From Arsenophonus endosymbiont of Aleurodicus dispersus (lineage in GTDB: Bacteria > Pseudomonadota > Gammaproteobacteria > Enterobacterales > Enterobacteriaceae): a stretch of 64,000 nt of DNA. The stretch covers positions 186,001 through 250,000 of the forward strand of contig NZ_LR025108.1 of NCBI RefSeq assembly GCF_900343015.1, read 5' to 3'. The notes beneath the pieces are model-generated. The model did no database searches. It saw only the letters and a list, made by a program, of their open reading frames with translations, and was not told where the DNA came from. Positions 1-64,000 of the stretch are shown in pieces. The position numbers and the translations under genes are program-made. The first letter of the stretch is position 1. Every line of letters starts with the position of its first letter.

Positions 1-544
1 GCAAATAACCTTAGTATCAAAAATTTTAATAATCAGTAAAGCAATAACAGTGTTCATAACAGTATGGTTATAGGATAGGCATAGCCGTCTCACCAAATCC
101 ACCAGAACTATGCCCTCCCATTATAGAGGAATCCACTAACATAATTAAAGTAATGATCGCTACATTAACTAAACCTTGCAAAATTTCTGTAATAAAAATT
201 TATCAATCATTTATAGTGGAGATGAGCAACTTATATTCAGCCATTGGAGATTTATAATAGAGTATTTTAAACCATATGGACAATAAAAGATGCTGTACCA
301 ATAGCTAAAAATTGAACACCGATAGATATGCTGACAATCGATTTAGTTAATGGAATAATCCAAACCAATAAAATAATAAATTGAATAGAACCACATTAGC
401 AAATACAGACTATGTTTTTCAAACATAGCCTATGCTAAAAAGCGTAATAAAAATAAGATAAGTTTTATCATCAGTTAGATTCATAATTTTTTGCCACCAA
501 AAGTGGCTGTTTCTTCTTGTAAGATTATATTTAGTTCATAACTA
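1..544. other. Decayed region downstream of pssA
   Basis: No intact gene. On the minus strand, around 70-200, one frame reads as a hydrophobic stretch (EILQGLVNVAIITLIML followed by a Gly/Ser-rich GGHSSGGFG). Further hydrophobic stretches around 250-400 are broken by stop codons. I infer the remains of an inner-membrane protein gene but cannot name it. Confidence 0.4.
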
Positions 545-1900
545 TTATACTATGCGGCTTATTAACCTATCTAATCTGATCCTACGTAAATGGCTAATAA
601 GTTTTTTAACTTTTACAGGATAGCGCTGAATATTTTCAAGCTCTTGATAATGATTAACAAGATGTGTATTAGTTGTTATACATCTTAATTCTTTATTTTT
701 TTGCTTTAGCAGAACTTTTTGTGGATCATGAATTAGTATTGCATTTTCTAAATCCAATCCCCATGCACGAGAATTTAGATTATTGCCGGTTATTAATTGC
801 CATTTATTATCTATCCAAATTCCTTTCAAATGATAACTATTTTCTCCATCTTTCCATAATCTGATAGTTAATTGATGGTTATCTACATAGTGTTGTAACA
901 GGAATATAAATCTACATAGGTTAATTTCATATAAATAAGGTAATGCACTGATAACCTTGAAAGGTTCTTCTGGTGGAAGATAAAAGTCATTAGCCGTCTT
1001 ATCGCCAATGATAATTTCTATTTGTTTGCCGTCACACAATAATTTCCTAATTATACGTGTTAAAATAGTGGGAAAATTAAAATAAGGTGTACAGATAGTC
1101 ATTTTATTTTCTGTACTATTCATTAAATAAGTAATAGCTTTATTTAATTCATTTTTTTTACCTAACCCGATTAATGGAGTTACTGCTAACTCTTGATTTG
1201 TAGCCTTATTTGTCAACTCATAGTGACAACTTTTTAAGCTATGGCGAAATTGTTTAATTAAACTTTTAATTTGAGTATTGTGGGGGCGAGATTCTTTATC
1301 TAAACGCTGAATGGCGGGGGAAGATAGCAACCTTTGGTCAATAAACCTTTTCATAGTAATAGCTAATTGTGCGTTATCTAATATATGATAACGATCATAA
1401 CGATAACGTTGGTGTTGCTGTAGATAGACATCATTAATACTAGCACCGCTATAAATAACGGTATCATCGAAGATTAAACTTTTTAGATGTAAAACACCTA
1501 ATGCTTCACGTGTATTAATTGGGATACCAAAAATAGCAATACTTAATCCTGGGTGTGTCATTGCCATTTGACAATACCAATCGGCATTAGTTGAACTGGC
1601 CACTTCACCAAGTCGACCACGTTGAGCACGATGCCAGTCAACCATTATTTTGATATCTAAATATGGTCGTGCTATTTTTGCTTTATAAAGAGCATTTAGT
1701 ATATCTCGTCCTGCATCATCATGTTCAAAATAAAGTGCAGTAATATAAATATACCGTTGAGCGTTGGCAATTTTTTCTAACAAGGCTTTTCTAAAACTTG
1801 CTGTTTGGTAAAGTATGACAACTCCATCTGGAGACTGAGGTAATTTTGCTAATTGCTCAAGATATTGTTGATTCTTTGCTTTTTTTAATTTGGACAACAT
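545..1900 (-). CDS. pssA: CDP-diacylglycerol--serine O-phosphatidyltransferase (phosphatidylserine synthase)
   Basis: PssA makes phosphatidylserine from CDP-diacylglycerol and L-serine, the committed step to phosphatidylethanolamine. It belongs to the phospholipase D superfamily. Both HKD half-sites are present: HLKSLIFDD in the first half and HLKGIWIDN in the second, near LITGNNLNSRAW. At 451 residues it matches the E. coli enzyme, and the sequence aligns end to end with the E. coli protein as I remember it, including the C-terminal RLDRLISRIV. A GTG lies one codon upstream, but I chose the ATG at 1900 because it gives the usual MLSK start. The relic upstream on the same strand is patZ, which is also the E. 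coli neighbour. The gene looks functional. Confidence 0.96.
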   Translation of the reverse strand: MLSKLKKAKNQQYLEQLAKLPQSPDGVVILYQTASFRKALLEKIANAQRYIYITALYFEHDDAGRDILNALYKAKIARPYLDIKIMVDWHRAQRGRLGEVASSTNADWYCQMAMTHPGLSIAIFGIPINTREALGVLHLKSLIFDDTVIYSGASINDVYLQQHQRYRYDRYHILDNAQLAITMKRFIDQRLLSSPAIQRLDKESRPHNTQIKSLIKQFRHSLKSCHYELTNKATNQELAVTPLIGLGKKNELNKAITYLMNSTENKMTICTPYFNFPTILTRIIRKLLCDGKQIEIIIGDKTANDFYLPPEEPFKVISALPYLYEINLCRFIFLLQHYVDNHQLTIRLWKDGENSYHLKGIWIDNKWQLITGNNLNSRAWGLDLENAILIHDPQKVLLKQKNKELRCITTNTHLVNHYQELENIQRYPVKVKKLISHLRRIRLDRLISRIV

Positions 1901-2084
1901 CACAGTGTAAACTTTTTTCCTTTTATTAAAGAAGTAGATTATCTCTACTAGGTTTCTTGAAAAAAAGTAATTAATGATACCATCAGTTTATTTTTTTGTA
2001 TCTATTAATCAAATTTATATTGACCTATTATTAAGCTACTATTTAATACATTATTAGACAGTTATAAGATTATTTTCTTTATGG

Positions 2085-3160
2085 TGCAAGATCAAGATTT
2101 ATAACCATCAATTAAAATTGAAGATCTATACTTAATCTATATTTTTGTGTTAGCGATAGCATTTTTTGCTTTTTAGCCCTGGTGATTATAGCAAGTAATT
2201 GAGTTCCTCTGCTACAGCTAACTGATATCCAAATGTATTATTTTTCATAATGTATTATTTTTCATATTAGAACGTACTAAAATGCAGGAATCTTGAAATG
2301 GTTTTAATAGCGATAAAGTTCATTTCTTAGTAATCATCAATTTATGTCATGTATAATAAATACAGATGAGCAAATTTGCTAACTAAAATAAAATAACGAT
2401 AATATTCTTTTGTTACCTTACTAATCAAATATTTGAGTAAATTTTCTTCTTCTAGACAGATAGGTATTAGTAGACATTTTATGCTGCTTTTAAGATAAAT
2501 AATTTATTCTTATTCATTTTCATTAAGAATGATGACTAATTGCTAATCTTAATTTTAAATGCTTTTTCGATTAAGGCATGGGATTTTATTGTATTAGCTA
2601 TTAATCTAATATAAAATTTAAGTTAAGGATTTTTGGCTAGATATTATACCATATACATATAAGCAGCAATGGTCCATTATAGAGTCAGATAAGTTATAAT
2701 ACTAGCGCTTCACTAAAAAGTTTACGTATATCTTGATTAGACACACCAATTAAGTTAATATAGTTATCTGCTTGCTGCTAGGAAGGATATAATTGAATTA
2801 CTTTAATCATCCTTTCAGCTATAAATAAACTAGATGGAATAGTACTAGGTAAATTAATAAGTAATTAAGCATCATTATTATGACTATCTAACATAAAATT
2901 TAGGATTTTAATGTAACATTCCATGATTGCATCATCACCTATATTAATATGATTTAAGTGAGAGTGGAGAGTAGGTAAAATGACTTAATTATTTGATTAG
3001 CATTAAGTGTTGCAAACTTGTCTTATTTGTATCATATACTTCTAGTCCTCTTCTTAGTACTAAGACAGAATAAACTAATACATTAAGATTTTTCTCTGCG
3101 CTATATTGAATAAACAATATCACTTTTGGCCTACCATTTTTGTTTCTAAACAACAAATTA
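2085..3160 (-). pseudogene. patZ: patZ relic (protein lysine acetyltransferase / acyl-CoA synthetase-like)
   Basis: No open frame survives, but the minus strand still reads as pieces of PatZ (YfiQ/Pka) in the right order. Around 2700-2960 are DDAIMECYIKILNFMLDSH and SNQDIRKLFSEA, resembling E. coli DDASSEHYVKTLDILLHSQ and SSQEARRLFSEA. Around 2370-2460 is ISKVTKEYYRYF, matching ISRVTKEDLYYRYF of the GNAT domain. Around 2100-2150 is a match to the end of the protein (LSIDLQF). Several stops and frame changes interrupt it. E. coli carries patZ immediately upstream of pssA, which supports the call. Limits are approximate, and the N-terminal third is not readable. Confidence 0.8.
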
Positions 3161-3688
3161 AAGAGTGAAAAAATAGATTGCTTCGTTTCGATAAAATTTT
3201 TTGTGCATTGCTATTAATCGTTAATCTTAAATTTTTACTAATAGTTTATGTACTTTAATTAGTAACATCTATTGCACGGGCTAATAATTACCAACCTTAA
3301 TTATCATACCAGCAGGATTATAAATCATAGACCAAGACCACAAAATCAGTGCTTGCACATATTACCAAGCCTTCTTGTTATATCGGCACTATGAATTACC
3401 AATACTCAAACGATTGATATAAATTATGATTATGCTTATTTAATTTAACTGTTGAATATTTAGCGAGTTATTAAAAATAGCAATAAAATCATTCAATCTC
3501 TTAATTTTTTCCCTAGTTAGGGATTTAATTCCAAATCATGCTTAATTTTTTTATCGGTATTTTCATTTTTTTTTCTAAAAAACCTAAAAATAATGATTGG
3601 CAGTACAAATTAACTGGTCCAACACATTGTTTTATGCCAAGTTTATTAGCATAAAAAAGAAAATTATATGTTCGCATGAAATGAAAAG
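3161..3688. other. Gene-free region between patZ relic and lipA
   Basis: About 530 bases, very AT-rich. The N-terminal part of patZ may have been here, but I cannot align it. A minus-strand frame entering from within lipA (to 3525) is open only by chance overlap. I see no RNA gene or clear terminator. Confidence 0.5.
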
Positions 3689-4642
3689 TTATTTCATGCC
3701 TTTTATTTGTAAATCTGCATGATAAGATGATCTTACTAATGGGCCGCACATCGCATGCGTGAAACCCATTGCTATTGCTTTATTTTTCATTTCTTCAAAT
3801 TTTTTAGGACTGACATAACGTTTTACTTTTAAATGATATCTACTAGGTTGAAGATATTGTCCTAAAGTTAGCATAGTCACACCGTGACGGCGTAAGTCAC
3901 TCATAACATCAAATATTTCTTCATTAGTTTCACCTAGTCCAACCATTAAGCCTGATTTTGTCGGTATTTCAGGATGAATTTGCTTAAATTTTGCTAATAG
4001 TTGTAATGACCATTTGTAATTAGCGCCAGGACGTACTTGACGATAGATACGAGGAACATTTTCAATATTATGATTAAAAATATCTGGTGGCGCAGTGGAC
4101 AAAATTGTTACGGCGCGATCCATGCGCCCGCGGAAATCAGGTACTAGCGTTTCTATTTTTATGTTTGGATTTTTCTTTCTAATAGCAGTAATGCAATCGG
4201 CAAAATGTTGCGCTCCTCCATCACGCAGATCATCACGATCCACCGAAGTAATAACCACGTATTTTAATCCTATATCTTGAATTGTTTCTGCTAATTTATT
4301 TGGTTCATTAGGATCAGGAGTATCAGGTTTCCCATTAACAACATCACAGAATGGACAGTGACGAGTACAGATCGCCCCTAAAATCATGAAAGTAACGGTA
4401 CTGTTATTAAAGCATTCAGTGATATTAGGACAAGATGCTTCTTCACAGACTGTGTGTAAGTTATTTTTATGAATTGCGTTTTTTATCTCTTTTATTCGAT
4501 TGGAATCAGCTGGAAGTTTTATTTTCAGCCACTCAGGTTTAAGTAACATTTGATCTGTTTTTATTTTTTCAATAGGGATCCGTGATATTTTATTAGCGTC
4601 GCTATATTTAAATACATGATCCACTTTAATTGGTATATTCAT
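3689..4642 (-). CDS. lipA: Lipoyl synthase
   Basis: LipA is a radical SAM enzyme that inserts two sulfurs into protein-bound octanoyl chains, giving the lipoyl cofactor of pyruvate and 2-oxoglutarate dehydrogenases and the glycine cleavage system. The auxiliary cluster motif [12 protein letters not shown] is followed by the SAM cluster motif CTRHCPFC and the family's closing motif VRSSYHA. At 317 residues it is close to the E. coli length of 321. It lies 115 bases downstream of lipB on the same strand, so the two-step lipoate assembly pathway is kept as a unit. The ATG start has no competing upstream start in the conserved part. It appears intact. Confidence 0.97.
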
Positions 4643-4757
4643 AATTTGCTAGTTCCATTAGGTTGCTACTGCAGATCAGGAATAGATAGATTCCTATGTG
4701 ATCATTATTTATGTCATGTTTTAATTTATTTAAATAATGATAAAATATTATCACAAC

Positions 4758-5423
4758 TTATTCTGCAAGTTGAAAATTTAATATGTTGCAGAAATGTTTT
4801 ATTAATAAAGGTTTAACATCTTTAACCTGAACCTGGCTGCCAGGAATTAAATCATTTAGTTGCGTCATTTGCATACCAACATAACCACAAGGATTAATAC
4901 ACTGAAAGGCCGTAAGATCCATATTAATATTTAATGCTAAGCCATGAAACGAACAACCTTTATGAATACGTAACCCAAGAGAACATATTTTTTTTTGATC
5001 AACATAAACACCTGGAGCTTCGTGCTGTACATAAGCAATAATACCAAATTCGGATAAAGTATTAATTACTGTATTTTCCATTGTAGTAACCAGCTCTCTC
5101 ACACTAATTTTATTACGCTTTAAATCTAATAAAACATACATTATTTGCTGACCTGGACCATGATAGGTGATTTGTCCGCCACGATTAGATTGGATAACTG
5201 GAATATTTCCTGGCGATAGTATGTGCTCTTTTTTACCAGCTTGCCCTTGGGTAAAAACAGGGTGATGTTCTGCTAGCCAAAGTTCATCTAGTGTATCAAC
5301 TGTACGTTTTTTAGTAAACTGATACATCTCATCGGAAATTGGTTGATAAGTATGTAGTCCAATTTGACGTAAAATAATGGTTTTTTTTAACAATCTTTTT
5401 CTGCTGCTGATATGGATATACAA
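4758..5423 (-). CDS. lipB: Octanoyl-[acyl-carrier-protein]:protein octanoyltransferase
   Basis: LipB moves octanoate from acyl carrier protein onto the lipoyl domains that LipA then sulfurates. The family signature [12 protein letters not shown] is present, as are the catalytic lysine region ([10 protein letters not shown]) and the cysteine motif (NPCGYVGM). No ATG start is available. The frame opens with TTG at 5423, and a second TTG at 5393 would give an N-terminus ([13 protein letters not shown]) of the same length as E. coli LipB. I favour 5393 on alignment, though neither has a strong Shine-Dalgarno sequence. Between lipB and lipA the ybeF gene of E. coli is absent. The C-terminus is complete. 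Confidence 0.93.
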
Positions 5424-6385
5424 TAATTATATATTATAAACTGCGTAAATAATTATTACTAGTATAGTTAGCATGACACTTATGTATAAAACACCAGTTA
5501 AACCACTTAAACTATTTGATTAGTTAACTAATATTTAACAAATACTATAACTTTATAGATAAATGAGTAAGGAAACTCTAGTAACTAATGTAGTTTTGGG
5601 TTAATCGCTTTTCCTAAAAGACTACCATCACGCTTATTATAATATAATATTGTTATCGGGTATAAATCGTATCTATTTAGTCCTATTTTAATGTTTAAAA
5701 TAAACAATTTAGTTATAAATAGAATGTATTGACAATACATGGAGCTTCAATATCATAAAGCAGTTTGATGATTTTATAAACCGTGTTCGTTCAATGTTCA
5801 ATAACCCCACCGTACATCACGGATTGAAGCAGATCTATTTTAGCTAATTTTATATGTACTAGAAAGATTTATGTAGATTAAAGTATCTGTTCAAGCTTTG
5901 AATGGCTATATTCATGCTCTATTTGCTTATTTACAAAGTTTAATCACTCAAGCTGGAAACTAACTACATTAACTTTACTAAATATAATAGTTATTATTTT
6001 CTAATATAAAATAGAAATTTCCTAATACAAGTACCAAGTAGTCAGATATTTCATGAAAAAAATAAATTTTATAGCTTATTTTTGCTAATATAATTTTTCG
6101 GTGAATCTTATTTATTTAAACCTTGTGGGTAGTAAATAAAAATTTTATTTCTCCATATGGAGAAAAGGGATAAACTCACTTTCAGTAACCTATGTAACCA
6201 TAAGCCTAAAAGTATTAGGGCTATACCGACAGCAATTAATAATATACAAGCTGTAACGAACAGATTTTGCTTTTTTTTCATTTTTAATTTATTTATTAAG
6301 ATAATTATAGTGAATGGATAACATAGATGTAATTAATCTTACCTCATCGCTAATATTTAGCAGGTTTGCTAATAAATAATTAATA
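5424..6385. other. Gene-poor region between lipB and recG
   Basis: About 960 bases. lipB and recG are not neighbours in E. coli, so an old rearrangement point probably lies here. One short minus-strand frame (6108-6281) is listed separately. I recognise nothing in the remaining sequence, including no trace of the ybeD or dacA expected upstream of lipB. Confidence 0.5.
6108..6281 (-). CDS. Possible small one-helix membrane protein (57 aa), unrecognised
   Basis: An ATG-started frame encodes a lysine-rich N-terminus (MKKKQ), a strongly hydrophobic helix (ACILLIAVGIALILLGLWL) and a short basic tail. This is the layout of a small inner-membrane protein with an inside N-terminus. I do not recognise it. 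There is no clear Shine-Dalgarno sequence, and the surrounding DNA is decayed, so it may equally be the surviving N-terminal end of a longer dead gene. It sits downstream of recG on the same strand. Confidence 0.25.
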   Translation of the reverse strand: MKKKQNLFVTACILLIAVGIALILLGLWLHRLLKVSLSLFSIWRNKIFIYYPQGLNK

Positions 6386-8467
6386 TCAAACATTGCCGTA
6401 TTGTACACGGTCAGGTAACCAACGTTCAATCAGAGCATTGGTATGATTAGGATAATGTTGTTGCAAACAACGTGCGGTATTTCTGATTTCAGGCAATAAA
6501 TATTGATCGCGCATTAAATTAGCTACTTTGAATTCTACATTTCCTGCTTGGCGAGTACCTAACAACTCTCCTGGGCCACGAATTTCTAAGTCTTTTTGCG
6601 CAATGATAAAACCATCGTTGCTATCTCTAAGTACTTGCAAACGTAATTTTGTCGCGTATGCTAGTGGTGTTTTATACAGTAAAAAACAATGTGAGGCAAC
6701 GATTCCCCTGCCAATGCGGCCTCTTAATTGGTGTAATTGAGCAAGTCCTAAACGCTCTGGGTTTTCAATAATCATTAAACTAGCGTTTGGTACATCGACG
6801 CCTACTTCTATAACCGTCGTTGTGACTAATAGTTGTAGTTTATTGGCTGTAAAATCTGACATTATTTTTCTTTTTTCAGCCTGGTTCATCCTTCCATGAA
6901 CTAAGCCAATATTTAATTCTGGCAATGCTAGCAGTAGTGCTTCTTGTATCCCTTGAGCAGCTTGTGCTTCAATTACTTCAGAGTCATTAATTAATGTACA
7001 TACCCAATAAACTTGTCTCTTTTCTATCTGGCAGGCATTCTTTATTCGTTGAATAACTTCATTGCGGCGGATATCAGGAATAGCAACCGTAGTAATAGGA
7101 GTTCTACCCGGTGGTAGTTCATCAATTATTGAATTATCCAGATCTGCATAGGCTGTCATAGCGAGTGTACGTGGGATCGGCGTTGCTGTCATGATTAATT
7201 GATGAGGATAAATGCCGTGCTGCTGACCCTTTTCCCATAGCGCTAGACGTTGATGTACACCAAAGCGATGTTGTTCATCAATTATCACTAATGCTAAGGA
7301 GTTGAATTCAACTTGATGTTGAAAAATCGCATGAGTACCAATTATCATTTCAACTTCACCTTTAGCAATAGCTTCTTGTTGATTCAGTCTAGATTTTCCT
7401 TTCTGTTTTCCTGATAACCAACCTACTTGTATACCAAGTGGTTCTAGCCATTGGCGAAAAGTATTGGTATGCTGTTCTGCTAATAAATCAGTTGGTACCA
7501 TTAGTGCTACTTGTTTACCATGAGCAATAGCACGAATGGCGGCAAATAGAGCTACCAATGTTTTCCCAGAACCGACATCGCCTTGGACTAAACGCATCAT
7601 AGGGCTTTCTTTAACTAGATCAGCTTCAATTTCACTGATAACCAGTTGTTGAGCTTTTGTTAGTGAATAGGGTAATCGTGTTAGTAATTGTTGTTTAAAT
7701 TTTTCTTCTGCAGGAAGTGGCTGAGCTAAAAATTGTTGCGTTTTATAACGCACCATTAGCATACTTAATTGATGTGCTAATAACTCTTCAAATATTAGTC
7801 TACGTTGCGCAGGATGTTGGCCCTTTTTCAATACATCAAGTGGAATATTAAGCGACGGACGATGAAGTGTTTGAATAGCTTGTGGTAAACTTATTAGTCC
7901 TTGATTAAATGGCGCTGGGATCAACTCATTGATCACGTAGGTATCAAATAACATTAGCGCTTGAGCAATAAGTTTTCGTAAAATTACCTGATTTATCCCT
8001 TCAGTTGTTGGATAAATAGGTGTTAATGTATCTTGTAGCTCAAGATAATTAGTATTTGGTGTTATTTTATATTCTGGATGAATAATTTCTGGCCCTAAAT
8101 TACCCCTACTAATTTCACCATAAGCAACTACGTATTTACCGACCGCTAGACTTTTCTTCATTGCTGGCGAAAAATTAAAAAAACGCAAGGTTAATATTCC
8201 TGAGCCATCGCTAATTTGGCTAGTCATCATTCGCTTACGCCTAAATGCGATTTTAGTTTTTAATATTTCACCGCTTACGGTCACAGACCTACCAGGTTTA
8301 ACATCAATAATCGTATAAAGTTTAGTTTGATCTTCATAGCGTAAAGGTAGATAAAAGAGGAGATCATGGATAGTACGAAGTCCAATTTTATTAAGCTTTT
8401 CTGCTTGCGTTTTACTAATACCATTTAATGATGTTAATGGAATAGCATCAAGCAATTTACCCCTCAT
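6386..8467 (-). CDS. recG: ATP-dependent DNA helicase RecG
   Basis: RecG is a branch-migration helicase that remodels stalled replication forks and Holliday junctions. The 693 residues equal the E. coli length. The N-terminal wedge/OB domain precedes the helicase core, which has Walker A GDVGSGKT, DEXH-type box DEQH, the TATPIPRT motif III, and the C-terminal QLRGRIGRG motif VI. The C-terminal LERW-type motif is visible (IERWLPD). RecG is often lost in tightly reduced symbionts, so an intact copy suggests recombination-linked fork rescue still operates here. In E. coli recG ends the gmk-rpoZ-spoT-trmH-recG cluster; here the same order survives, but the three middle genes are dead. Confidence 0.97.
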   Translation of the reverse strand: MRGKLLDAIPLTSLNGISKTQAEKLNKIGLRTIHDLLFYLPLRYEDQTKLYTIIDVKPGRSVTVSGEILKTKIAFRRKRMMTSQISDGSGILTLRFFNFSPAMKKSLAVGKYVVAYGEISRGNLGPEIIHPEYKITPNTNYLELQDTLTPIYPTTEGINQVILRKLIAQALMLFDTYVINELIPAPFNQGLISLPQAIQTLHRPSLNIPLDVLKKGQHPAQRRLIFEELLAHQLSMLMVRYKTQQFLAQPLPAEEKFKQQLLTRLPYSLTKAQQLVISEIEADLVKESPMMRLVQGDVGSGKTLVALFAAIRAIAHGKQVALMVPTDLLAEQHTNTFRQWLEPLGIQVGWLSGKQKGKSRLNQQEAIAKGEVEMIIGTHAIFQHQVEFNSLALVIIDEQHRFGVHQRLALWEKGQQHGIYPHQLIMTATPIPRTLAMTAYADLDNSIIDELPPGRTPITTVAIPDIRRNEVIQRIKNACQIEKRQVYWVCTLINDSEVIEAQAAQGIQEALLLALPELNIGLVHGRMNQAEKRKIMSDFTANKLQLLVTTTVIEVGVDVPNASLMIIENPERLGLAQLHQLRGRIGRGIVASHCFLLYKTPLAYATKLRLQVLRDSNDGFIIAQKDLEIRGPGELLGTRQAGNVEFKVANLMRDQYLLPEIRNTARCLQQHYPNHTNALIERWLPDRVQYGNV

Positions 8468-8499
8468 GCTGTTAGTTCTCCAGAGTGTGGTTTTCCTGA

Positions 8500-8800
8500 T
8501 ACTTTACTTTAATAGATTGCATAAACAATGCATAACTGACAAGAATTTCGCTATGTTCATTAATTAGATAAGTTAGGGAAATCCTTTATGTTTTTAAACG
8601 GCAGCTAATACCAGATAACCACACTCAAAAAGCTACTCTTGTTACTGATAGCTAGCTAAAAAGCCAGCAATACATATCGTAAAGAATTAAAGAAAAAGAT
8701 ACTAAGACATTTAATAATTATACCATACCCATCATCGTAATATTATAATCAGTTAGTGTAAAAGCTGGTTTTAAAATACCAACTCTTTTTTATCCTAAGA
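8500..8800 (-). pseudogene. trmH: trmH relic (tRNA Gm18 methyltransferase)
   Basis: On the minus strand the last part of TrmH can still be read across frame shifts: a match to LLFEGGYPVLAKVAKRKG (here FECGYLVLAAV..KHKGFP), then LINEHSEILVSYALFMQSI against HVNQQGEIEADADWWATMQ. Stops and frameshifts make it non-coding. It lies between recG and the spoT relic, exactly its E. coli position. The N-terminal two thirds are not recognisable. Confidence 0.65.
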
Positions 8801-8879
8801 TAAGATAGGTTGTAGGTTGATTGAATATCATCTATTTGAAAAAATTAATAGCCCGGTTAAGTAAGTTTATCACTTGTTT

Positions 8880-10060
8880 GCAGTTACGACTGATGCGTAA
8901 AACATCAAAATAAAATAAGATCCTTAGAGAGAATAAATGTATAAGAGACACCTCTAGCTTACTATTCAGTATTCATACTTTGAATACTATAATTTACACT
9001 ATTAATTACTGCAGTTAAATTAACGCCCTTTGGTGATTGATAATATCAACTTTCATTTTAGCAATGAAGTTGTTATTAATGTCCTCATTACACTCTACTT
9101 GCTTGCATAAACTTCTAGTTTAATATTGTTGTTAAGTAATTGAAGTATTTTTGCTCTAGCTTTAAAACTAACAACGAAATTTAATCATCCTTAGTTTTGT
9201 ATTGCGCCAGGTTAATAATTTCTATGGTTTGTCCGATACTCCACTAGTGGAGAGGATAGAATTTACAATCTACGCTGGCTCTGGCTCCAACACAGGCATA
9301 CTATATTAGGTAAAATATACCTGAGCCAGCCAATAATTATACCTTTTTGTACTTTAATGATAACAACATACGGGCAAATCATTTACGGGTGTTATGACCA
9401 AGAAATAGCTAACATGTATCAAAATACTTTAAAATAATCCTAAATGCATTCGGCATTTAATTTATGCTTTTGATTATCACGAGCGGCTTTTATAACCTAT
9501 TTAATAGTAGCGATTAGGATAAAGTGCTTCAAAGCCCAGCTCTTCCAATTCAGTTTTGAGATGATTAATACCAGGATTATGTGCCTGCTTGCTGGCTATA
9601 AATTTCTAATTTTTCTCTCGCGATTAAGCGACGCTTATCATTACGATGGGAACATAAAGTACGCATATTGTGTGTTAAATCACCTACCTAGTTTGATTAA
9701 TATTACACGGATATCTTGCACCATGGCAAGAATCATTTTGCAAAAATTTAAAGCTTAAGCTTATTTTTTATCAATAAAATTAAGTTGTTCAAGTTTTGAT
9801 ACTACTGGCTAGTAACAGTTTTACCCAAAATCTGTTTTATATCCTGAAAATTTATCGGGTTATCCTCTATAATGTCATGGCGACCATCAATGTTAACCTA
9901 ACCGTATGCTAAAATGCACGCTACTGCTACTGGATAGTTAATATAAATACGTGTTTTAACTTTGTGGCATCTCTCGCGAGAATATAAGCTTTTAAAAGTA
10001 ACAATGTCTGCTATTTTATCAGATAGTCCTGAACGATTTGATGGATGCGTGTAAAGCAGG
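8880..10060 (-). pseudogene. spoT: spoT relic ((p)ppGpp hydrolase/synthetase)
   Basis: Segments of SpoT are readable in order on the minus strand. Near 9900 is YINYPVAVACILA (E. coli YITHPVAVACILA), followed by DIIEDNPINFQDIKQILGK. Near 9700 is the stretch matching MIMAMVQDIRVILIKL. Near 9250-9300 is YACVGARASVD, then GQTIEIIN of the TGS domain. Near 9050 is MKVDIINHQ of the ACT domain. Stops, frameshifts and large internal deletions are present: about 1.2 kb remains of the usual 2.1 kb. Enzymatic function is excluded. A plus-strand frame at 9561-9758 is only the mirror of this relic. Confidence 0.88.
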
Positions 10061-10073
10061 CCAACCTTTTCAG

Positions 10074-10338
10074 TTAACGATAACCTTCAAGAATATCATA
10101 GACTGCTTGCATTTCTGCAAGCGTCTTGCTCTGTTATTTAAGTTACATCAATAGTTTGAGCATTAATTAACCCTGATTCTATTTCACGCCGTTAAATAAC
10201 GGTAACCTTATCATTTTATTCTTTAACTAAAGTGCTTTTACCACTTTGTAATTTACGCGCCCTCCGCGCCGCTACTAAAACTAAATCGAAACTATTACCA
10301 ATTTTTTCTACTGCATATTGAACTGTTACACGTGCCAT
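10074..10338 (-). pseudogene. rpoZ: rpoZ pseudogene (RNA polymerase omega subunit)
   Basis: Reading from the ATG at 10338, the first 40 codons are an excellent omega subunit ([20 protein letters not shown], then [13 protein letters not shown]). In-frame stop codons follow at 10216-10218 and 10192-10194, yet the aligned sequence continues in the same frame (NDKVTVI, then REIESGLINAQTIDV) to a third stop at codon 67. After that the tail matches in another frame (LAEMQAV...EGYR). The damage is therefore three stops plus a frameshift in a gene that otherwise keeps its sequence, which implies recent inactivation. It lies about 50 bases downstream of gmk on the same strand, as in E. coli. Confidence 0.9.
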
Positions 10339-10389
10339 AATATAGCTCCAAAAATAAAGAAATTAAAGGTTATAATACTAACCCTTTAC

Positions 10390-11013
10390 TCAGTCTGATA
10401 ATAATTTATTAATTAAAATATTATGTAGCTGAATTTGACGTTCTAAACGTAGACGCTCAGATCTAATAATAGATTTTAAATCTCCTAATGCAGTATTGAA
10501 ATCATCATTAATAATGATGTAATCATATTCGTTATAATGTTTTATTTCAGCTACCGCTTGTGCCATCCGTTGATTAATCGTTTCTTCACTATCTTGCCCG
10601 CGACTACGTAAACGGCGTAGTAACTTATTTTTAGAAGGCGGTAAGATAAAAATAGTGCGAGCAGCAGGTATTTTTTGGCGGATTTGCTGTGCACCTTGCC
10701 AATCAATATCTAAAAATACATCAACACCACTATTAATAATTTCTTCAATAACTGCAACAGAAGTTCCATAATAATTGCCAAAAACACAGGCATATTCAAG
10801 AAAATCATTATGCCCAATCATTTGCTGAAATTTCCTTTTAGGAATGAAATAGTAATGTTCGCCGTTTTTTTCACCAGGCCGGATCGCTCTAGTCGTATGC
10901 GAAATAGAAACTTGTGTGTCATATAAAGGCTTAGTTTTTAATAAAGCCTGAATAAGACTAGATTTGCCTGTCCCACTTGGGGCAGACACAATATATAACG
11001 TTCCTTGGAACAT
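10390..11013 (-). CDS. gmk: Guanylate kinase
   Basis: Gmk phosphorylates GMP to GDP with ATP and is essential for GTP and dGTP supply. The 207 residues equal the E. coli length. The P-loop [10 protein letters not shown] is near the N-terminus, followed by the GMP-binding segment ([19 protein letters not shown]) and the lid region with RLRSRGQD. It heads the old gmk-rpoZ-spoT-trmH-recG cluster, of which only gmk and recG still work. No reading-frame damage is seen. Confidence 0.97.
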
Positions 11014-11753
11014 GATAATTTCTTGATTAATTAGCTAATTAATTAATAAAATTGTTTTAAAAATATAAAAGCTATTTAATAGTATACATATGCAATCAGT
11101 AACATACAGCTTTAGTTTCATTTTTAATGAAAGATTTGAATTTTTATTGAAAATAATTACCACTTTTAAGAAGCTATTTAATAAATAATTATGAATATAT
11201 AAATTCATCTATTTATTACTTCAAAATCTATGATCAGGTATTTGTTTGAACAAACAAATATAAAATTAATTTTTCAGTAACCAATGCCAGTTATAGTGTT
11301 ACACACCATGGGAAAATTGTTATTTATTTTATGGTTTAATTTTGCAGTTTTCCTAGTAACCCCATCATAAATAAAGATTATTTTTATTATATCATTACCA
11401 ATGTTGATGAATATCTTGAACTAGATTTTGTTATTAAATTAGTAATTAAAATTATATATGATTATGATATATTTATAAAATAGTCTTGCTAGATCATAGC
11501 TAATATGGTAAAGTTAGTAAATAGTAATAAGCTATATTAAAAATATATTTTTTGCTTATAACGTTTTAATTAATGTTAATAATTAATTATTGATGGGATT
11601 AATCAATTAGCTAACCTAAAATTACTAAAGATTTATCAGGCTGTTTTTCGCGTCAGACAACATCAATGTATAATCACTGCTGGATATCTATTCGCCAAAG
11701 GTTATACTGAATTATTATTTAAAATAACAATCTATCTATCGCGCGAAGATAAC
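11014..11753. other. Intergenic region between gmk and glyQ
   Basis: About 740 bases between the divergent gmk and glyQ. No relic is recognised. Near glyQ there are two promoter -10-like hexamers on the plus strand, TATAAT at 11669-11674 and TATACT at 11703-11708, neither with a convincing -35 box. One of them probably drives glyQS. The remainder is featureless AT-rich sequence. Confidence 0.4.
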
Positions 11754-12665
11754 ATGCAAAAGTTTGATACCAAAACCTTTCAAGGAGTCATCCTAACATT
11801 ACAAAATTACTGGGCGCTACAAGGATGTACAATTATTCAACCATTAGATATGGAAGTTGGTGCAGGAACTTCACATCCGATAACTTGCTTGCGGGCACTA
11901 GGCCCGGAGCCAATCGCGGCAGCTTATGTACAACCATCTAGGCGGCCAAATGATGGACGTTATGGTGAAAATCCTAATCGTCTTCAGCACTATTATCAAT
12001 TTCAAGTAATTATTAAACCCTCACCTGATAACATTCAAGATTTATATCTTGGATCATTAAAATCATTGGGATTAGATACAACTATTCATGATATTCGTTT
12101 TGTTGAAGATAACTGGGAAAATCCAACTTTAGGAGCATGGGGACTTGGGTGGGAAATTTGGCTAAATGGTATGGAAATCACTCAGTTTACTTATTTTCAG
12201 CAAGTTGGAGGGTTAAAATGTAAACCGGTTACTGGTGAAATAACCTACGGGCTTGAGCGCTTGGCTATGTATATTCAAGATGTTGACAGTGTGTATGATC
12301 TAACCTGGTCTAATGGCCTATTAGGAAAAACAACCTATGGTGATATTTATCTTCAAAATGAAGTTGAGCAGTCGGCTTATAATTTTGAATATGCCAATGT
12401 TGATTTTCTATTCAAATGTTTTAAAGAATATGAAAAAGAAGCAAAATATTTATTGTCACTAGATACACCACTTCCTTTACCTGCTTATGAGCGTATTTTA
12501 AAAGCTGCTCATACGTTTAATTTATTAGATGCACGTAAAGTTATTTCAGTCACTGAGCGACAACGTTATATTTTACGTATTCGTACTTTAATCAAAGTTG
12601 TTGCCGCCGCTTATTATGCTTCTCGTGAAGTATTAGGTTTTCCAATTTGTAAAAATAAGAACTAA
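11754..12665 (+). CDS. glyQ: Glycyl-tRNA synthetase alpha subunit
   Basis: GlyQ is the catalytic class II subunit of the bacterial (alpha2 beta2) glycyl-tRNA synthetase, activating glycine with ATP. Its 303 residues equal E. coli GlyQ. Conserved stretches include [12 protein letters not shown] at the start, the [19 protein letters not shown] motif-2 region, and [11 protein letters not shown] near the glycine/ATP site. It lies 12 bases upstream of glyS and is presumably co-transcribed and translationally coupled. The reading frame is intact and typical. Confidence 0.97.
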
Positions 12666-12677
12666 AAGGCTGTCATT

Positions 12678-14744
12678 ATGCAACAGACTTTCCTGGTCGA
12701 AATCGGCACAGACGAGTTACCACCTAACGATCTTCGTTTATTAGCTAGATCATTTGCAGAAAATTTTAAGCATCAATTAGAACAGGCAGATCTGCAGTAT
12801 GGTGAAGTACTTTGGTATGGATCTCCACGTCGTTTAGCATTAAAAGTAACAGATTTAGCCACATATCAAGCTGATCATGAAGTGAAAAAACGTGGCCCAG
12901 CAATTAGTCAGGCTTTTGATGCTAGAGGTAACCCTACTAAGGCAGCTAAAAGTTGGGCTAGTAGCTGTGGCATAACAGTGGAGCAGGCAGAGCGTTTAGT
13001 CACTGATAAGGGAGTATGGTTATTTTATCGAGCAACTAGTAAAGGCCGTGCAGTAAAATATTTGCTTGTTGATATGGTATCTAGTGCATTGAATCAGTTA
13101 CCGATCCAAAAACTGATGCGCTGGGGAGACAAGCAAACGCAATTTGTACGACCTGTTCATACCTTAATTATGTTATTGGGTGATCAACTACTAGAAGGTG
13201 AAGTATTGGGTGTTCAGAGTAGCCGCATGATCCGTGGTCATCAATTTATGGGAGAGGCTAAACTAACTATTGATTCAGCTGAACAATACCCTGCAAGATT
13301 ACGTGAACGTGGTAAAGTTATTGCTGATTATGAAGAACGTAAAGCCTTAATCAAGCATGAAGCAAATAAGATAGCACGGCAATTAGGCGGTATTGTTGAA
13401 TTATCCGATAATTTACTAGAAGAAGTAAACTCATTAGTTGAATGGCCGGTAGTATTAACTGCAAAATTCGAACAAAAATTTTTATCAGTCCCAGTTGAAG
13501 CTTTAGTTCACACCATGAAAGATGATCAAAAATACTTTCCAATTTATGATCAGGTTGGTAATTTGATGACTAATTTTATTTTTGTCGCCAATATTGAATC
13601 TTTTGAACCACAGCAAATCATTGCTGGTAATGAAAAGGTGATCCGTTCACGTCTAGCAGACGCTAAATTTTTCTTTAAAACCGATTGTAAAAAGAGTTTA
13701 GAAGAATATTTACCACGACTAGAAACAGTTTTGTTCCAAAAACAGCTTGGTACATTGCGGGATAAAACAGATCGTTTAGAAGTATTAGTCGGATGGATCG
13801 CAGCTAAAATTGGTGCCGATGTTAATCATGCTACCCGTGCTGGTCTGTTGTCTAAATGTGATTTAATGACCAATATGGTGTTCGAATTTACCGACACACG
13901 AGGTATTATGGGAATGTATTATGCCCGTCGAGATGGGGAAGCTGAAGATGTAGCAGTCGCAATTAAAGAACAGTATAACCCGCGGTTTTCTGGGGATAAA
14001 TTACCTTCTAATAATGTCGCGATTGCGTTAGCACTAGCAGATAAAATCGATACTCTGGTAGGTATTTGGGGTATTGGCCAACCACCTAAAGGTGATAAAG
14101 ATCCCTTTGCATTACGTCGCGCGGCACTTGGGGTGTTACGTATTATTGTTGAAAAAAGTTACAAACTAGATTTATTGACATTAACGCAGCAAACGGCTAA
14201 ATTATATGGTAATAAGCTAACTAATAAAAATGTTATCAATGATGTTGTTAAATTTATGCTTGGACGTTTTCGTGCCTGGTATCAAGAGCAAGGGTACTGC
14301 ATTGATACTATTCAATCTGTTTTAGCTCGACGGCCAACTAAACCTGCAGACTTTGATGCTCGTGTAAAAGCAGTTGAATATTTTCGTACTTTATCCGAGG
14401 CAAAAGCGCTGGTGGTGGCTAATAAACGGGTTACAAATATTTTGAATAAGTCAGATGAGAAACTCAATGATAATGTTACTACAACAATATTAAAATCACC
14501 AGAAGAGGTAACATTAGCTACTCATATGGTTATTTTGCAAAATAAACTGGCACCATTATTTGCTGACTGGCAATATCAGAGATCATTAATAGAATTGGCA
14601 TCACTAAGTGATATTATAGATGCTTTTTTTAAAAATGTAATGGTAATGGATGTTGATCCAGCAGTTAGAATTAATCGTTTGACCTTACTAAAGAAGGTAC
14701 GTGATTTATTTTTACAAGTAGCAGATATCTCTTTATTACAATAA
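12678..14744 (+). CDS. glyS: Glycyl-tRNA synthetase beta subunit
   Basis: GlyS supplies tRNA-Gly recognition to the glycyl-tRNA synthetase heterotetramer. At 688 residues it is one shorter than the E. coli protein. It begins with the characteristic [13 protein letters not shown], has [11 protein letters not shown] and the central HD-like region ([26 protein letters not shown]), and ends with the C-terminal tRNA-binding module ([19 protein letters not shown]). The stop codon is followed almost at once by a strong terminator at 14761, so glyQS forms a self-contained operon. Confidence 0.97.
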
Positions 14745-14760
14745 TTTATTAATAGATAAA

Positions 14761-14798
14761 ATTTTGTTGAATTAATATTCAACAAAATTTAATTTTTT
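14761..14798 (+). terminator. Rho-independent terminator of glyQS
   Basis: A perfect 12-base inverted repeat (ATTTTGTTGAAT / ATTCAACAAAAT) with a TAAT loop at 14761-14788 is followed by TTTAATTTTTTAT. It starts 17 bases after the glyS stop codon. The stem is AU-rich but long. Its preservation in this eroding genome suggests it is in use. Confidence 0.85.
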
Positions 14799-15051
14799 AT
14801 TAATCTTAGTCTATACTAAAGAATAAAATAGTAATCTTATTAATGTTATGAATGAAAAAATTATAAAATAAATATCTATCAATAAATTGATCTCGTTGCT
14901 TAGATCCGTTTCTAATAGTTAGTAAAATTTATAAAATAATTTTTTTAGATAAAAATTGTTTAACATCATTATTAGTGTTTCGATCGTGAGATAATACAAA
15001 GCTAAAATCAACAAATCTATTAGATTTTAACTTTATCTGGAGCAGTAATTT

Positions 15052-15258
15052 ATGATTATTCCATGGCAACAGCTAGCTGCTGATACTTTAAATAATTTGA
15101 TTGAAAGCTTTGTATTACGAGAAGGAACTGATTATGGTAAAGATGAGAAAACACTGGAAGAAAAAGTTAATGATATTAAGCAGCAATTACAATTAGGAAG
15201 TATTGTGCTTGTCTGGTCTGAATTAGATGAAACTATAAATATTTTGCTGAAAATATAA
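15052..15258 (+). CDS. yheU: YheU family protein (UPF0270), function unknown
   Basis: This 68-residue protein matches E. coli YheU (72 aa) from the start: [20 protein letters not shown], then [10 protein letters not shown] and [13 protein letters not shown]. The family has no established function that I can state; it is small, soluble and conserved in gammaproteobacteria. A Shine-Dalgarno-like CTGGAG lies upstream of the ATG. In E. coli it is followed by prkB, yhfA and crp. Here the crp stump follows within a few bases, so the genes between were deleted. Survival of such a small gene beside heavy deletion suggests it is under selection. Confidence 0.88.
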
Positions 15259-15263
15259 TTATT

Positions 15264-15445
15264 TTATTATTAAATTTAGCAAAACAAACTGAAGCAATGA
15301 CGCATCCAGATGGATGGAATTAACATTAAAATTTATAGTTAAGAAATAGGTAAAATAGTAGGATGCTCCCGAAAAACAGTAGGAAAAATGCTAGAATAGC
15401 AAAATATAATTAACGCTCACAGTAAAACTATTCTGTTTTAAGAAA
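15264..15445 (+). pseudogene. crp: crp relic (cAMP receptor protein, C-terminal DNA-binding domain)
   Basis: Immediately after yheU the plus strand reads LNLAKQTEAMTHPDG, then, after a frame slip, IGKIVGCSRKTVGKMLE, a stop in place of the next residue, and QNIINAHSKTILF. This is the helix-turn-helix end of CRP (E. coli LNLAKQPDAMTHPDG...[34 protein letters not shown]). The cAMP-binding domain, yhfA and prkB are missing, so a deletion joined yheU directly to the crp 3' end. Stops within the stump show it is dead. It is the only trace of the global catabolite regulator in this window. Confidence 0.88.
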
Positions 15446-15751
15446 CACGTTAACCAACTACCTAATTTTAGGGAGTATAAACCTTTATTTATACCTCAAT
15501 TATGAATATTTAATTAATATCAGTAATAAAAAATCAAATAAATTTAGGCAATATACTATCAAACAATATCCTGATACCAGCAGTTTTTGCCTATATAAAT
15601 ACTTTTGCAACCGATTATATTGTACTATTTATCATTTTTTATCAATGATATATACACTCTCCTATTAAAATTTATATTTTTAAAATATTGTTTTAACGTT
15701 AATAATTCTACTTTTCATTGAAATGCCAAAAGTAATTTAATTTATATTAAA
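15446..15751. other. Gene-free region between crp relic and pabA
   Basis: About 300 bases between the convergent crp relic and pabA. In E. coli yhfK and argD lie between crp and pabA; I see no trace of either. No clear terminator is visible. Confidence 0.5.
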
Positions 15752-16327
15752 TTAATACTTTAGAAAATTATTTAATAATTGATGGCCTTGATCACTCAAG
15801 ATACTCTCTGGATGAAATTGAACACCTTCAATAGGTAGTTTTTTATGCCGAATACCCATGATTTCATCAATCTCTCCATCATGTAGCGTCCAGGCAGTAA
15901 CTTCAAACGTAGCTGGCAAAGTTACGGCATCGATTACCAATGAATGGTAACGAGTAACCTGTAATGGACAATTTAATCCTTTTAAAATACCTTTTTGGTT
16001 ATGATAAATGGCTGATGCCTTGCCATGCATTACTTCTCTTGCTTTAACAATAGAAGCACCAAAAACCTGAGCAATAGCCTGATGACCAAGGCAAACACCC
16101 AAAATTGGAATTTTACCAGAAAAATATGAAATTATATTTAATGAAATACCAGCCTCATTAGGGCTGCATGGACCTGGTGAAATAACCAAATATATCGGCG
16201 CTAATGTTTCTATCTCCGAGATAGTTATTGCATCATTACGCTTAACTAAAACATCGACCCCTAATTCACACAGATATTGATAAAGGTTATAGGTAAAAGA
16301 ATCATAATTATCAATTATCAAAAGCAT
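15752..16327 (-). CDS. pabA: Aminodeoxychorismate synthase, glutaminase component
   Basis: PabA releases ammonia from glutamine and passes it to PabB, which aminates chorismate on the way to p-aminobenzoate and folate. It is a class I glutamine amidotransferase of 191 residues. The nucleophile cysteine lies in [11 protein letters not shown], and the His/Glu pair in [12 protein letters not shown] call it PabA rather than TrpG because the sequence ([22 protein letters not shown]) follows E. coli PabA, it stands alone near a crp relic as in E. coli, and pabB is present at 40635-41990. It may also serve an anthranilate synthase if one exists elsewhere. Confidence 0.93.
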
Positions 16328-17001
16328 AACTAGCTATCCAAATTATTTTTACTATAAAAATAACCTAATTGTAAGCCTTGTTATTAAGGAACAATTGCAC
16401 AGATTATTATACAATAACAATAACGTTAGTTATCATATTATAACTGTAAAAATATATACTACGACAATTAATCAAAAGGGTTTAGATTATTTAATGTTAT
16501 TTATCTATATCGATAAATTTCACAAATATATTTAGTTACTTCATTAAATTTATTATCAATATGATAATTATCAAATTTTATAATTTTTTTATTTGCTATA
16601 ATTACAGACTACCCTTAATAATTTATCGAAAGAATAAGGAGTTACTTTTTAGTAAGGTTTTAAATGAATTTTTTTATTTAAAAGTTAATAACATTTTAAA
16701 TAAGTTTATGACAATTAGGTAATAGTTTGATTAGTCAATCATTCATCATTAGCAACGAAATAATAACCTCAATTAATAAAAAGATAGATTAATTATATAT
16801 TAATAAAAAATACATAACAGACCTAAATGAACTTAATAAAATAACAATATTTTTTAGATCCAGTTTATATTTATTATATAATAATAAATATTTTAAAATA
16901 AAAATTTAAACAAAAAATCAGATAGCTTTGATGTACACTATATTAGTTTATCCACTTACAGGAATAATTTCTATTCTTTAAGCAGAAATCAACAATAAAA
17001 A
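16328..17001. other. Intergenic region between pabA and engB
   Basis: About 670 bases, extremely AT-rich, between divergent pabA and engB. It must hold both promoters, but I cannot pick them with confidence in such AT-rich DNA. No gene relic is recognised. Confidence 0.4.
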
Positions 17002-17613
17002 ATGATGACAAACAAAAATTACAACTATCACCAGACAAAATTTATCATAAGCGCGCCAGATATTAGCCAGTTACCAAAAGATCATGGTATAGAAATTGCT
17101 TTAGCTGGACATTCTAACGCTGGTAAATCAAGCACATTAAATGCCCTTACCCAACAAAAAAATCTAGCCCGTACTAGTAAAACACCTGGCAGAACACAGT
17201 TAATCAATTTATTCGAAGTTGCAGAAGGTATTAGACTAGTTGATTTACCTGGTTACGGTTATGCAGAAGTTACTAAATCTATTAAATACCAATGGCAACA
17301 AGCATTAGTTAAATATTTACAAAAAAGAAAATGTTTAAAAGGGTTAATAATATTAATGGACATTCGTCATCCATTAAAAAATATGGATATTCAAATAATT
17401 GAATGGTCTATAGCAAAGAATAGACAGATACTGATCTTGCTAAATAAAGCAGATAAACTAGTATCTAATCAACAAAAATATCAAGTTATAGCAGTACGTA
17501 ATAGATTAAAAAAAGTAGCTTATAATATACAAGTTGAACCATTTTCTTCATTGAAGAAAATAGGTGTTGATAAATTACAACTAACATTAGATGAATGGTT
17601 TGTGGATAATTAA
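17002..17613 (+). CDS. engB: Ribosome biogenesis GTP-binding protein EngB (YihA/YsxC)
   Basis: EngB is an essential TRAFAC GTPase that helps assemble the large ribosomal subunit. The G1 motif GHSNAGKSS is near residue 36, followed by [11 protein letters not shown] (G2), [10 protein letters not shown] (G3) and LLNKADKL (G4). The usual GRSNAGKS has His in place of Arg here, outside the nucleotide contacts. At 203 residues it is near the E. coli length of 210. It converges on polA, as in E. coli. The Spot 42 RNA gene that lies between them in E. coli is not found. Confidence 0.95.
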
Positions 17614-18003
17614 TTATAATAATTTATTTATCATGACCATTATATATTTTTATATACAAATAAAATAATGCTTTAGTTAATTATCTAACTATAGCAGATT
17701 AAAGTAATAGATTTTATTAAAAAAGTTTCTTGTTCATTTAATTTAGGCGATAAAATAATTAGATATAATTAATGCTAAATTTAGCTAAAATTTTAGGAGA
17801 TAACTAATTAATAATAAACATTATTAGGTATAATAAATATATAATCTAACTAAAATTAGTTTAATAGATCATGCTAAAAAAGCAATTTATTACCGACTAA
17901 TGTTATATTATAACTAATATAACATGTTAAATAGCTTGAACTTTTTATCAGCAAATAGCAAAAATTGCGATTTTTATTTCAATATATTTTAATATTTTAT
18001 TAT
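17614..18003. other. Convergent intergenic region engB/polA
   Basis: About 390 bases between convergent genes. In E. coli this is where spf (Spot 42 sRNA) lies. I searched by eye on the minus strand for its GC-rich terminator and conserved 5' segment and found neither. No clear terminator is seen for either gene. Confidence 0.45.
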
Positions 18004-20796
18004 TTAATGAGCTTCATACCAATTATTACCAATACCAACATCCACTGTTAATGGAACAGCTAGTTGCATATTTTGTTCCATTAACTGACGTATTTTTTTT
18101 TGTGACTCCTCAACTGCAGACTCTTTTACTTCAAAGACTAATTCATCATGTACTTGCATTAACATATAAAGATCAGGTTTTACAGTTTCAATCCATTTAT
18201 CTAATGCGATCATAGCTTTTTTTATTAGATCTGCAGCGGTTCCTTGCATTGGTGCGTTAATTGCCTCACGTTCAGATGCTTTACGTCGTATTGCATTACG
18301 AGAATTAATATCAGGTAAATAAAGTCTACGTCCTGCTATCGTTTCCACATATCCTTTTTCTGCAGCTTCCTTACGGGCACGCTCTATATAACTTAAAACA
18401 CCAGGATAGTGCTCAAAATAACGATCAATATAATACTGTGCCTGGCTACGAGTAATTCCTAACTGGCGTGACAATCCAAAAGCTCTCATACCATAAATTA
18501 AACCAAAATTAATTGCTTTTGCGCTACGTCGTTGCTGATTAGTTACATCAGTCAAAAATACACCAAAAATCTCTGCCGCTGTTGCTCTATGAATATCTTT
18601 TCCTTCAGCAAAAGCATCAAGCAATCCTTTATCTTGAGAAAGGTGGGCCATAATACGTAGTTCAATTTGCGAATAATCTGCCGCCATAATTTTATAACCT
18701 TCACGAGCAATAAACGCTTGACGAATACTTCGACCTTCCTCAGTACTAACCGGAATATTTTGTAAATTTGGATAACGGGAAGAAAGTCTACCAGTTGACG
18801 TTATTACCTGGTGATAAGAAGTATGTAACCTTTTTGTTTTTGGATGGATCATCATAGATAATTTATCAGTATAAGTAGATTTTAATTTTGACAAGCGACG
18901 GTGTTGCAAAATAATTTTTGGAAGCTCATGCCTAAAGGCTAGCTCTTCTAAAACTTCTGCATTAGTGGAAGGTGCTCCACTAGGCGTTTTCTTTAATACT
19001 GGTAGCTGAAGTTTTTCAAACAAAATAGCTTGTAACTGTTTAGGCGATGCATAATTAAATTCTTGCTCAGCGATATCATAAGCTTTTTTTTCAATCTTAA
19101 TTAATCGGTTTGCAATATCTTGAGATTGCTTAGCTAGCTTATTTTCATCGATAAGCACACCAACCCGCTCCATACGGGCTAATACCGGAACGAGAGGCAT
19201 TTCTATCTGTTGATAAATTTCTTTTAATTTAGGTTCTGCTTCAAGTTGAGGCCAAAGCGTTTGGTTTAATAATAATATGACTGCTGCATCTTCAGTTGCA
19301 TAAGCTGACGCTTGTTCAAGTGGGATTTGATTGAACATTAACTTTTTTTTTCCTTTGCAAGCTATATCTTTTAAAGATATAGTTTTATGATTGAGATACC
19401 GCTGTGCCAAACTATCTATATCTTGATGACTAAGTCCAGCGACACTATTTAATATATAAGATTCCAGCATTATATCAAAAACCATATTTTTTAATTCAAT
19501 ATCATAATTTGCCATCACGGAGTACCCAAATTTTAAATTTTGACCAATTTTTTGAATATTTTCATCAATTAAAACAGGTTTTATCACCTCTAATACCTCA
19601 TCTAAGGGTAACTGTTGTGGCGCATCAAGATAATTATGCCCTAGCGGAAGGTATGCTGCTTTACCATTTTCCATGGCAAAAGATAGTCCAACCAGATGTA
19701 CTGATAGCGTATCAAGGCTGTCAGTTTTAGTATCAAAGACAAAACTCTTTGCCGATTGTAATTTCTCAACCCATTGCACCAAATCAACTTTGGTCAATAT
19801 AGTTTGATAACTTTTTGTTAATAGAACAGATGCAGGCGATTCAGCCAAAGAAATATCGATATTGTTAATATAAATAGTAGTTGGAAATTTATTAAGTTTT
19901 TTTGTTAGCCAACCACAATTTGGTAAATCAGCTAACCAAAACTTAAATTCGTAACGACTAAAAAGCGCATGTAACTTTTCAATATCAGGCGCCTGCATAA
20001 CCAATCCATCATAATCTGTAGTTAAATTAACATTAGTTTTAATTGTGGCTAATTTATAAGATAAAAAAACAATATCTTTATTTAGTGCCATTTTTGCTGC
20101 TAATGTTTTCGACCCACGAAAACCTAATATAGAAATTGCAGATAAATTGTTATAAATAGTTGCTAAATCGCCAATTCCCTGCAACAAAGATAATGCTGTT
20201 TTTTCTCCTATACCAGGGACACCTGGTATATTATCGGAATAATCGCCCATTAAAGCAATAAAATCAATCATCAACTCAGGTGGCACGCCATATTTATCAA
20301 TAACTTCTATTGGCCCTAAGATAGTATTTGTCATATTATTAATGAGTTTTATATCCGCGGTTACTAATTGAGCCATATCTTTATCTCCTGTACTTATCAG
20401 TATAGGCAACCCTTTCTTACTGGCCTGTAAAGCTAATGTCCCTATTACATCATCAGCTTCTACACCAGCAACAACTAATAGGGGAATACCCATGCCAGTA
20501 AGAATTTCATGTAGAGGAGCTATTTGTTCACGTAAATCATCCGGCATTGGGGTCCTTTGAGATTTATACTGATCAAATAATTCATGTCGAAAAGTTTTTC
20601 CTTTGGCATCAAATACTACGGCAATATGACTAGGTTGATATTGCGTAATTAAACTACGCAGCATCGTAAGAAAACCATACATAGCACCGGTTGGCTCCCC
20701 TGCCATATTAGTTAATAGAGGAAAAGCATAATATGCACGATAAAAATAAAAGTAGCCATCAATCAAGATAAATGGGTTTTCTGCAATTTGCACCAT
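18004..20796 (-). CDS. polA: DNA polymerase I (5' nuclease and polymerase intact; proofreading site altered)
   Basis: Pol I removes RNA primers and fills gaps in lagging-strand and repair synthesis. At 930 residues it is full length. The 5' nuclease domain keeps its metal ligands ([31 protein letters not shown]). The polymerase domain keeps ADYSQIELR (motif A), [14 protein letters not shown] (O helix) and QVHDELVFE (motif C). The 3'-5' exonuclease domain is present, but residue 357 is Lys and residue 424 is Gly where E. coli has metal-binding Glu357 and Asp424; Asp355 and the equivalents of Tyr497 and Asp501 remain. By analogy with E. coli active-site mutants, proofreading should be lost or very weak. 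Confidence 0.97.
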
Positions 20797-21260
20797 AATT
20801 TTTAATAATTAATAGTGAGAGAATGCTTCTATCATGCAATAGAAGAGACTAATTTTGCTTAAATTTATTTTAAATTTATAATTTTTACATCTATTATAGC
20901 ACCTAAACCTAAACATATTGTGGATAACCTTTTTATTAGTTAATATTTTTGTACAGTATAATATAATAAAAATATGTTGTTGTACCAATATATTAAACCG
21001 TTAGTACAACATGGACCTATTAAAAATAATTATGAGAAAATTATCGTCAATTCACAGTAAATAATTTATACCTCAATCTAGGATTAAGCGATGGATAATA
21101 GCAAATTGTCAAACAAGAACTAAGAAAATAAAAAATATCACTAAAACAATAATAGCCTAAAATTTTTAGACTATTATTAGAAATAAAAAATAACTGCTTA
21201 TATCACTCCATTCATGGTGAATAAACCACTTTCAAGTAAAAATGCTAAATTAGCTAACTA
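20797..21260. other. Intergenic region between efp and polA
   Basis: About 460 bases downstream of efp and upstream of polA, both on the minus strand. It holds a long inverted repeat (21148-21178, listed separately). No remnant of the usual upstream neighbours of polA (dsbA, yihG) is recognised. Confidence 0.45.
21148..21178 (-). terminator. Probable terminator hairpin downstream of efp
   Basis: Arms AATAATAG and CTATTATT, extended inward by CTAAAA/TTTTAG after one mismatch, form a nearly perfect 31-base palindrome. On the minus strand it is followed by GTTTTAG and then a T-rich run. It lies about 80 bases beyond the efp stop codon. The stem is AU-rich, so strength is uncertain. Confidence 0.45.
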
Positions 21261-21827
21261 TTATCTCGCCCTAGAAACATATTCCCCTGAGCGAGTATCA
21301 ACTTTTATTACCTCACCAATTTTAATAAATAGCGGAACTTTTACCACTGCTCCTGTACTTAATATTGCAGCTTTTCCGCCCATACCTGCAGTGTCTCCCT
21401 TTAACCCTGGGTCCGTCTCAACCACTGCTAGTTCAACAAAATTAGGGGGTATTATAGCAATAGGTTGTCCATTCCATAATGTAACAACGCAATCAGCTTG
21501 ATCAATTAACCATTTGGTATTATCACCTATCACTTTTTTATCAGCAGCTAGTTGATCAAAAGTTTTATTATTCATAAAATACCCAAAATATCCATCACTG
21601 TATAGATAAATAAAGTGCAGATCTATAACATCAGCGCTTTCGACAGAATCAGTTGACTTAAATGTTTTTTCTAATAGTTTATTAGAAATTAATTTACGAA
21701 TTTTTACGCGAGCAAACGCTTGACCTTTGCCTGGTTTGATAAATTCGCTTTCCACAATTGCACAAGGCTCGCTATCTAACATGATTTTAAGACCTGAGTG
21801 AAATTCATTGGTACTATAGATAATCAT
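21261..21827 (-). CDS. efp: Elongation factor P
   Basis: EF-P binds ribosomes stalled at polyproline stretches and promotes peptide-bond formation. The 188 residues equal E. coli EF-P. The loop bearing the modified lysine reads [15 protein letters not shown], with the lysine in the place of E. coli Lys34. The C-terminal OB domains end with [11 protein letters not shown]. The gene is divergent from epmB, which supplies (R)-beta-lysine for the modification, and the two start codons are only about 40 bases apart. This is the E. coli arrangement. Lysylation also needs EpmA, which is not in this window. Confidence 0.97.
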
Positions 21828-21870
21828 ATAAATCCTTTAAATTTTAAAAGTAAAAATTGCATATTCAAAA

Positions 21871-22893
21871 ATGTTCAATATTGTAACTAAAAAAAAATTT
21901 ACCAGAGAAGTCTGGCTACAACAACTTACCAAAATTATAACTGATCCTGACGCATTGCTAAGATTACTGTCACTACAAAATAATCCTGAATTGCGTGCTG
22001 GAAGTGCCGCTAGGGCTTTATTTCCGCTGCGCGTACCCCACAAATTTATTGCTAAAATGCGTATCGGTGATGCACATGATCCACTTTTAAGGCAAGTAAT
22101 ACCCGTAAAAACTGAATTTAATATTACACCAACATTTTCTACTGACCCACTAAATGAGAAAAATATTCCAATTCCTGGCCTATTACATAAATATCCGGAT
22201 CGCGTCCTACTATTAGTGAAAGGAAGTTGTGCTGTTAATTGCCGCTACTGCTTCCGCAGGCACTTTCCCTACGAAAAAAACAAAGGAAACAAAAAAAACT
22301 GGCAGAATGCCTTAAATTATATTCAACGGCATACTGAGCTTAATGAAGTTATCTTTTCAGGTGGGGATCCTTTAATGGCAAAAGATCATGAGTTAGATTG
22401 GCTGATGTTAAAATTAGAAGCTATACCTCATATAAAACGACTTAGGATACATAGCAGATTACCAGTAGTTATTCCTGCTCGTATTACCACAACACTTTGC
22501 CAACGCTTAAATGTTTCTCGACTACAGGTTATTATGGTGACTCATATTAACCATGCCAATGAAATTGACAGCGAGTTTAGTAGCGCAATGAAACAATTAA
22601 AACAGGTAAATGTTACCTTATTAAACCAAAGTGTGCTTTTGCGTGGTGTTAATAATAATGCTGACTGTCTAGCTCAATTAAGTAATAAACTGTTTGAAAA
22701 TGGAATACTACCTTATTATTTACATTTATTAGATAAAGTTCAAGGAGCGGCCCATTTTATAGTAACGGATGAAGAGGCTAGGATTATAATGAAAGAACTA
22801 CTTACTCGTATCTCAGGATATCTGGTACCGAGATTAACTAGAGAAATAGGTGGAAAACTAAGTAAAATACAAATTGATTTAAAATTACAATAA
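21871..22893 (+). CDS. epmB: EF-P beta-lysylation protein (lysine 2,3-aminomutase-like)
   Basis: EpmB (YjeK) is a radical SAM, PLP-dependent enzyme converting alpha-lysine to (R)-beta-lysine for attachment to EF-P. The cluster motif CAVNCRYCFR is followed by the SAM-binding GGDPL element (VIFSGGDPLM) and a PLP-lysine region near the C-terminus (YYLHLLDKVQGAAHF). Its 340 residues match the E. coli length of 342. Divergent placement next to efp supports its role. Retention of both genes implies that the modified form of EF-P is still needed. Confidence 0.95.
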   Translation: MFNIVTKKKFTREVWLQQLTKIITDPDALLRLLSLQNNPELRAGSAARALFPLRVPHKFIAKMRIGDAHDPLLRQVIPVKTEFNITPTFSTDPLNEKNIPIPGLLHKYPDRVLLLVKGSCAVNCRYCFRRHFPYEKNKGNKKNWQNALNYIQRHTELNEVIFSGGDPLMAKDHELDWLMLKLEAIPHIKRLRIHSRLPVVIPARITTTLCQRLNVSRLQVIMVTHINHANEIDSEFSSAMKQLKQVNVTLLNQSVLLRGVNNNADCLAQLSNKLFENGILPYYLHLLDKVQGAAHFIVTDEEARIIMKELLTRISGYLVPRLTREIGGKLSKIQIDLKLQ

Positions 22894-23244
22894 CTATTTA
22901 ACCAAATAGTAAGCTGAACTACACAATCAACTATATTCATTAATTACGCCACTTAGATAATTACTTTTGGTTAGTAATTTATTAGTTGTTAAACAGGTTA
23001 TGAATAAGTTTTGATTTTTATCAAAAATAAATAAAATAATATTTAGTAAAATAATTTTACCATTAATATCCTATAACTAGCACATTAAAAATATTTAACC
23101 TTATTTAAGTAAAAATAATCGGTTAAATCATATTTAAAATAGCAAACAGATAAAATATAACAATAAAAAACCCCGAGTTTAAAATTAAACTCAGGGTCCT
23201 TCTTATGATTATGATAAAGATAATAATATTAAGATTATAATATC
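22894..23244. other. Convergent intergenic region epmB/groL
   Basis: About 350 bases, corresponding to the yjeI-yjeJ position in E. coli. Neither gene is recognisable. It contains the groL terminator at 23165-23196. Confidence 0.5.
23165..23196 (-). terminator. Rho-independent terminator of groSL
   Basis: On the minus strand CCCTGAGTTT pairs with AAACTCGGGG (one U-G pair) and is followed directly by TTTTTT. The element is GC-rich compared with its surroundings and sits about 50 bases after the groL stop codon. A classic terminator. Confidence 0.9.
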
Positions 23245-24903
<1,659 letters not shown>

Positions 24904-24958
24904 TTAAATTCTTTCATTCAGAAGATCTAAGTGAGAAATTATTTTTCAACATGAGAAA

Positions 24959-25252
24959 TTATTTTTCAACAATTGCCAGAATATCGCTTTCTGACATAAT
25001 TAAGACCTCTTCGTTATCAATCTTTTCTGTCTTCACGCTATAGCCATCGTTAAAAATTACAGTATCGCCAACTTTAACATCTAATGGTTTATTTTCACCA
25101 TTTTCTAACATGCGGCCGTTACCAACAGCTAGCACTTTTCCTCGAGTTGATTTACCAGCTGCAGTTCCCGTAAGAACAATACCACCGGCTGATTTAGCAT
25201 CAACTTCATCGCGCTTGATAATAACCCGATCATGTAATGGACGAATTTTCAT
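24959..25252 (-). CDS. groS: Co-chaperonin GroES (10 kDa)
   Basis: GroES caps the GroEL ring during folding. It has 97 residues as in E. coli, the N-terminus [14 protein letters not shown] and the mobile loop ([18 protein letters not shown]) that contacts GroEL. A good Shine-Dalgarno sequence (AGGAGA) precedes the ATG. It is the first gene of groSL and lies behind a sigma-32 type promoter at 25341-25366. Confidence 0.99.
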
Positions 25253-25340
25253 TAATAGATCTCCTATAAATAAAATCTATATAAGGTAAATAAGGATGAT
25301 ACTAGTACGTACTCATTAAACTAGTATCTTATGTAAGTAC

Positions 25341-25366
25341 ATGGGGCCAATTAAAATTAGTTCAAG
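25341..25366 (-). promoter_or_regulatory. Heat-shock (sigma-32) promoter of groSL
   Basis: On the minus strand CCCCTTGAAC is followed after 14 bases by CCCCATGTA. This is close to the sigma-32 consensus (CTTGAA, 13-15 bases, CCCCAT) and to the E. coli groE promoter. It lies about 90 bases upstream of the groS start codon. The GC-rich -10 element stands out in AT-rich surroundings, so it is being kept by selection. Confidence 0.88.
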
Positions 25367-25425
25367 GGGTGAGTATAAAAATTTTTTATTTTTTCTTTAT
25401 AAGTTAAAAAACAGAATAATCAAGA

Positions 25426-25929
25426 TTATTTATCTTTATGATCATCTTTTTTAAAAATTTTATCTCCATATTTCATACCGTTTGATAGATAATCATATTT
25501 TTTATCAAATTCGCCTTCATAGGTATGCCCTTTTGAAAAGCTATTAAAATTATCGTTAGCTGCCCAGGTAGAATAAAAATAAATATGCGGCATAAGCTTC
25601 ATGAATATCAATTTTTGGATAGAAGAAAATAGTAGTAACGAACCTAAAAAATCAGTAAAAAATCCAGGTAATATTAATAGAATACTAGCAATCACTAAGG
25701 CCATATTTTTAATTATTTCTTCTGCTGGATTTACCCCATCAGCTAATTTTTTACGTATTAAAAATAAGTTCTTAACCCCTTGACTTTTTACTAACGAAAT
25801 TCCCAAAAATGAAGTTAAAACAACTAATATTAAAGTGGTTAATACACCTATGCTCTCAGCAACTCTAACAAAAATAACAGTTTCCAGATAAATTAACAGG
25901 CATAAAAGTATGAATGGGAACCAACGCAT
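25426..25929 (-). CDS. fxsA: FxsA family inner-membrane protein
   Basis: FxsA is an inner-membrane protein known in E. coli for suppressing F-mediated exclusion of phage T7 when overproduced; its normal role is not settled. The sequence opens with a hydrophobic helix (FILLCLLIYLETVIFV), then a second (LTTLILVVLTSFLGISLV), then the family's MALVIASILLILPGFFTDFLG region, and ends in a charged cytoplasmic tail. At 167 residues it is slightly longer than E. coli (158). It is upstream of groSL on the same strand, its E. coli position. Why it persists here is unclear. Confidence 0.9.
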   Translation of the reverse strand: MRWFPFILLCLLIYLETVIFVRVAESIGVLTTLILVVLTSFLGISLVKSQGVKNLFLIRKKLADGVNPAEEIIKNMALVIASILLILPGFFTDFLGSLLLFSSIQKLIFMKLMPHIYFYSTWAANDNFNSFSKGHTYEGEFDKKYDYLSNGMKYGDKIFKKDDHKDK

Positions 25930-26485
25930 ACAATTCTCCTAATATTAATCTTAATTAAGATCTAGTATATATTTTCATGATAAAAAATATTTTTTATGAA
26001 TTATCATCAATATGATTACATACATAATATGTAATTAGTTCAAGTGTATAGCATGCCATACTTATTATAAGTACTACTACTTAAGAAAAAATATCATAGT
26101 TATGAAAAAAATCTTAGTTATTAATTTTAAATATAATGAATATATATGGTGAAACCTAATTATAGATAGAAGTATTCATCATGTACCTAAATTTATTTAT
26201 AGAATTGTCATGCTTAAGAATAAGCAGTAATGGTAAATAAAGAATTAAAAACCATTCTATGCTAATAAATAGATCTGATTATTAATGCCTTTGACTAAAT
26301 TTTAAATAAATGTAAGGACATGGATAAATTTACAGTATATATTATTTCAAATAGGAGCTAATTCATATTTAAACATTAATATCAACATTTTGTAGTTCAA
26401 AATAACAGCAAATAAGTATGATTCCGTATTTTTTATAGAAAATATATTGACTAGTTATGTAAAATAAGGTCTAATTTACCTTGTT
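25930..26485. other. Intergenic region upstream of fxsA and tRNA-Phe
   Basis: About 550 bases without any recognised gene or relic. The promoters for fxsA (minus) and tRNA-Phe (plus) should lie here, but I could not assign them. Confidence 0.4.
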
Positions 26486-26558
<73 letters not shown>

Positions 26559-26561
26559 CCT

Positions 26562-27493
26562 TTGATACCTTCAAAAATAGTAACAAGCTTTATCGTAGGT
26601 TGAAGTTATCTTGTCAACATAAAAAGAATTTTTAATTATACGGCATAATACGATACTATTAATGAAACCTTAATTATAGCAATTATAAAAATTAAATTTA
26701 ATTTTTAGGTTAATGTAGTAAGTCAGTCCTACACTATAGGACTGACTGCTGATCATGATAGTTATTTATTGGTTACAAGCTAAAAAATAGCTACCTACCA
26801 ACCACTAACTTAAAGATCCTGTAAATAATATTTATTTGGTTTTATATTCATAATATAAAAATACTAGATTATATATCTATAGTTGCTTATATTAATGATG
26901 TTGGAGTATTACGACTAATTTTAAATAAAAATTATCATATTGTAATCAATAAAATTAATAGCAAAATAAAATAGTTTAATCAACATATTCAAACAAAATA
27001 TCTTAATACTAATAACCAACGCTATCTATAGAAAATAAAAAATACTTATCATTCATTCAATTGATTAATTATTGATTTATAATCAGAAAATTGATTGCCA
27101 TTATTATCATAATACATTTTTTACTAAAAATCACATTGCTTCAACTTGAATAAAAGTTTAGTGACAAACTAATCTGGCATTTTATTACTATTTTACTGTA
27201 TCTTTAAAAATAAATTTAAACTAAATTAATTAAAATTAAACTAGCTAATAATTATTTTGTCACTGGGTGTTTAGTTTTTTATTTTTATTATCCAATAAAA
27301 ATCTATTAATTAGATCTACATGATGGTAATATCATCTGCTAAGTTAATGCAAGTACTTGTTCCTTTCGTGCTAATTTAGCACGTAAATTACTTACCAGAT
27401 TAAGTAAAAATAGCTTTAACTAACTTTTAATAAAAATATATTTATATATATGTGATCTGCATATTGATAACCACTTTAAATCAAGGATATTAA
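26562..27493. other. Long leader/intergenic region before thrS
   Basis: About 930 bases with no recognised relic. The last 130 bases contain two adjacent hairpins (listed separately) in the place of the thrS translational operator of E. coli. The rest is featureless to me. Confidence 0.45.
27367..27407 (+). promoter_or_regulatory. Tandem hairpins in the thrS leader
   Basis: CGTGCTAA and TTAGCACG form a perfect inverted repeat at 27367-27383; drawn as a 5-base stem (CGTGC/GCACG) it has a 7-base loop. Four bases later TTACTTA and TAAGTAA pair around CCAGAT (27388-27407). E. coli ThrRS represses its own translation by binding leader hairpins that mimic the tRNA-Thr anticodon arm. The position, about 90-125 bases before the start codon, fits, but I see no CGU anticodon triplet in the loop, so the assignment is tentative. 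Confidence 0.35.
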
Positions 27494-29416
27494 ATGCCAG
27501 TTATTACTTTTCCTAATGGCAGTAAATGTGAATATGAGCATGCTGTTTCAGTAATGGATATTGCGAATGATATTGGCTCAGACCTTGCTAAAGGCTGTAT
27601 AGCCGGTCGTGTTAATGGTAAGCTTATTGATGCGAATGATGTAATCAAGAATGATGCTCAATTATATATTATTACTAGTAAAGACTTCGAGGGTTTAGGG
27701 ATTATTCGTAACTCATGCGCATATTTACTGGGCCATGCTATTAAACAATTATGGCCAAAGACTAAAATGGCAATTTGCCCGATCATTGAAAATGGTTTTT
27801 ATTGTGACGTTGATTTAGATCCTGCTATAAACCAGGAAGATCTAGAAAAAATTGAGCAACGCATGCACGAACTTGCTGAAAAAAACTATGATGTTATCAA
27901 AAAGCGAGTTAGTTGGGAGGAAGCAAGGAATACGTTTGTTGCTAGAGGTGATGATTATAAAGTTAAATTTTTGGATGAAAATATTAATAAAAATGATCAT
28001 CCTACACTTTATTCTCATAAAGAATATATTGACATCTGTAGTGGTCCGCATGTACCTAATATGCGCTTTTGTCATTACTTCAAATTACAAAAAGTGGCTG
28101 GCGCATATTGGCGTGATAATAGTAAAAATAAGATGATACAAAGGATATATGGAACAGCTTGGACTAATAAAAAACAATTAGCTACTTATTTGTTAAGTTT
28201 AGAAGAAGTAGCTAAGCGAGATCATCGCAAGATAGGTAAAGAACTTGATCTTTATCATATGCAGGAAGAAGCACCCGGGATGACCTTTTGGCATAATGAT
28301 GGTTGGGTAATATTTCGTGAATTAGAAACCTTTATCCGTACTAAATTTAATGAATATCAATACCAAGAAGTAAAAAGTCCATTAATGATGGACCTTATTC
28401 TTTGGGAAAAAACAGGGCACTTGGAAAACTATAAAGAAAATATGTTTACCACATCATCGGAAAACAGAGAATATTGTATAAAACCGATGAATTGCCCGGG
28501 GCATGTACAAATATTTAATCAAGGCTTAAAATCTTATCGTGATTTACCCTTACGTATGGCAGAGTTTGGCAGTTGTCACCGTAATGAACCATCTGGTGCT
28601 TTACATGGTTTGATGCGCGTGCGTTGTTTTACCCAAGATGATGGGCATATTTTTTGTACTGAAGATCAAATTCTAACTGAAGTAAGAAGTTGCATTAAAA
28701 TGATTTATGATGTGTATGCAACCTTTGGCTTTAAAAAAATTGTAGTTAAATTGTCAACCAGACCAGAAAAAAGAATAGGCACTGATGCTCAATGGGATCG
28801 CGCAGAAGCAGATCTTGCTAAGGCACTAAAGGATATTGTATTTGATTATCAATCCGGGGAAGGTGCATTTTATGGGCCTAAAATTGAATTTACCCTGTAT
28901 GATTGTTTGGATCGAGCTTGGCAATGTGGTACTGTACAGCTAGATTTCGCATTACCTGGTCGTTTAGGTGCTCACTATATAGATCAAAATAATAAACGTC
29001 AAGTACCAGTAATGATCCACCGTGCTGTTTTAGGTTCACTTGAACGTTTTATTGGTATTTTAACAGAACAGTATGCTGGATTCTTCCCAACCTGGTTAGC
29101 ACCATTACAAATGGTAATAATAAATATTACGAATGCACAAGTTGATTTTGTACAAAAAGTAGTAGAAAAATTGAGTAATTTGGGTATTAGGGCAAAAGCC
29201 GACGTTAGAAACGAAAAAATAGGCTTTAAAATTCGTGAGCATATTTTGCGTTGTGTTCCTTATATGTTAATTTGTGGTGATAAAGAAGTTGCATCGAATA
29301 AGTTATCTGTTAGAACTCGTAATGGTAAAGATTTAGGAAAATTTGACGTCACAGAATTTGCAGAAAGAGTGCTTTATGAAATTCGCACTCGTCGTATTTA
29401 TCAACTGGAGGAATAA
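27494..29416 (+). CDS. thrS: Threonyl-tRNA synthetase
   Basis: ThrRS charges tRNA-Thr. At 640 residues it nearly equals the E. coli protein (642). It has the N-terminal TGS domain (1-60), the editing domain, which includes the conserved SGPHVP, then the class II core and the anticodon-binding domain (last about 100 residues). The three zinc ligands of the active site are present, in [17 protein letters not shown] and [10 protein letters not shown]. It is the first gene of the conserved thrS-infC-rpmI-rplT-pheS-pheT-ihfA cluster. It ends 3 bases before the AUU start of infC, so the infC ribosome-binding site lies within it. Confidence 0.98.
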
Positions 29417-29419
29417 AGT

Positions 29420-29956
29420 ATTAAAGGCTGGAAAAGACAAACAGCACGACCGAATCGTATTAATACGGATATTCGTGCTTCCAAAGTTCGTTTAACTGGT
29501 TTAAATGGCGAGCTGATTGGTATCATAAGTCTAAAAGAAGCTCTTGAAAAAGCAGAGGAAGCTGGTGTTGATTTAGTCCAAATTAGTCCAAATGCCGAGC
29601 CACCAGTTTGCCGTATAATGGATTACGGCAAGTTCCTCTATGAGAAAAGTAAATCACTAAAAGAGCAAAAAAAGAAACAAAAAGTTATTCAGGTAAAGGA
29701 AATTAAATTCCGACCTGGTACAGATGAAGGTGATTATCAGGTCAAACTACGAAACTTAATTCGCTTTCTAGATGATGGGGATAAAGCAAAAATCACGTTA
29801 CGGTTTAGAGGTCGTGAAATAGCGCACCAAAAAATAGGTGTTGATATGCTTAATCGTATCAAAAACGATTTGGATGAGATGTCAGTAGTAGAATCTTTTC
29901 CAAGCAAGATCGAAGGCCGTCAGATGACCATGATGCTTGTACCGAAAAAGAAATAG
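29420..29956 (+). CDS. infC: Translation initiation factor IF-3 (AUU start)
   Basis: IF-3 keeps the 30S subunit free and inspects the start codon-initiator tRNA pairing. The gene starts at ATT (29420), not at an internal ATG (29618): from ATT the product reads [15 protein letters not shown], as in other enterobacterial IF-3 proteins, giving 178 residues (E. coli 180). A GGAGG-like site (TGGAGGAAT) lies just upstream, inside the end of thrS. The AUU start is the basis of IF-3 autoregulation in E. coli, since IF-3 itself rejects non-canonical starts. Its retention implies that the feedback loop still works. The C-terminal domain ends in VPKKK. Confidence 0.97.
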
Positions 29957-30042
29957 TTAGGCAATCAAGTAATAGGATTTTATTTATATCTAAAACTATC
30001 ACCTAGCTAGTTATAATTAAGAATGCGAAATGGATATTTAAA

Positions 30043-30240
30043 ATGCCAAAAATTAAAACAATACGTGGTGCAGCAAAGCGTTTTAAAAAAACTGCCAGTG
30101 GTGGTATTAAGCATAAGCATGCTAACCTTCGTCATATTATGACTAAAAAGTCAACTAAACGTAAACGTCATTTACGACCAAAAGCTATGGTTTATAAAGG
30201 TGATATAGGTATGGTAGTAGCTTGTTTGCCATACGCATAA
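30043..30240 (+). CDS. rpmI: 50S ribosomal protein L35
   Basis: L35 is a small, very basic large-subunit protein. The 65 residues match E. coli ([20 protein letters not shown], then KHANLRHI, ending MVVACLPYA). It lies between infC and rplT as usual. In E. coli L20 represses this gene by binding the mRNA leader; I did not attempt to verify the pseudoknot here. It has an ATG start and normal length. Confidence 0.97.
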
Positions 30241-30299
30241 ATTTTATTTTTTAGTTGGTTAAAATTATCAAATCTAATTAGAAGTGATAGGAGGTATAT

Positions 30300-30656
30300 A
30301 TGACACGCGTAAAGCGTGGTGTAATAGCCCGCGCAAGTCACAACAAAATATTAAAGCAAGCAAAAGGTTACTATGGTGCTCGTTCGCGTGTTTATCGTGT
30401 TGCTTTACAAGCAGTAATTAAAGCTAGTCAATATGCTTATCGTGACCGGCGTCAGCGTAAGCGTAAGTTCCGTCAATTGTGGATAGCACGTATTAATGCC
30501 GCTGCTCGTCAGCATGGTTTATCTTATAGTTATTTCATTAATGGTCTGAAGAAAGCCTCAATTAAAATTAACCGTAAAATCTTATCTGATATTGCTTTTT
30601 TTGATAAAATTGCATTTGCAGCATTAGTCGATAAAGCAAAGAGCGCGTTATCTTGA
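30300..30656 (+). CDS. rplT: 50S ribosomal protein L20
   Basis: L20 is an early-binding assembly protein of the large subunit and the translational repressor of the rpmI-rplT operon in E. coli. The 118 residues equal the E. coli length, with the long basic N-terminal extension ([20 protein letters not shown]) and the globular C-terminal domain ([14 protein letters not shown]). A strong Shine-Dalgarno sequence (GATAGGAGG) precedes the ATG. Confidence 0.97.
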
Positions 30657-30736
30657 GTGAAAGCTAAGTGGGCATAGCCGCCATCATTTTTATTGATGAT
30701 GACCAGTTATATTATTTTATGAATCACCGCTTAAAG

Positions 30737-30772
30737 ATGAAAATTGCTTTTTTAGTTTCTTTTTTTATTTAG
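30737..30772 (+). CDS. pheM: Possible pheST leader peptide (pheM-like)
   Basis: A short frame encodes MKIAFLVSFFI (11 residues, three Phe, two adjacent) between rplT and pheS, ahead of a terminator hairpin. E. coli pheM is a 14-residue Phe-rich leader that controls attenuation of pheST. Phe content is lower here than in E. coli (five of 14), and the Shine-Dalgarno sequence is weak, so control may be eroded. The position before the attenuator is right. Another start or frame is possible. Confidence 0.5.
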   Translation: MKIAFLVSFFI

Positions 30773-30816
30773 CACCAAAATTATTGTTGATTTAAGAAAA
30801 GAAACGTAAAATCGAG

Positions 30817-30842
30817 AAAAGCCTCCATTTGGAGGCTTTTTT
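30817..30842 (+). terminator. pheST attenuator (rho-independent terminator)
   Basis: AAAAGCCTCC pairs with GGAGGCTTTT around an ATTT loop and is followed by further T residues. The GC-rich stem sits about 65 bases before pheS and 45 bases after the candidate leader peptide. In E. coli the same place holds the pheST attenuator. It would also limit read-through from rplT. Confidence 0.85.
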
Positions 30843-30906
30843 GTTAGTAATTAATAAAAATTATTATTTTCAATAATGATTTGGCCAACTGGTAGAAGAG
30901 GAAAAG

Positions 30907-31890
30907 ATGCCACAACTAGTTGAATTGGTTGCGCAAATAAAAGCAGCCATAGAAAAAGCTCAGGATGTTGCTGCGTTGGATTCAGTTCGTGTTGAGTTTT
31001 TAGGTAAAAAAAGCTATTTAACACTACAGATGTCAACATTGCGTAATCTACGTGCCGAAGATCGCCATGCCGCAGGAGCAGTGATTAATCAGGTGAAACA
31101 AGAAGTTCTGCATTCATTGAATATACGTAAAAAACAGTTAAAAAATAAGATATTAAATACTAAATTAGCAGCAGCAAAAATAGATATTTCATTACCAGGT
31201 CGTCAAATAGAACATGGTAGTCTTCATCCAGTAACTCGCACCATTGATCATATTGAAGAATACTTTGGTAAACTTGGTTTTTCTATTGTTTATGGACCTG
31301 AAATAGAGGATGATTATCACAATTTTGATGCTTTAAATATCCCTGCTAACCATCCAGCTCGTGCTTCACATGATACTTTTTGGTTTGATACTACGCGTCT
31401 ATTACGCACACAAACTTCTGGTGTGCAAATTCGTACCATGAAAGGTAAACAACCGCCGATTCGCATTATTGCACCTGGTCGTGTGTACCGAAATGATTAT
31501 GATAAAACCCATACGCCAATGTTTCATCAGACAGAAGGCTTAATTGTTGGTAACAACATTAGTTTTACTAATTTAAAAGGTACACTACATGATTTTTTAA
31601 ATCATTTTTTGGGAGAAAAAACCTACATTCGTTTTCGGCCATCATATTTTCCATTCACTGAACCTTCAGCTGAAGTTGATGTCATGGGGGAAAATGGTAA
31701 ATGGTTAGAAGTATTAGGTTGTGGCATGGTACATCCAAATGTATTACAAAATGTTGGCATTAATCCTGATTTATATTCTGGTTTTGCCTTTGGAATGGGA
31801 ATGGAGCGTTTAACGATGTTACGCTATGACGTGACTGATTTACGTGCTTTTTTTGAAAATGATCTTCGTTTTCTTAAACAATTTAGATAA
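30907..31890 (+). CDS. pheS: Phenylalanyl-tRNA synthetase alpha subunit
   Basis: PheS carries the class II catalytic core of the alpha2 beta2 phenylalanyl-tRNA synthetase. The 327 residues equal E. coli. An N-terminal coiled coil (about 1-90) binds tRNA, followed by the catalytic domain with [18 protein letters not shown] (motif 2), [17 protein letters not shown], and [16 protein letters not shown] (motif 3). It lies 14 bases upstream of pheT in the same operon. The frame is intact. Confidence 0.98.
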
Positions 31891-31904
31891 GGCATAATTA
31901 TAAA

Positions 31905-34292
31905 ATGAAATTAAGTGAATTTTGGTTACGTGAATGGGTAAATCCCGCTATAAGCAGTGAAGCCTTATCAGAGCAGATGACAATAGCTGGTTTGGAGATT
32001 GATGATGTTAAACCTGTAGCCGGTCAATTTCAAGGTGTGGTAGTCGGTGAGATCGTTGAATGTATTCAACATCCTAATGCAGATAAATTACGGTTAACAA
32101 AAGTCAATGTTGGTACTGAACATTTACTCAATATTATCTGTGGAGCACCAAATTGTCGTCAAGGATTAAAAGTCGCTGTGGCAATAATTGGCGCGGTTTT
32201 ACCTGAAAATTTTAAAATAAAAGCAACAAAAATCCATGGTAAACTTTCTGAAGGTATGTTTTGTTCTTATTATGAACTTGATATTTCAGATGACCATAAT
32301 AGCATTATTGAGCTACCACATGACGCGCCTATTGGTATCGATATTCGTAACTATTTGCAACTGGATGACAATATTTTAGAAATAAATTCGCCACCGAATC
32401 GTGCTGATTGCTTAAGCATATTAGGTATCGCTCGCGATATTGCAGCTATCAATAACTTGGAGTTAAATACGGTAAAGATTAAACCAATTAAAAGCACTGA
32501 TGCTACTATTTTTCCTATTATAGTGGAAGCACCTATGGCATGTCCACGCTTTTTAGGACGGGTAATAAAAAACATTAATATTACCGCACAAACACCCTAC
32601 TGGATGAGAGAAAAATTACGGAGAGGAGGGATCTGTGCTATTAATTCTATAGTTGATATTACTAATTTTGTATTAGTAGAGTTAGGTCAGCCATTAAATA
32701 CTTATGATCTGGATCAATTAAATGGTGCTATAATTATTCGAATGGCTAAACATAATGAAACATTAGTTTTACCTGATGACAGCAAGGTAACTTTGAAACA
32801 AGATACTTTAGTCATAGCAGATCAAAAAAATATCTTAGGAATTGCTGGAATTTTGAGCGGTAAGCACTCCAGTATCAATGAAAATACCTCTAATATACTG
32901 TTAGATAGTGCTTTTTTCAATCCATTAGCGATTGCTAACCGGGTACGTCATTATGGTATACATACTGAGGCTTCACACCGTTTTATTAGAGGTGTCGATC
33001 CACAGTTACAATATCAAGCTATAGAACGGGCTACCAAATTAATAGTTGAAATTTGTGGTGGCGAAGTGGGAAATATTATTGATGTTAGCAATAAACCAAA
33101 CTTACCAATAGTAGCAAAAATAACCCTAACTAGGAAAAAACTAGATCGTTTGATTGGTCATAGTATTTCAGATATTAAAGTTACTCAAATCCTTCAGCGC
33201 TTAGGTTGCCAAGTGATTGGTGAACAAGATAATTGGAAGATAATTGCGCCATCTTGGCGTTTTGATATGCAAATTGAAGAAGATTTGATTGAAGAAGTAG
33301 CCAGGATTTATGGGTATAATAATATACCCGGTGTATCTTTACATGCTGATTTAATCATGAACACCTGTTGTGAGTCGGTTCTACCATTAAAACGAGTTAA
33401 AACTTTATTAATTGATCGTGATTACAATGAAGCTATTACCTACAGTTTTGTTAATCCTAAAATTCAGCTCCTGATCCATCCAGATTCAGATGCAATAATT
33501 TTACCTGATCCTATTTCAACTGATATGTCAGCAATGCGGCTTTCTTTATTGCCAGGCTTATTAACGACCGTAATTTATAATCAAAATCGTCAACAAAATA
33601 GAATTAGATTATTTGAAATAGGATTCAGATTTATACCTGATTTAACAGCAGAACATGGTATTAGGCAAGAATTGATGTTAGCCGGTGTTATTACGGGAAA
33701 TCGCTATGAAGAGCACTGGTCACAAGAAAAACGCGAGGTGGATTTTTTTGATATTAAAGGTGACGTTGAAACAATCCTGTCATTAACAGGAAAATTAAAC
33801 AATATTATTTATAAGGATCACTATAATCCTACACTTCATCCTGGACAAAGCGCTGGTATTTATCTAAATAATGATTATATTGGATATGTAGGCGTTATTC
33901 ATCCTGAACTAGAAAATAAGCTAGATTTGAATGGTCGAACACTTGTTTTTGAATTGCTATGGGATGCCGTTGCGGAACGCGTTATTCCTAAAGCAAATAT
34001 TATTTCACGTTTCCCCTCTAACCGACGAGATATTGCAGTTTTAGTACCAGAAGAGGTAGCAACAGCGGACGTCTTAGCTGAATGCAAGAAAGTTATTATA
34101 AATAATATAGTTAGCATAAACTTGTTTGATGTTTACTGTGGTAAAGGTATAGCGGAAGGTTATAAGAGCCTTGCTATTAGCTTAATCTTACAGGATACAA
34201 ATCGTACTCTAGAAGAAAAAGAGATTACAGCAACTGTTGATAAATGTGTTGCTGCGTTAAAACTGCGATTCCAAGCCTCCTTGAGGAACTAA
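31905..34292 (+). CDS. pheT: Phenylalanyl-tRNA synthetase beta subunit
   Basis: PheT completes the enzyme, providing the editing domain (B3/B4) and tRNA-binding modules. At 795 residues it equals the E. coli length. Recognisable parts are the N-terminal EMAP-like tRNA-binding domain (about 40-150; [15 protein letters not shown]), the B3/B4 region ([14 protein letters not shown]), the B5 domain, the catalytic-like core ([11 protein letters not shown]), and the C-terminal ferredoxin-fold anticodon-binding domain ([18 protein letters not shown]). It ends 4 bases before ihfA. Confidence 0.98.
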
Positions 34293-34296
34293 AACT

Positions 34297-34593
34297 ATGG
34301 CGCTTACAAAAAATAAAATATCAGAAAGTATGTTCGAAACACTAGGTATAAGTAAACGTGATGCTAAAGACTTAGTTAAATTTTTATTTGAAGAAATTAT
34401 TCGTTCATTAGAAAATGGGAAGCAGGTAAAACTTTCAGGTTTTGGTAATTTTGATCTGCGTAATAAAAGTGAACGCCCGGGTAGAAATCCAAAGACTGGA
34501 GAATATATTCCTATTACTGCTCGTCGAGTAGTTACTTTTCGACCAGGGCAAAAGTTAAAAGTCCTAGTTAAAAAGATAAAGACTCATAAATAA
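34297..34593 (+). CDS. ihfA: Integration host factor alpha subunit
   Basis: IhfA pairs with IhfB to bend DNA at specific sites, shaping the nucleoid and assisting replication initiation and some promoters. The 98 residues include the arm motif [12 protein letters not shown], in which the proline that intercalates into DNA lies, and [12 protein letters not shown]. The start codon is 4 bases after pheT, so translation is probably coupled. IHF is one of few nucleoid proteins kept in reduced symbionts. Confidence 0.97.
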
Positions 34594-36110
34594 TGAATTA
34601 TTTTTCTAAAATAGCTGTTTTATCTACATCTACTTTAATATCAATATAAATATAAAAAATTATTGCTATTTTTATCAAAAAATAAGCAATAATTATGTTA
34701 TCAATTTAGTTGTCAGTATACAATACCTTTTTTAGTTAAAAGAGGGTATGCATATAATATATATGGCTTCAGGAATTTTTTCTTAAGTTATTACCACCTA
34801 CATAGATTTACACATGATCTCCTTGTTAGCTGATCATATATAGTTCTGTGATACTTAAATTGTTCATAACTTAAATTGTTCATACCGGTGGTATAAAGTA
34901 ATTAACCCTAAAAACAAAAGCAATTATTCCGGTACATTATGAAATAAAAAATATTTTCTTAATTTAAAATTAGACTCATAACGTAGGTATTCACTATAAT
35001 TAGTAAGAGCCCCGTCATTTTTTATTTCATGTGATTTAAAATATCAATTGTGCTGATGGTGACTTAGTTGCTACTTATTATAATGATTTCGTCACAAGTA
35101 TTCGATGTTTAAAATTTAATTGTTTATATTTAGATTTCTTCAATCGACAAATACAAGGCCGTAACCAGCACAGGGTTGTTGTGGATTTTACTTTATTATA
35201 TTCATGCGGTAATGGTTATTGTTCAACTAAAAAAGTTAGCACAAGCTTATTCTTGACAAGCTATTGAATGTGCTTAATTATCCTTATTTACATGCCAATA
35301 ATTTTTTTATGATTATAACCGCTGCCTGTAGTATTAATAGTGATATGCTGAAAAGAGGATAATATTCGTACAGTCTGCATTTACTATGTGGTTTATACAT
35401 ATAAATATTATCTATATCTATTATCTACCTAATTTTTAATAGAACTCGAATATCTTGTGTTCATTGCTACTATTCACTAATATGCGTGTTCAATATGTTG
35501 AACACGTTATTGATGCTATCAATAACATTTTTTCGGAGCTAAGCTAGTCTTTTTTCAAAAAAAATTAGAAGAAATAAAAAATTTTTCTATCTTTGTAGAA
35601 AATAATTAATACCATATAGACATATGACATATGAGATGCTACAGTTTCATGAACGTAGTTTATTTTTTGCTTAAGGCAACCTCTTTTTGCCTGTATAGAG
35701 CTGAATATAGTTTAATTTATTGGTCTAAATCTATCTGCTGCGGAAGTTAATAACTTAGTACGAGTGGTAACCAAAGACCTTGTCCAATGGAGTACCACTA
35801 GAAAAATCACATGGTAAATTAACTGATACACTGGTTTCTAATAAGTAGTTGCAAATAGTTTGTAGTCAAGGTGTGCTTGAGATACTAACAACTTAAGTTT
35901 AGATCTATCTAGTTTATACGTTGATGAATAGGCTACTATGATATTTATAACTTTAATATTAGTTCTTATTCTAGTTCAGTATTTTATTAATGAGACCAGT
36001 TTTGGCAAATAGTTTCCATAATAAAATTAATAATTACAATTATAAGCATTCGTTAATGATGATATTTATTGTACTTTCAGATAATAATTAATGTCTAAGA
36101 ATTAATTGGA
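34594..36110. other. Decayed region between ihfA and the regulator gene
   Basis: About 1.5 kb. E. coli has btuC here, but I find no resemblance to it. A few frame fragments look once-coding: LNYPYLHANNFFMIITAACS near 35270-35335 and RVQYVEHVIDAINNIFSEL near 35485-35540, both plus strand. I cannot assign them. A long hairpin (34658-34694) follows ihfA, and a perfect inverted repeat lies at 35485-35506. Confidence 0.45.
34658..34694 (+). terminator. Long hairpin downstream of ihfA (possible terminator)
   Basis: AATTATTGCT pairs with AGCAATAATT, continuing inward with ATTTTT/AAAAAT past a single bulged base, to give a stem of about 16 pairs. It lies 65 bases beyond ihfA. No T-run follows, so it may act as an RNA-stabilising 3' hairpin rather than an intrinsic terminator. 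Confidence 0.4.
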
Positions 36111-36473
36111 TTAGTTCATGAATTGATTGAAGTCTGGTAACTGCCCATTTTGGCGAAATTTAGCAGGTGTAGTATTAAAATGTTTTTTAAAAACGCGGGT
36201 GAAAGTAGCTTGGGAACTAAACCCGTATTTTAGAGCTATATCTAAAATAGGAGATTGACCTTCCTGTAATAACCTAGCCGCTTCAAGCAAACGACGTTTA
36301 CGTACATATTCACCCAATGTACAACCTTTTAATTGTTTAAATATCCGTTGTAAATGCCATTTAGAATAACCACTTTTATTAGCAATTTTATCAATCTTAA
36401 TGCCTTCATTTAGTTGCAATTGGCTTTCTAACCAATTAACAATATCATTGATTACATTTTCCGACATGTTCAT
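36111..36473 (-). CDS. AraC-family transcriptional activator, MarA/SoxS/Rob subgroup
   Basis: The 120-residue protein is a lone AraC DNA-binding domain with two helix-turn-helix units. The first is close to SGYSKWHLQRIFK, the subgroup signature; the second includes DIALKYGFSSQATFTRVFKKHF. Size and sequence place it with MarA, SoxS, RamA and the N-terminal half of Rob, which activate stress and drug-efflux genes, but I cannot choose one. Providencia AarP is another small member. It has no ligand-binding domain, so its level would set its activity. It stands alone between decayed DNA and manXYZ and has an ATG start with GAAGATGAAC just upstream. An intact specific activator is surprising where crp and spoT are lost. 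Confidence 0.88.
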   Translation of the reverse strand: MNMSENVINDIVNWLESQLQLNEGIKIDKIANKSGYSKWHLQRIFKQLKGCTLGEYVRKRRLLEAARLLQEGQSPILDIALKYGFSSQATFTRVFKKHFNTTPAKFRQNGQLPDFNQFMN

Positions 36474-36984
36474 CTTCCAAAATCAGTAGGTAAATAGCCT
36501 AGCTGTAAAGACTTATTCATTTATTTATAAGTTCTATTATATAATTTTTGATATTGATAAATAGGCAAAAAATGCTTTTTTATATTAATAATCATAATGA
36601 TTATTAATATAATATAATATATTATATATATAATAATTTAACAAAGTATCCTATTGTTTTGTAAACAACAAGAATATTGAAATTTTTTCAATTAATAAAT
36701 TTTATTAGCAATGGTAAAAATTATTTATATTTTTTTGCTAAATCATCAAATCTTTTAACAGCAATAAAATTTGGTGGGATAAAATTACTATAAATATTAC
36801 ATCTTTGGATAAAAAATAAATGTTAAATAAAAAGAAATAATATATGTTATCATTAATAAATAAGTATATTAAAAATATATGAGCAAAAAATCAAATTAAT
36901 TATTCTTCTACTATAAAGATAAAATAAAATCCTGGAGGTTAAGGTTATAAACTCTCGCAATTTAAAATTAATATATTTAGTGGT
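36474..36984. other. Intergenic region downstream of manZ
   Basis: About 510 bases, extremely AT-rich, with runs of alternating TA near 36590-36640. No relic or clear terminator for manXYZ is recognised. Confidence 0.4.
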
Positions 36985-37842
36985 TTAGCCTAAAACTCCA
37001 GCCCAGTAGCCAACAATACCTAGAATAAATAACCCAATAATAATACATAATGGATTAATCTTACGGCGCAACAACCACATACAGCAAAAAGTTAGTAATA
37101 ATGGCACTAAACCAGGCATTAATTGATTGAGAATAGTTTGTACAGTAGTAATTACCACTTCACCAGTAGTGATATTTTTTATCTCTGATACAACCAAAAG
37201 GATATTAACATTAGTCCACTTATTTACTAATCCGCCCATAAAAAATAGACCTAGGATAGAAGTACCTTCGATCATTTTTTGTAAAAAGCTACCAACCATG
37301 TCATGAACTATATCTAGCCCTTTTTTATAGCCATAGGTAACACCGTAATAACGGGTTAGTAAACGAACTAAATTAAATAAAATAAAAAATAGTAGAGGTC
37401 CTAGTAAACTACCTGAAATTGCCATTACGGCTCCTAAAGCAGCAAATACTGGACGCACTGTGCCCCAAAAAATATGGTCACCAACGCCAGCTAAAGGTCC
37501 CATTAAACCTACTTTTATACCATTAATTGCACAATCATCGATATCTGCACCATTAGCTATTTGTTCCTCCATCGCTATGGTGACACCTAAAATAGGGGCT
37601 GCAACATAAGGATGGGTATTAAAAAACTCAAGATGGCGTTTAATGGCTTGTTTACGTTCTTCACTGTTTTCAGGATATAAACGGTGGATCACTGGAATCA
37701 ATGAAAAACAAAATCCAAGTGCTTGCATACGTTCAAAGTTCCACGATCCCTGAAAAAGATTAGAACGTAAAAAAACTCCTATAATATCACCAACAGTAAG
37801 CTTTTTTTGTTTTGTTTGGTTTGCTGAAGTGGTATATTCCAT
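36985..37842 (-). CDS. manZ: PTS mannose/glucose-type transporter subunit IID
   Basis: ManZ is the IID membrane component that with ManY forms the transport channel for mannose, glucose and related sugars. The 285 residues agree with E. coli ManZ. The family motif NFERMQALGFCFSLIPVI and the GPLAGVGDHIFWGTVRPV region are present, and the C-terminal membrane segments end in GIVGYWAGVLG. It is the last gene of manXYZ, 15 bases from manY. Confidence 0.97.
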   Translation of the reverse strand: MEYTTSANQTKQKKLTVGDIIGVFLRSNLFQGSWNFERMQALGFCFSLIPVIHRLYPENSEERKQAIKRHLEFFNTHPYVAAPILGVTIAMEEQIANGADIDDCAINGIKVGLMGPLAGVGDHIFWGTVRPVFAALGAVMAISGSLLGPLLFFILFNLVRLLTRYYGVTYGYKKGLDIVHDMVGSFLQKMIEGTSILGLFFMGGLVNKWTNVNILLVVSEIKNITTGEVVITTVQTILNQLMPGLVPLLLTFCCMWLLRRKINPLCIIIGLFILGIVGYWAGVLG

Positions 37843-37857
37843 TATTCAATTCCTTAA

Positions 37858-38652
37858 TTAATCTAATTCATTATCTAAGTCACTATTGCTATGATTTGTA
37901 GAAACATCAACTTTTGATTGGTTGTATTTAGGACTTAGTTGAATATATAAAATAGAGATCATAATAGCAATAAGACCAAGCGCCACTAAGTTAAAATTGG
38001 TAGCAGTTACAAAGCCCAAGTAGAAGAATGGCATAAGATAACCTACACGGATAATATTGATTACCATAGCGTAACCAACAACTACAATCATACCGACAGC
38101 AATATTTAATCCTTTAGTGACAACCTCTGGAATTAAATACAGTAGGTGTTGGATTTCTGAAGTGCCTACAGAGATAGCAACAATTAAAGATGGAATAGCA
38201 ATACGCATAGACTGTAATAACATGGCTAAGATATGAATGATAGTTAATGCACGTAAATTAGCAGATACAGCAGCACGATCAGATGCGTGTTGAAAAGCAA
38301 CAGTTATTGTACGAACAATAACTGTTAATACTTGTCCTGCGGCAGCTAAAAGAATGGCAAGAGCAATACTAGTACCTATACCTTGCCCACCAGCAATAAC
38401 CATAATAGTAGCAATAATTGAAGCTAGAGCAGCATCAGGTGCCATGGAAGCGCCGATATTCATCCAGCCGAGTACAATCATTTCAAGGGTTCCGCCAATA
38501 ATTATCCCTTTTTTTACATCACCTAGTACAAGTCCAATTAATGTACAAGCAATTAAAGGACGATGAAATTGGAATTCATCTAGAACAGAACCCATCCCTG
38601 AAATACAGGAAACAATGAAAACGAGTATGATTTTAACAACAGTAAGTTCCAT
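37858..38652 (-). CDS. manY: PTS mannose/glucose-type transporter subunit IIC
   Basis: ManY is the IIC permease subunit. Its 264 residues form a mostly hydrophobic protein with several membrane helices and the conserved GGTLEMIVLGWMNIGASMAPD segment. The charged C-terminal tail (VDVSTNHSNSDLDNELD) is typical of a cytoplasmic end. It sits between manX and manZ in one operon. I see no damage in the frame. Confidence 0.97.
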   Translation of the reverse strand: MELTVVKIILVFIVSCISGMGSVLDEFQFHRPLIACTLIGLVLGDVKKGIIIGGTLEMIVLGWMNIGASMAPDAALASIIATIMVIAGGQGIGTSIALAILLAAAGQVLTVIVRTITVAFQHASDRAAVSANLRALTIIHILAMLLQSMRIAIPSLIVAISVGTSEIQHLLYLIPEVVTKGLNIAVGMIVVVGYAMVINIIRVGYLMPFFYLGFVTATNFNLVALGLIAIMISILYIQLSPKYNQSKVDVSTNHSNSDLDNELD

Positions 38653-38725
38653 TTATTGTCTCCTGTAATCAACAAAATTGGTAAATCTATTTTAAAGTCT
38701 TGAACGGATAACTAAACCAGAAAAC

Positions 38726-39694
38726 TCATTTTTTTACTTTTTTGATAAGAGTTAACATATCTAGTTTACTGTCACTAGAAACTTTACGCACTTCAAGCTC
38801 AATGCCTCGTTTAGATAATTGATTAAAAGCATCAATATCTTCATTATCGATCGAAATAGCATTATTAACTTGTGTTTTACCATTACAGTAAGCCATGCCA
38901 CCAATATTAACAGATTTTATTTTGATACCTCCGTCTACGACATGTAGAACGTCTGTTGGATTGGTAAATAAAAGCATAACACGTTCACCAGAATACTTAG
39001 GATTATTAAGTACACGAATACATTTTTCTATGTTAACAACATGCGCAATAACACCCGGAGGTGCAACTTGTTTTAATAAATTTGAACGAACATGATCTTT
39101 AGCAACTTCATCACTTACCACGATAATACGCTTAACGTTGGTCTCTTTAGTCCAACGAGTAGCTACTTGACCATGAATTAAACGATCATCAATACGTGCA
39201 AGGGCAATAACCATATTGCCTTGTGTAGGTGAATTTGCTACCTGTAATAGGGAAGTTGGCGGAAAGTTATTTTGCTTTTTATTGATAATATGCTGACTAT
39301 TGAGCGCTTTAATTTCGCGGCGGCCCATTTCAATAGCAGTGCTAACTAATTCATTAAAAGTCGGCTCATCATCACGATATAGTAACGTAGCAACTAACAT
39401 CGGGACATTAACACCGGTAACTATATCATATTTATCCTTATCTTTACTTTCTATAATTTGATTAGCAGCGTTAAATGGACTGCCTCCCCACATATCTACT
39501 AAAAATAACACCCCTTGAGAAACATCAAACTCATTAAGCTTCTTATTATATTTTTCAATTAATGTATCAGCGTTTTCACCTGGAACAAAATCAATAGAAG
39601 CGATATTTTTTTGTTTGCCAATTAACATTTCAGTGGTCATTAGCAACTGTTTTGCAGCAAATCCATGAGTGATAATTATAATAGCTACACTCAC
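38726..39694 (-). CDS. manX: PTS mannose/glucose-type transporter subunit IIAB
   Basis: ManX is the fused IIA-IIB phosphotransfer protein. Its IIA domain (about 1-130) accepts phosphate from HPr on His10 (ITHGFAA), and its IIB domain (about 160-322) on His174 (DDRLIHGQVATRW). An interdomain linker rich in Asn/Ser/Pro replaces the Ala/Pro-rich linker of E. coli; total length is 322 against 323. All catalytic residues are in place. In E. coli the operon is under CRP and Mlc control; with crp lost here, expression is probably constitutive. It would supply phosphorylated hexose from host fluid. Confidence 0.97.
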   Translation of the reverse strand: MSVAIIIITHGFAAKQLLMTTEMLIGKQKNIASIDFVPGENADTLIEKYNKKLNEFDVSQGVLFLVDMWGGSPFNAANQIIESKDKDKYDIVTGVNVPMLVATLLYRDDEPTFNELVSTAIEMGRREIKALNSQHIINKKQNNFPPTSLLQVANSPTQGNMVIALARIDDRLIHGQVATRWTKETNVKRIIVVSDEVAKDHVRSNLLKQVAPPGVIAHVVNIEKCIRVLNNPKYSGERVMLLFTNPTDVLHVVDGGIKIKSVNIGGMAYCNGKTQVNNAISIDNEDIDAFNQLSKRGIELEVRKVSSDSKLDMLTLIKKVKK

Positions 39695-40049
39695 TACTTT
39701 TCCCCTTAATAAGTAAATTTAATAATAAAAATAATCGTTAAAGTTCATCCGTTGATAGATGAATAGTTTTTCATATTATGAAGCATTCACCATAATTGAA
39801 ACTAATTAATTACTTTTATATATTATCATTTAAATATGAGAAAAATATGCGGCTAATAAGAAAATGTAAAATACATCTAAATATATTTAGAAAAAGATAA
39901 ATTTCATCAATTAATTTAATTATAGTCGTTATTATCTTGTATGAAATAATAATAAAATATAATTTTTTATTATACAGATATAAACTATCCTTTACTAAAG
40001 GATAGTTTAAAAATTAATTGAATAATTTAATATAAAATTAAAGGAATAT
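39695..40049. other. Upstream region of manXYZ
   Basis: About 350 bases. It should carry the man promoter; I could not identify CRP-like or Mlc-like sites. A perfect 13-base inverted repeat at 39981-40009 (listed separately) is the only clear structure. Confidence 0.4.
39981..40009. repeat. Perfect 13-base inverted repeat upstream of manX
   Basis: TAAACTATCCTTT and AAAGGATAGTTTA flank a three-base ACT centre. No T-run follows on either strand, so it is not an obvious terminator. It lies between the sdaA relic and manX. It could be the decayed sdaA terminator, or an operator for the man genes. Confidence 0.6.
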
Positions 40050-40470
40050 ATTTTAATATGTATAATGAATCAATCGCATTAAGTTTAATACAAGAAACTT
40101 GAACTTGTTCTACAACTTAATCACAAATTATGCTCCATACTAATTTTATCTTAAATACAGACATACTTATTCTAGATTATCCACCATCCCCATTAATTAA
40201 GCTAACCCAGCAGCTGCTATTAAACATGCAAATGCTACTTTACCTTAGCACTTACTTCGGTACCTGATGCATTTGTAAATTAATAAAAATTGCTTCCTGA
40301 AAATAAAAAGTAACAACTATAAATAGCAGGTATAACCGGTTTTATATAGTTATTATAGTAAGAGCTACAATGATGCCTGCGGCATCATTATTATTGTGTG
40401 CGGTTATAGCACCCATAACGGAAATTATATTAGTGTAAAGCAATTGCAATTAAACTATTAATCATCGTGT
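40050..40470 (-). pseudogene. sdaA: sdaA relic (L-serine dehydratase)
   Basis: On the minus strand the region around 40080-40250 reads VAFACLIAAAGLA, a stop, LMG, and further on VEQVQVSCIKLNAID. These match VGVACSMAAAGLAELLGG and VAGQVQVPCIERNAIAS of E. coli SdaA, which surround conserved cysteines of the iron-sulfur cluster. Upstream pieces resemble the AAG-T-AP core and NASISGAEV. Stops and frame changes are frequent. The place between pabB and manX is where E. coli has sdaA. SdaB cannot be excluded, but position favours sdaA. Confidence 0.8.
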
Positions 40471-40634
40471 TTACAAGCGCAAAAAAGAAAAAAATTAACT
40501 ATCATGATAGCGTAAGTTATTAATTTTTTAGTAAAAAAATATATAATAGCACGGTAGCCCTTTTTGTGCTATAAACATTAACATATTAAGTTGTGCCATG
40601 AGAAAAATAAAATAAATTAATATATTTATTAATG

Positions 40635-41990
40635 TTAATTATTTTCTAATACAGGTAATATTCTACTCAGTTTATCAAAAATCTCTTGATACTCTTTTTC
40701 TGCTGTACTATCTACCACAATTCCTCCGCCTGCCCAGCAATAAAGATATTCATTTTCAGTTAATAAGGTACGTATGTTGATGTTAGTATCCATCGTACGG
40801 CAGAAACTAATATAACCAATCGCTCCGCAGTAGCTATGACGACGATGAGGTTCAAGTTCATCAATAATTTCCATTGAACGTATTTTGGGTGCGCCGGTAA
40901 TCGAGCCCCCTGGAAAGCAAGCTCTTAATAGATCAGTAGCATGGTAGTGAGATGGTAACTGTGCAACAATCGTGCTGACTAAATGATGAATAGCTAGAAA
41001 AGATTCTACTCCACACAGTTCTGGAACCATGATTGTTCCTGGTATTGCTACTTTACCAATATCATTGCGTAATAAATCAACTATCATTACGTTTTCAGCA
41101 CGATCTTTAGTTGATGATTGTAACCGTTTTATCTGTTCTTGATCTTCTTGGGCATCTTTCAGCCTAGGTAATGTGCCTTTAATTGGACGAGTTTGAATTG
41201 AATCGTTGTGAAGCCAAAGAAAACGTTCTGGTGATACACTAATTACACAATTTTGTTCTAAACGAATAAAGGCAGAAAAAGGAGCATGATTATTTTGATT
41301 AAGTTTAAGAAATGCATCCCATTCATTACCTTGATATTTAGCTTTAAAACGTTGCGCTAAATTAATTTGGTAACAATCACCCTCGCGTAAATATTGATGA
41401 ATTTGACTAATTTTATGGTGATATTGCTGTTTTGACATGTTACTTTGAAATGATTCACACATTTTAAACTCTTTAGTTGGTGTTTTAATTTGATTTTCTA
41501 ACCAAAACAAGCGTTTTTTAACATTTTGATAACTCAGCAAAGTTACTATTTTTTTATGATGATCAACAATTAATGCCCAAAGGTAAACACCTATTGCCAT
41601 ATCAGGAAAGCTTAATTCTTTCTCAGCCTGTTCGGGTAAAATTTCTGTTCGTCTGGCTAAATCATAGCCCCATATGCCTAAAGCACCACCTTGGAAAGGT
41701 AGATCACTATTTACTTCAAAAACTAAATTTAAATATTTAAGTTCATTTTTTAATAGCTCAAAAGGATCAAGCTTTGATCTAATTTTTTCATTTTTACGGT
41801 TAATTTGCGTTACATTGTTTCTCGTTTCCAACGTAGTTATTGGGTCAGCGACAATAATATCAAAACGATTATATCGGTGAATAGCATTACCTGAATATAA
41901 TAACATCGCCCATGGCTGGCTAGCTATAGCATTAAAATAATTTAAAGCTACACCTAATGAATAAGTTAATTTGATTGTTTGGATGCTCAT
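40635..41990 (-). CDS. pabB: Aminodeoxychorismate synthase component I
   Basis: PabB aminates chorismate to 4-amino-4-deoxychorismate, using ammonia from PabA, on the path to p-aminobenzoate and folate. The 451 residues match E. coli PabB (453). The chorismate-binding domain fills the C-terminal two thirds: YQINLAQRF, SPERFL, IKGTLPR (with the conserved lysine of the PIKGT motif), GSITGAPK and YCGAIGYIS. The N-terminal domain is complete. With pabA this leaves a working pABA branch; pabC is not in the window. nudL, which follows pabB in E. coli, is not seen. Confidence 0.95.
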   Translation of the reverse strand: MSIQTIKLTYSLGVALNYFNAIASQPWAMLLYSGNAIHRYNRFDIIVADPITTLETRNNVTQINRKNEKIRSKLDPFELLKNELKYLNLVFEVNSDLPFQGGALGIWGYDLARRTEILPEQAEKELSFPDMAIGVYLWALIVDHHKKIVTLLSYQNVKKRLFWLENQIKTPTKEFKMCESFQSNMSKQQYHHKISQIHQYLREGDCYQINLAQRFKAKYQGNEWDAFLKLNQNNHAPFSAFIRLEQNCVISVSPERFLWLHNDSIQTRPIKGTLPRLKDAQEDQEQIKRLQSSTKDRAENVMIVDLLRNDIGKVAIPGTIMVPELCGVESFLAIHHLVSTIVAQLPSHYHATDLLRACFPGGSITGAPKIRSMEIIDELEPHRRHSYCGAIGYISFCRTMDTNINIRTLLTENEYLYCWAGGGIVVDSTAEKEYQEIFDKLSRILPVLENN

Positions 41991-43505
41991 ATTATTTATT
42001 TAAAATACAATAATGGTTATTAATTAATGATACTACCATATTTTTCATAAGCCAAACTATGCTAATGTTAATAATGATATTAAAAAATGTAAAACATCAT
42101 TGAAAAATAAATAGCTTAATATATGCCCACGTTAAATCATAAATAGTAACAAGAAGCTATTGAACTTATTAATTAATTGAGAGCTCAAGGGATGAGTAGT
42201 TGAGATTGCTTTATTCAATAACGAAATATGCGCAAAAGCAAACTATTAGCAACCTAAAGTAAGATAAATAACATTTTTACTTCATAGCATATTGTTAATA
42301 TTATTAATACTGTTTTATACATATAATTATACTTACTAATCTTAAAAAATTTTAAAAGAGTAAATGCAAAATTGATAAAGAGACTTTTTATGTTATTTAT
42401 TGTTAAATTAGAAACATTAGTATTTTAAAAAAATATCAGGGTATTGAAATTAATTAGTTAAGAATGGCTAAATTTAGCAATTGTAATAATTTACCCAAGT
42501 AGCAAATTAAAGCAAAAATACAAAATAATTTTATTCAAACATGCTGATTGTACTAGAATGAAGATGTAACTTTATATTATTTATATAATATTTTATATAG
42601 TTTTTTTTATTTAAAAAAATATTTTAGCCTAACTAATTTGATTAAATAACAGTATTTTTTATTTTAAATACAAAATATTTATTACTAGGATAAATACGTT
42701 GAGGCAATAAAATAAAATTATTATGTAATAATATACTAATTATTAACTATGTTACAAAAATAAACAGTAAAAAAATTAAATCAATAGCTGAATTTATAAT
42801 ATCTATTCAAAATAGATTTAGTTGCCATTATTATTTATATAATAATAATTTTTTAAAAAAGTTATTTTATAGTTTAATAAAAATCAATAAAATATATTAA
42901 GTATATTAAAAATTGATAATAAATAATGATTAATTTAAATTAAATTTAAGGAGATAGATCAATTTACTATAAAAAAAATTAATATTAGTTTAATATAGTA
43001 AATATTTTTTATAGATAGTTTAATTTATAATTAACAGCTAGCCATAAAATTACATTTTATTAAATCTCTATGATAAATTTTAATACACTTCTCTCTAGAT
43101 AAATTTACTAATACCTAGTATTAGAATTAACGATATATCTTTTAAATGCTATTATTAAACTATCCTAACTTGCAAATAAAGTTTATTTTAGGACTACTTT
43201 TATAAAAAACAGAGGACTAGGCACATTGCTATGCGATAGCATCAGTTATTAATAGATAGTTTTTAAGATGGGAATTAATAAAAAATTAATTTGCGTATTA
43301 GAGATTGATAATCCTATTTTTAATCCTTTTGATGAAATGGAGTGAAATAGTCTGAAAGACCTATAATACTTTGTATTATACCAAAATATACAAAAATTAA
43401 CATAATTGTAAAATTTGTTTACATGGAAATTGTTTGTAACGCGCTTATAATATTGCCTGTTCATGCCTGCGTTAGTTAGCAAACTAGTTGTAATCAGGAA
43501 ATTTC
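41991..43505. other. Gene-free region between pabB and proQ
   Basis: About 1.5 kb between divergent genes, among the most AT-rich parts of the window. I recognise no relic; yebR (msrC), expected upstream of proQ in E. coli, has left no trace I can see. A small GC-containing hairpin (TGCTAT GCG ATAGCA) lies at 43227-43241. A TATAAT at 43446-43451 may be the proQ -10 box, without a good -35. Confidence 0.45.
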
Positions 43506-44222
43506 ATGGAAAATCAACCTAAGTTAAATAATAGTAAAAAAATAATTGCTTTTTTGGCTAAACGTTTTCCTAACTGCTTTATTGCTGAAGGTGAAGCTCG
43601 TCCACTAAAGATTGGCATCTTTCAGGATATTCTAGATAAACTGACTGAAGATGATGGTATCAGTAAAACCCAATTGCGATATGCTTTGAGGATGTATACT
43701 TCTAGTTGTCGCTATCTATATGGTATCAAAGAAGGTGCTAAACGTATTGATTTAAGTGGTAATAATTGTGGTAATTTAAAATTAGATCATGTGGAGTATG
43801 CGCGTAAACAGGTAATGGATACAAAAGATCGTATTAAAGCTAAGCGAACAGAACAAAAATTAATAAAAGAAGAATTTAAACATAAGGAGCAGAAAATAGA
43901 TAAAAAAAAGATCTTCTTAAGAAGTTCTAGTAATATAAGCGAGCCTTCTTGCTCAAAGCCTAAAAAAATAAATAAAAAAAATAAACATTATTTTTATTCT
44001 AAAAATAAAGCTAACAAAACCCATAATAGTAAGAGAACTAATCTAGCGAAATTACAGTCGATAAAGGATATTTCTACCTTAAAAATTGGGCAAGAATTAA
44101 ATGTTATGGTTGGCCAAATTATTATAAATGCGTCAGTAGTTGATATAGCTAAAGATAGTGTTCGGGTACAATTACCAACTGGATTGGTAATGATTGTACG
44201 CACTGAGCATTTAAAGTTATGA
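43506..44222 (+). CDS. proQ: RNA chaperone ProQ
   Basis: ProQ is a FinO-domain RNA-binding protein that stabilises structured RNAs and supports sRNA regulation. The N-terminal FinO/ProQ domain (about 1-115) is well conserved: ENQPKLNNSKKIIAFLAKRF, GEARPLKIGIFQDI, and RYLYGIKEGAKRIDL. A highly basic linker (about 120-180) is followed by the C-terminal Tudor-like domain (LKIGQELNVMVG..RVQLPTGLVMIVRTEHLKL). At 238 residues it is slightly longer than E. coli (232). It heads the proQ-prc pair, of which prc is dead. Confidence 0.95.
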   Translation: MENQPKLNNSKKIIAFLAKRFPNCFIAEGEARPLKIGIFQDILDKLTEDDGISKTQLRYALRMYTSSCRYLYGIKEGAKRIDLSGNNCGNLKLDHVEYARKQVMDTKDRIKAKRTEQKLIKEEFKHKEQKIDKKKIFLRSSSNISEPSCSKPKKINKKNKHYFYSKNKANKTHNSKRTNLAKLQSIKDISTLKIGQELNVMVGQIIINASVVDIAKDSVRVQLPTGLVMIVRTEHLKL

Positions 44223-44249
44223 TACGGAGGCTAATCACAGCATAAATAA

Positions 44250-45200
44250 TTATATTCAACTTGCTTTTTAGTATAACTGCAATGACTAATTCATTCTTAC
44301 TGAGATACTGTAGCAATTCATAAGCTTCCTCATCTCAAACAAGAACACCATTACTATTTACACTTTCTGACTATCTTCAATTTGATTTAGATCAAAACTT
44401 TTCTAGTAAGATTTTTGCTAGATATTTAAATCTATTGGCTTATATCCATAATTTTTTTTTACAATTAGATATTAATAAATTTACTAGTGAGAAAATAAAA
44501 GTAGGACAGCTATATGAGTGAGATATTTAATTGAGCACAACAGCGGCGCTATGAGCTTTTTTAGTATGCTTTGCTTTATATGCCGCTAGATTTTACTAAA
44601 AACGATGTCATTGAAGTTGATAGAAGTAAAGCTCATTGGCCTAAAACTTTTGATTAGTTAAATAATCTATGGAATGCTAAAGTAAAATTTGATTGGTTAA
44701 AGCTAAAATTATCTGGTAAAAATAATATAGAAATTAAACTAAGTTTAACAAAAGGAAAAGGCTATAATTTGGCATTTAAACGGCTTGCGCAAAAGTAAAG
44801 TGAAGATGTTTTTCAATTAATTATGGATGCTTTTGCAAAAAAAATAGATCAACATACTAACTATCTTTATCCCCTAAAAACTGAACAATTTAACTAAAAA
44901 ATAAGTTTATCATTAGAAGGTATAGGTATAGGAGCACGGCAAGAGGAAGATTATATTCTTATCAACTAAATGGGTGGCCCAGCAGGAAAAGTTAAATTAT
45001 TAAAGGTTAGCAATAAGATAATTGGTGTGGGCGAAACAGGTAAGTTAATGATAGATGTTATTAAAAATAAAGAAGCTGACACAATTAAATTAAGTAATAT
45101 TAATGAACACTTTGTTTAACAAAGTAAATAATTATTAAAGATAATTTACCTAAAAATTATAAATTACCAGATACATCGTTTGATAAAATAGTAAAATTTT
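44250..45200 (+). pseudogene. prc: prc relic (periplasmic tail-specific protease)
   Basis: Directly after proQ the plus strand reads as Prc with scattered stops: DRSKAHWPKTFD, a stop, LNNLWNAKVKFDWLKLKLSGK; then SEDVFQLIMDAFAKKIDQHT; then ISLSLEGIGIGARQEEDY and NKIIGVGETGKLMIDVI of the PDZ domain. These follow E. coli Prc over about 300 residues. The catalytic serine-lysine half, which should come next, is missing: the relic stops after the PDZ domain and a terminator appears at 45271. Both stops and truncation make it non-functional. The order proQ-prc-htpX is as in E. coli. Confidence 0.9.
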
Positions 45201-45977
45201 AGTTGATCTTAAAATTAACAAGCTTAGTATCTGGCTAAAAATAATAAAAAAATTATTTTTACTTAAAATAAAAACTAGCAAAAGCTAGTTTTTTAGTACA
45301 TATAGTTTATTACAGGTTAAAATAACTTTTAAATTTAATTCAGTGTATCGTTGTTGCTACAGCAACAACTTTTTAAAAATTAATTAATTCAGAAAATTAT
45401 TTTAAAATAACAGCTAAAATTTAAATAAAATTATGCTGGTAATTAGGTATTTTTTATTTTTTTTACTAAAAAAGCGACAAATTAATAAACATTACAGTTA
45501 CATTAATTTTAAATGCTTGATTGTAGACATTAAATTTTAATTATATACCTTAACATAATTAAGTTTGTTTTTTATCAGTAAACTATTTTTATATTTTAAT
45601 TTAATTAAATTAATTGTTAAATATTAAGTTTAAATATTAAATTTATATTCTGATATATAATTATTTTATCTAAAAATGGTTAGTATAATTAATTTAATAT
45701 AAATATTATATTTTTCCTTGAGTAACTATAGGTTGTCAACAACCAGATAATTTATTATAGTTATTTTGTATAGTGTTTAACTATAGTTTTTTTATAGAAA
45801 CCCATAAATTATATAATAATTATTATTTAAATATAATATAAATACTAGTTTTTTATAAAAATGTAAAGTTGAGTAGTTTTTATACCCAATAACAATTTAG
45901 GAAAATATTTTCAAAGCATTATTTATATTACTAATTTAATGTTCATTGTTGTTAATTAATAAAGGAAATAAATTTTT
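45201..45977. other. Region between prc relic and htpX
   Basis: About 780 bases of very AT-rich DNA. The missing 3' half of prc should have been here, but nothing aligns. It includes the terminator at 45271-45294 and must include the htpX promoter, which I could not identify; no sigma-32 type boxes like those of groS were found. Confidence 0.45.
45271..45294 (+). terminator. Rho-independent terminator behind the prc relic
   Basis: AAAACTAGC and GCTAGTTTT pair around an AAAA loop, followed by TT. It is a well-formed hairpin in DNA that is otherwise decayed, and nearly symmetrical, so it could work on both strands. It probably ends the proQ transcript now that prc is gone. Confidence 0.8.
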
Positions 45978-46862
45978 ATGATGCGAATAGCCTTGTTTTT
46001 ACTTACAAACTTATTGGTAATGTTTGTATTTGGAATTATTTTGAGTTTAACCGGTATTCAGGAACAAAGCGTTTCAGAGCTAGTAATTATGGCTGGACTT
46101 TTGGGGTTTAGTGGCTCATTTATCTCATTATTAATGTCAAAATGGATGGCATTACGTTCTATCGATGGTCAAGTAATTGAAAATCCAACAACAGAAATAG
46201 ATCATTGGTTGTTAAATACTGTTAAACTTCAGTCCGATCAAGCTGGCATTAAAATGCCAGAAGTAGCTATTTATAATGCACTAGATATTAATGCTTTTGC
46301 TACTGGAGCTTATCGTGATGCGGCAATGGTTGCTGTTAGCACGGGTTTACTAAAAAGTATGAATAGGGATGAAGCAGAAGCGGTTATAGCGCACGAAATA
46401 AGTCATATTGTTAATGGTGATATGGTCACAATGACTTTATTACAAGGGATAGTAAATACTTTTGTTATTTTTATTTCGCGTATAATTGCTCAGCTGGCAT
46501 CTAGATTTTTATCAAATAATAACAATGACAGTGAAAATAGACAGGGTAATAAATTAATTTACTTTGCGGTATCAATAGTGTTAGAAAGTGTATTCGGCAT
46601 TTTGGCTAGTATTATTACTATGTGGTTCTCACGTTATCGTGAATTCCGCGCTGATGCAGGGTCAGCTAATTTAGTAGGTAAAGAAAAAATGATTTCGGCT
46701 CTACAGCGGCTAAAAATAAGTTATGAACCGCAGGAAGCTAGCAGTATAATAGCTTTTTGCATCAACGGACGTACTAAATCTTTTAGTGAGTTGTTTTTAT
46801 CTCACCCCCCTATTGATAAACGTATTAAAGCTTTACGTATGGGCACTTATCTTAATCATTAA
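45978..46862 (+). CDS. htpX: Membrane-bound zinc metalloprotease HtpX
   Basis: HtpX is an inner-membrane M48 protease that degrades damaged membrane proteins together with FtsH. The zinc site [11 protein letters not shown] is intact, with the third ligand region near [16 protein letters not shown]. Two N-terminal hydrophobic helices (about 5-25, 30-55) and two central ones (about 155-215) match the family topology. It has 294 residues against 293 in E. coli. GAAAGGAAA-like ribosome-binding sequence (AAAGGAAAT) precedes the start. It persists beside the dead prc, so membrane quality control is favoured over periplasmic processing. Confidence 0.95.
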
Positions 46863-47630
46863 GATAATACCGACCAACCTAATATAGATTTTTATCTCCA
46901 CAAGATTATGCGATAAGGCCGAAGATGATTCGCCGCTAAACCAGTTGAAAATAAAGTAAAAAAACATGTTACCTGTATTATTATTTTATAAGTATAGCTA
47001 ATATAATCTTACTATTGTCAAGCTAATAACCAGGAATAGACAATTTCTAGTTAAAAATTAACTAATTGGCAAAATTACCCGGTATTATAATATATTTTTG
47101 AGCGGTTAATTCACCTGGTAATTAGTTGATAAAAAAAATAAAACTAAGAGTAGTTATAATAAATTCAGAAAATAAATTAATAATTTTGAAAGGGCAATGA
47201 TAATATTTAGCTCTACACTAGAAATAGATAAACATAATATATAGATAACTTGAATATATTGAACCTAGGTATAAAAATTGTTTTTTATCAGAAATGGTAC
47301 AAAAAATTTGAACTAGTAATCAATTTATAGATATCTATAATTAGACTATTATTATGGGTCATAATAGTAAAGAATAAATATTATCAAACAGATCCTATCT
47401 TCTATAACGTAGTAGAGCAATGTGATGTGCTTTGAAAAGCTGTTACACTTATTTTTACCATAACCAATGGTTGTAATAATAAGATTCACTTTTGTACTTG
47501 GCTTTGATTAATCTATCAATTTAAAATTGAGCTCTAACAAATATAAAGTCCATGTAAGTTATTTTGGGTCTTAAATCTTTTGTGATCTTTATCTATTATT
47601 TTAATTTTTTTTTAAAATTACTAAAGTGAA
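46863..47630. other. Convergent intergenic region htpX/ychF
   Basis: About 770 bases. htpX and ychF are not neighbours in E. coli, so a rearrangement joined them. No relic, RNA gene or good terminator is recognised. Confidence 0.45.
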
Positions 47631-48722
47631 TTAAACATTAAACAAAAAATTTATCACATCGCCATCTTGCACAATATAATCTTTCCCCTCGGCGCGCATT
47701 TTCCCTGCTTCTTTCGCACCTTGCTCGCCGTTATAGTGAATAAAATCAGCAAATGAGATTGTCTGAGCACGGATAAACCCTTTTTTAAAGTCAGTGTGAA
47801 TTTTACCGGCAGCTTGTAGTGCTGTGGCACCACCTGGAATGGTCCAGGCACGAACTTCTTTGACCCCGGCAGTAAAATAAGTTTGTAAATTAAGTAACTT
47901 ATAACCGGCTCGCCTTACATAATTTAATCTTGGTTCTTCAATACCTAACTCCACCATAAATTTTTCACGTTCATCTTCATTCAGTCCAGCAATATCAGCT
48001 TCAACAGTAGCGCATACTGGCACGACAACCGATCCTTCTTTTTCAGCAATGGCTCGTACTACCTCTAGGTGCGGATTGTTGTTAAACCCATCTTCACTAA
48101 CATTGGCAATATACATGGTTGGTTTTAAGCTTAAAAAACTAAGATAGCTGATGGCCGCTTTTTCTTCTTTACTTAACGCTAAAGTTCTTAGCATCTCTGC
48201 TTTTTTAAGATACGGTAGACATTTTGTCAAAATGTCTAATTCAATATTTGCTTCTTTGTCTACACATTTAGCTTTTTTCTTAAGACGATGAATAGCGCGT
48301 TCACAGGTATCTAGGTCAGCTAATGCTAATTCAGTATTAATGGTATTAATATCTGCTAACGGATTGACCTGACCAGCAACATGGATGATATTATCACTGT
48401 TAAAACAGCGAACAACATGGCCGAGCGCTTTAGTTTCACGGATGTTAGTTAAAAATTTATTGCCCAAACCTTCTCCTTTAGACGCACCTTTTACCAGTCC
48501 AGCAATATCGATAAATTCCATGGTGGTGGGTAATACTCGCTGTGGTTTAATAATATTCGCTAATTGATCAAGACGAGTATCAGGCATCGATACCACCCTC
48601 ATATTAGGCTCAATAGTACAGAAAGGAAAGTTTGCTACCTCAACTCCGGCTTTAGTAAGTGCATTAAAAAGCGTTGATTTTCCTATATTGGGCAACCCAA
48701 CAATACCGCATTTAAATCTCAT
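47631..48722 (-). CDS. ychF: Redox-regulated ATPase YchF (OBG family)
   Basis: YchF is an Obg-family P-loop protein that prefers ATP and associates with ribosomes. The 363 residues equal E. coli. It shows G1 [10 protein letters not shown]3 [17 protein letters not shown] and the altered G4 motif NVSEDGF, the hallmark of the YchF branch. The C-terminal TGS-like domain (about 280-363) ends in [10 protein letters not shown]. It lies 114 bases downstream of pth on the same strand, the usual pair. Confidence 0.96.
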
Positions 48723-48836
48723 AAATATGTTCCATTAATTTTTATATGTTAAATTGCATCTCGCTAATTGATAAATATAAATAAATTTATCAATTTTTAT
48801 AACCGTAAACCTGATATTGCTGAAGAATAGCATTAA

Positions 48837-49427
48837 CTATATATATACCTTAAAAGCGTGTAACTGGTTTACTGCCCTATTAACTCCTTCATTAAAGAGA
48901 ATATGTGTGCAACGTATGGTTTCAACAATGGTATTATCAATTAATTTTTGTTCCTGGAGGGATGGTTTATTTAAAACAAAGCTGACAACTTTATTTTTAT
49001 CACCTGGATGACCAATACCGATGCGTAAACGGTAAAAATTAGAATTTTTGCCCAGTTTATTTTGAATATCTTTAACTCCGTTATGTCCACCATTACTACC
49101 ACCTAATTTTATTTTTGCTGTACCTGGCATTAAATATAATTCATCATGAGCAATAAGAATTTCAGCTGGCTTTATGCAATAAAAATTAGCTAATGCTAAT
49201 ACTGATTTTCCACTAAGATTCATATATGTTGTCGGTATTAGTAAGCGAACGTCATTATCTGACAACTGGATCTTCGCTGTATAACCAAAAAATTTACTTG
49301 CTTCTTTTAGAGATTTATTATGTTGTTTGGCTAATAATTCAACATACCAGGCGCCTACATTATGCCTAGTAAGCGCATATTTATAACCTGGATTAGCAAG
49401 ACCAACTATTAGTTTTATATTACTCAC
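48837..49427 (-). CDS. pth: Peptidyl-tRNA hydrolase
   Basis: Pth frees tRNA from peptidyl-tRNAs that drop off ribosomes; it is essential. The 196 residues include the catalytic set: Asn in [10 protein letters not shown], the general-base His in TRHNVGAWY, and Asp in AHDELYL. The loop [13 protein letters not shown] is conserved. It is paired with ychF as in E. coli. ychH, which lies next to pth in E. coli, is absent. Confidence 0.97.
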
Positions 49428-49738
49428 AATATGATTGTACTATTGAGTAGTTTTAATTAAATAATATAGTTTACCTTTTCTGCCAAAATAGTACAAAAGT
49501 TAAATTTAATGATAGTAGAATAGGTTAATTATATTAACCTATATTAGGGAATATTATTATTTTCATATAACAATAAGAGATAAAATTAAAACAGTACTTC
49601 CTATTTTAAAATTACCTAATATTAATTGGTATAAAAATTACTGTTATCAGTATTGCTTGATACTATATTGAATTATGTTTTTAGTGATAAATACCATAAT
49701 TTGAATAATACGAAATTTTGATGAGCTTAATTTATTAT
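49428..49738. other. Intergenic region between prs and pth
   Basis: About 310 bases with no recognised gene or relic. It includes no obvious terminator for prs. Confidence 0.4.
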
Positions 49739-51250
<1,512 letters not shown>

Positions 51251-51840
51251 ATTTGCTTATAAATTTGAATGATGAGCAATTAGTTAGCAACCAAATTACC
51301 AATCTGGCATTGTTTAAATCATGATCACCATACCTGTTAATTGATAAATTAACAGTGCTAAAGAATATTTAACATATTTTTTACATTCTCTATCCATTAA
51401 CTAAAGAACATTAGGTATTATCTTAAGCTATAATTTTATTTTTATTGCTAAAAGCATTTTGCATAGGTTTTATTATCCGTACTAATATAAGTTAAAATAC
51501 CACTAGGTTAAAATTTTGTTAGCTTTATAATAGATAAGTTATTAAGCTATTTAAAAGTTGTTAATTAAATTTATAAATCCTTTTTAAAAAGGAACTAGCG
51601 GAATAAATTTATCAAAATAGTCACATAAACTAGCAAACTACTTGTAAATCAGCATCATGAAATATTTTCTATTCATAATTTACTGATTAAAATTATTAGT
51701 TTTATTTTAGTCTGCTTAACAAATATTTAGAAAACATTAAGTTCCTTAAGATTAGTTAATCTGATATTATCTATACTAGGTATAAAGTATAAAATCAAGC
51801 ATATAACATGACGTAACCTGTTAACTTTTAGATTGTAAAG
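51251..51840. other. Decayed region between ispE and hemA relics
   Basis: About 590 bases where E. coli carries lolB (outer-membrane lipoprotein receptor) and the shared hemA/lolB promoter region. I could not align any frame to LolB or to the N-terminal half of IspE with confidence, so lolB appears eroded beyond recognition or deleted. Confidence 0.45.
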
Positions 51841-51849
51841 AACTGAAAC

Positions 51850-52660
51850 CGCACTGAATAATTTACTTAAGCAATAACTTGTTCATAATAGCATTGTGCT
51901 CTCTACATGTTGAGCTTTATCTCTATTGTTGACTAACAATAATCACTATAAGATAAATTAATTGATTATCATTTAAATTAAAATGATGTCATAGTAAGTA
52001 TTTATTGGCACTAAGATAATGTTGCTGTTAGCCACTTAATTCATATTGCCAGTTGATTAGATTTATCAGTTTTAAGTTAACTAAATATTTTATATCAAGC
52101 TTAAACAAGCTTTTTCTAAATCTCAGAACTATAAAAAGTTATCTATTAAATGGGATATTTTATTTCGGCACTTATTTTTAGATTAAGTTTTTTTATAGCA
52201 TGTAAGCTAGCTTATCAGATTTTTTATTTTACTGGGAGTGCTAGAGAAGTGATTGCTAATCAAGTTATTGCAAAAATTATCACTTTAGCTGAAATTAATA
52301 TCCGTTTAGCGCAGATATTGTTATTAGTTCTACTGCTAGAACTTTACCAATCATTAGTCATGGTAGGTGTGATAAGCCGATGTTGCTGATTGATATGGTT
52401 GTTCTATCAGATATTAAATTATATATTGATAACTAAATATTTATCTCTATAGAGTGCATCACTATTGTGCACATAAAGCTGAATAACTAAATAGATCAAA
52501 AAAGAGCTTTCTTTACTGCGAAATAGTGCAGACAGAGAGCAATTAATTAACTAATTGCTAAATTTGTTAATTAATTGCTTTATCCACTCACCAACCAAAT
52601 CAATTAAGCAGTAACATATGTCCACTATCTTAATCTTTTAAAAGATAGCTAAGGACTAGA
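51850..52660 (+). pseudogene. hemA: hemA relic (glutamyl-tRNA reductase)
   Basis: HemA makes glutamate-1-semialdehyde, the first step to heme. Plus-strand pieces are in order: SIVLSTC near 51900; SIYWH, a stop, DNVAVSHLIHIAS near 52000 (E. coli SLYWHQDNDAVSHLMRVAS); FFIACKLAYQIF near 52190, directly joined to VIAKIITLAEINIRLAQIL with most of the intervening NADPH-binding segment deleted; then LPIISHG and KPMLLIDMVVLSDI near 52345; and NCFIHSPTKSIKQ near 52580. Stops and deletions abound. The frame open at 52150-52389 is part of this relic. It precedes prfA as in E. coli, so prfA must now use another promoter. Confidence 0.9.
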
Positions 52661-52700
52661 GCAAAATTAAACTGAACATTAGTAAGGTCTAAAATAACGA

Positions 52701-53783
52701 ATGAAGTCTTCAATAATTGCTAAGTTAGAAGCATTGCAAGAACACTACGAAGAAATTCAAGCTCATCTAATTGATGCTGAAGTAATCGCAAATCAAGAAC
52801 GGTTTCAGGCATTATCTAAGGAGTATGCGCAGTTAACTGATGTAACCAAATGTTTTCAGTTATGGAGCAATCTTCAGAAAGATATTGAGATAGCTAAAAT
52901 ATTACTGCATGATCCGGAAATGCGCGATCTGGCCGAGGAAGAATTAAAAGAAACGAAAAAGCGTAATCATGAATTTGAAAAACAGTTACAGATTTTATTG
53001 TTACCAAAAGATCCAGATGATGAAAAAAATTGCTTTTTAGAAATTAGGGCTGGTACCGGTGGTAATGAGGCGGCAATATTTGCCGGTGATCTCTTTAGAA
53101 TGTATCACAACTATGCTGATTCTAATCGCTGGAGTATTGAAGTAATAAATGCGATTGAAAGAGAACACTGTGGTTACAAAGAAATTATAGCTAAAGTTTC
53201 TGGTGATAATGTATATAGCCGTCTAAAGTTTGAGTCAGGTGGACATCGTGTCCAGCGAGTGCCGGAAACAGAATCTCAAGGACGTATTCATACCTCTACT
53301 TGCACAGTAGCCATTCTGGCTGAAATATCTGCAACAGAATTACAGGATATTAACCCTAGTGACTTAAGAATTGATACTTTTCGTTCATCAGGGGCAGGCG
53401 GACAACACGTTAATACCACTGACTCCGCGATCCGTATTACCCATATTCCAACTGGAATTGTAGTAGAGTGTCAGGATGAACGTTCGCAGCATCAAAATAA
53501 AGCCAAAGCGCTGTCTGTTTTAGCTGCCCGTATTCGGGCATTAGAACTACAGAAACGCCGTGAAATAGAAGCATCTGAGCGCCGTAATTTACTAGGATCT
53601 GGTGATCGCTCCGATAGGATCCGAACCTATAATTTTCCCCAGGGTCGCATTACCGATCATCGTATCAATTTAACTATTTATCGTTTAAATGAAGTGATAG
53701 GGGGAAAGTTAGATATGTTGATTCAACCCATTATTAACCAATATAAAGCAGATCAAGTTTCTGCTTTATCGGAGCAGGATTAA
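52701..53783 (+). CDS. prfA: Peptide chain release factor 1
   Basis: RF1 recognises UAA and UAG and triggers peptide release. The 360 residues equal E. coli. The stop-codon reading PxT motif is in [11 protein letters not shown], and the catalytic GGQ in [13 protein letters not shown]. The N- and C-terminal domains are complete. The stop codon overlaps the prmC start (TAATG). Upstream hemA, with which it is co-transcribed in E. coli, is dead. Confidence 0.98.
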
Positions 53784-54634
53784 TGAATTATCAGCATTGG
53801 TTAGCTTATGCTGCTAATAAACTTTGCCATAGTGATAGTGCTAAACGTGATGCTGAAATTTTATTGCAATATATAACAGTAAAAACACGTACTTTCCTTA
53901 TTGCATTTAACGAAACAGAATTAACCACTAAGCAACAACAACAGCTTGAATATCTATTAGATCGTCGAGCTAAGGGTGAACCTATAGCCTATTTAGTAGA
54001 AGAAAAAGAGTTTTGGTCTTTACCAATTAAAGTTTCACCTGTTACATTAATACCTCGTGCGGATACAGAATGCTTAGTTGAGCGCGCATTACAATTTTTA
54101 TCAGAAAAACAAGGAGTAAAAATACTAGATTTTGGTACTGGTACCGGCGCTGTTGCGTTAGCATTAGCATCAGAGTATCCACAAGCGCAGATAGTCGGCG
54201 TTGATATTAGTGATGCTGCAATTGAGTTAGCCCAACTTAATGCAAATAATTTGGTGATGAATAATGTCATATTTTGCAAAAGTAATTGGTTTACTTCACT
54301 ACCTATTCAGCAATTTGATATGATTGTAAGTAATCCACCTTATATTGATGAATATGATCCATATTTAAAACAAGGTGATGTGCGTTTTGAACCTAAAACT
54401 GCATTAATCTCGGCTAATCATGGGTTGGCTGATATTAAATTGATAATTGAACAATCGTGTAATTATTTAACTAATAATGGATGGCTTTTACTCGAACACG
54501 GGTGGTTGCAGGGAAGGCAAGTAAGGCAGTTATTTTACTATAATAATTATCAACAGGTAGTAACTTTTAAGGATTATGGAGGTAATAGTCGTATTACAGC
54601 AGGTAAATGGAAATGTGATGAAACCCATCGCTGA
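53783..54634 (+). CDS. prmC: Release factor glutamine methyltransferase
   Basis: PrmC methylates the GGQ glutamine of RF1 and RF2, raising release activity. The 283 residues show the SAM-binding motif ILDFGTGTGAVALALA and the catalytic NPPYIDEYD. The N-terminal RF-binding domain (about 1-75) is retained. It overlaps prfA by one base, so the two are translationally coupled. Its last 17 bases contain the former start codon of sirB1. Confidence 0.97.
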   Translation: MNYQHWLAYAANKLCHSDSAKRDAEILLQYITVKTRTFLIAFNETELTTKQQQQLEYLLDRRAKGEPIAYLVEEKEFWSLPIKVSPVTLIPRADTECLVERALQFLSEKQGVKILDFGTGTGAVALALASEYPQAQIVGVDISDAAIELAQLNANNLVMNNVIFCKSNWFTSLPIQQFDMIVSNPPYIDEYDPYLKQGDVRFEPKTALISANHGLADIKLIIEQSCNYLTNNGWLLLEHGWLQGRQVRQLFYYNNYQQVVTFKDYGGNSRITAGKWKCDETHR

Positions 54635-54990
54635 TTTCAAATTTAATAAAGCACCACTGAGCTTATTATACAGGTTTCATAGATTGTTCGACTAGATTAT
54701 CCTGTTTAACAAGTTAATGCACAACTTTTGCTTTTAGTGGCGGAAGCAAGATAAACAATATAAGATGATGATATAGAAACGCAAGTATATATATTACTAA
54801 ATTTACTTTATAGAGATTGGATTTTTAGCAGTGTAATAGAAGTTTACTAGCTTATCTGAGCTACTGCTGGGAATGCATATTATTTTTATAACTAAACTTA
54901 TTCTATGGTGTTCTCAAGAAAGTACTTATTGGTAACCCCCATAAATGGGGATCAGCGAATGGGTAAATTAGTTATGTTAATAAAAAGAAA
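54618..54990 (+). pseudogene. sirB1: sirB1 relic (transglutaminase/TPR-like protein)
   Basis: From the ATG at 54618, inside the end of prmC, the plus strand reads MKPIADFKFNKAPLSL, matching MRSLADFEFNKAPLCE of E. coli SirB1 (YchA). After stops and shifts, NLLYRDWIF, AGNAYY and a VTPINGDQRMG stretch match LFYGDWGF, QGSAVSLG and INPFNGESLSE. The remainder of the gene is gone. E. coli has the same prmC-sirB1 overlap. Confidence 0.82.
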
Positions 54991-55197
54991 AGATATAAAA
55001 TAAACTGCGTATCTAATTATTATACACAAAACGTTTGTGTACAATAAAAGCAACGGTTAATGGAAGAAAGAATGTAACAAGAGCTAATAATTTAGCAAAA
55101 ATTATTGCTTTTTTGATCATCAAGATGAAATCTATAATGACTTGTCTTATTTATATTGAATGTAATAATGTAGTCATTTATCCTCAATAAATAAGCA

Positions 55198-55458
55198 GCA
55201 GATTATATTGTATTGATCATAAAAAATCGTACGGCTTTATTAGCACGTCAAACTCATAAAGAAGCCGGTAATAAAAAAATTATTCTCTGTTATCGTGGAG
55301 TAAACTTTGGTTATTATAATTTATTGTTAGATATGTTATGGTTTTATTTCATGGTGAATATATCAAATTATTCCCCGGTTGTATTTAACGGTAACTCATT
55401 AGTTCTGCATAATGATCCGGATAATGCAAAATGTGATAATCCATCGTATTTGTACTAA
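55198..55458 (+). pseudogene. kdsA: kdsA relic (KDO-8-phosphate synthase)
   Basis: The plus strand reads ADYIVLIIKNRTALLARQT, then KEAGNKKIILCYRGVNFGYY and NLLLDMLWFYFM, then SNYSPVVFNGNSLVL, then DPDNAKCDNPSYL. These match four separate pieces of E. coli KdsA ([61 protein letters not shown]) joined by two in-frame deletions. The frame is open over about 80 codons, but the N-terminal 100 or so residues and catalytic segments are missing, and the key Asp of [10 protein letters not shown] is Tyr at both places. It cannot be a working synthase. KDO is the inner sugar of LPS. Confidence 0.88.
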
Positions 55459-55555
55459 TGCGCTGCTCTGTAGTGTAGCTAGACCTTACTCAGATTTGTG
55501 TACAAATCTTTGGCAAATCAGGAAACTAAAAATGTTTGTTATAATATATTTTATA

Positions 55556-55644
55556 TGGCGGTGAGAGAGGGATTCGAACCCTCGATACGTTTTTCCGTTA
55601 CACACTTTCCAGGCGTGCTCCTTCAGCCACTTGGATACCTCACC
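55556..55644 (-). tRNA. tRNA-Ser (GGA)
   Basis: A class II tRNA with acceptor GGTGAGG/TCTCACC-type pairing, D arm AAGTGGCTGAAGGAGC, anticodon GGA (plus strand 55608-55610) in loop CTGGAAA, a long variable arm (TAACGGAAAAACGTA) and T arm with GGTTCGAATCC. The 3' CCA is encoded (55556-55558). Closely similar to E. coli tRNA-Ser(GGA). It is one of two functional genes in a 5-kb decayed tract. Confidence 0.97.
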
Positions 55645-55944
55645 GCTTATCACTATAGTAGTGATACTAAAATTACATAGGATACTATAGAAAAAAGTTG
55701 ACTAACCGTCAATAATATATTATTACTTTTATTTCTTTTGCAGTTAACAAGATAAATAAAGAACAATATATTTAATATTACAGACAATATTTTATTATTC
55801 TTACTAATCAGTAAAATTATTAAATGCATAGCATAAGTTTGAAATAAATGAATTTTACGTTATTAATGCTAGCTAGGGGCTAGGGGCACTATTTAATCGT
55901 TTGCCAAAGGCAACCTTTTAGCTGCTTAATAGTTGCTAATTTGT

Positions 55945-56419
55945 TTATTCTACTAATAGTATGACTAACTTACCTTGTTTAACTTGAAGTACTTTAGTAA
56001 TTTTTTTTATTAATGCTTATGATTTATTTTTTTCTGGTTGTAATATATAGACTGGATTTTTTTCAAAATATGATTTTAATGCTTGGTAATTTTGTGATCT
56101 AAAATTATAAAAATTTTTAATAGATATCACCGGTAGCTGCGTTAAAATAGGGTAGTGACGTGATAGTTAAAGAGACTTCTGCATATTTTGAGCCTAATAG
56201 TGTTTCAAGCTTAATTTTAGCTACTCCGGTTAGGGTAATTTTGGTTCAGGACGACCTATTTGAGTAGAAAAATTGGCTAGATCGATATTGACATTAGCAA
56301 GTTTAGCAAACACTATAGTGTATATGGTTAGCTAGATAGTCATTAATATTATATTCACTAATCCTTAATTCTGTTAATTGATCGCATGAGCATAGTGCTC
56401 CTGCAAACAAGTTATTCAT
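55945..56419 (-). pseudogene. yceB: yceB relic (DUF1439 outer-membrane lipoprotein)
   Basis: Starting at the ATG at 56419 the minus strand reads NNLFAGALCSCDQLTELRIS, resembling the lipoprotein N-terminus of E. coli YceB. After stops come FSTQIGRPEP and VTLTGVAKIKLETLLGSK and LPYFNAATGDIY (E. coli TSQIGREEP, VTLTGDANLDMNSLFGSQ, LPVFDKEKGAIF), and finally QALKSYFEKNPVYI and KVLQVKQGKLVI. Several stops and frameshifts interrupt it. It starts a run of relics (yceB, mdtH, rimJ, murJ) in the E. coli order. Confidence 0.85.
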
Positions 56420-56802
56420 AATTAATTTTTTTCCTATAGATATGCCAAGTCAGTGTCTGTAAATCCAATCTTATAACTGCTGCCAGCATGTGGATCTGCC
56501 AATAAAACGCTTATTCACTAGCTGATTCAACTGGTGATGGTACCTAAATTAAAACATATTGATTTAAAATAGATAAACTAAATGGTTGGTATTTCTAGGA
56601 TTCTGATAAGTAACCGAGTCATGAACCGTTGTAAGAAGCGAAAATAGTTTTGATTCTAATCAGATAAATTAAAGATCTAATGGTTAAATGGCATACATTT
56701 ATTTGTTATTTAATAGCAGTTAGTTATTTCATTAATATAATGAGAAATATTCGCATAAGTTGCCAGTAAACAATAAAATAACTGGTGAGAATAAAAACAT
56801 AT
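56420..56802. other. Gap between yceB and mdtH relics
   Basis: About 380 bases where E. coli has grxB and the 3' part of mdtH. I could not align either. No functional element recognised. Confidence 0.4.
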
Positions 56803-57066
56803 TTAAAAAGCGTTGATAGCAAAAAATTTACTGATACCTAGAAGGATCAATATCAGGTTAGTAGAGAGTATAGATACGATAGAAAGATAGCATCTAGTAT
56901 TTTGAAAAATTTGCGATAATAAAAATGATTGCACATGTATCAAATATAGTAAAAGCAAGACAACGAGTATAGTAACAAGAACAGTATCAGTACTATATTG
57001 CATCAATAATAATAAATAAAAACTACCTACCATCTTGATCCAAAAAATAAATAGATGGATATTCAA
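56803..57066 (-). pseudogene. mdtH: mdtH fragment (MFS multidrug efflux relic)
   Basis: An 87-codon hydrophobic frame includes GSFYLLLLMQYSTDTVLVTI, which aligns with [20 protein letters not shown] of E. coli MdtH, in a position flanked by yceB and rimJ relics just as in E. coli. The first 130 residues and the C-terminal half of the transporter are missing. The frame probably stays open by chance, and there is no Shine-Dalgarno sequence at its ATG. Confidence 0.6.
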
Positions 57067-57224
57067 ATATCCTGTTAATGAATACTATTTTCCAATATTG
57101 AACCAGAAAGTAATAATGTAATTCTATTACTGAATGTTTGTTTCTACGCTTAGTTGCCTAACTAGATTATATGCTTGTAGTTTGGATGATTATTATCATC
57201 TGAATAAAAATTTTTAAAAGGGCT

Positions 57225-57510
57225 TTTTCTATTCTGAGATAAACAGAAACATGAAATTATTAGTGTAATTAATTTTAGTACTATTATTATAGTAGATTTT
57301 AAACCTTGCTATCTTGGTAACTCAATTTATATGCACGTTCAGCACCTGATGCCTAGAATCATAGCAAATTATATACCACATAATCATTGCCGTGGTAATT
57401 TACTTAAAAAGATATGTTTCAACCAAGAAGGATATGTAAAAGTTTATTTAACAATTAATTGTTAATGGCTACATCATATTTTAATCTCACTAATTATAAA
57501 TAATAATCAG
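57225..57510 (+). pseudogene. rimJ: rimJ relic (ribosomal protein S5 alanine N-acetyltransferase)
   Basis: The plus strand reads IISVINFSTIIIVDFKPCYL, GNSI, then, after a deletion of about 20 residues, PRIIANYIPHNHCRGNLLKK and CFNQEGYVKVYLTI. This follows E. coli RimJ ([55 protein letters not shown]). The acetyl-CoA binding segment is what was lost. A stop follows in the last part. yceH and mviM, next in E. coli, are missing. Confidence 0.85.
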
Positions 57511-57599
57511 GGTAATTTTTACCAAACAAAAGCAGAATAATAATGATCTATTTTCACTTGCTAAGTAAAAATAGTTATTCTAATTCATTGTTATGCTTA

Positions 57600-58470
57600 A
57601 CACTCGCTGATTAGCCATCGTTCCGAGAAGCACCTAGGATTATTTATATGCCTCCAGAATGATCTATATTCCAGATAAATTTTATTTAATTGTTAGTTTA
57701 TTGATAATCACTTTACCTTATATTTTAATAATCTATTTATTATGGTTAGTTAGTGCTATTATAACTAATTTTAACTATTTTATATTACTGCTTTTACACC
57801 TACTTTGTTAATATTAGTATGATTATGTAAGTACTGTTGTTAGTAACATATTATTAACTACCTATTATAGCATTAGTGTTGGGTGGGAGTTTTTGCTTCC
57901 AGTATTTTACCGTTGCTGTCTGTATACATTATCTTTATTTTTTTTACAAAAGATTGATATAATAGTGTTACCTAGTATTTCTTTTAATAAGAAAAGTGTG
58001 TGGCGAGTAATAAAATTCATTGCACCGGTGCTTATATCATATTTATTTAATCATTAATACTATTGAGGGTATTAGGAATATCCGGTGATTTTAATTTTTA
58101 TTAGCGCTTGCGCTATTGCACTGGCTATTTAACTGCTTACGATGCTATAATAACTCAAAACGATAGGATTATATATATTAAAAACAAGATATTCAAACAC
58201 CAGTCAAAATTGCGATTATTACCTTTAATTAATGAACCTTGCCTTTATTGGGCAGCTAAAACATGTTAGATTAGCCTTATCAATCTGTTTAGCGACATGT
58301 ATTAAGGCTTTAATACTTTAAACCTATTTATTGGCAATTACATCGTTAAGTAATTTTTATACATTTATATGGGTCAATTGTTGCTCAAATTAATCGTCGC
58401 TTTAATTGTTATAGTACAGTTATTCTTGTAAATATTAAATTTTATGCAGTAGGATAAAAAGATATATCAT
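57600..58470 (+). pseudogene. murJ: murJ (mviN) relic (lipid II flippase)
   Basis: Pieces of MurJ are readable in order on the plus strand: SLLIITLPYILIIYLLWLVS near 57700 (E. coli [20 protein letters not shown]), FTPTLLILV near 57790, LPSISFNKKSVWRVIKFIAP near 57970, DIQTPVKIAIIT near 58190 and [20 protein letters not shown] near 58230 (E. coli [20 protein letters not shown]). Frames change repeatedly, and about half the gene is missing. MurJ flips lipid II across the inner membrane for peptidoglycan synthesis, so its loss bears on the cell wall. Confidence 0.88.
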
Positions 58471-58704
58471 AATAGGGATTAAACAGTTATTCATATTGAG
58501 TTTTACAGGGATAATAAATTATTTTGCTACATTATTTTTTTTAATTTACGCTAATTTTCATAGCTAGCCTAGCTATTGATTTAAACTAATAACAAATAAC
58601 TCTAGTTAAGTGATTATTTATTAGTTGAAAAAGCATAAACTAGAATTTTCATTGCGTAATAAAACTCACTCACTTTACATACTAGAAACAGTATTGGTAA
58701 TAAT
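58471..58704. other. Tail of murJ relic and tRNA-Val 3' flank
   Basis: About 230 bases, no recognised element. The murJ C-terminus may extend into this stretch, but I cannot align it. Confidence 0.35.
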
Positions 58705-58781
58705 TGGTGCGTCCGAGTGGAATCGAACCACTGGCACCCACCATGTCAAGGTGGTACTCTAACCAACTGAGTTACGGACGC
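58705..58781 (-). tRNA. tRNA-Val (GAC)
   Basis: Acceptor GCGTCCG/CGGACGC, D arm AACTCAGTTGGTTAGAGT, anticodon GAC in loop TTGACAT with stem CCACC/GGTGG, and T arm CAGTGGTTCGATTCCACTC. The discriminator A and CCA are encoded (58705-58708). Nearly identical to E. coli valV/valW. In E. coli these tRNAs also lie close to mdtK and ribC, as here. Confidence 0.97.
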
Positions 58782-58914
58782 AATAAAAATTGCTATGACA
58801 ATAATATAGAAACTAATATTAATAGGCAGTTCCCATTCTAGCAAGAGAAAAAACAAAATTTAACATCTAACTGCTTGTACTTAATACTATTCAGCATAAA
58901 AATACTGTAATAAA

Positions 58915-59065
58915 AATTATTATAGCTGACGTTGAAGCTGTAATATGTAATAAAGTATCATAATATAAGATACTGTTAAGCTGATAACAAAACCGATCCA
59001 AAACCTTTTGCTACTAGATGTAGCACAATATAAGCGGTCACCAAATAAAATAGTAGGTAACAAGA
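58915..59065 (-). pseudogene. mdtK: mdtK (norM) C-terminal relic
   Basis: On the minus strand SKRFWIGFVISLTVSYIMIL is followed by YYILQLQRQL. This aligns with AKGFWLGFIIGLSAAALMLG and QRLYWLQKQ at the end of the MATE multidrug transporter MdtK. Nothing else of the gene is readable. It lies divergent from ribC, as in E. coli. Confidence 0.6.
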
Positions 59066-59306
59066 TAGAGGTTACTAGTTTCACTGACTTTGTCTGCTAT
59101 TACTATATCGACAAAAAGCTTATTTAAAATGAATAGAAATCAGAAAATTAATTAATACTTTTAAAATTTTATTATTGTATTTATTTGGGAAAATTATAAT
59201 GCTAAATATATATAAAACTGACATATTGATTTTTACTAGAGTGATTATATAGCATAACTAGCTTAAAATACCTCTTAATATCTTATTAAAATTAGGAACT
59301 AAATAT

Positions 59307-59918
59307 ATGTATACAGGTCTTGTAAAAGGAAAAGCAACATTAGTTGCTGTGGAAGATAGCGTTAATTTTCGTACTTATACCGTCCAATTCCCGAGTGAAT
59401 TACTCGGCGGTTTAGAAACAGGGGCCTCTGTTGCTAACAATGGGTGCTGTTTAACAGTTACCTATATTAATGGCAATCTCGTTAGTTTTGATTTAATGGA
59501 GGAGACTTTACGACTGACAAACTTAGGAAGTTTAAAAATAGGGGATATGATTAATTTAGAAAGATCAGCAAAATACGGTGATGAAATTGGGGGACATGTT
59601 ATGTCTGGTCACATCATTACTACCGTCGAAATATCAAAAATTTTAAAAGCTGAAAATAATCTCCAAATTTGTTTTTATGTACATGATAAACAATTAATGA
59701 AATATATTTTTCATAAGGGCTTTATCGGTGTAGATGGAATTAGTTTAACAGTAGGGAATGTGGTTAATAATTTTTTTTGTGTCCATCTGATACCAGAAAC
59801 CATTGCGCGTACTACAATTGCAGAAAAGAGTATTGGTGAAAAAGTTAATATTGAAATTGATGCTCATATCCAAGCAGTAGTTGAAACTGTTGAGCGGATA
59901 ATGGCCCCAAAAAAATAA
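59307..59918 (+). CDS. ribC: Riboflavin synthase alpha subunit
   Basis: Riboflavin synthase joins two 6,7-dimethyl-8-ribityllumazine molecules to give riboflavin. The two homologous beta-barrel domains are visible: MYTGLVKGKATLV at the start with the NNGCCLTVT site, and a second copy with GFIGVDGISLTVGNV. The SGH motif (GGHVMSGHI) links them. At 203 residues it is slightly short at the C-terminus against E. coli (213), which ends in a non-essential tail. No FMN riboswitch is seen upstream. The E. coli symbol is ribC; other species use ribE. Its retention amid strong decay points to a role in vitamin B2 supply. Confidence 0.95.
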   Translation: MYTGLVKGKATLVAVEDSVNFRTYTVQFPSELLGGLETGASVANNGCCLTVTYINGNLVSFDLMEETLRLTNLGSLKIGDMINLERSAKYGDEIGGHVMSGHIITTVEISKILKAENNLQICFYVHDKQLMKYIFHKGFIGVDGISLTVGNVVNNFFCVHLIPETIARTTIAEKSIGEKVNIEIDAHIQAVVETVERIMAPKK

Positions 59919-60242
59919 TTATAAAATTTGTTTAAAACAAGTTGTCATGCTATTTTAATTAGGTTAAGTGATTGTTAAAATCATAAAATTTATTAAACAA
60001 AAACTGATACAATTTTTTCTTTTAAAGAAGTTAGCATCAATACACTCCATTATATATGGAAAATATAATCCTAATTAAACTCAATTTTTTACTAAAAAAT
60101 ATGTTGATATTATTAATATTGATTATTATTTGATTAATAATAAAATAGTTTGTTATAACTCTTTTATTAAAAATCTATCGATTGCATAATAAACTAAATT
60201 TTTCTTTTTTGATTAGTATTGGAATAACAGTGGTATCCATAA

Positions 60243-60328
60243 TACCGCTAGTTACTAGCAGGGGATTAGCAAATAAACCACTGCTGCTATATTTGCAGCA
60301 AAAAATAACCCTAGCGGTAGGTTTTTTT
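60243..60328 (+). ncRNA. Possible structured RNA / attenuator-like element downstream of ribC
   Basis: TACCGCTAG (60243-60251) can pair with CTAGCGGTA (60311-60319), closing a domain with an internal hairpin TGCTGC/GCAGCA (60282-60300, 7-base loop). The same GCTAG can instead pair locally with CTAGC (60247-60259). The 3' side can instead form AACC(C)TA/TAGGTT (60307-60323), which runs into seven T residues, like a terminator. These pairings exclude each other. The sequence is richer in GC than its surroundings. I do not recognise the family; it may be a small RNA, an attenuator of a lost gene or chance. Confidence 0.3.
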
Positions 60329-60374
60329 GTAAAAAAGCGGCTTTTTAGTTATATATATAGCTTATCTACTATAG

Positions 60375-60410
60375 GATTTATGCCCTGTTTATGTTATTTT
60401 AGCATAAATC
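60375..60410. repeat. Nine-base perfect inverted repeat
   Basis: GATTTATGC (60375-60383) and GCATAAATC (60402-60410) are exact complements separated by 18 bases. It follows the structured element at 60243-60328 by about 50 bases. No T-run adjoins. Function unknown. Confidence 0.45.
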
Positions 60411-60905
60411 ATTCCTGAGCACAAATAAGTAACTGTCATGAACAATAGTTCATAAAACTACATTTCTTTTTAACATAGCATTCATAATAGTCATAAGTTT
60501 AAGCATACACGCAATTTATGGTTATTCAGTTGTATTAGATGGCTGTAAAACAGGTTAATAACCGAGTTAAACCGGATTTTAATCAAAGTTACCATGTATA
60601 TGCCAACTACCAAAACAGTGAATTTTCATTTTTCCTAGACTATGTGTCATGCGTTATCAACATGCAGTATCCATCTTCATCCCATTGGAGAAGGTACAAC
60701 ATGACAAGTAAACTATCAACCTTTTGGGGAGCTAATATTTGTAAATATACTTATTTATATTTTGATGCTAATTGCAAAGAAGATAATTTATATCCTTGAC
60801 TAAAATAGTTGTTCTCGACTAAGGGACTAAATTAGATGTGGTTAATAAACCAATGGATTGAGTATAGTTAAATTTTTAACGAATATCTAATCTGGTGGTT
60901 GCTTA

Positions 60906-62636
60906 CTACATCCTTTCTACTGTTTCAATACCTAATATATCTAACCCAATTTTTAAGGTTTTTTGCGTCAGTAATGCCAGTTTTAACCGACTTTCTTTTG
61001 AAGCGATATTTTTTGTGACTAAAATTGGGCAATGTTCATAAAAACTAGAAAATAATTTAGCTAGATCATATAAATAAGCACACATAATATATGGTAACCC
61101 TTCGTTAGCAACAGTTAGTATTGTCTCTTCAAATTGTAATAAACGTATCGCCAAGGATTGTTCATACTCATTTTCTAAAATAACCAACTCGCTTAGTGCA
61201 GTGGGATTAATATTAGCCCGTTTTAAAATAGAAGCAACTCTGGCATAGGCATATTGCATATAAGGTGCGGTATTACCATCAAAGGTTAACATACTGTCCC
61301 AGTCAAAAATATAATCAGTCGTACGATTTTTAGATAGATCAGCATATTTAATAGCACCAATACCAACTACTTTACTAATCGATTGTAACTCCTTTTCTGG
61401 CATATCTGGATTTTTTTGCCGTATAAGAGCACCTGCCCGCTCAATAGCTTCATCAAGTAAGTCATCAAGTTGGATCGTTTCGCCGGATCTAGTTCTAAAA
61501 GGTTTACCATCTTTACCTAGCATCATACCTAACATGTGATGCTCTAATGACATTGTAGCGGGAATATAACCTGCTTTGCGTACAATAGCCCAAGCGTGCA
61601 TAAGATGTTTATGTTGTCGTGAATCTATATAATATAATACCCGATCAGCGTGTAATATTTCATGACGATATTTTGCGCAGGCAATATCTGTTGTAGTATA
61701 AAGATAGCCACCATCCTTTTTCTGGATGATAACCCCCATGATATCACCATCTTTATTCTTAAATTCATCAAGATAGACAACAATTGCGCCGTCACTTTCA
61801 ACTGCTAAACCTTTAGCGGTTAAATCAGCAACAATATTAGGCAGCATATCATTATATAAGCTTTCACCCATCACATCGTCCTCCGTCAGAGTAACATTCA
61901 AACGATGATAGATTCGTTGATTTTGCGCCATGGTAATATCAACCAATTTACGCCACATTTTACGACAAAATTCATCACCTGATTGTAGTTTTACAACATA
62001 ATTACGCGCAACTTCAGCAAATTTTTCATCTTCATCATAATTTTTTTGAGCTTTACGATAGAAAGCTTCTAGATCAGCTAAAGTTATATCGTTAGTATTT
62101 TTATATTTAACTTTTTCCAAATACGCAATTAGCATACCAAACTGGGTGCCCCAGTCGCCGATATGATTAGCACGTATTACTTTATGACCTAAAAAATTTA
62201 ATGTACGAGCAACAGCATCGCCAATGATAGTAGAACGTAAATGACCAACATGCATCTGCTTTGCTACATTGGGAGCTGAATAATCAATAATGATGGTTTG
62301 TGGTGTAACATCGCTAATTGCTAATTTTTTATTTTGAAAGTTAAATTCAATCTGTTTAGCTATCCATTGCTTATCAAGAAAAATATTAATAAAACCAGGT
62401 CCAGATATTTCAACTTTACTGGCAATATTTTCCAGGTTTAATAGTGGCAGCATTTTTTCAGCTAACTGAAGTGGAGGAATACCTATTTTTTTAGCAGCAG
62501 ACATGATACCGTTGGCTTGATAATCACCGAATTTAGATTTTATTGAAGAGCGGATATGTGCTTCACTACATTTAGGAGCACCTGCGGCAACTAATGCATT
62601 AATAATTTTTTCTGAAAGAAGAGCCAGAATATTCAC
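60906..62636 (-). CDS. argS: Arginyl-tRNA synthetase
   Basis: ArgRS is a class I synthetase that needs tRNA-Arg for activation. The 576 residues match E. coli (577). The N-terminal Add-1 domain (1-110) is followed by the HIGH-type motif in [20 protein letters not shown], the conserved [13 protein letters not shown], and [18 protein letters not shown] close to the KMSKS-equivalent loop; the C-terminal anticodon-binding domain has [18 protein letters not shown]. It is divergent from aspS, as in E. coli. The frame is intact. Confidence 0.98.
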
Positions 62637-63146
62637 CTTATTACCTTAATAATTAAGATAGCTGTTGTGTGCAACTTCGTAAGATACAGCTATAATGGTT
62701 GTTATAAAAATTGCTAACTTTATATCATAATTAACTATTCTACTATCCACTATTTGATCTATAACTCTATTGTAAAAAAATAATATCAGATAGGATTTCT
62801 TTTTATCATCTTCTTAAAAGATAAATATCCCAAACAAATGTACAATTAACACATCATTAATAATTATTTCCTAGATATATAGAGGAATATACTAAATCGC
62901 ATTACTATTCACACATATTGTTGTTTGTCACTCACAAAAACCACCGTCACCGTAACTTGATCATCAGTTCTAAATAACTTTAAAATATAACTAAAGAAAT
63001 ATTAAAGTACTAAATCTAATTTAGAGATATCATGAGAAAAGTTATCAAGCCAATATGATAAAGTGTACTTATTTTCAATATAAATTTAGGTAAAATAGCA
63101 ACATTTTTTGATTATATTAAAATTAATATCAATAAAAGGATATAGT
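62637..63146. other. Divergent intergenic region argS/aspS
   Basis: About 510 bases between two divergent synthetase genes. It must hold both promoters. AAAGGA at about 63136-63141 is the aspS ribosome-binding site. E. coli has several genes between argS and aspS; none leaves a trace. Confidence 0.5.
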
Positions 63147-64000
63147 ATGCGGACAAATTATTGTGGACAATTAAATGTTGCTCACATAGAACAAAAAGTA
63201 ACTCTCTGTGGCTGGGTCAATCGCCAGCGAAATTTAGGTAAATTAATTTTTATCGATATGAGAGATCATGAAGGTTCAATTCAAATTGTTTTTGTGCAAG
63301 AAAATAATGCCGAACTTTTTACCCAAGCATCACAGTTACGCAACGAATTTTGTATCCAGATAACAGGTATTGTGCGAGAACGTGAACAAGTCAATAAAGA
63401 AACTACAACCGGGGATATTGAAATTCTTACACAAGAATTGACAATTCTTAATCGCTCTAAACCGTTACCGATAGATAGCAATCAACAAAATTCTGAGGAA
63501 ATTAGATTAAAATATCGTTACCTTGATTTACGGCGTCCTGAAATGGCGACGCGCTTAAGAGAGCGCGCAAAAATTACCAGTTTTGTCCGTCGTTTTATGG
63601 ATGCTGAAGGTTTTGTTGATATTGAAACGCCTATTCTCACCAAAGCAACACCAGAGGGTGCGCGTGATTATCTTGTTCCAAGCCGTGTTCATAAAGGCGA
63701 GTTTTACGCCCTACCGCAATCACCACAACTGTTTAAACAATTATTGATGATGTCTGGCTTTGATCGTTACTATCAGATAGTAAAATGTTTTCGTGATGAA
63801 GATCTACGTTCTGATCGCCAACCTGAATTTACTCAGATCGACGTAGAAACCTCTTTTATGACTGCCAAGCAAATTCGTGAAATGATGGAACGTTTAATAC
63901 ATCAATTGTGGCAGGAAAACAAAGGTATTGAATTAGGAGATTTTCCAGTAATAACTTTTGCTGATGCCATTCAACGTTATGGTTCAGATAAACCAGACTT
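63147..64000 (+). CDS. aspS: Aspartyl-tRNA synthetase (partial, 3' end beyond window)
   Basis: AspRS charges tRNA-Asp. The first 284 codons are inside the window. The start [11 protein letters not shown] and the N-terminal OB anticodon-binding domain ([24 protein letters not shown]) precede the class II core: [15 protein letters not shown]-like linker, [20 protein letters not shown] (motif 1 region), [20 protein letters not shown], and [19 protein letters not shown] (motif 2). The gene starts at ATG 63147 behind a good AAAGGA. It continues open to the last base and should run about 900 bases further. Confidence 0.97.

Follow-up and report, generated by a model that had tools for sequence, protein, structure and literature searches.

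The polA gene and its product

The stretch of DNA analysed here, referred to below as the window, comprises 64,000 nucleotides from the Arsenophonus endosymbiont of Aleurodicus dispersus and carries polA on its minus strand. The gene and the domains of its product were placed as follows.

18004..20796, minus strand: polA, DNA polymerase I (Pol I), 930 aa, from open reading frame, domain models, equivalog models and Klenow alignment
19927..20796, minus strand: 5' nuclease domain spanning residues 1-290, with nine carboxylates retained, from domain model and alignment
19237..19815, minus strand: 3'-5' exonuclease domain spanning residues 328-520, with changes at 13 of 45 invariant positions, from domain model and alignment
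18007..19236, minus strand: polymerase domain spanning residues 521-930, with its catalytic residues retained and with R682S and S769R in E. coli numbering

The reading frame begins with ATG and is free of internal stops, and all three domains are recognised, so that the description of the protein as full length in the sequence-only reading of this DNA was borne out. The product scores 1165.1 bits against the Pol I equivalog NF004397 (cut-off 720) and 925.6 against TIGR00593 (cut-off 600). With a 5' nuclease, a 3'-5' exonuclease and a family A polymerase domain joined in one protein that exceeds these cut-offs, and with the polymerase catalytic residues D705, D882 and E883 present, it belongs to PolA1. 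It is the sole Pol I match in the genome, a single contig of 663,125 bases, and the Pol I of four named Arsenophonus records is 83-84% identical to it. The product of polA is an ordinary Pol I, encoded on the chromosome of an Arsenophonus with a strongly reduced genome. Next to polA lies a gene (17002-17613) that we take to be engB-like. An Rfam search of the gap between the two (17614-18003) gave no match and thus no Spot 42 RNA, the gene for which presumably sits at the corresponding spot beside polA in E. coli.

Replacement of two exonuclease carboxylates

The exonuclease site was read from an alignment with the Klenow fragment of E. coli (1dpi and others). An insertion of two residues shifts the counterparts of Tyr497 and Asp501 to Tyr499 and Asp503 here.

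19732..19734, minus strand: codon 355, GAT, Asp kept
19726..19728, minus strand: codon 357, AAA, Lys replacing Glu
19525..19527, minus strand: codon 424, GGG, Gly replacing Asp
19300..19302, minus strand: codon 499, TAT, equivalent of Tyr497, kept
19288..19290, minus strand: codon 503, GAT, equivalent of Asp501, kept

Both the codons and the alignment therefore confirm that Lys357 and Gly424 stand in place of Glu357 and Asp424, and the earlier statement on the survival of Asp355 and of the counterparts of Tyr497 and Asp501 is equally correct. Two of the five residues that define an E. coli-type proofreading Pol I (D355, E357, D424, Y497, D501) are replaced, and the DEDDy motif, substituted by E357K and D424G, is that of an exonuclease-inactive Pol I as judged from sequence. 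In E. coli Pol I, D424A and D355A/E357A are known to abolish exonuclease activity. With two of the four metal-binding carboxylates lost, the exonuclease activity of this Pol I is predicted to be abolished as well.

Alignment of polA with its relatives places the changes within Arsenophonus: five genomes of the genus, of 1.9-3.7 Mb (G001, G003-G006), keep all five exonuclease residues and carry GAA and GAT at codons 357 and 424, as against AAA and GGG here. E357K and D424G would thus have arisen in or near this lineage, and from such codons E357K takes one base change and D424G two. The two steps of D424G are A to G and T to G, the direction opposite to the mutation bias toward A+T.

The site is also altered in a 0.8 Mb Arsenophonus (G008), with D355E and D424N, which groups with this gene on a starred branch of a quick tree but on a long branch of its own; position 424 alone is altered in both, with different residues. 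In a 0.9 Mb Arsenophonus (G002; G002:C1:745055-747053, L054) roughly 300 aa of the polA frame, covering the 5' nuclease, are still open, and many stops interrupt the exonuclease and polymerase parts; this genome gave no MutS or MutL match and retains DnaQ. A further one, 72% complete (G007), gave a related nuclease and short weak matches only.

Extent of change within the protein

The sequence-only reading held that the 5' nuclease and polymerase sites are both intact, which stands for the catalytic residues. The 5' nuclease site has its nine carboxylates, and the polymerase has R668, D705, E710, R754, K758, F762, Y766, N845, Q849, H881, D882 and E883 (E. coli numbers); R682 is changed to Ser (18745-18747, codon 684) and S769 to Arg (18489-18491, codon 771). 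Across the order, S769 is Ser in 86/86 Pol I with an intact exonuclease site and changed in 12/48 with a broken one, and R682 is neither Arg nor Lys in 9/48 of the latter.

When invariance means the same residue in 85 or more of 86 intact homologues, a set that includes the five intact Arsenophonus, 13/45 invariant positions are changed here in the exonuclease domain, 7/160 in the polymerase and 3/68 in the 5' nuclease; each of the five intact Arsenophonus has 0 or 1 changed per domain. Leaving aside the five catalytic positions, 11/40 are changed in the exonuclease domain against 10/228 in the rest (Fisher p = 2.6e-5), an enrichment that is no chance effect. For pairs that include this gene, dN/dS was 0.21-0.31 in the exonuclease domain and 0.12-0.16 in the polymerase domain. 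The exonuclease value is also the higher one in pairs of intact relatives, and no special relaxation of selection is shown by this ratio. With the exonuclease domain no more conspicuous in dN/dS than it is among intact relatives, the pattern can be read as a loss that came late on the branch or as one in which the fold is still constrained.

Other fidelity and repair genes

The sequence-only reading had asked whether dnaQ and the mismatch-repair genes are intact. DnaQ of this genome has all five DEDDh residues, which rules out a genome-wide loss of proofreading, and MutS (892-aa frame) and MutL (653-aa frame) are both full length, which rules out the loss of either. A search of this genome for Y-family polymerases found none. 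The dnaQ gene itself is the one match of this genome to the DnaQ model; a second, weaker DEDD-type match, probably RNase T or a relative, is missing here but occurs in each of the 8 other Arsenophonus genomes, in G002 as a partial match. In a 3.0 Mb Arsenophonus with an intact Pol I exonuclease site (G003; G003:C4:67682-69407, L170, L171), MutL lies in two frames, split at about model position 148.

Across genomes, DnaQ scores above its cut-off in 40/42 of those without the Pol I site, the exceptions being G111 and G344, and the DEDDh letters are intact in 45/45 DnaQ proteins, 40 from genomes without the site and 5 from Arsenophonus with it. MutS scores above its cut-off in 25/42 genomes without the site and 7/8 with it; in the remaining 17/42 mismatch repair cannot cover for the lost site, since no MutS above cut-off is there. 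Y-family polymerases were found in 1/24 genomes without the site against 7/12 with it, two of the seven being fragments. These counts suggest a loss order of Y-family polymerases, then the Pol I site, then MutS, which is an ordering across genomes and not a dated history; exceptions are G071, with a Y-family gene and no site, and G082, with the site and no MutS in a genome 87% complete.

Pol I across the Enterobacterales

Pol I proteins of the order were aligned (135, of which 134 with the exonuclease region) and set against rounded genome sizes. All five exonuclease residues are present in 86/134, and the site is broken in 48/134. The division follows genome size: 45 broken and 0 intact at or below 1.85 Mb, 3 broken and 7 intact from 1.9 to 2.4 Mb, 0 broken and 79 intact above 2.45 Mb. 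Many of the large genomes are the best-scoring matches, one per genus, which favours normal Pol I, and large genomes with low-scoring or fragmentary matches (e.g. G193, G271, G373, G060, G346) stand outside the census. Also outside the main counts are G052 (2.3 Mb), G371 (0.7 Mb) and G190 (0.5 Mb), all broken, and G051 (4.0 Mb), intact, together with three entries that have no usable exonuclease region (L284, L285, L288), the entry L286, genomes with a 5' nuclease only, the eroded L054 (G002), which was left unaligned, and the named records L031-L035, at least four of which appear to duplicate G001, G003, G005 and G006. L055 (G018) lacks an exonuclease region in its longest frame. For L111, L112 and L115, which are among the 48 broken Pol I, residues 355 and 357 fall outside the stretch aligned, and the scoring uses other residues.

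Among the broken Pol I, four carboxylates are replaced in 20, three in 16, two in 10 and one in 2, gaps being uncounted, and the replaced residues differ between lineages. Replacement by Asn is seen 12 times at Asp355 and 11 times at Asp424, as expected from G-to-A pressure, to which D424G of the present gene runs opposite. The other two activities are spared: D705, H881, D882 and E883 of the polymerase are kept in 48/48 and the nine 5' nuclease carboxylates in 32/32 with a frame of at least 850 aa. The contrast also occurs within a genus, where G205 (2.2 Mb) is intact and G069 (1.4 Mb) carries D355H.

Relatedness limits how far the association with size can be taken. On a quick tree built from polymerase columns only, at least 7 changes of state fall on starred branches, and 10 on the best tree, stars with long rows deserving less trust. 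The smallest genomes cluster on long branches, which may be an artefact, one that would lower the number of changes. Of 7 independent pairs, about 5 had the broken site in the smaller genome and none showed the reverse (median p 0.0625); with a threshold of 1.5 Mb it was about 3 (median p 0.25). Under control for kinship the link between size and loss is only suggestive, and raw Fisher values for it across the order, which ignore kinship, are not to be taken at face value.

Small genomes outside the order

Elsewhere in the class, a carboxylate is lost in 15/54 genomes of at most 1.8 Mb and 1/20 larger ones (Fisher p 0.054), the larger ones being drawn from a best-scoring list that favours normal Pol I. 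L233, with the Tyr position alone changed, was scored as kept. The small set is 54 of 55 genomes, the other (G740) having a short polymerase match only. In one genus (g204) the 1.7 Mb genome is intact while those of 1.0 and 0.9 Mb are broken. The carboxylates are kept in 39/54 of the small genomes, and genome size as the sole cause is thereby ruled out. In view of what is generally known of tiny Enterobacterales genomes, host restriction, and not size, would drive the loss.

Explanation of the loss

The most probable explanation is degeneration: Pol I would have lost its proofreading as the genome was reduced, with the catalytic residues of the 5' nuclease and the polymerase kept and the exonuclease site lost repeatedly under weak selection. 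Pol I removes primers by its 5' nuclease and fills short gaps, and these two tasks would remain necessary. In small host-bound populations, selection on its proofreading may be too weak to hold the site, because Pol I copies short patches only and DnaQ and mismatch repair cover most errors. From such weak selection the site would be lost repeatedly, usually ahead of the polymerase part, with DnaQ retained. The mutational cost could escape selection as long as most of the fidelity is carried by DnaQ and, in genomes that have them, by MutS and MutL. Only 1-2% of the lagging strand is said to be copied by Pol I in E. coli, where an inactive Pol I exonuclease is reported to give a mutator biased toward that strand (PMC3121766). 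Weighing against this explanation are the dN/dS ratios, the modest outcome of the test under control for kinship, the small genomes outside the order that keep the site, the direction of D424G, and the genomes in which MutS is missing along with the site.

The proposal in the sequence-only reading that a proofreading-deficient Pol I would gain point mutations, which fits the pervasive decay, is not supported as an explanation of that decay. DnaQ, MutS and MutL are intact here, Arsenophonus of 2.4 and 1.9 Mb keep the Pol I site, and the 39 small genomes outside the order counted above keep the carboxylates. Since those two Arsenophonus are intact, genome reduction began without loss of the Pol I site. 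A mild mutator effect that contributes to decay, and is not its cause, is plausible.

An adaptive loss was also considered, in which an exonuclease-dead Pol I extends mismatches and bypasses lesions in place of lost Y-family translesion polymerases. The scarcity of Y-family genes in genomes without the site, and their absence from the search here, would fit such a role, and H. pylori Pol I, which has no proofreading, performs translesion synthesis, and the loss is argued by the authors of PMC3121766 to have been selected. The Y-family pattern is, however, confounded with genome size; five genomes (G005, G006, G221, G205, G100) have an intact site yet no Y-family match, and G071 has lost the site with a Y-family gene present. 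Furthermore, the changes are scattered and accumulate beyond the catalytic residues, as from decay. Decay and lesion bypass are not separated by the data, but these scattered, accumulating changes favour decay, and adaptive loss is rated unlikely.

Two other readings would deny the loss itself. Asp355, Asp503 and Tyr499 with their neighbours might keep a weak or altered exonuclease, as three of the five residues survive and domain models still detect the domain; but Lys and Gly stand at two metal-ligand carboxylates, 11 further invariant positions are changed, and the E. coli replacements at the same residues abolish activity, which makes a still active site quite improbable. A faulty assembly or misread bases at either codon or at both could be entertained because the analysis drew on a single assembly of the genome. 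It would have to produce three base changes in two codons beside 11 further changes at invariant exonuclease positions in a frame that stays open, and PMC6167482 gives a coverage of 1,698 for the A. dispersus Arsenophonus genome; on these grounds such an artefact was rejected as scarcely credible.

Of more weight than the single gene is the pattern in the order. Among the genomes read there, the site is kept in every one above 2.45 Mb and lost in every one at or below 1.85 Mb. DnaQ, another DEDD exonuclease, stays in nearly all of the same genomes, so that two kinds of proofreading appear to be separated by the strength of selection. Pairs within a genus (in Arsenophonus, and G069 against G205) offer a setting in which the effect of Pol I proofreading loss on lagging-strand mutation can be measured.

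Comparison with known systems

Substitution of the DEDDy motif is widespread, as about half of bacterial PolA1 are reported to carry it, largely by phylum and unrelated to genome size (PMC12926913). The proteins of that survey share with the present one the full Pol I architecture with exonuclease catalytic residues replaced, but the losses it describes lie largely in Firmicutes, Tenericutes and Actinobacteria, whereas here a recent loss is found in a clade whose larger genomes keep the site. H. pylori resembles the present symbiont in its small genome and its lack of Y-family polymerases; its Pol I is active as polymerase and 5' nuclease and has no proofreading, an inactivity that was measured there (PMC3121766) and is predicted here from the residues.

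Erosion of Pol I in host-bound bacteria, often with the 5' nuclease kept, is likewise known from Buchnera and Cardinium (PMC6403173, PMC12842512). Many endosymbionts are reported to have a 5' nuclease only or no Pol I (PMC6403173), and Cardinium shows partial polA losses that include the exonuclease (PMC12842512). Domains are missing in those cases, while here all are present and the exonuclease site alone is replaced. In Portiera of Aleurolobini whiteflies a proofreader has also been lost from a whitefly symbiont, but there it is the replicative one, through loss of dnaQ and with genome instability (PMC7821994), whereas DnaQ is intact here.

A literature search for Pol I proofreading loss in symbionts, whose coverage left out most subscription journals, gave, among the papers listed, none on this loss in Arsenophonus or on a pattern of it in Enterobacterales symbionts. 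A single exonuclease-dead Pol I is of a known and ordinary kind; its near-complete loss among reduced genomes of one order is sharper than the published statements and in no contradiction with them across bacteria. There is about an even chance that in host-restricted Enterobacterales the loss of Pol I proofreading is a near-obligate and repeatable step of reduction, with a preferred order in which Y-family polymerases go first, followed by the exonuclease site of Pol I and after that by mismatch repair together with the polymerase part of Pol I, DnaQ and the 5' nuclease usually staying, so that genome reduction would predict inactivation in this clade, unlike in bacteria at large.
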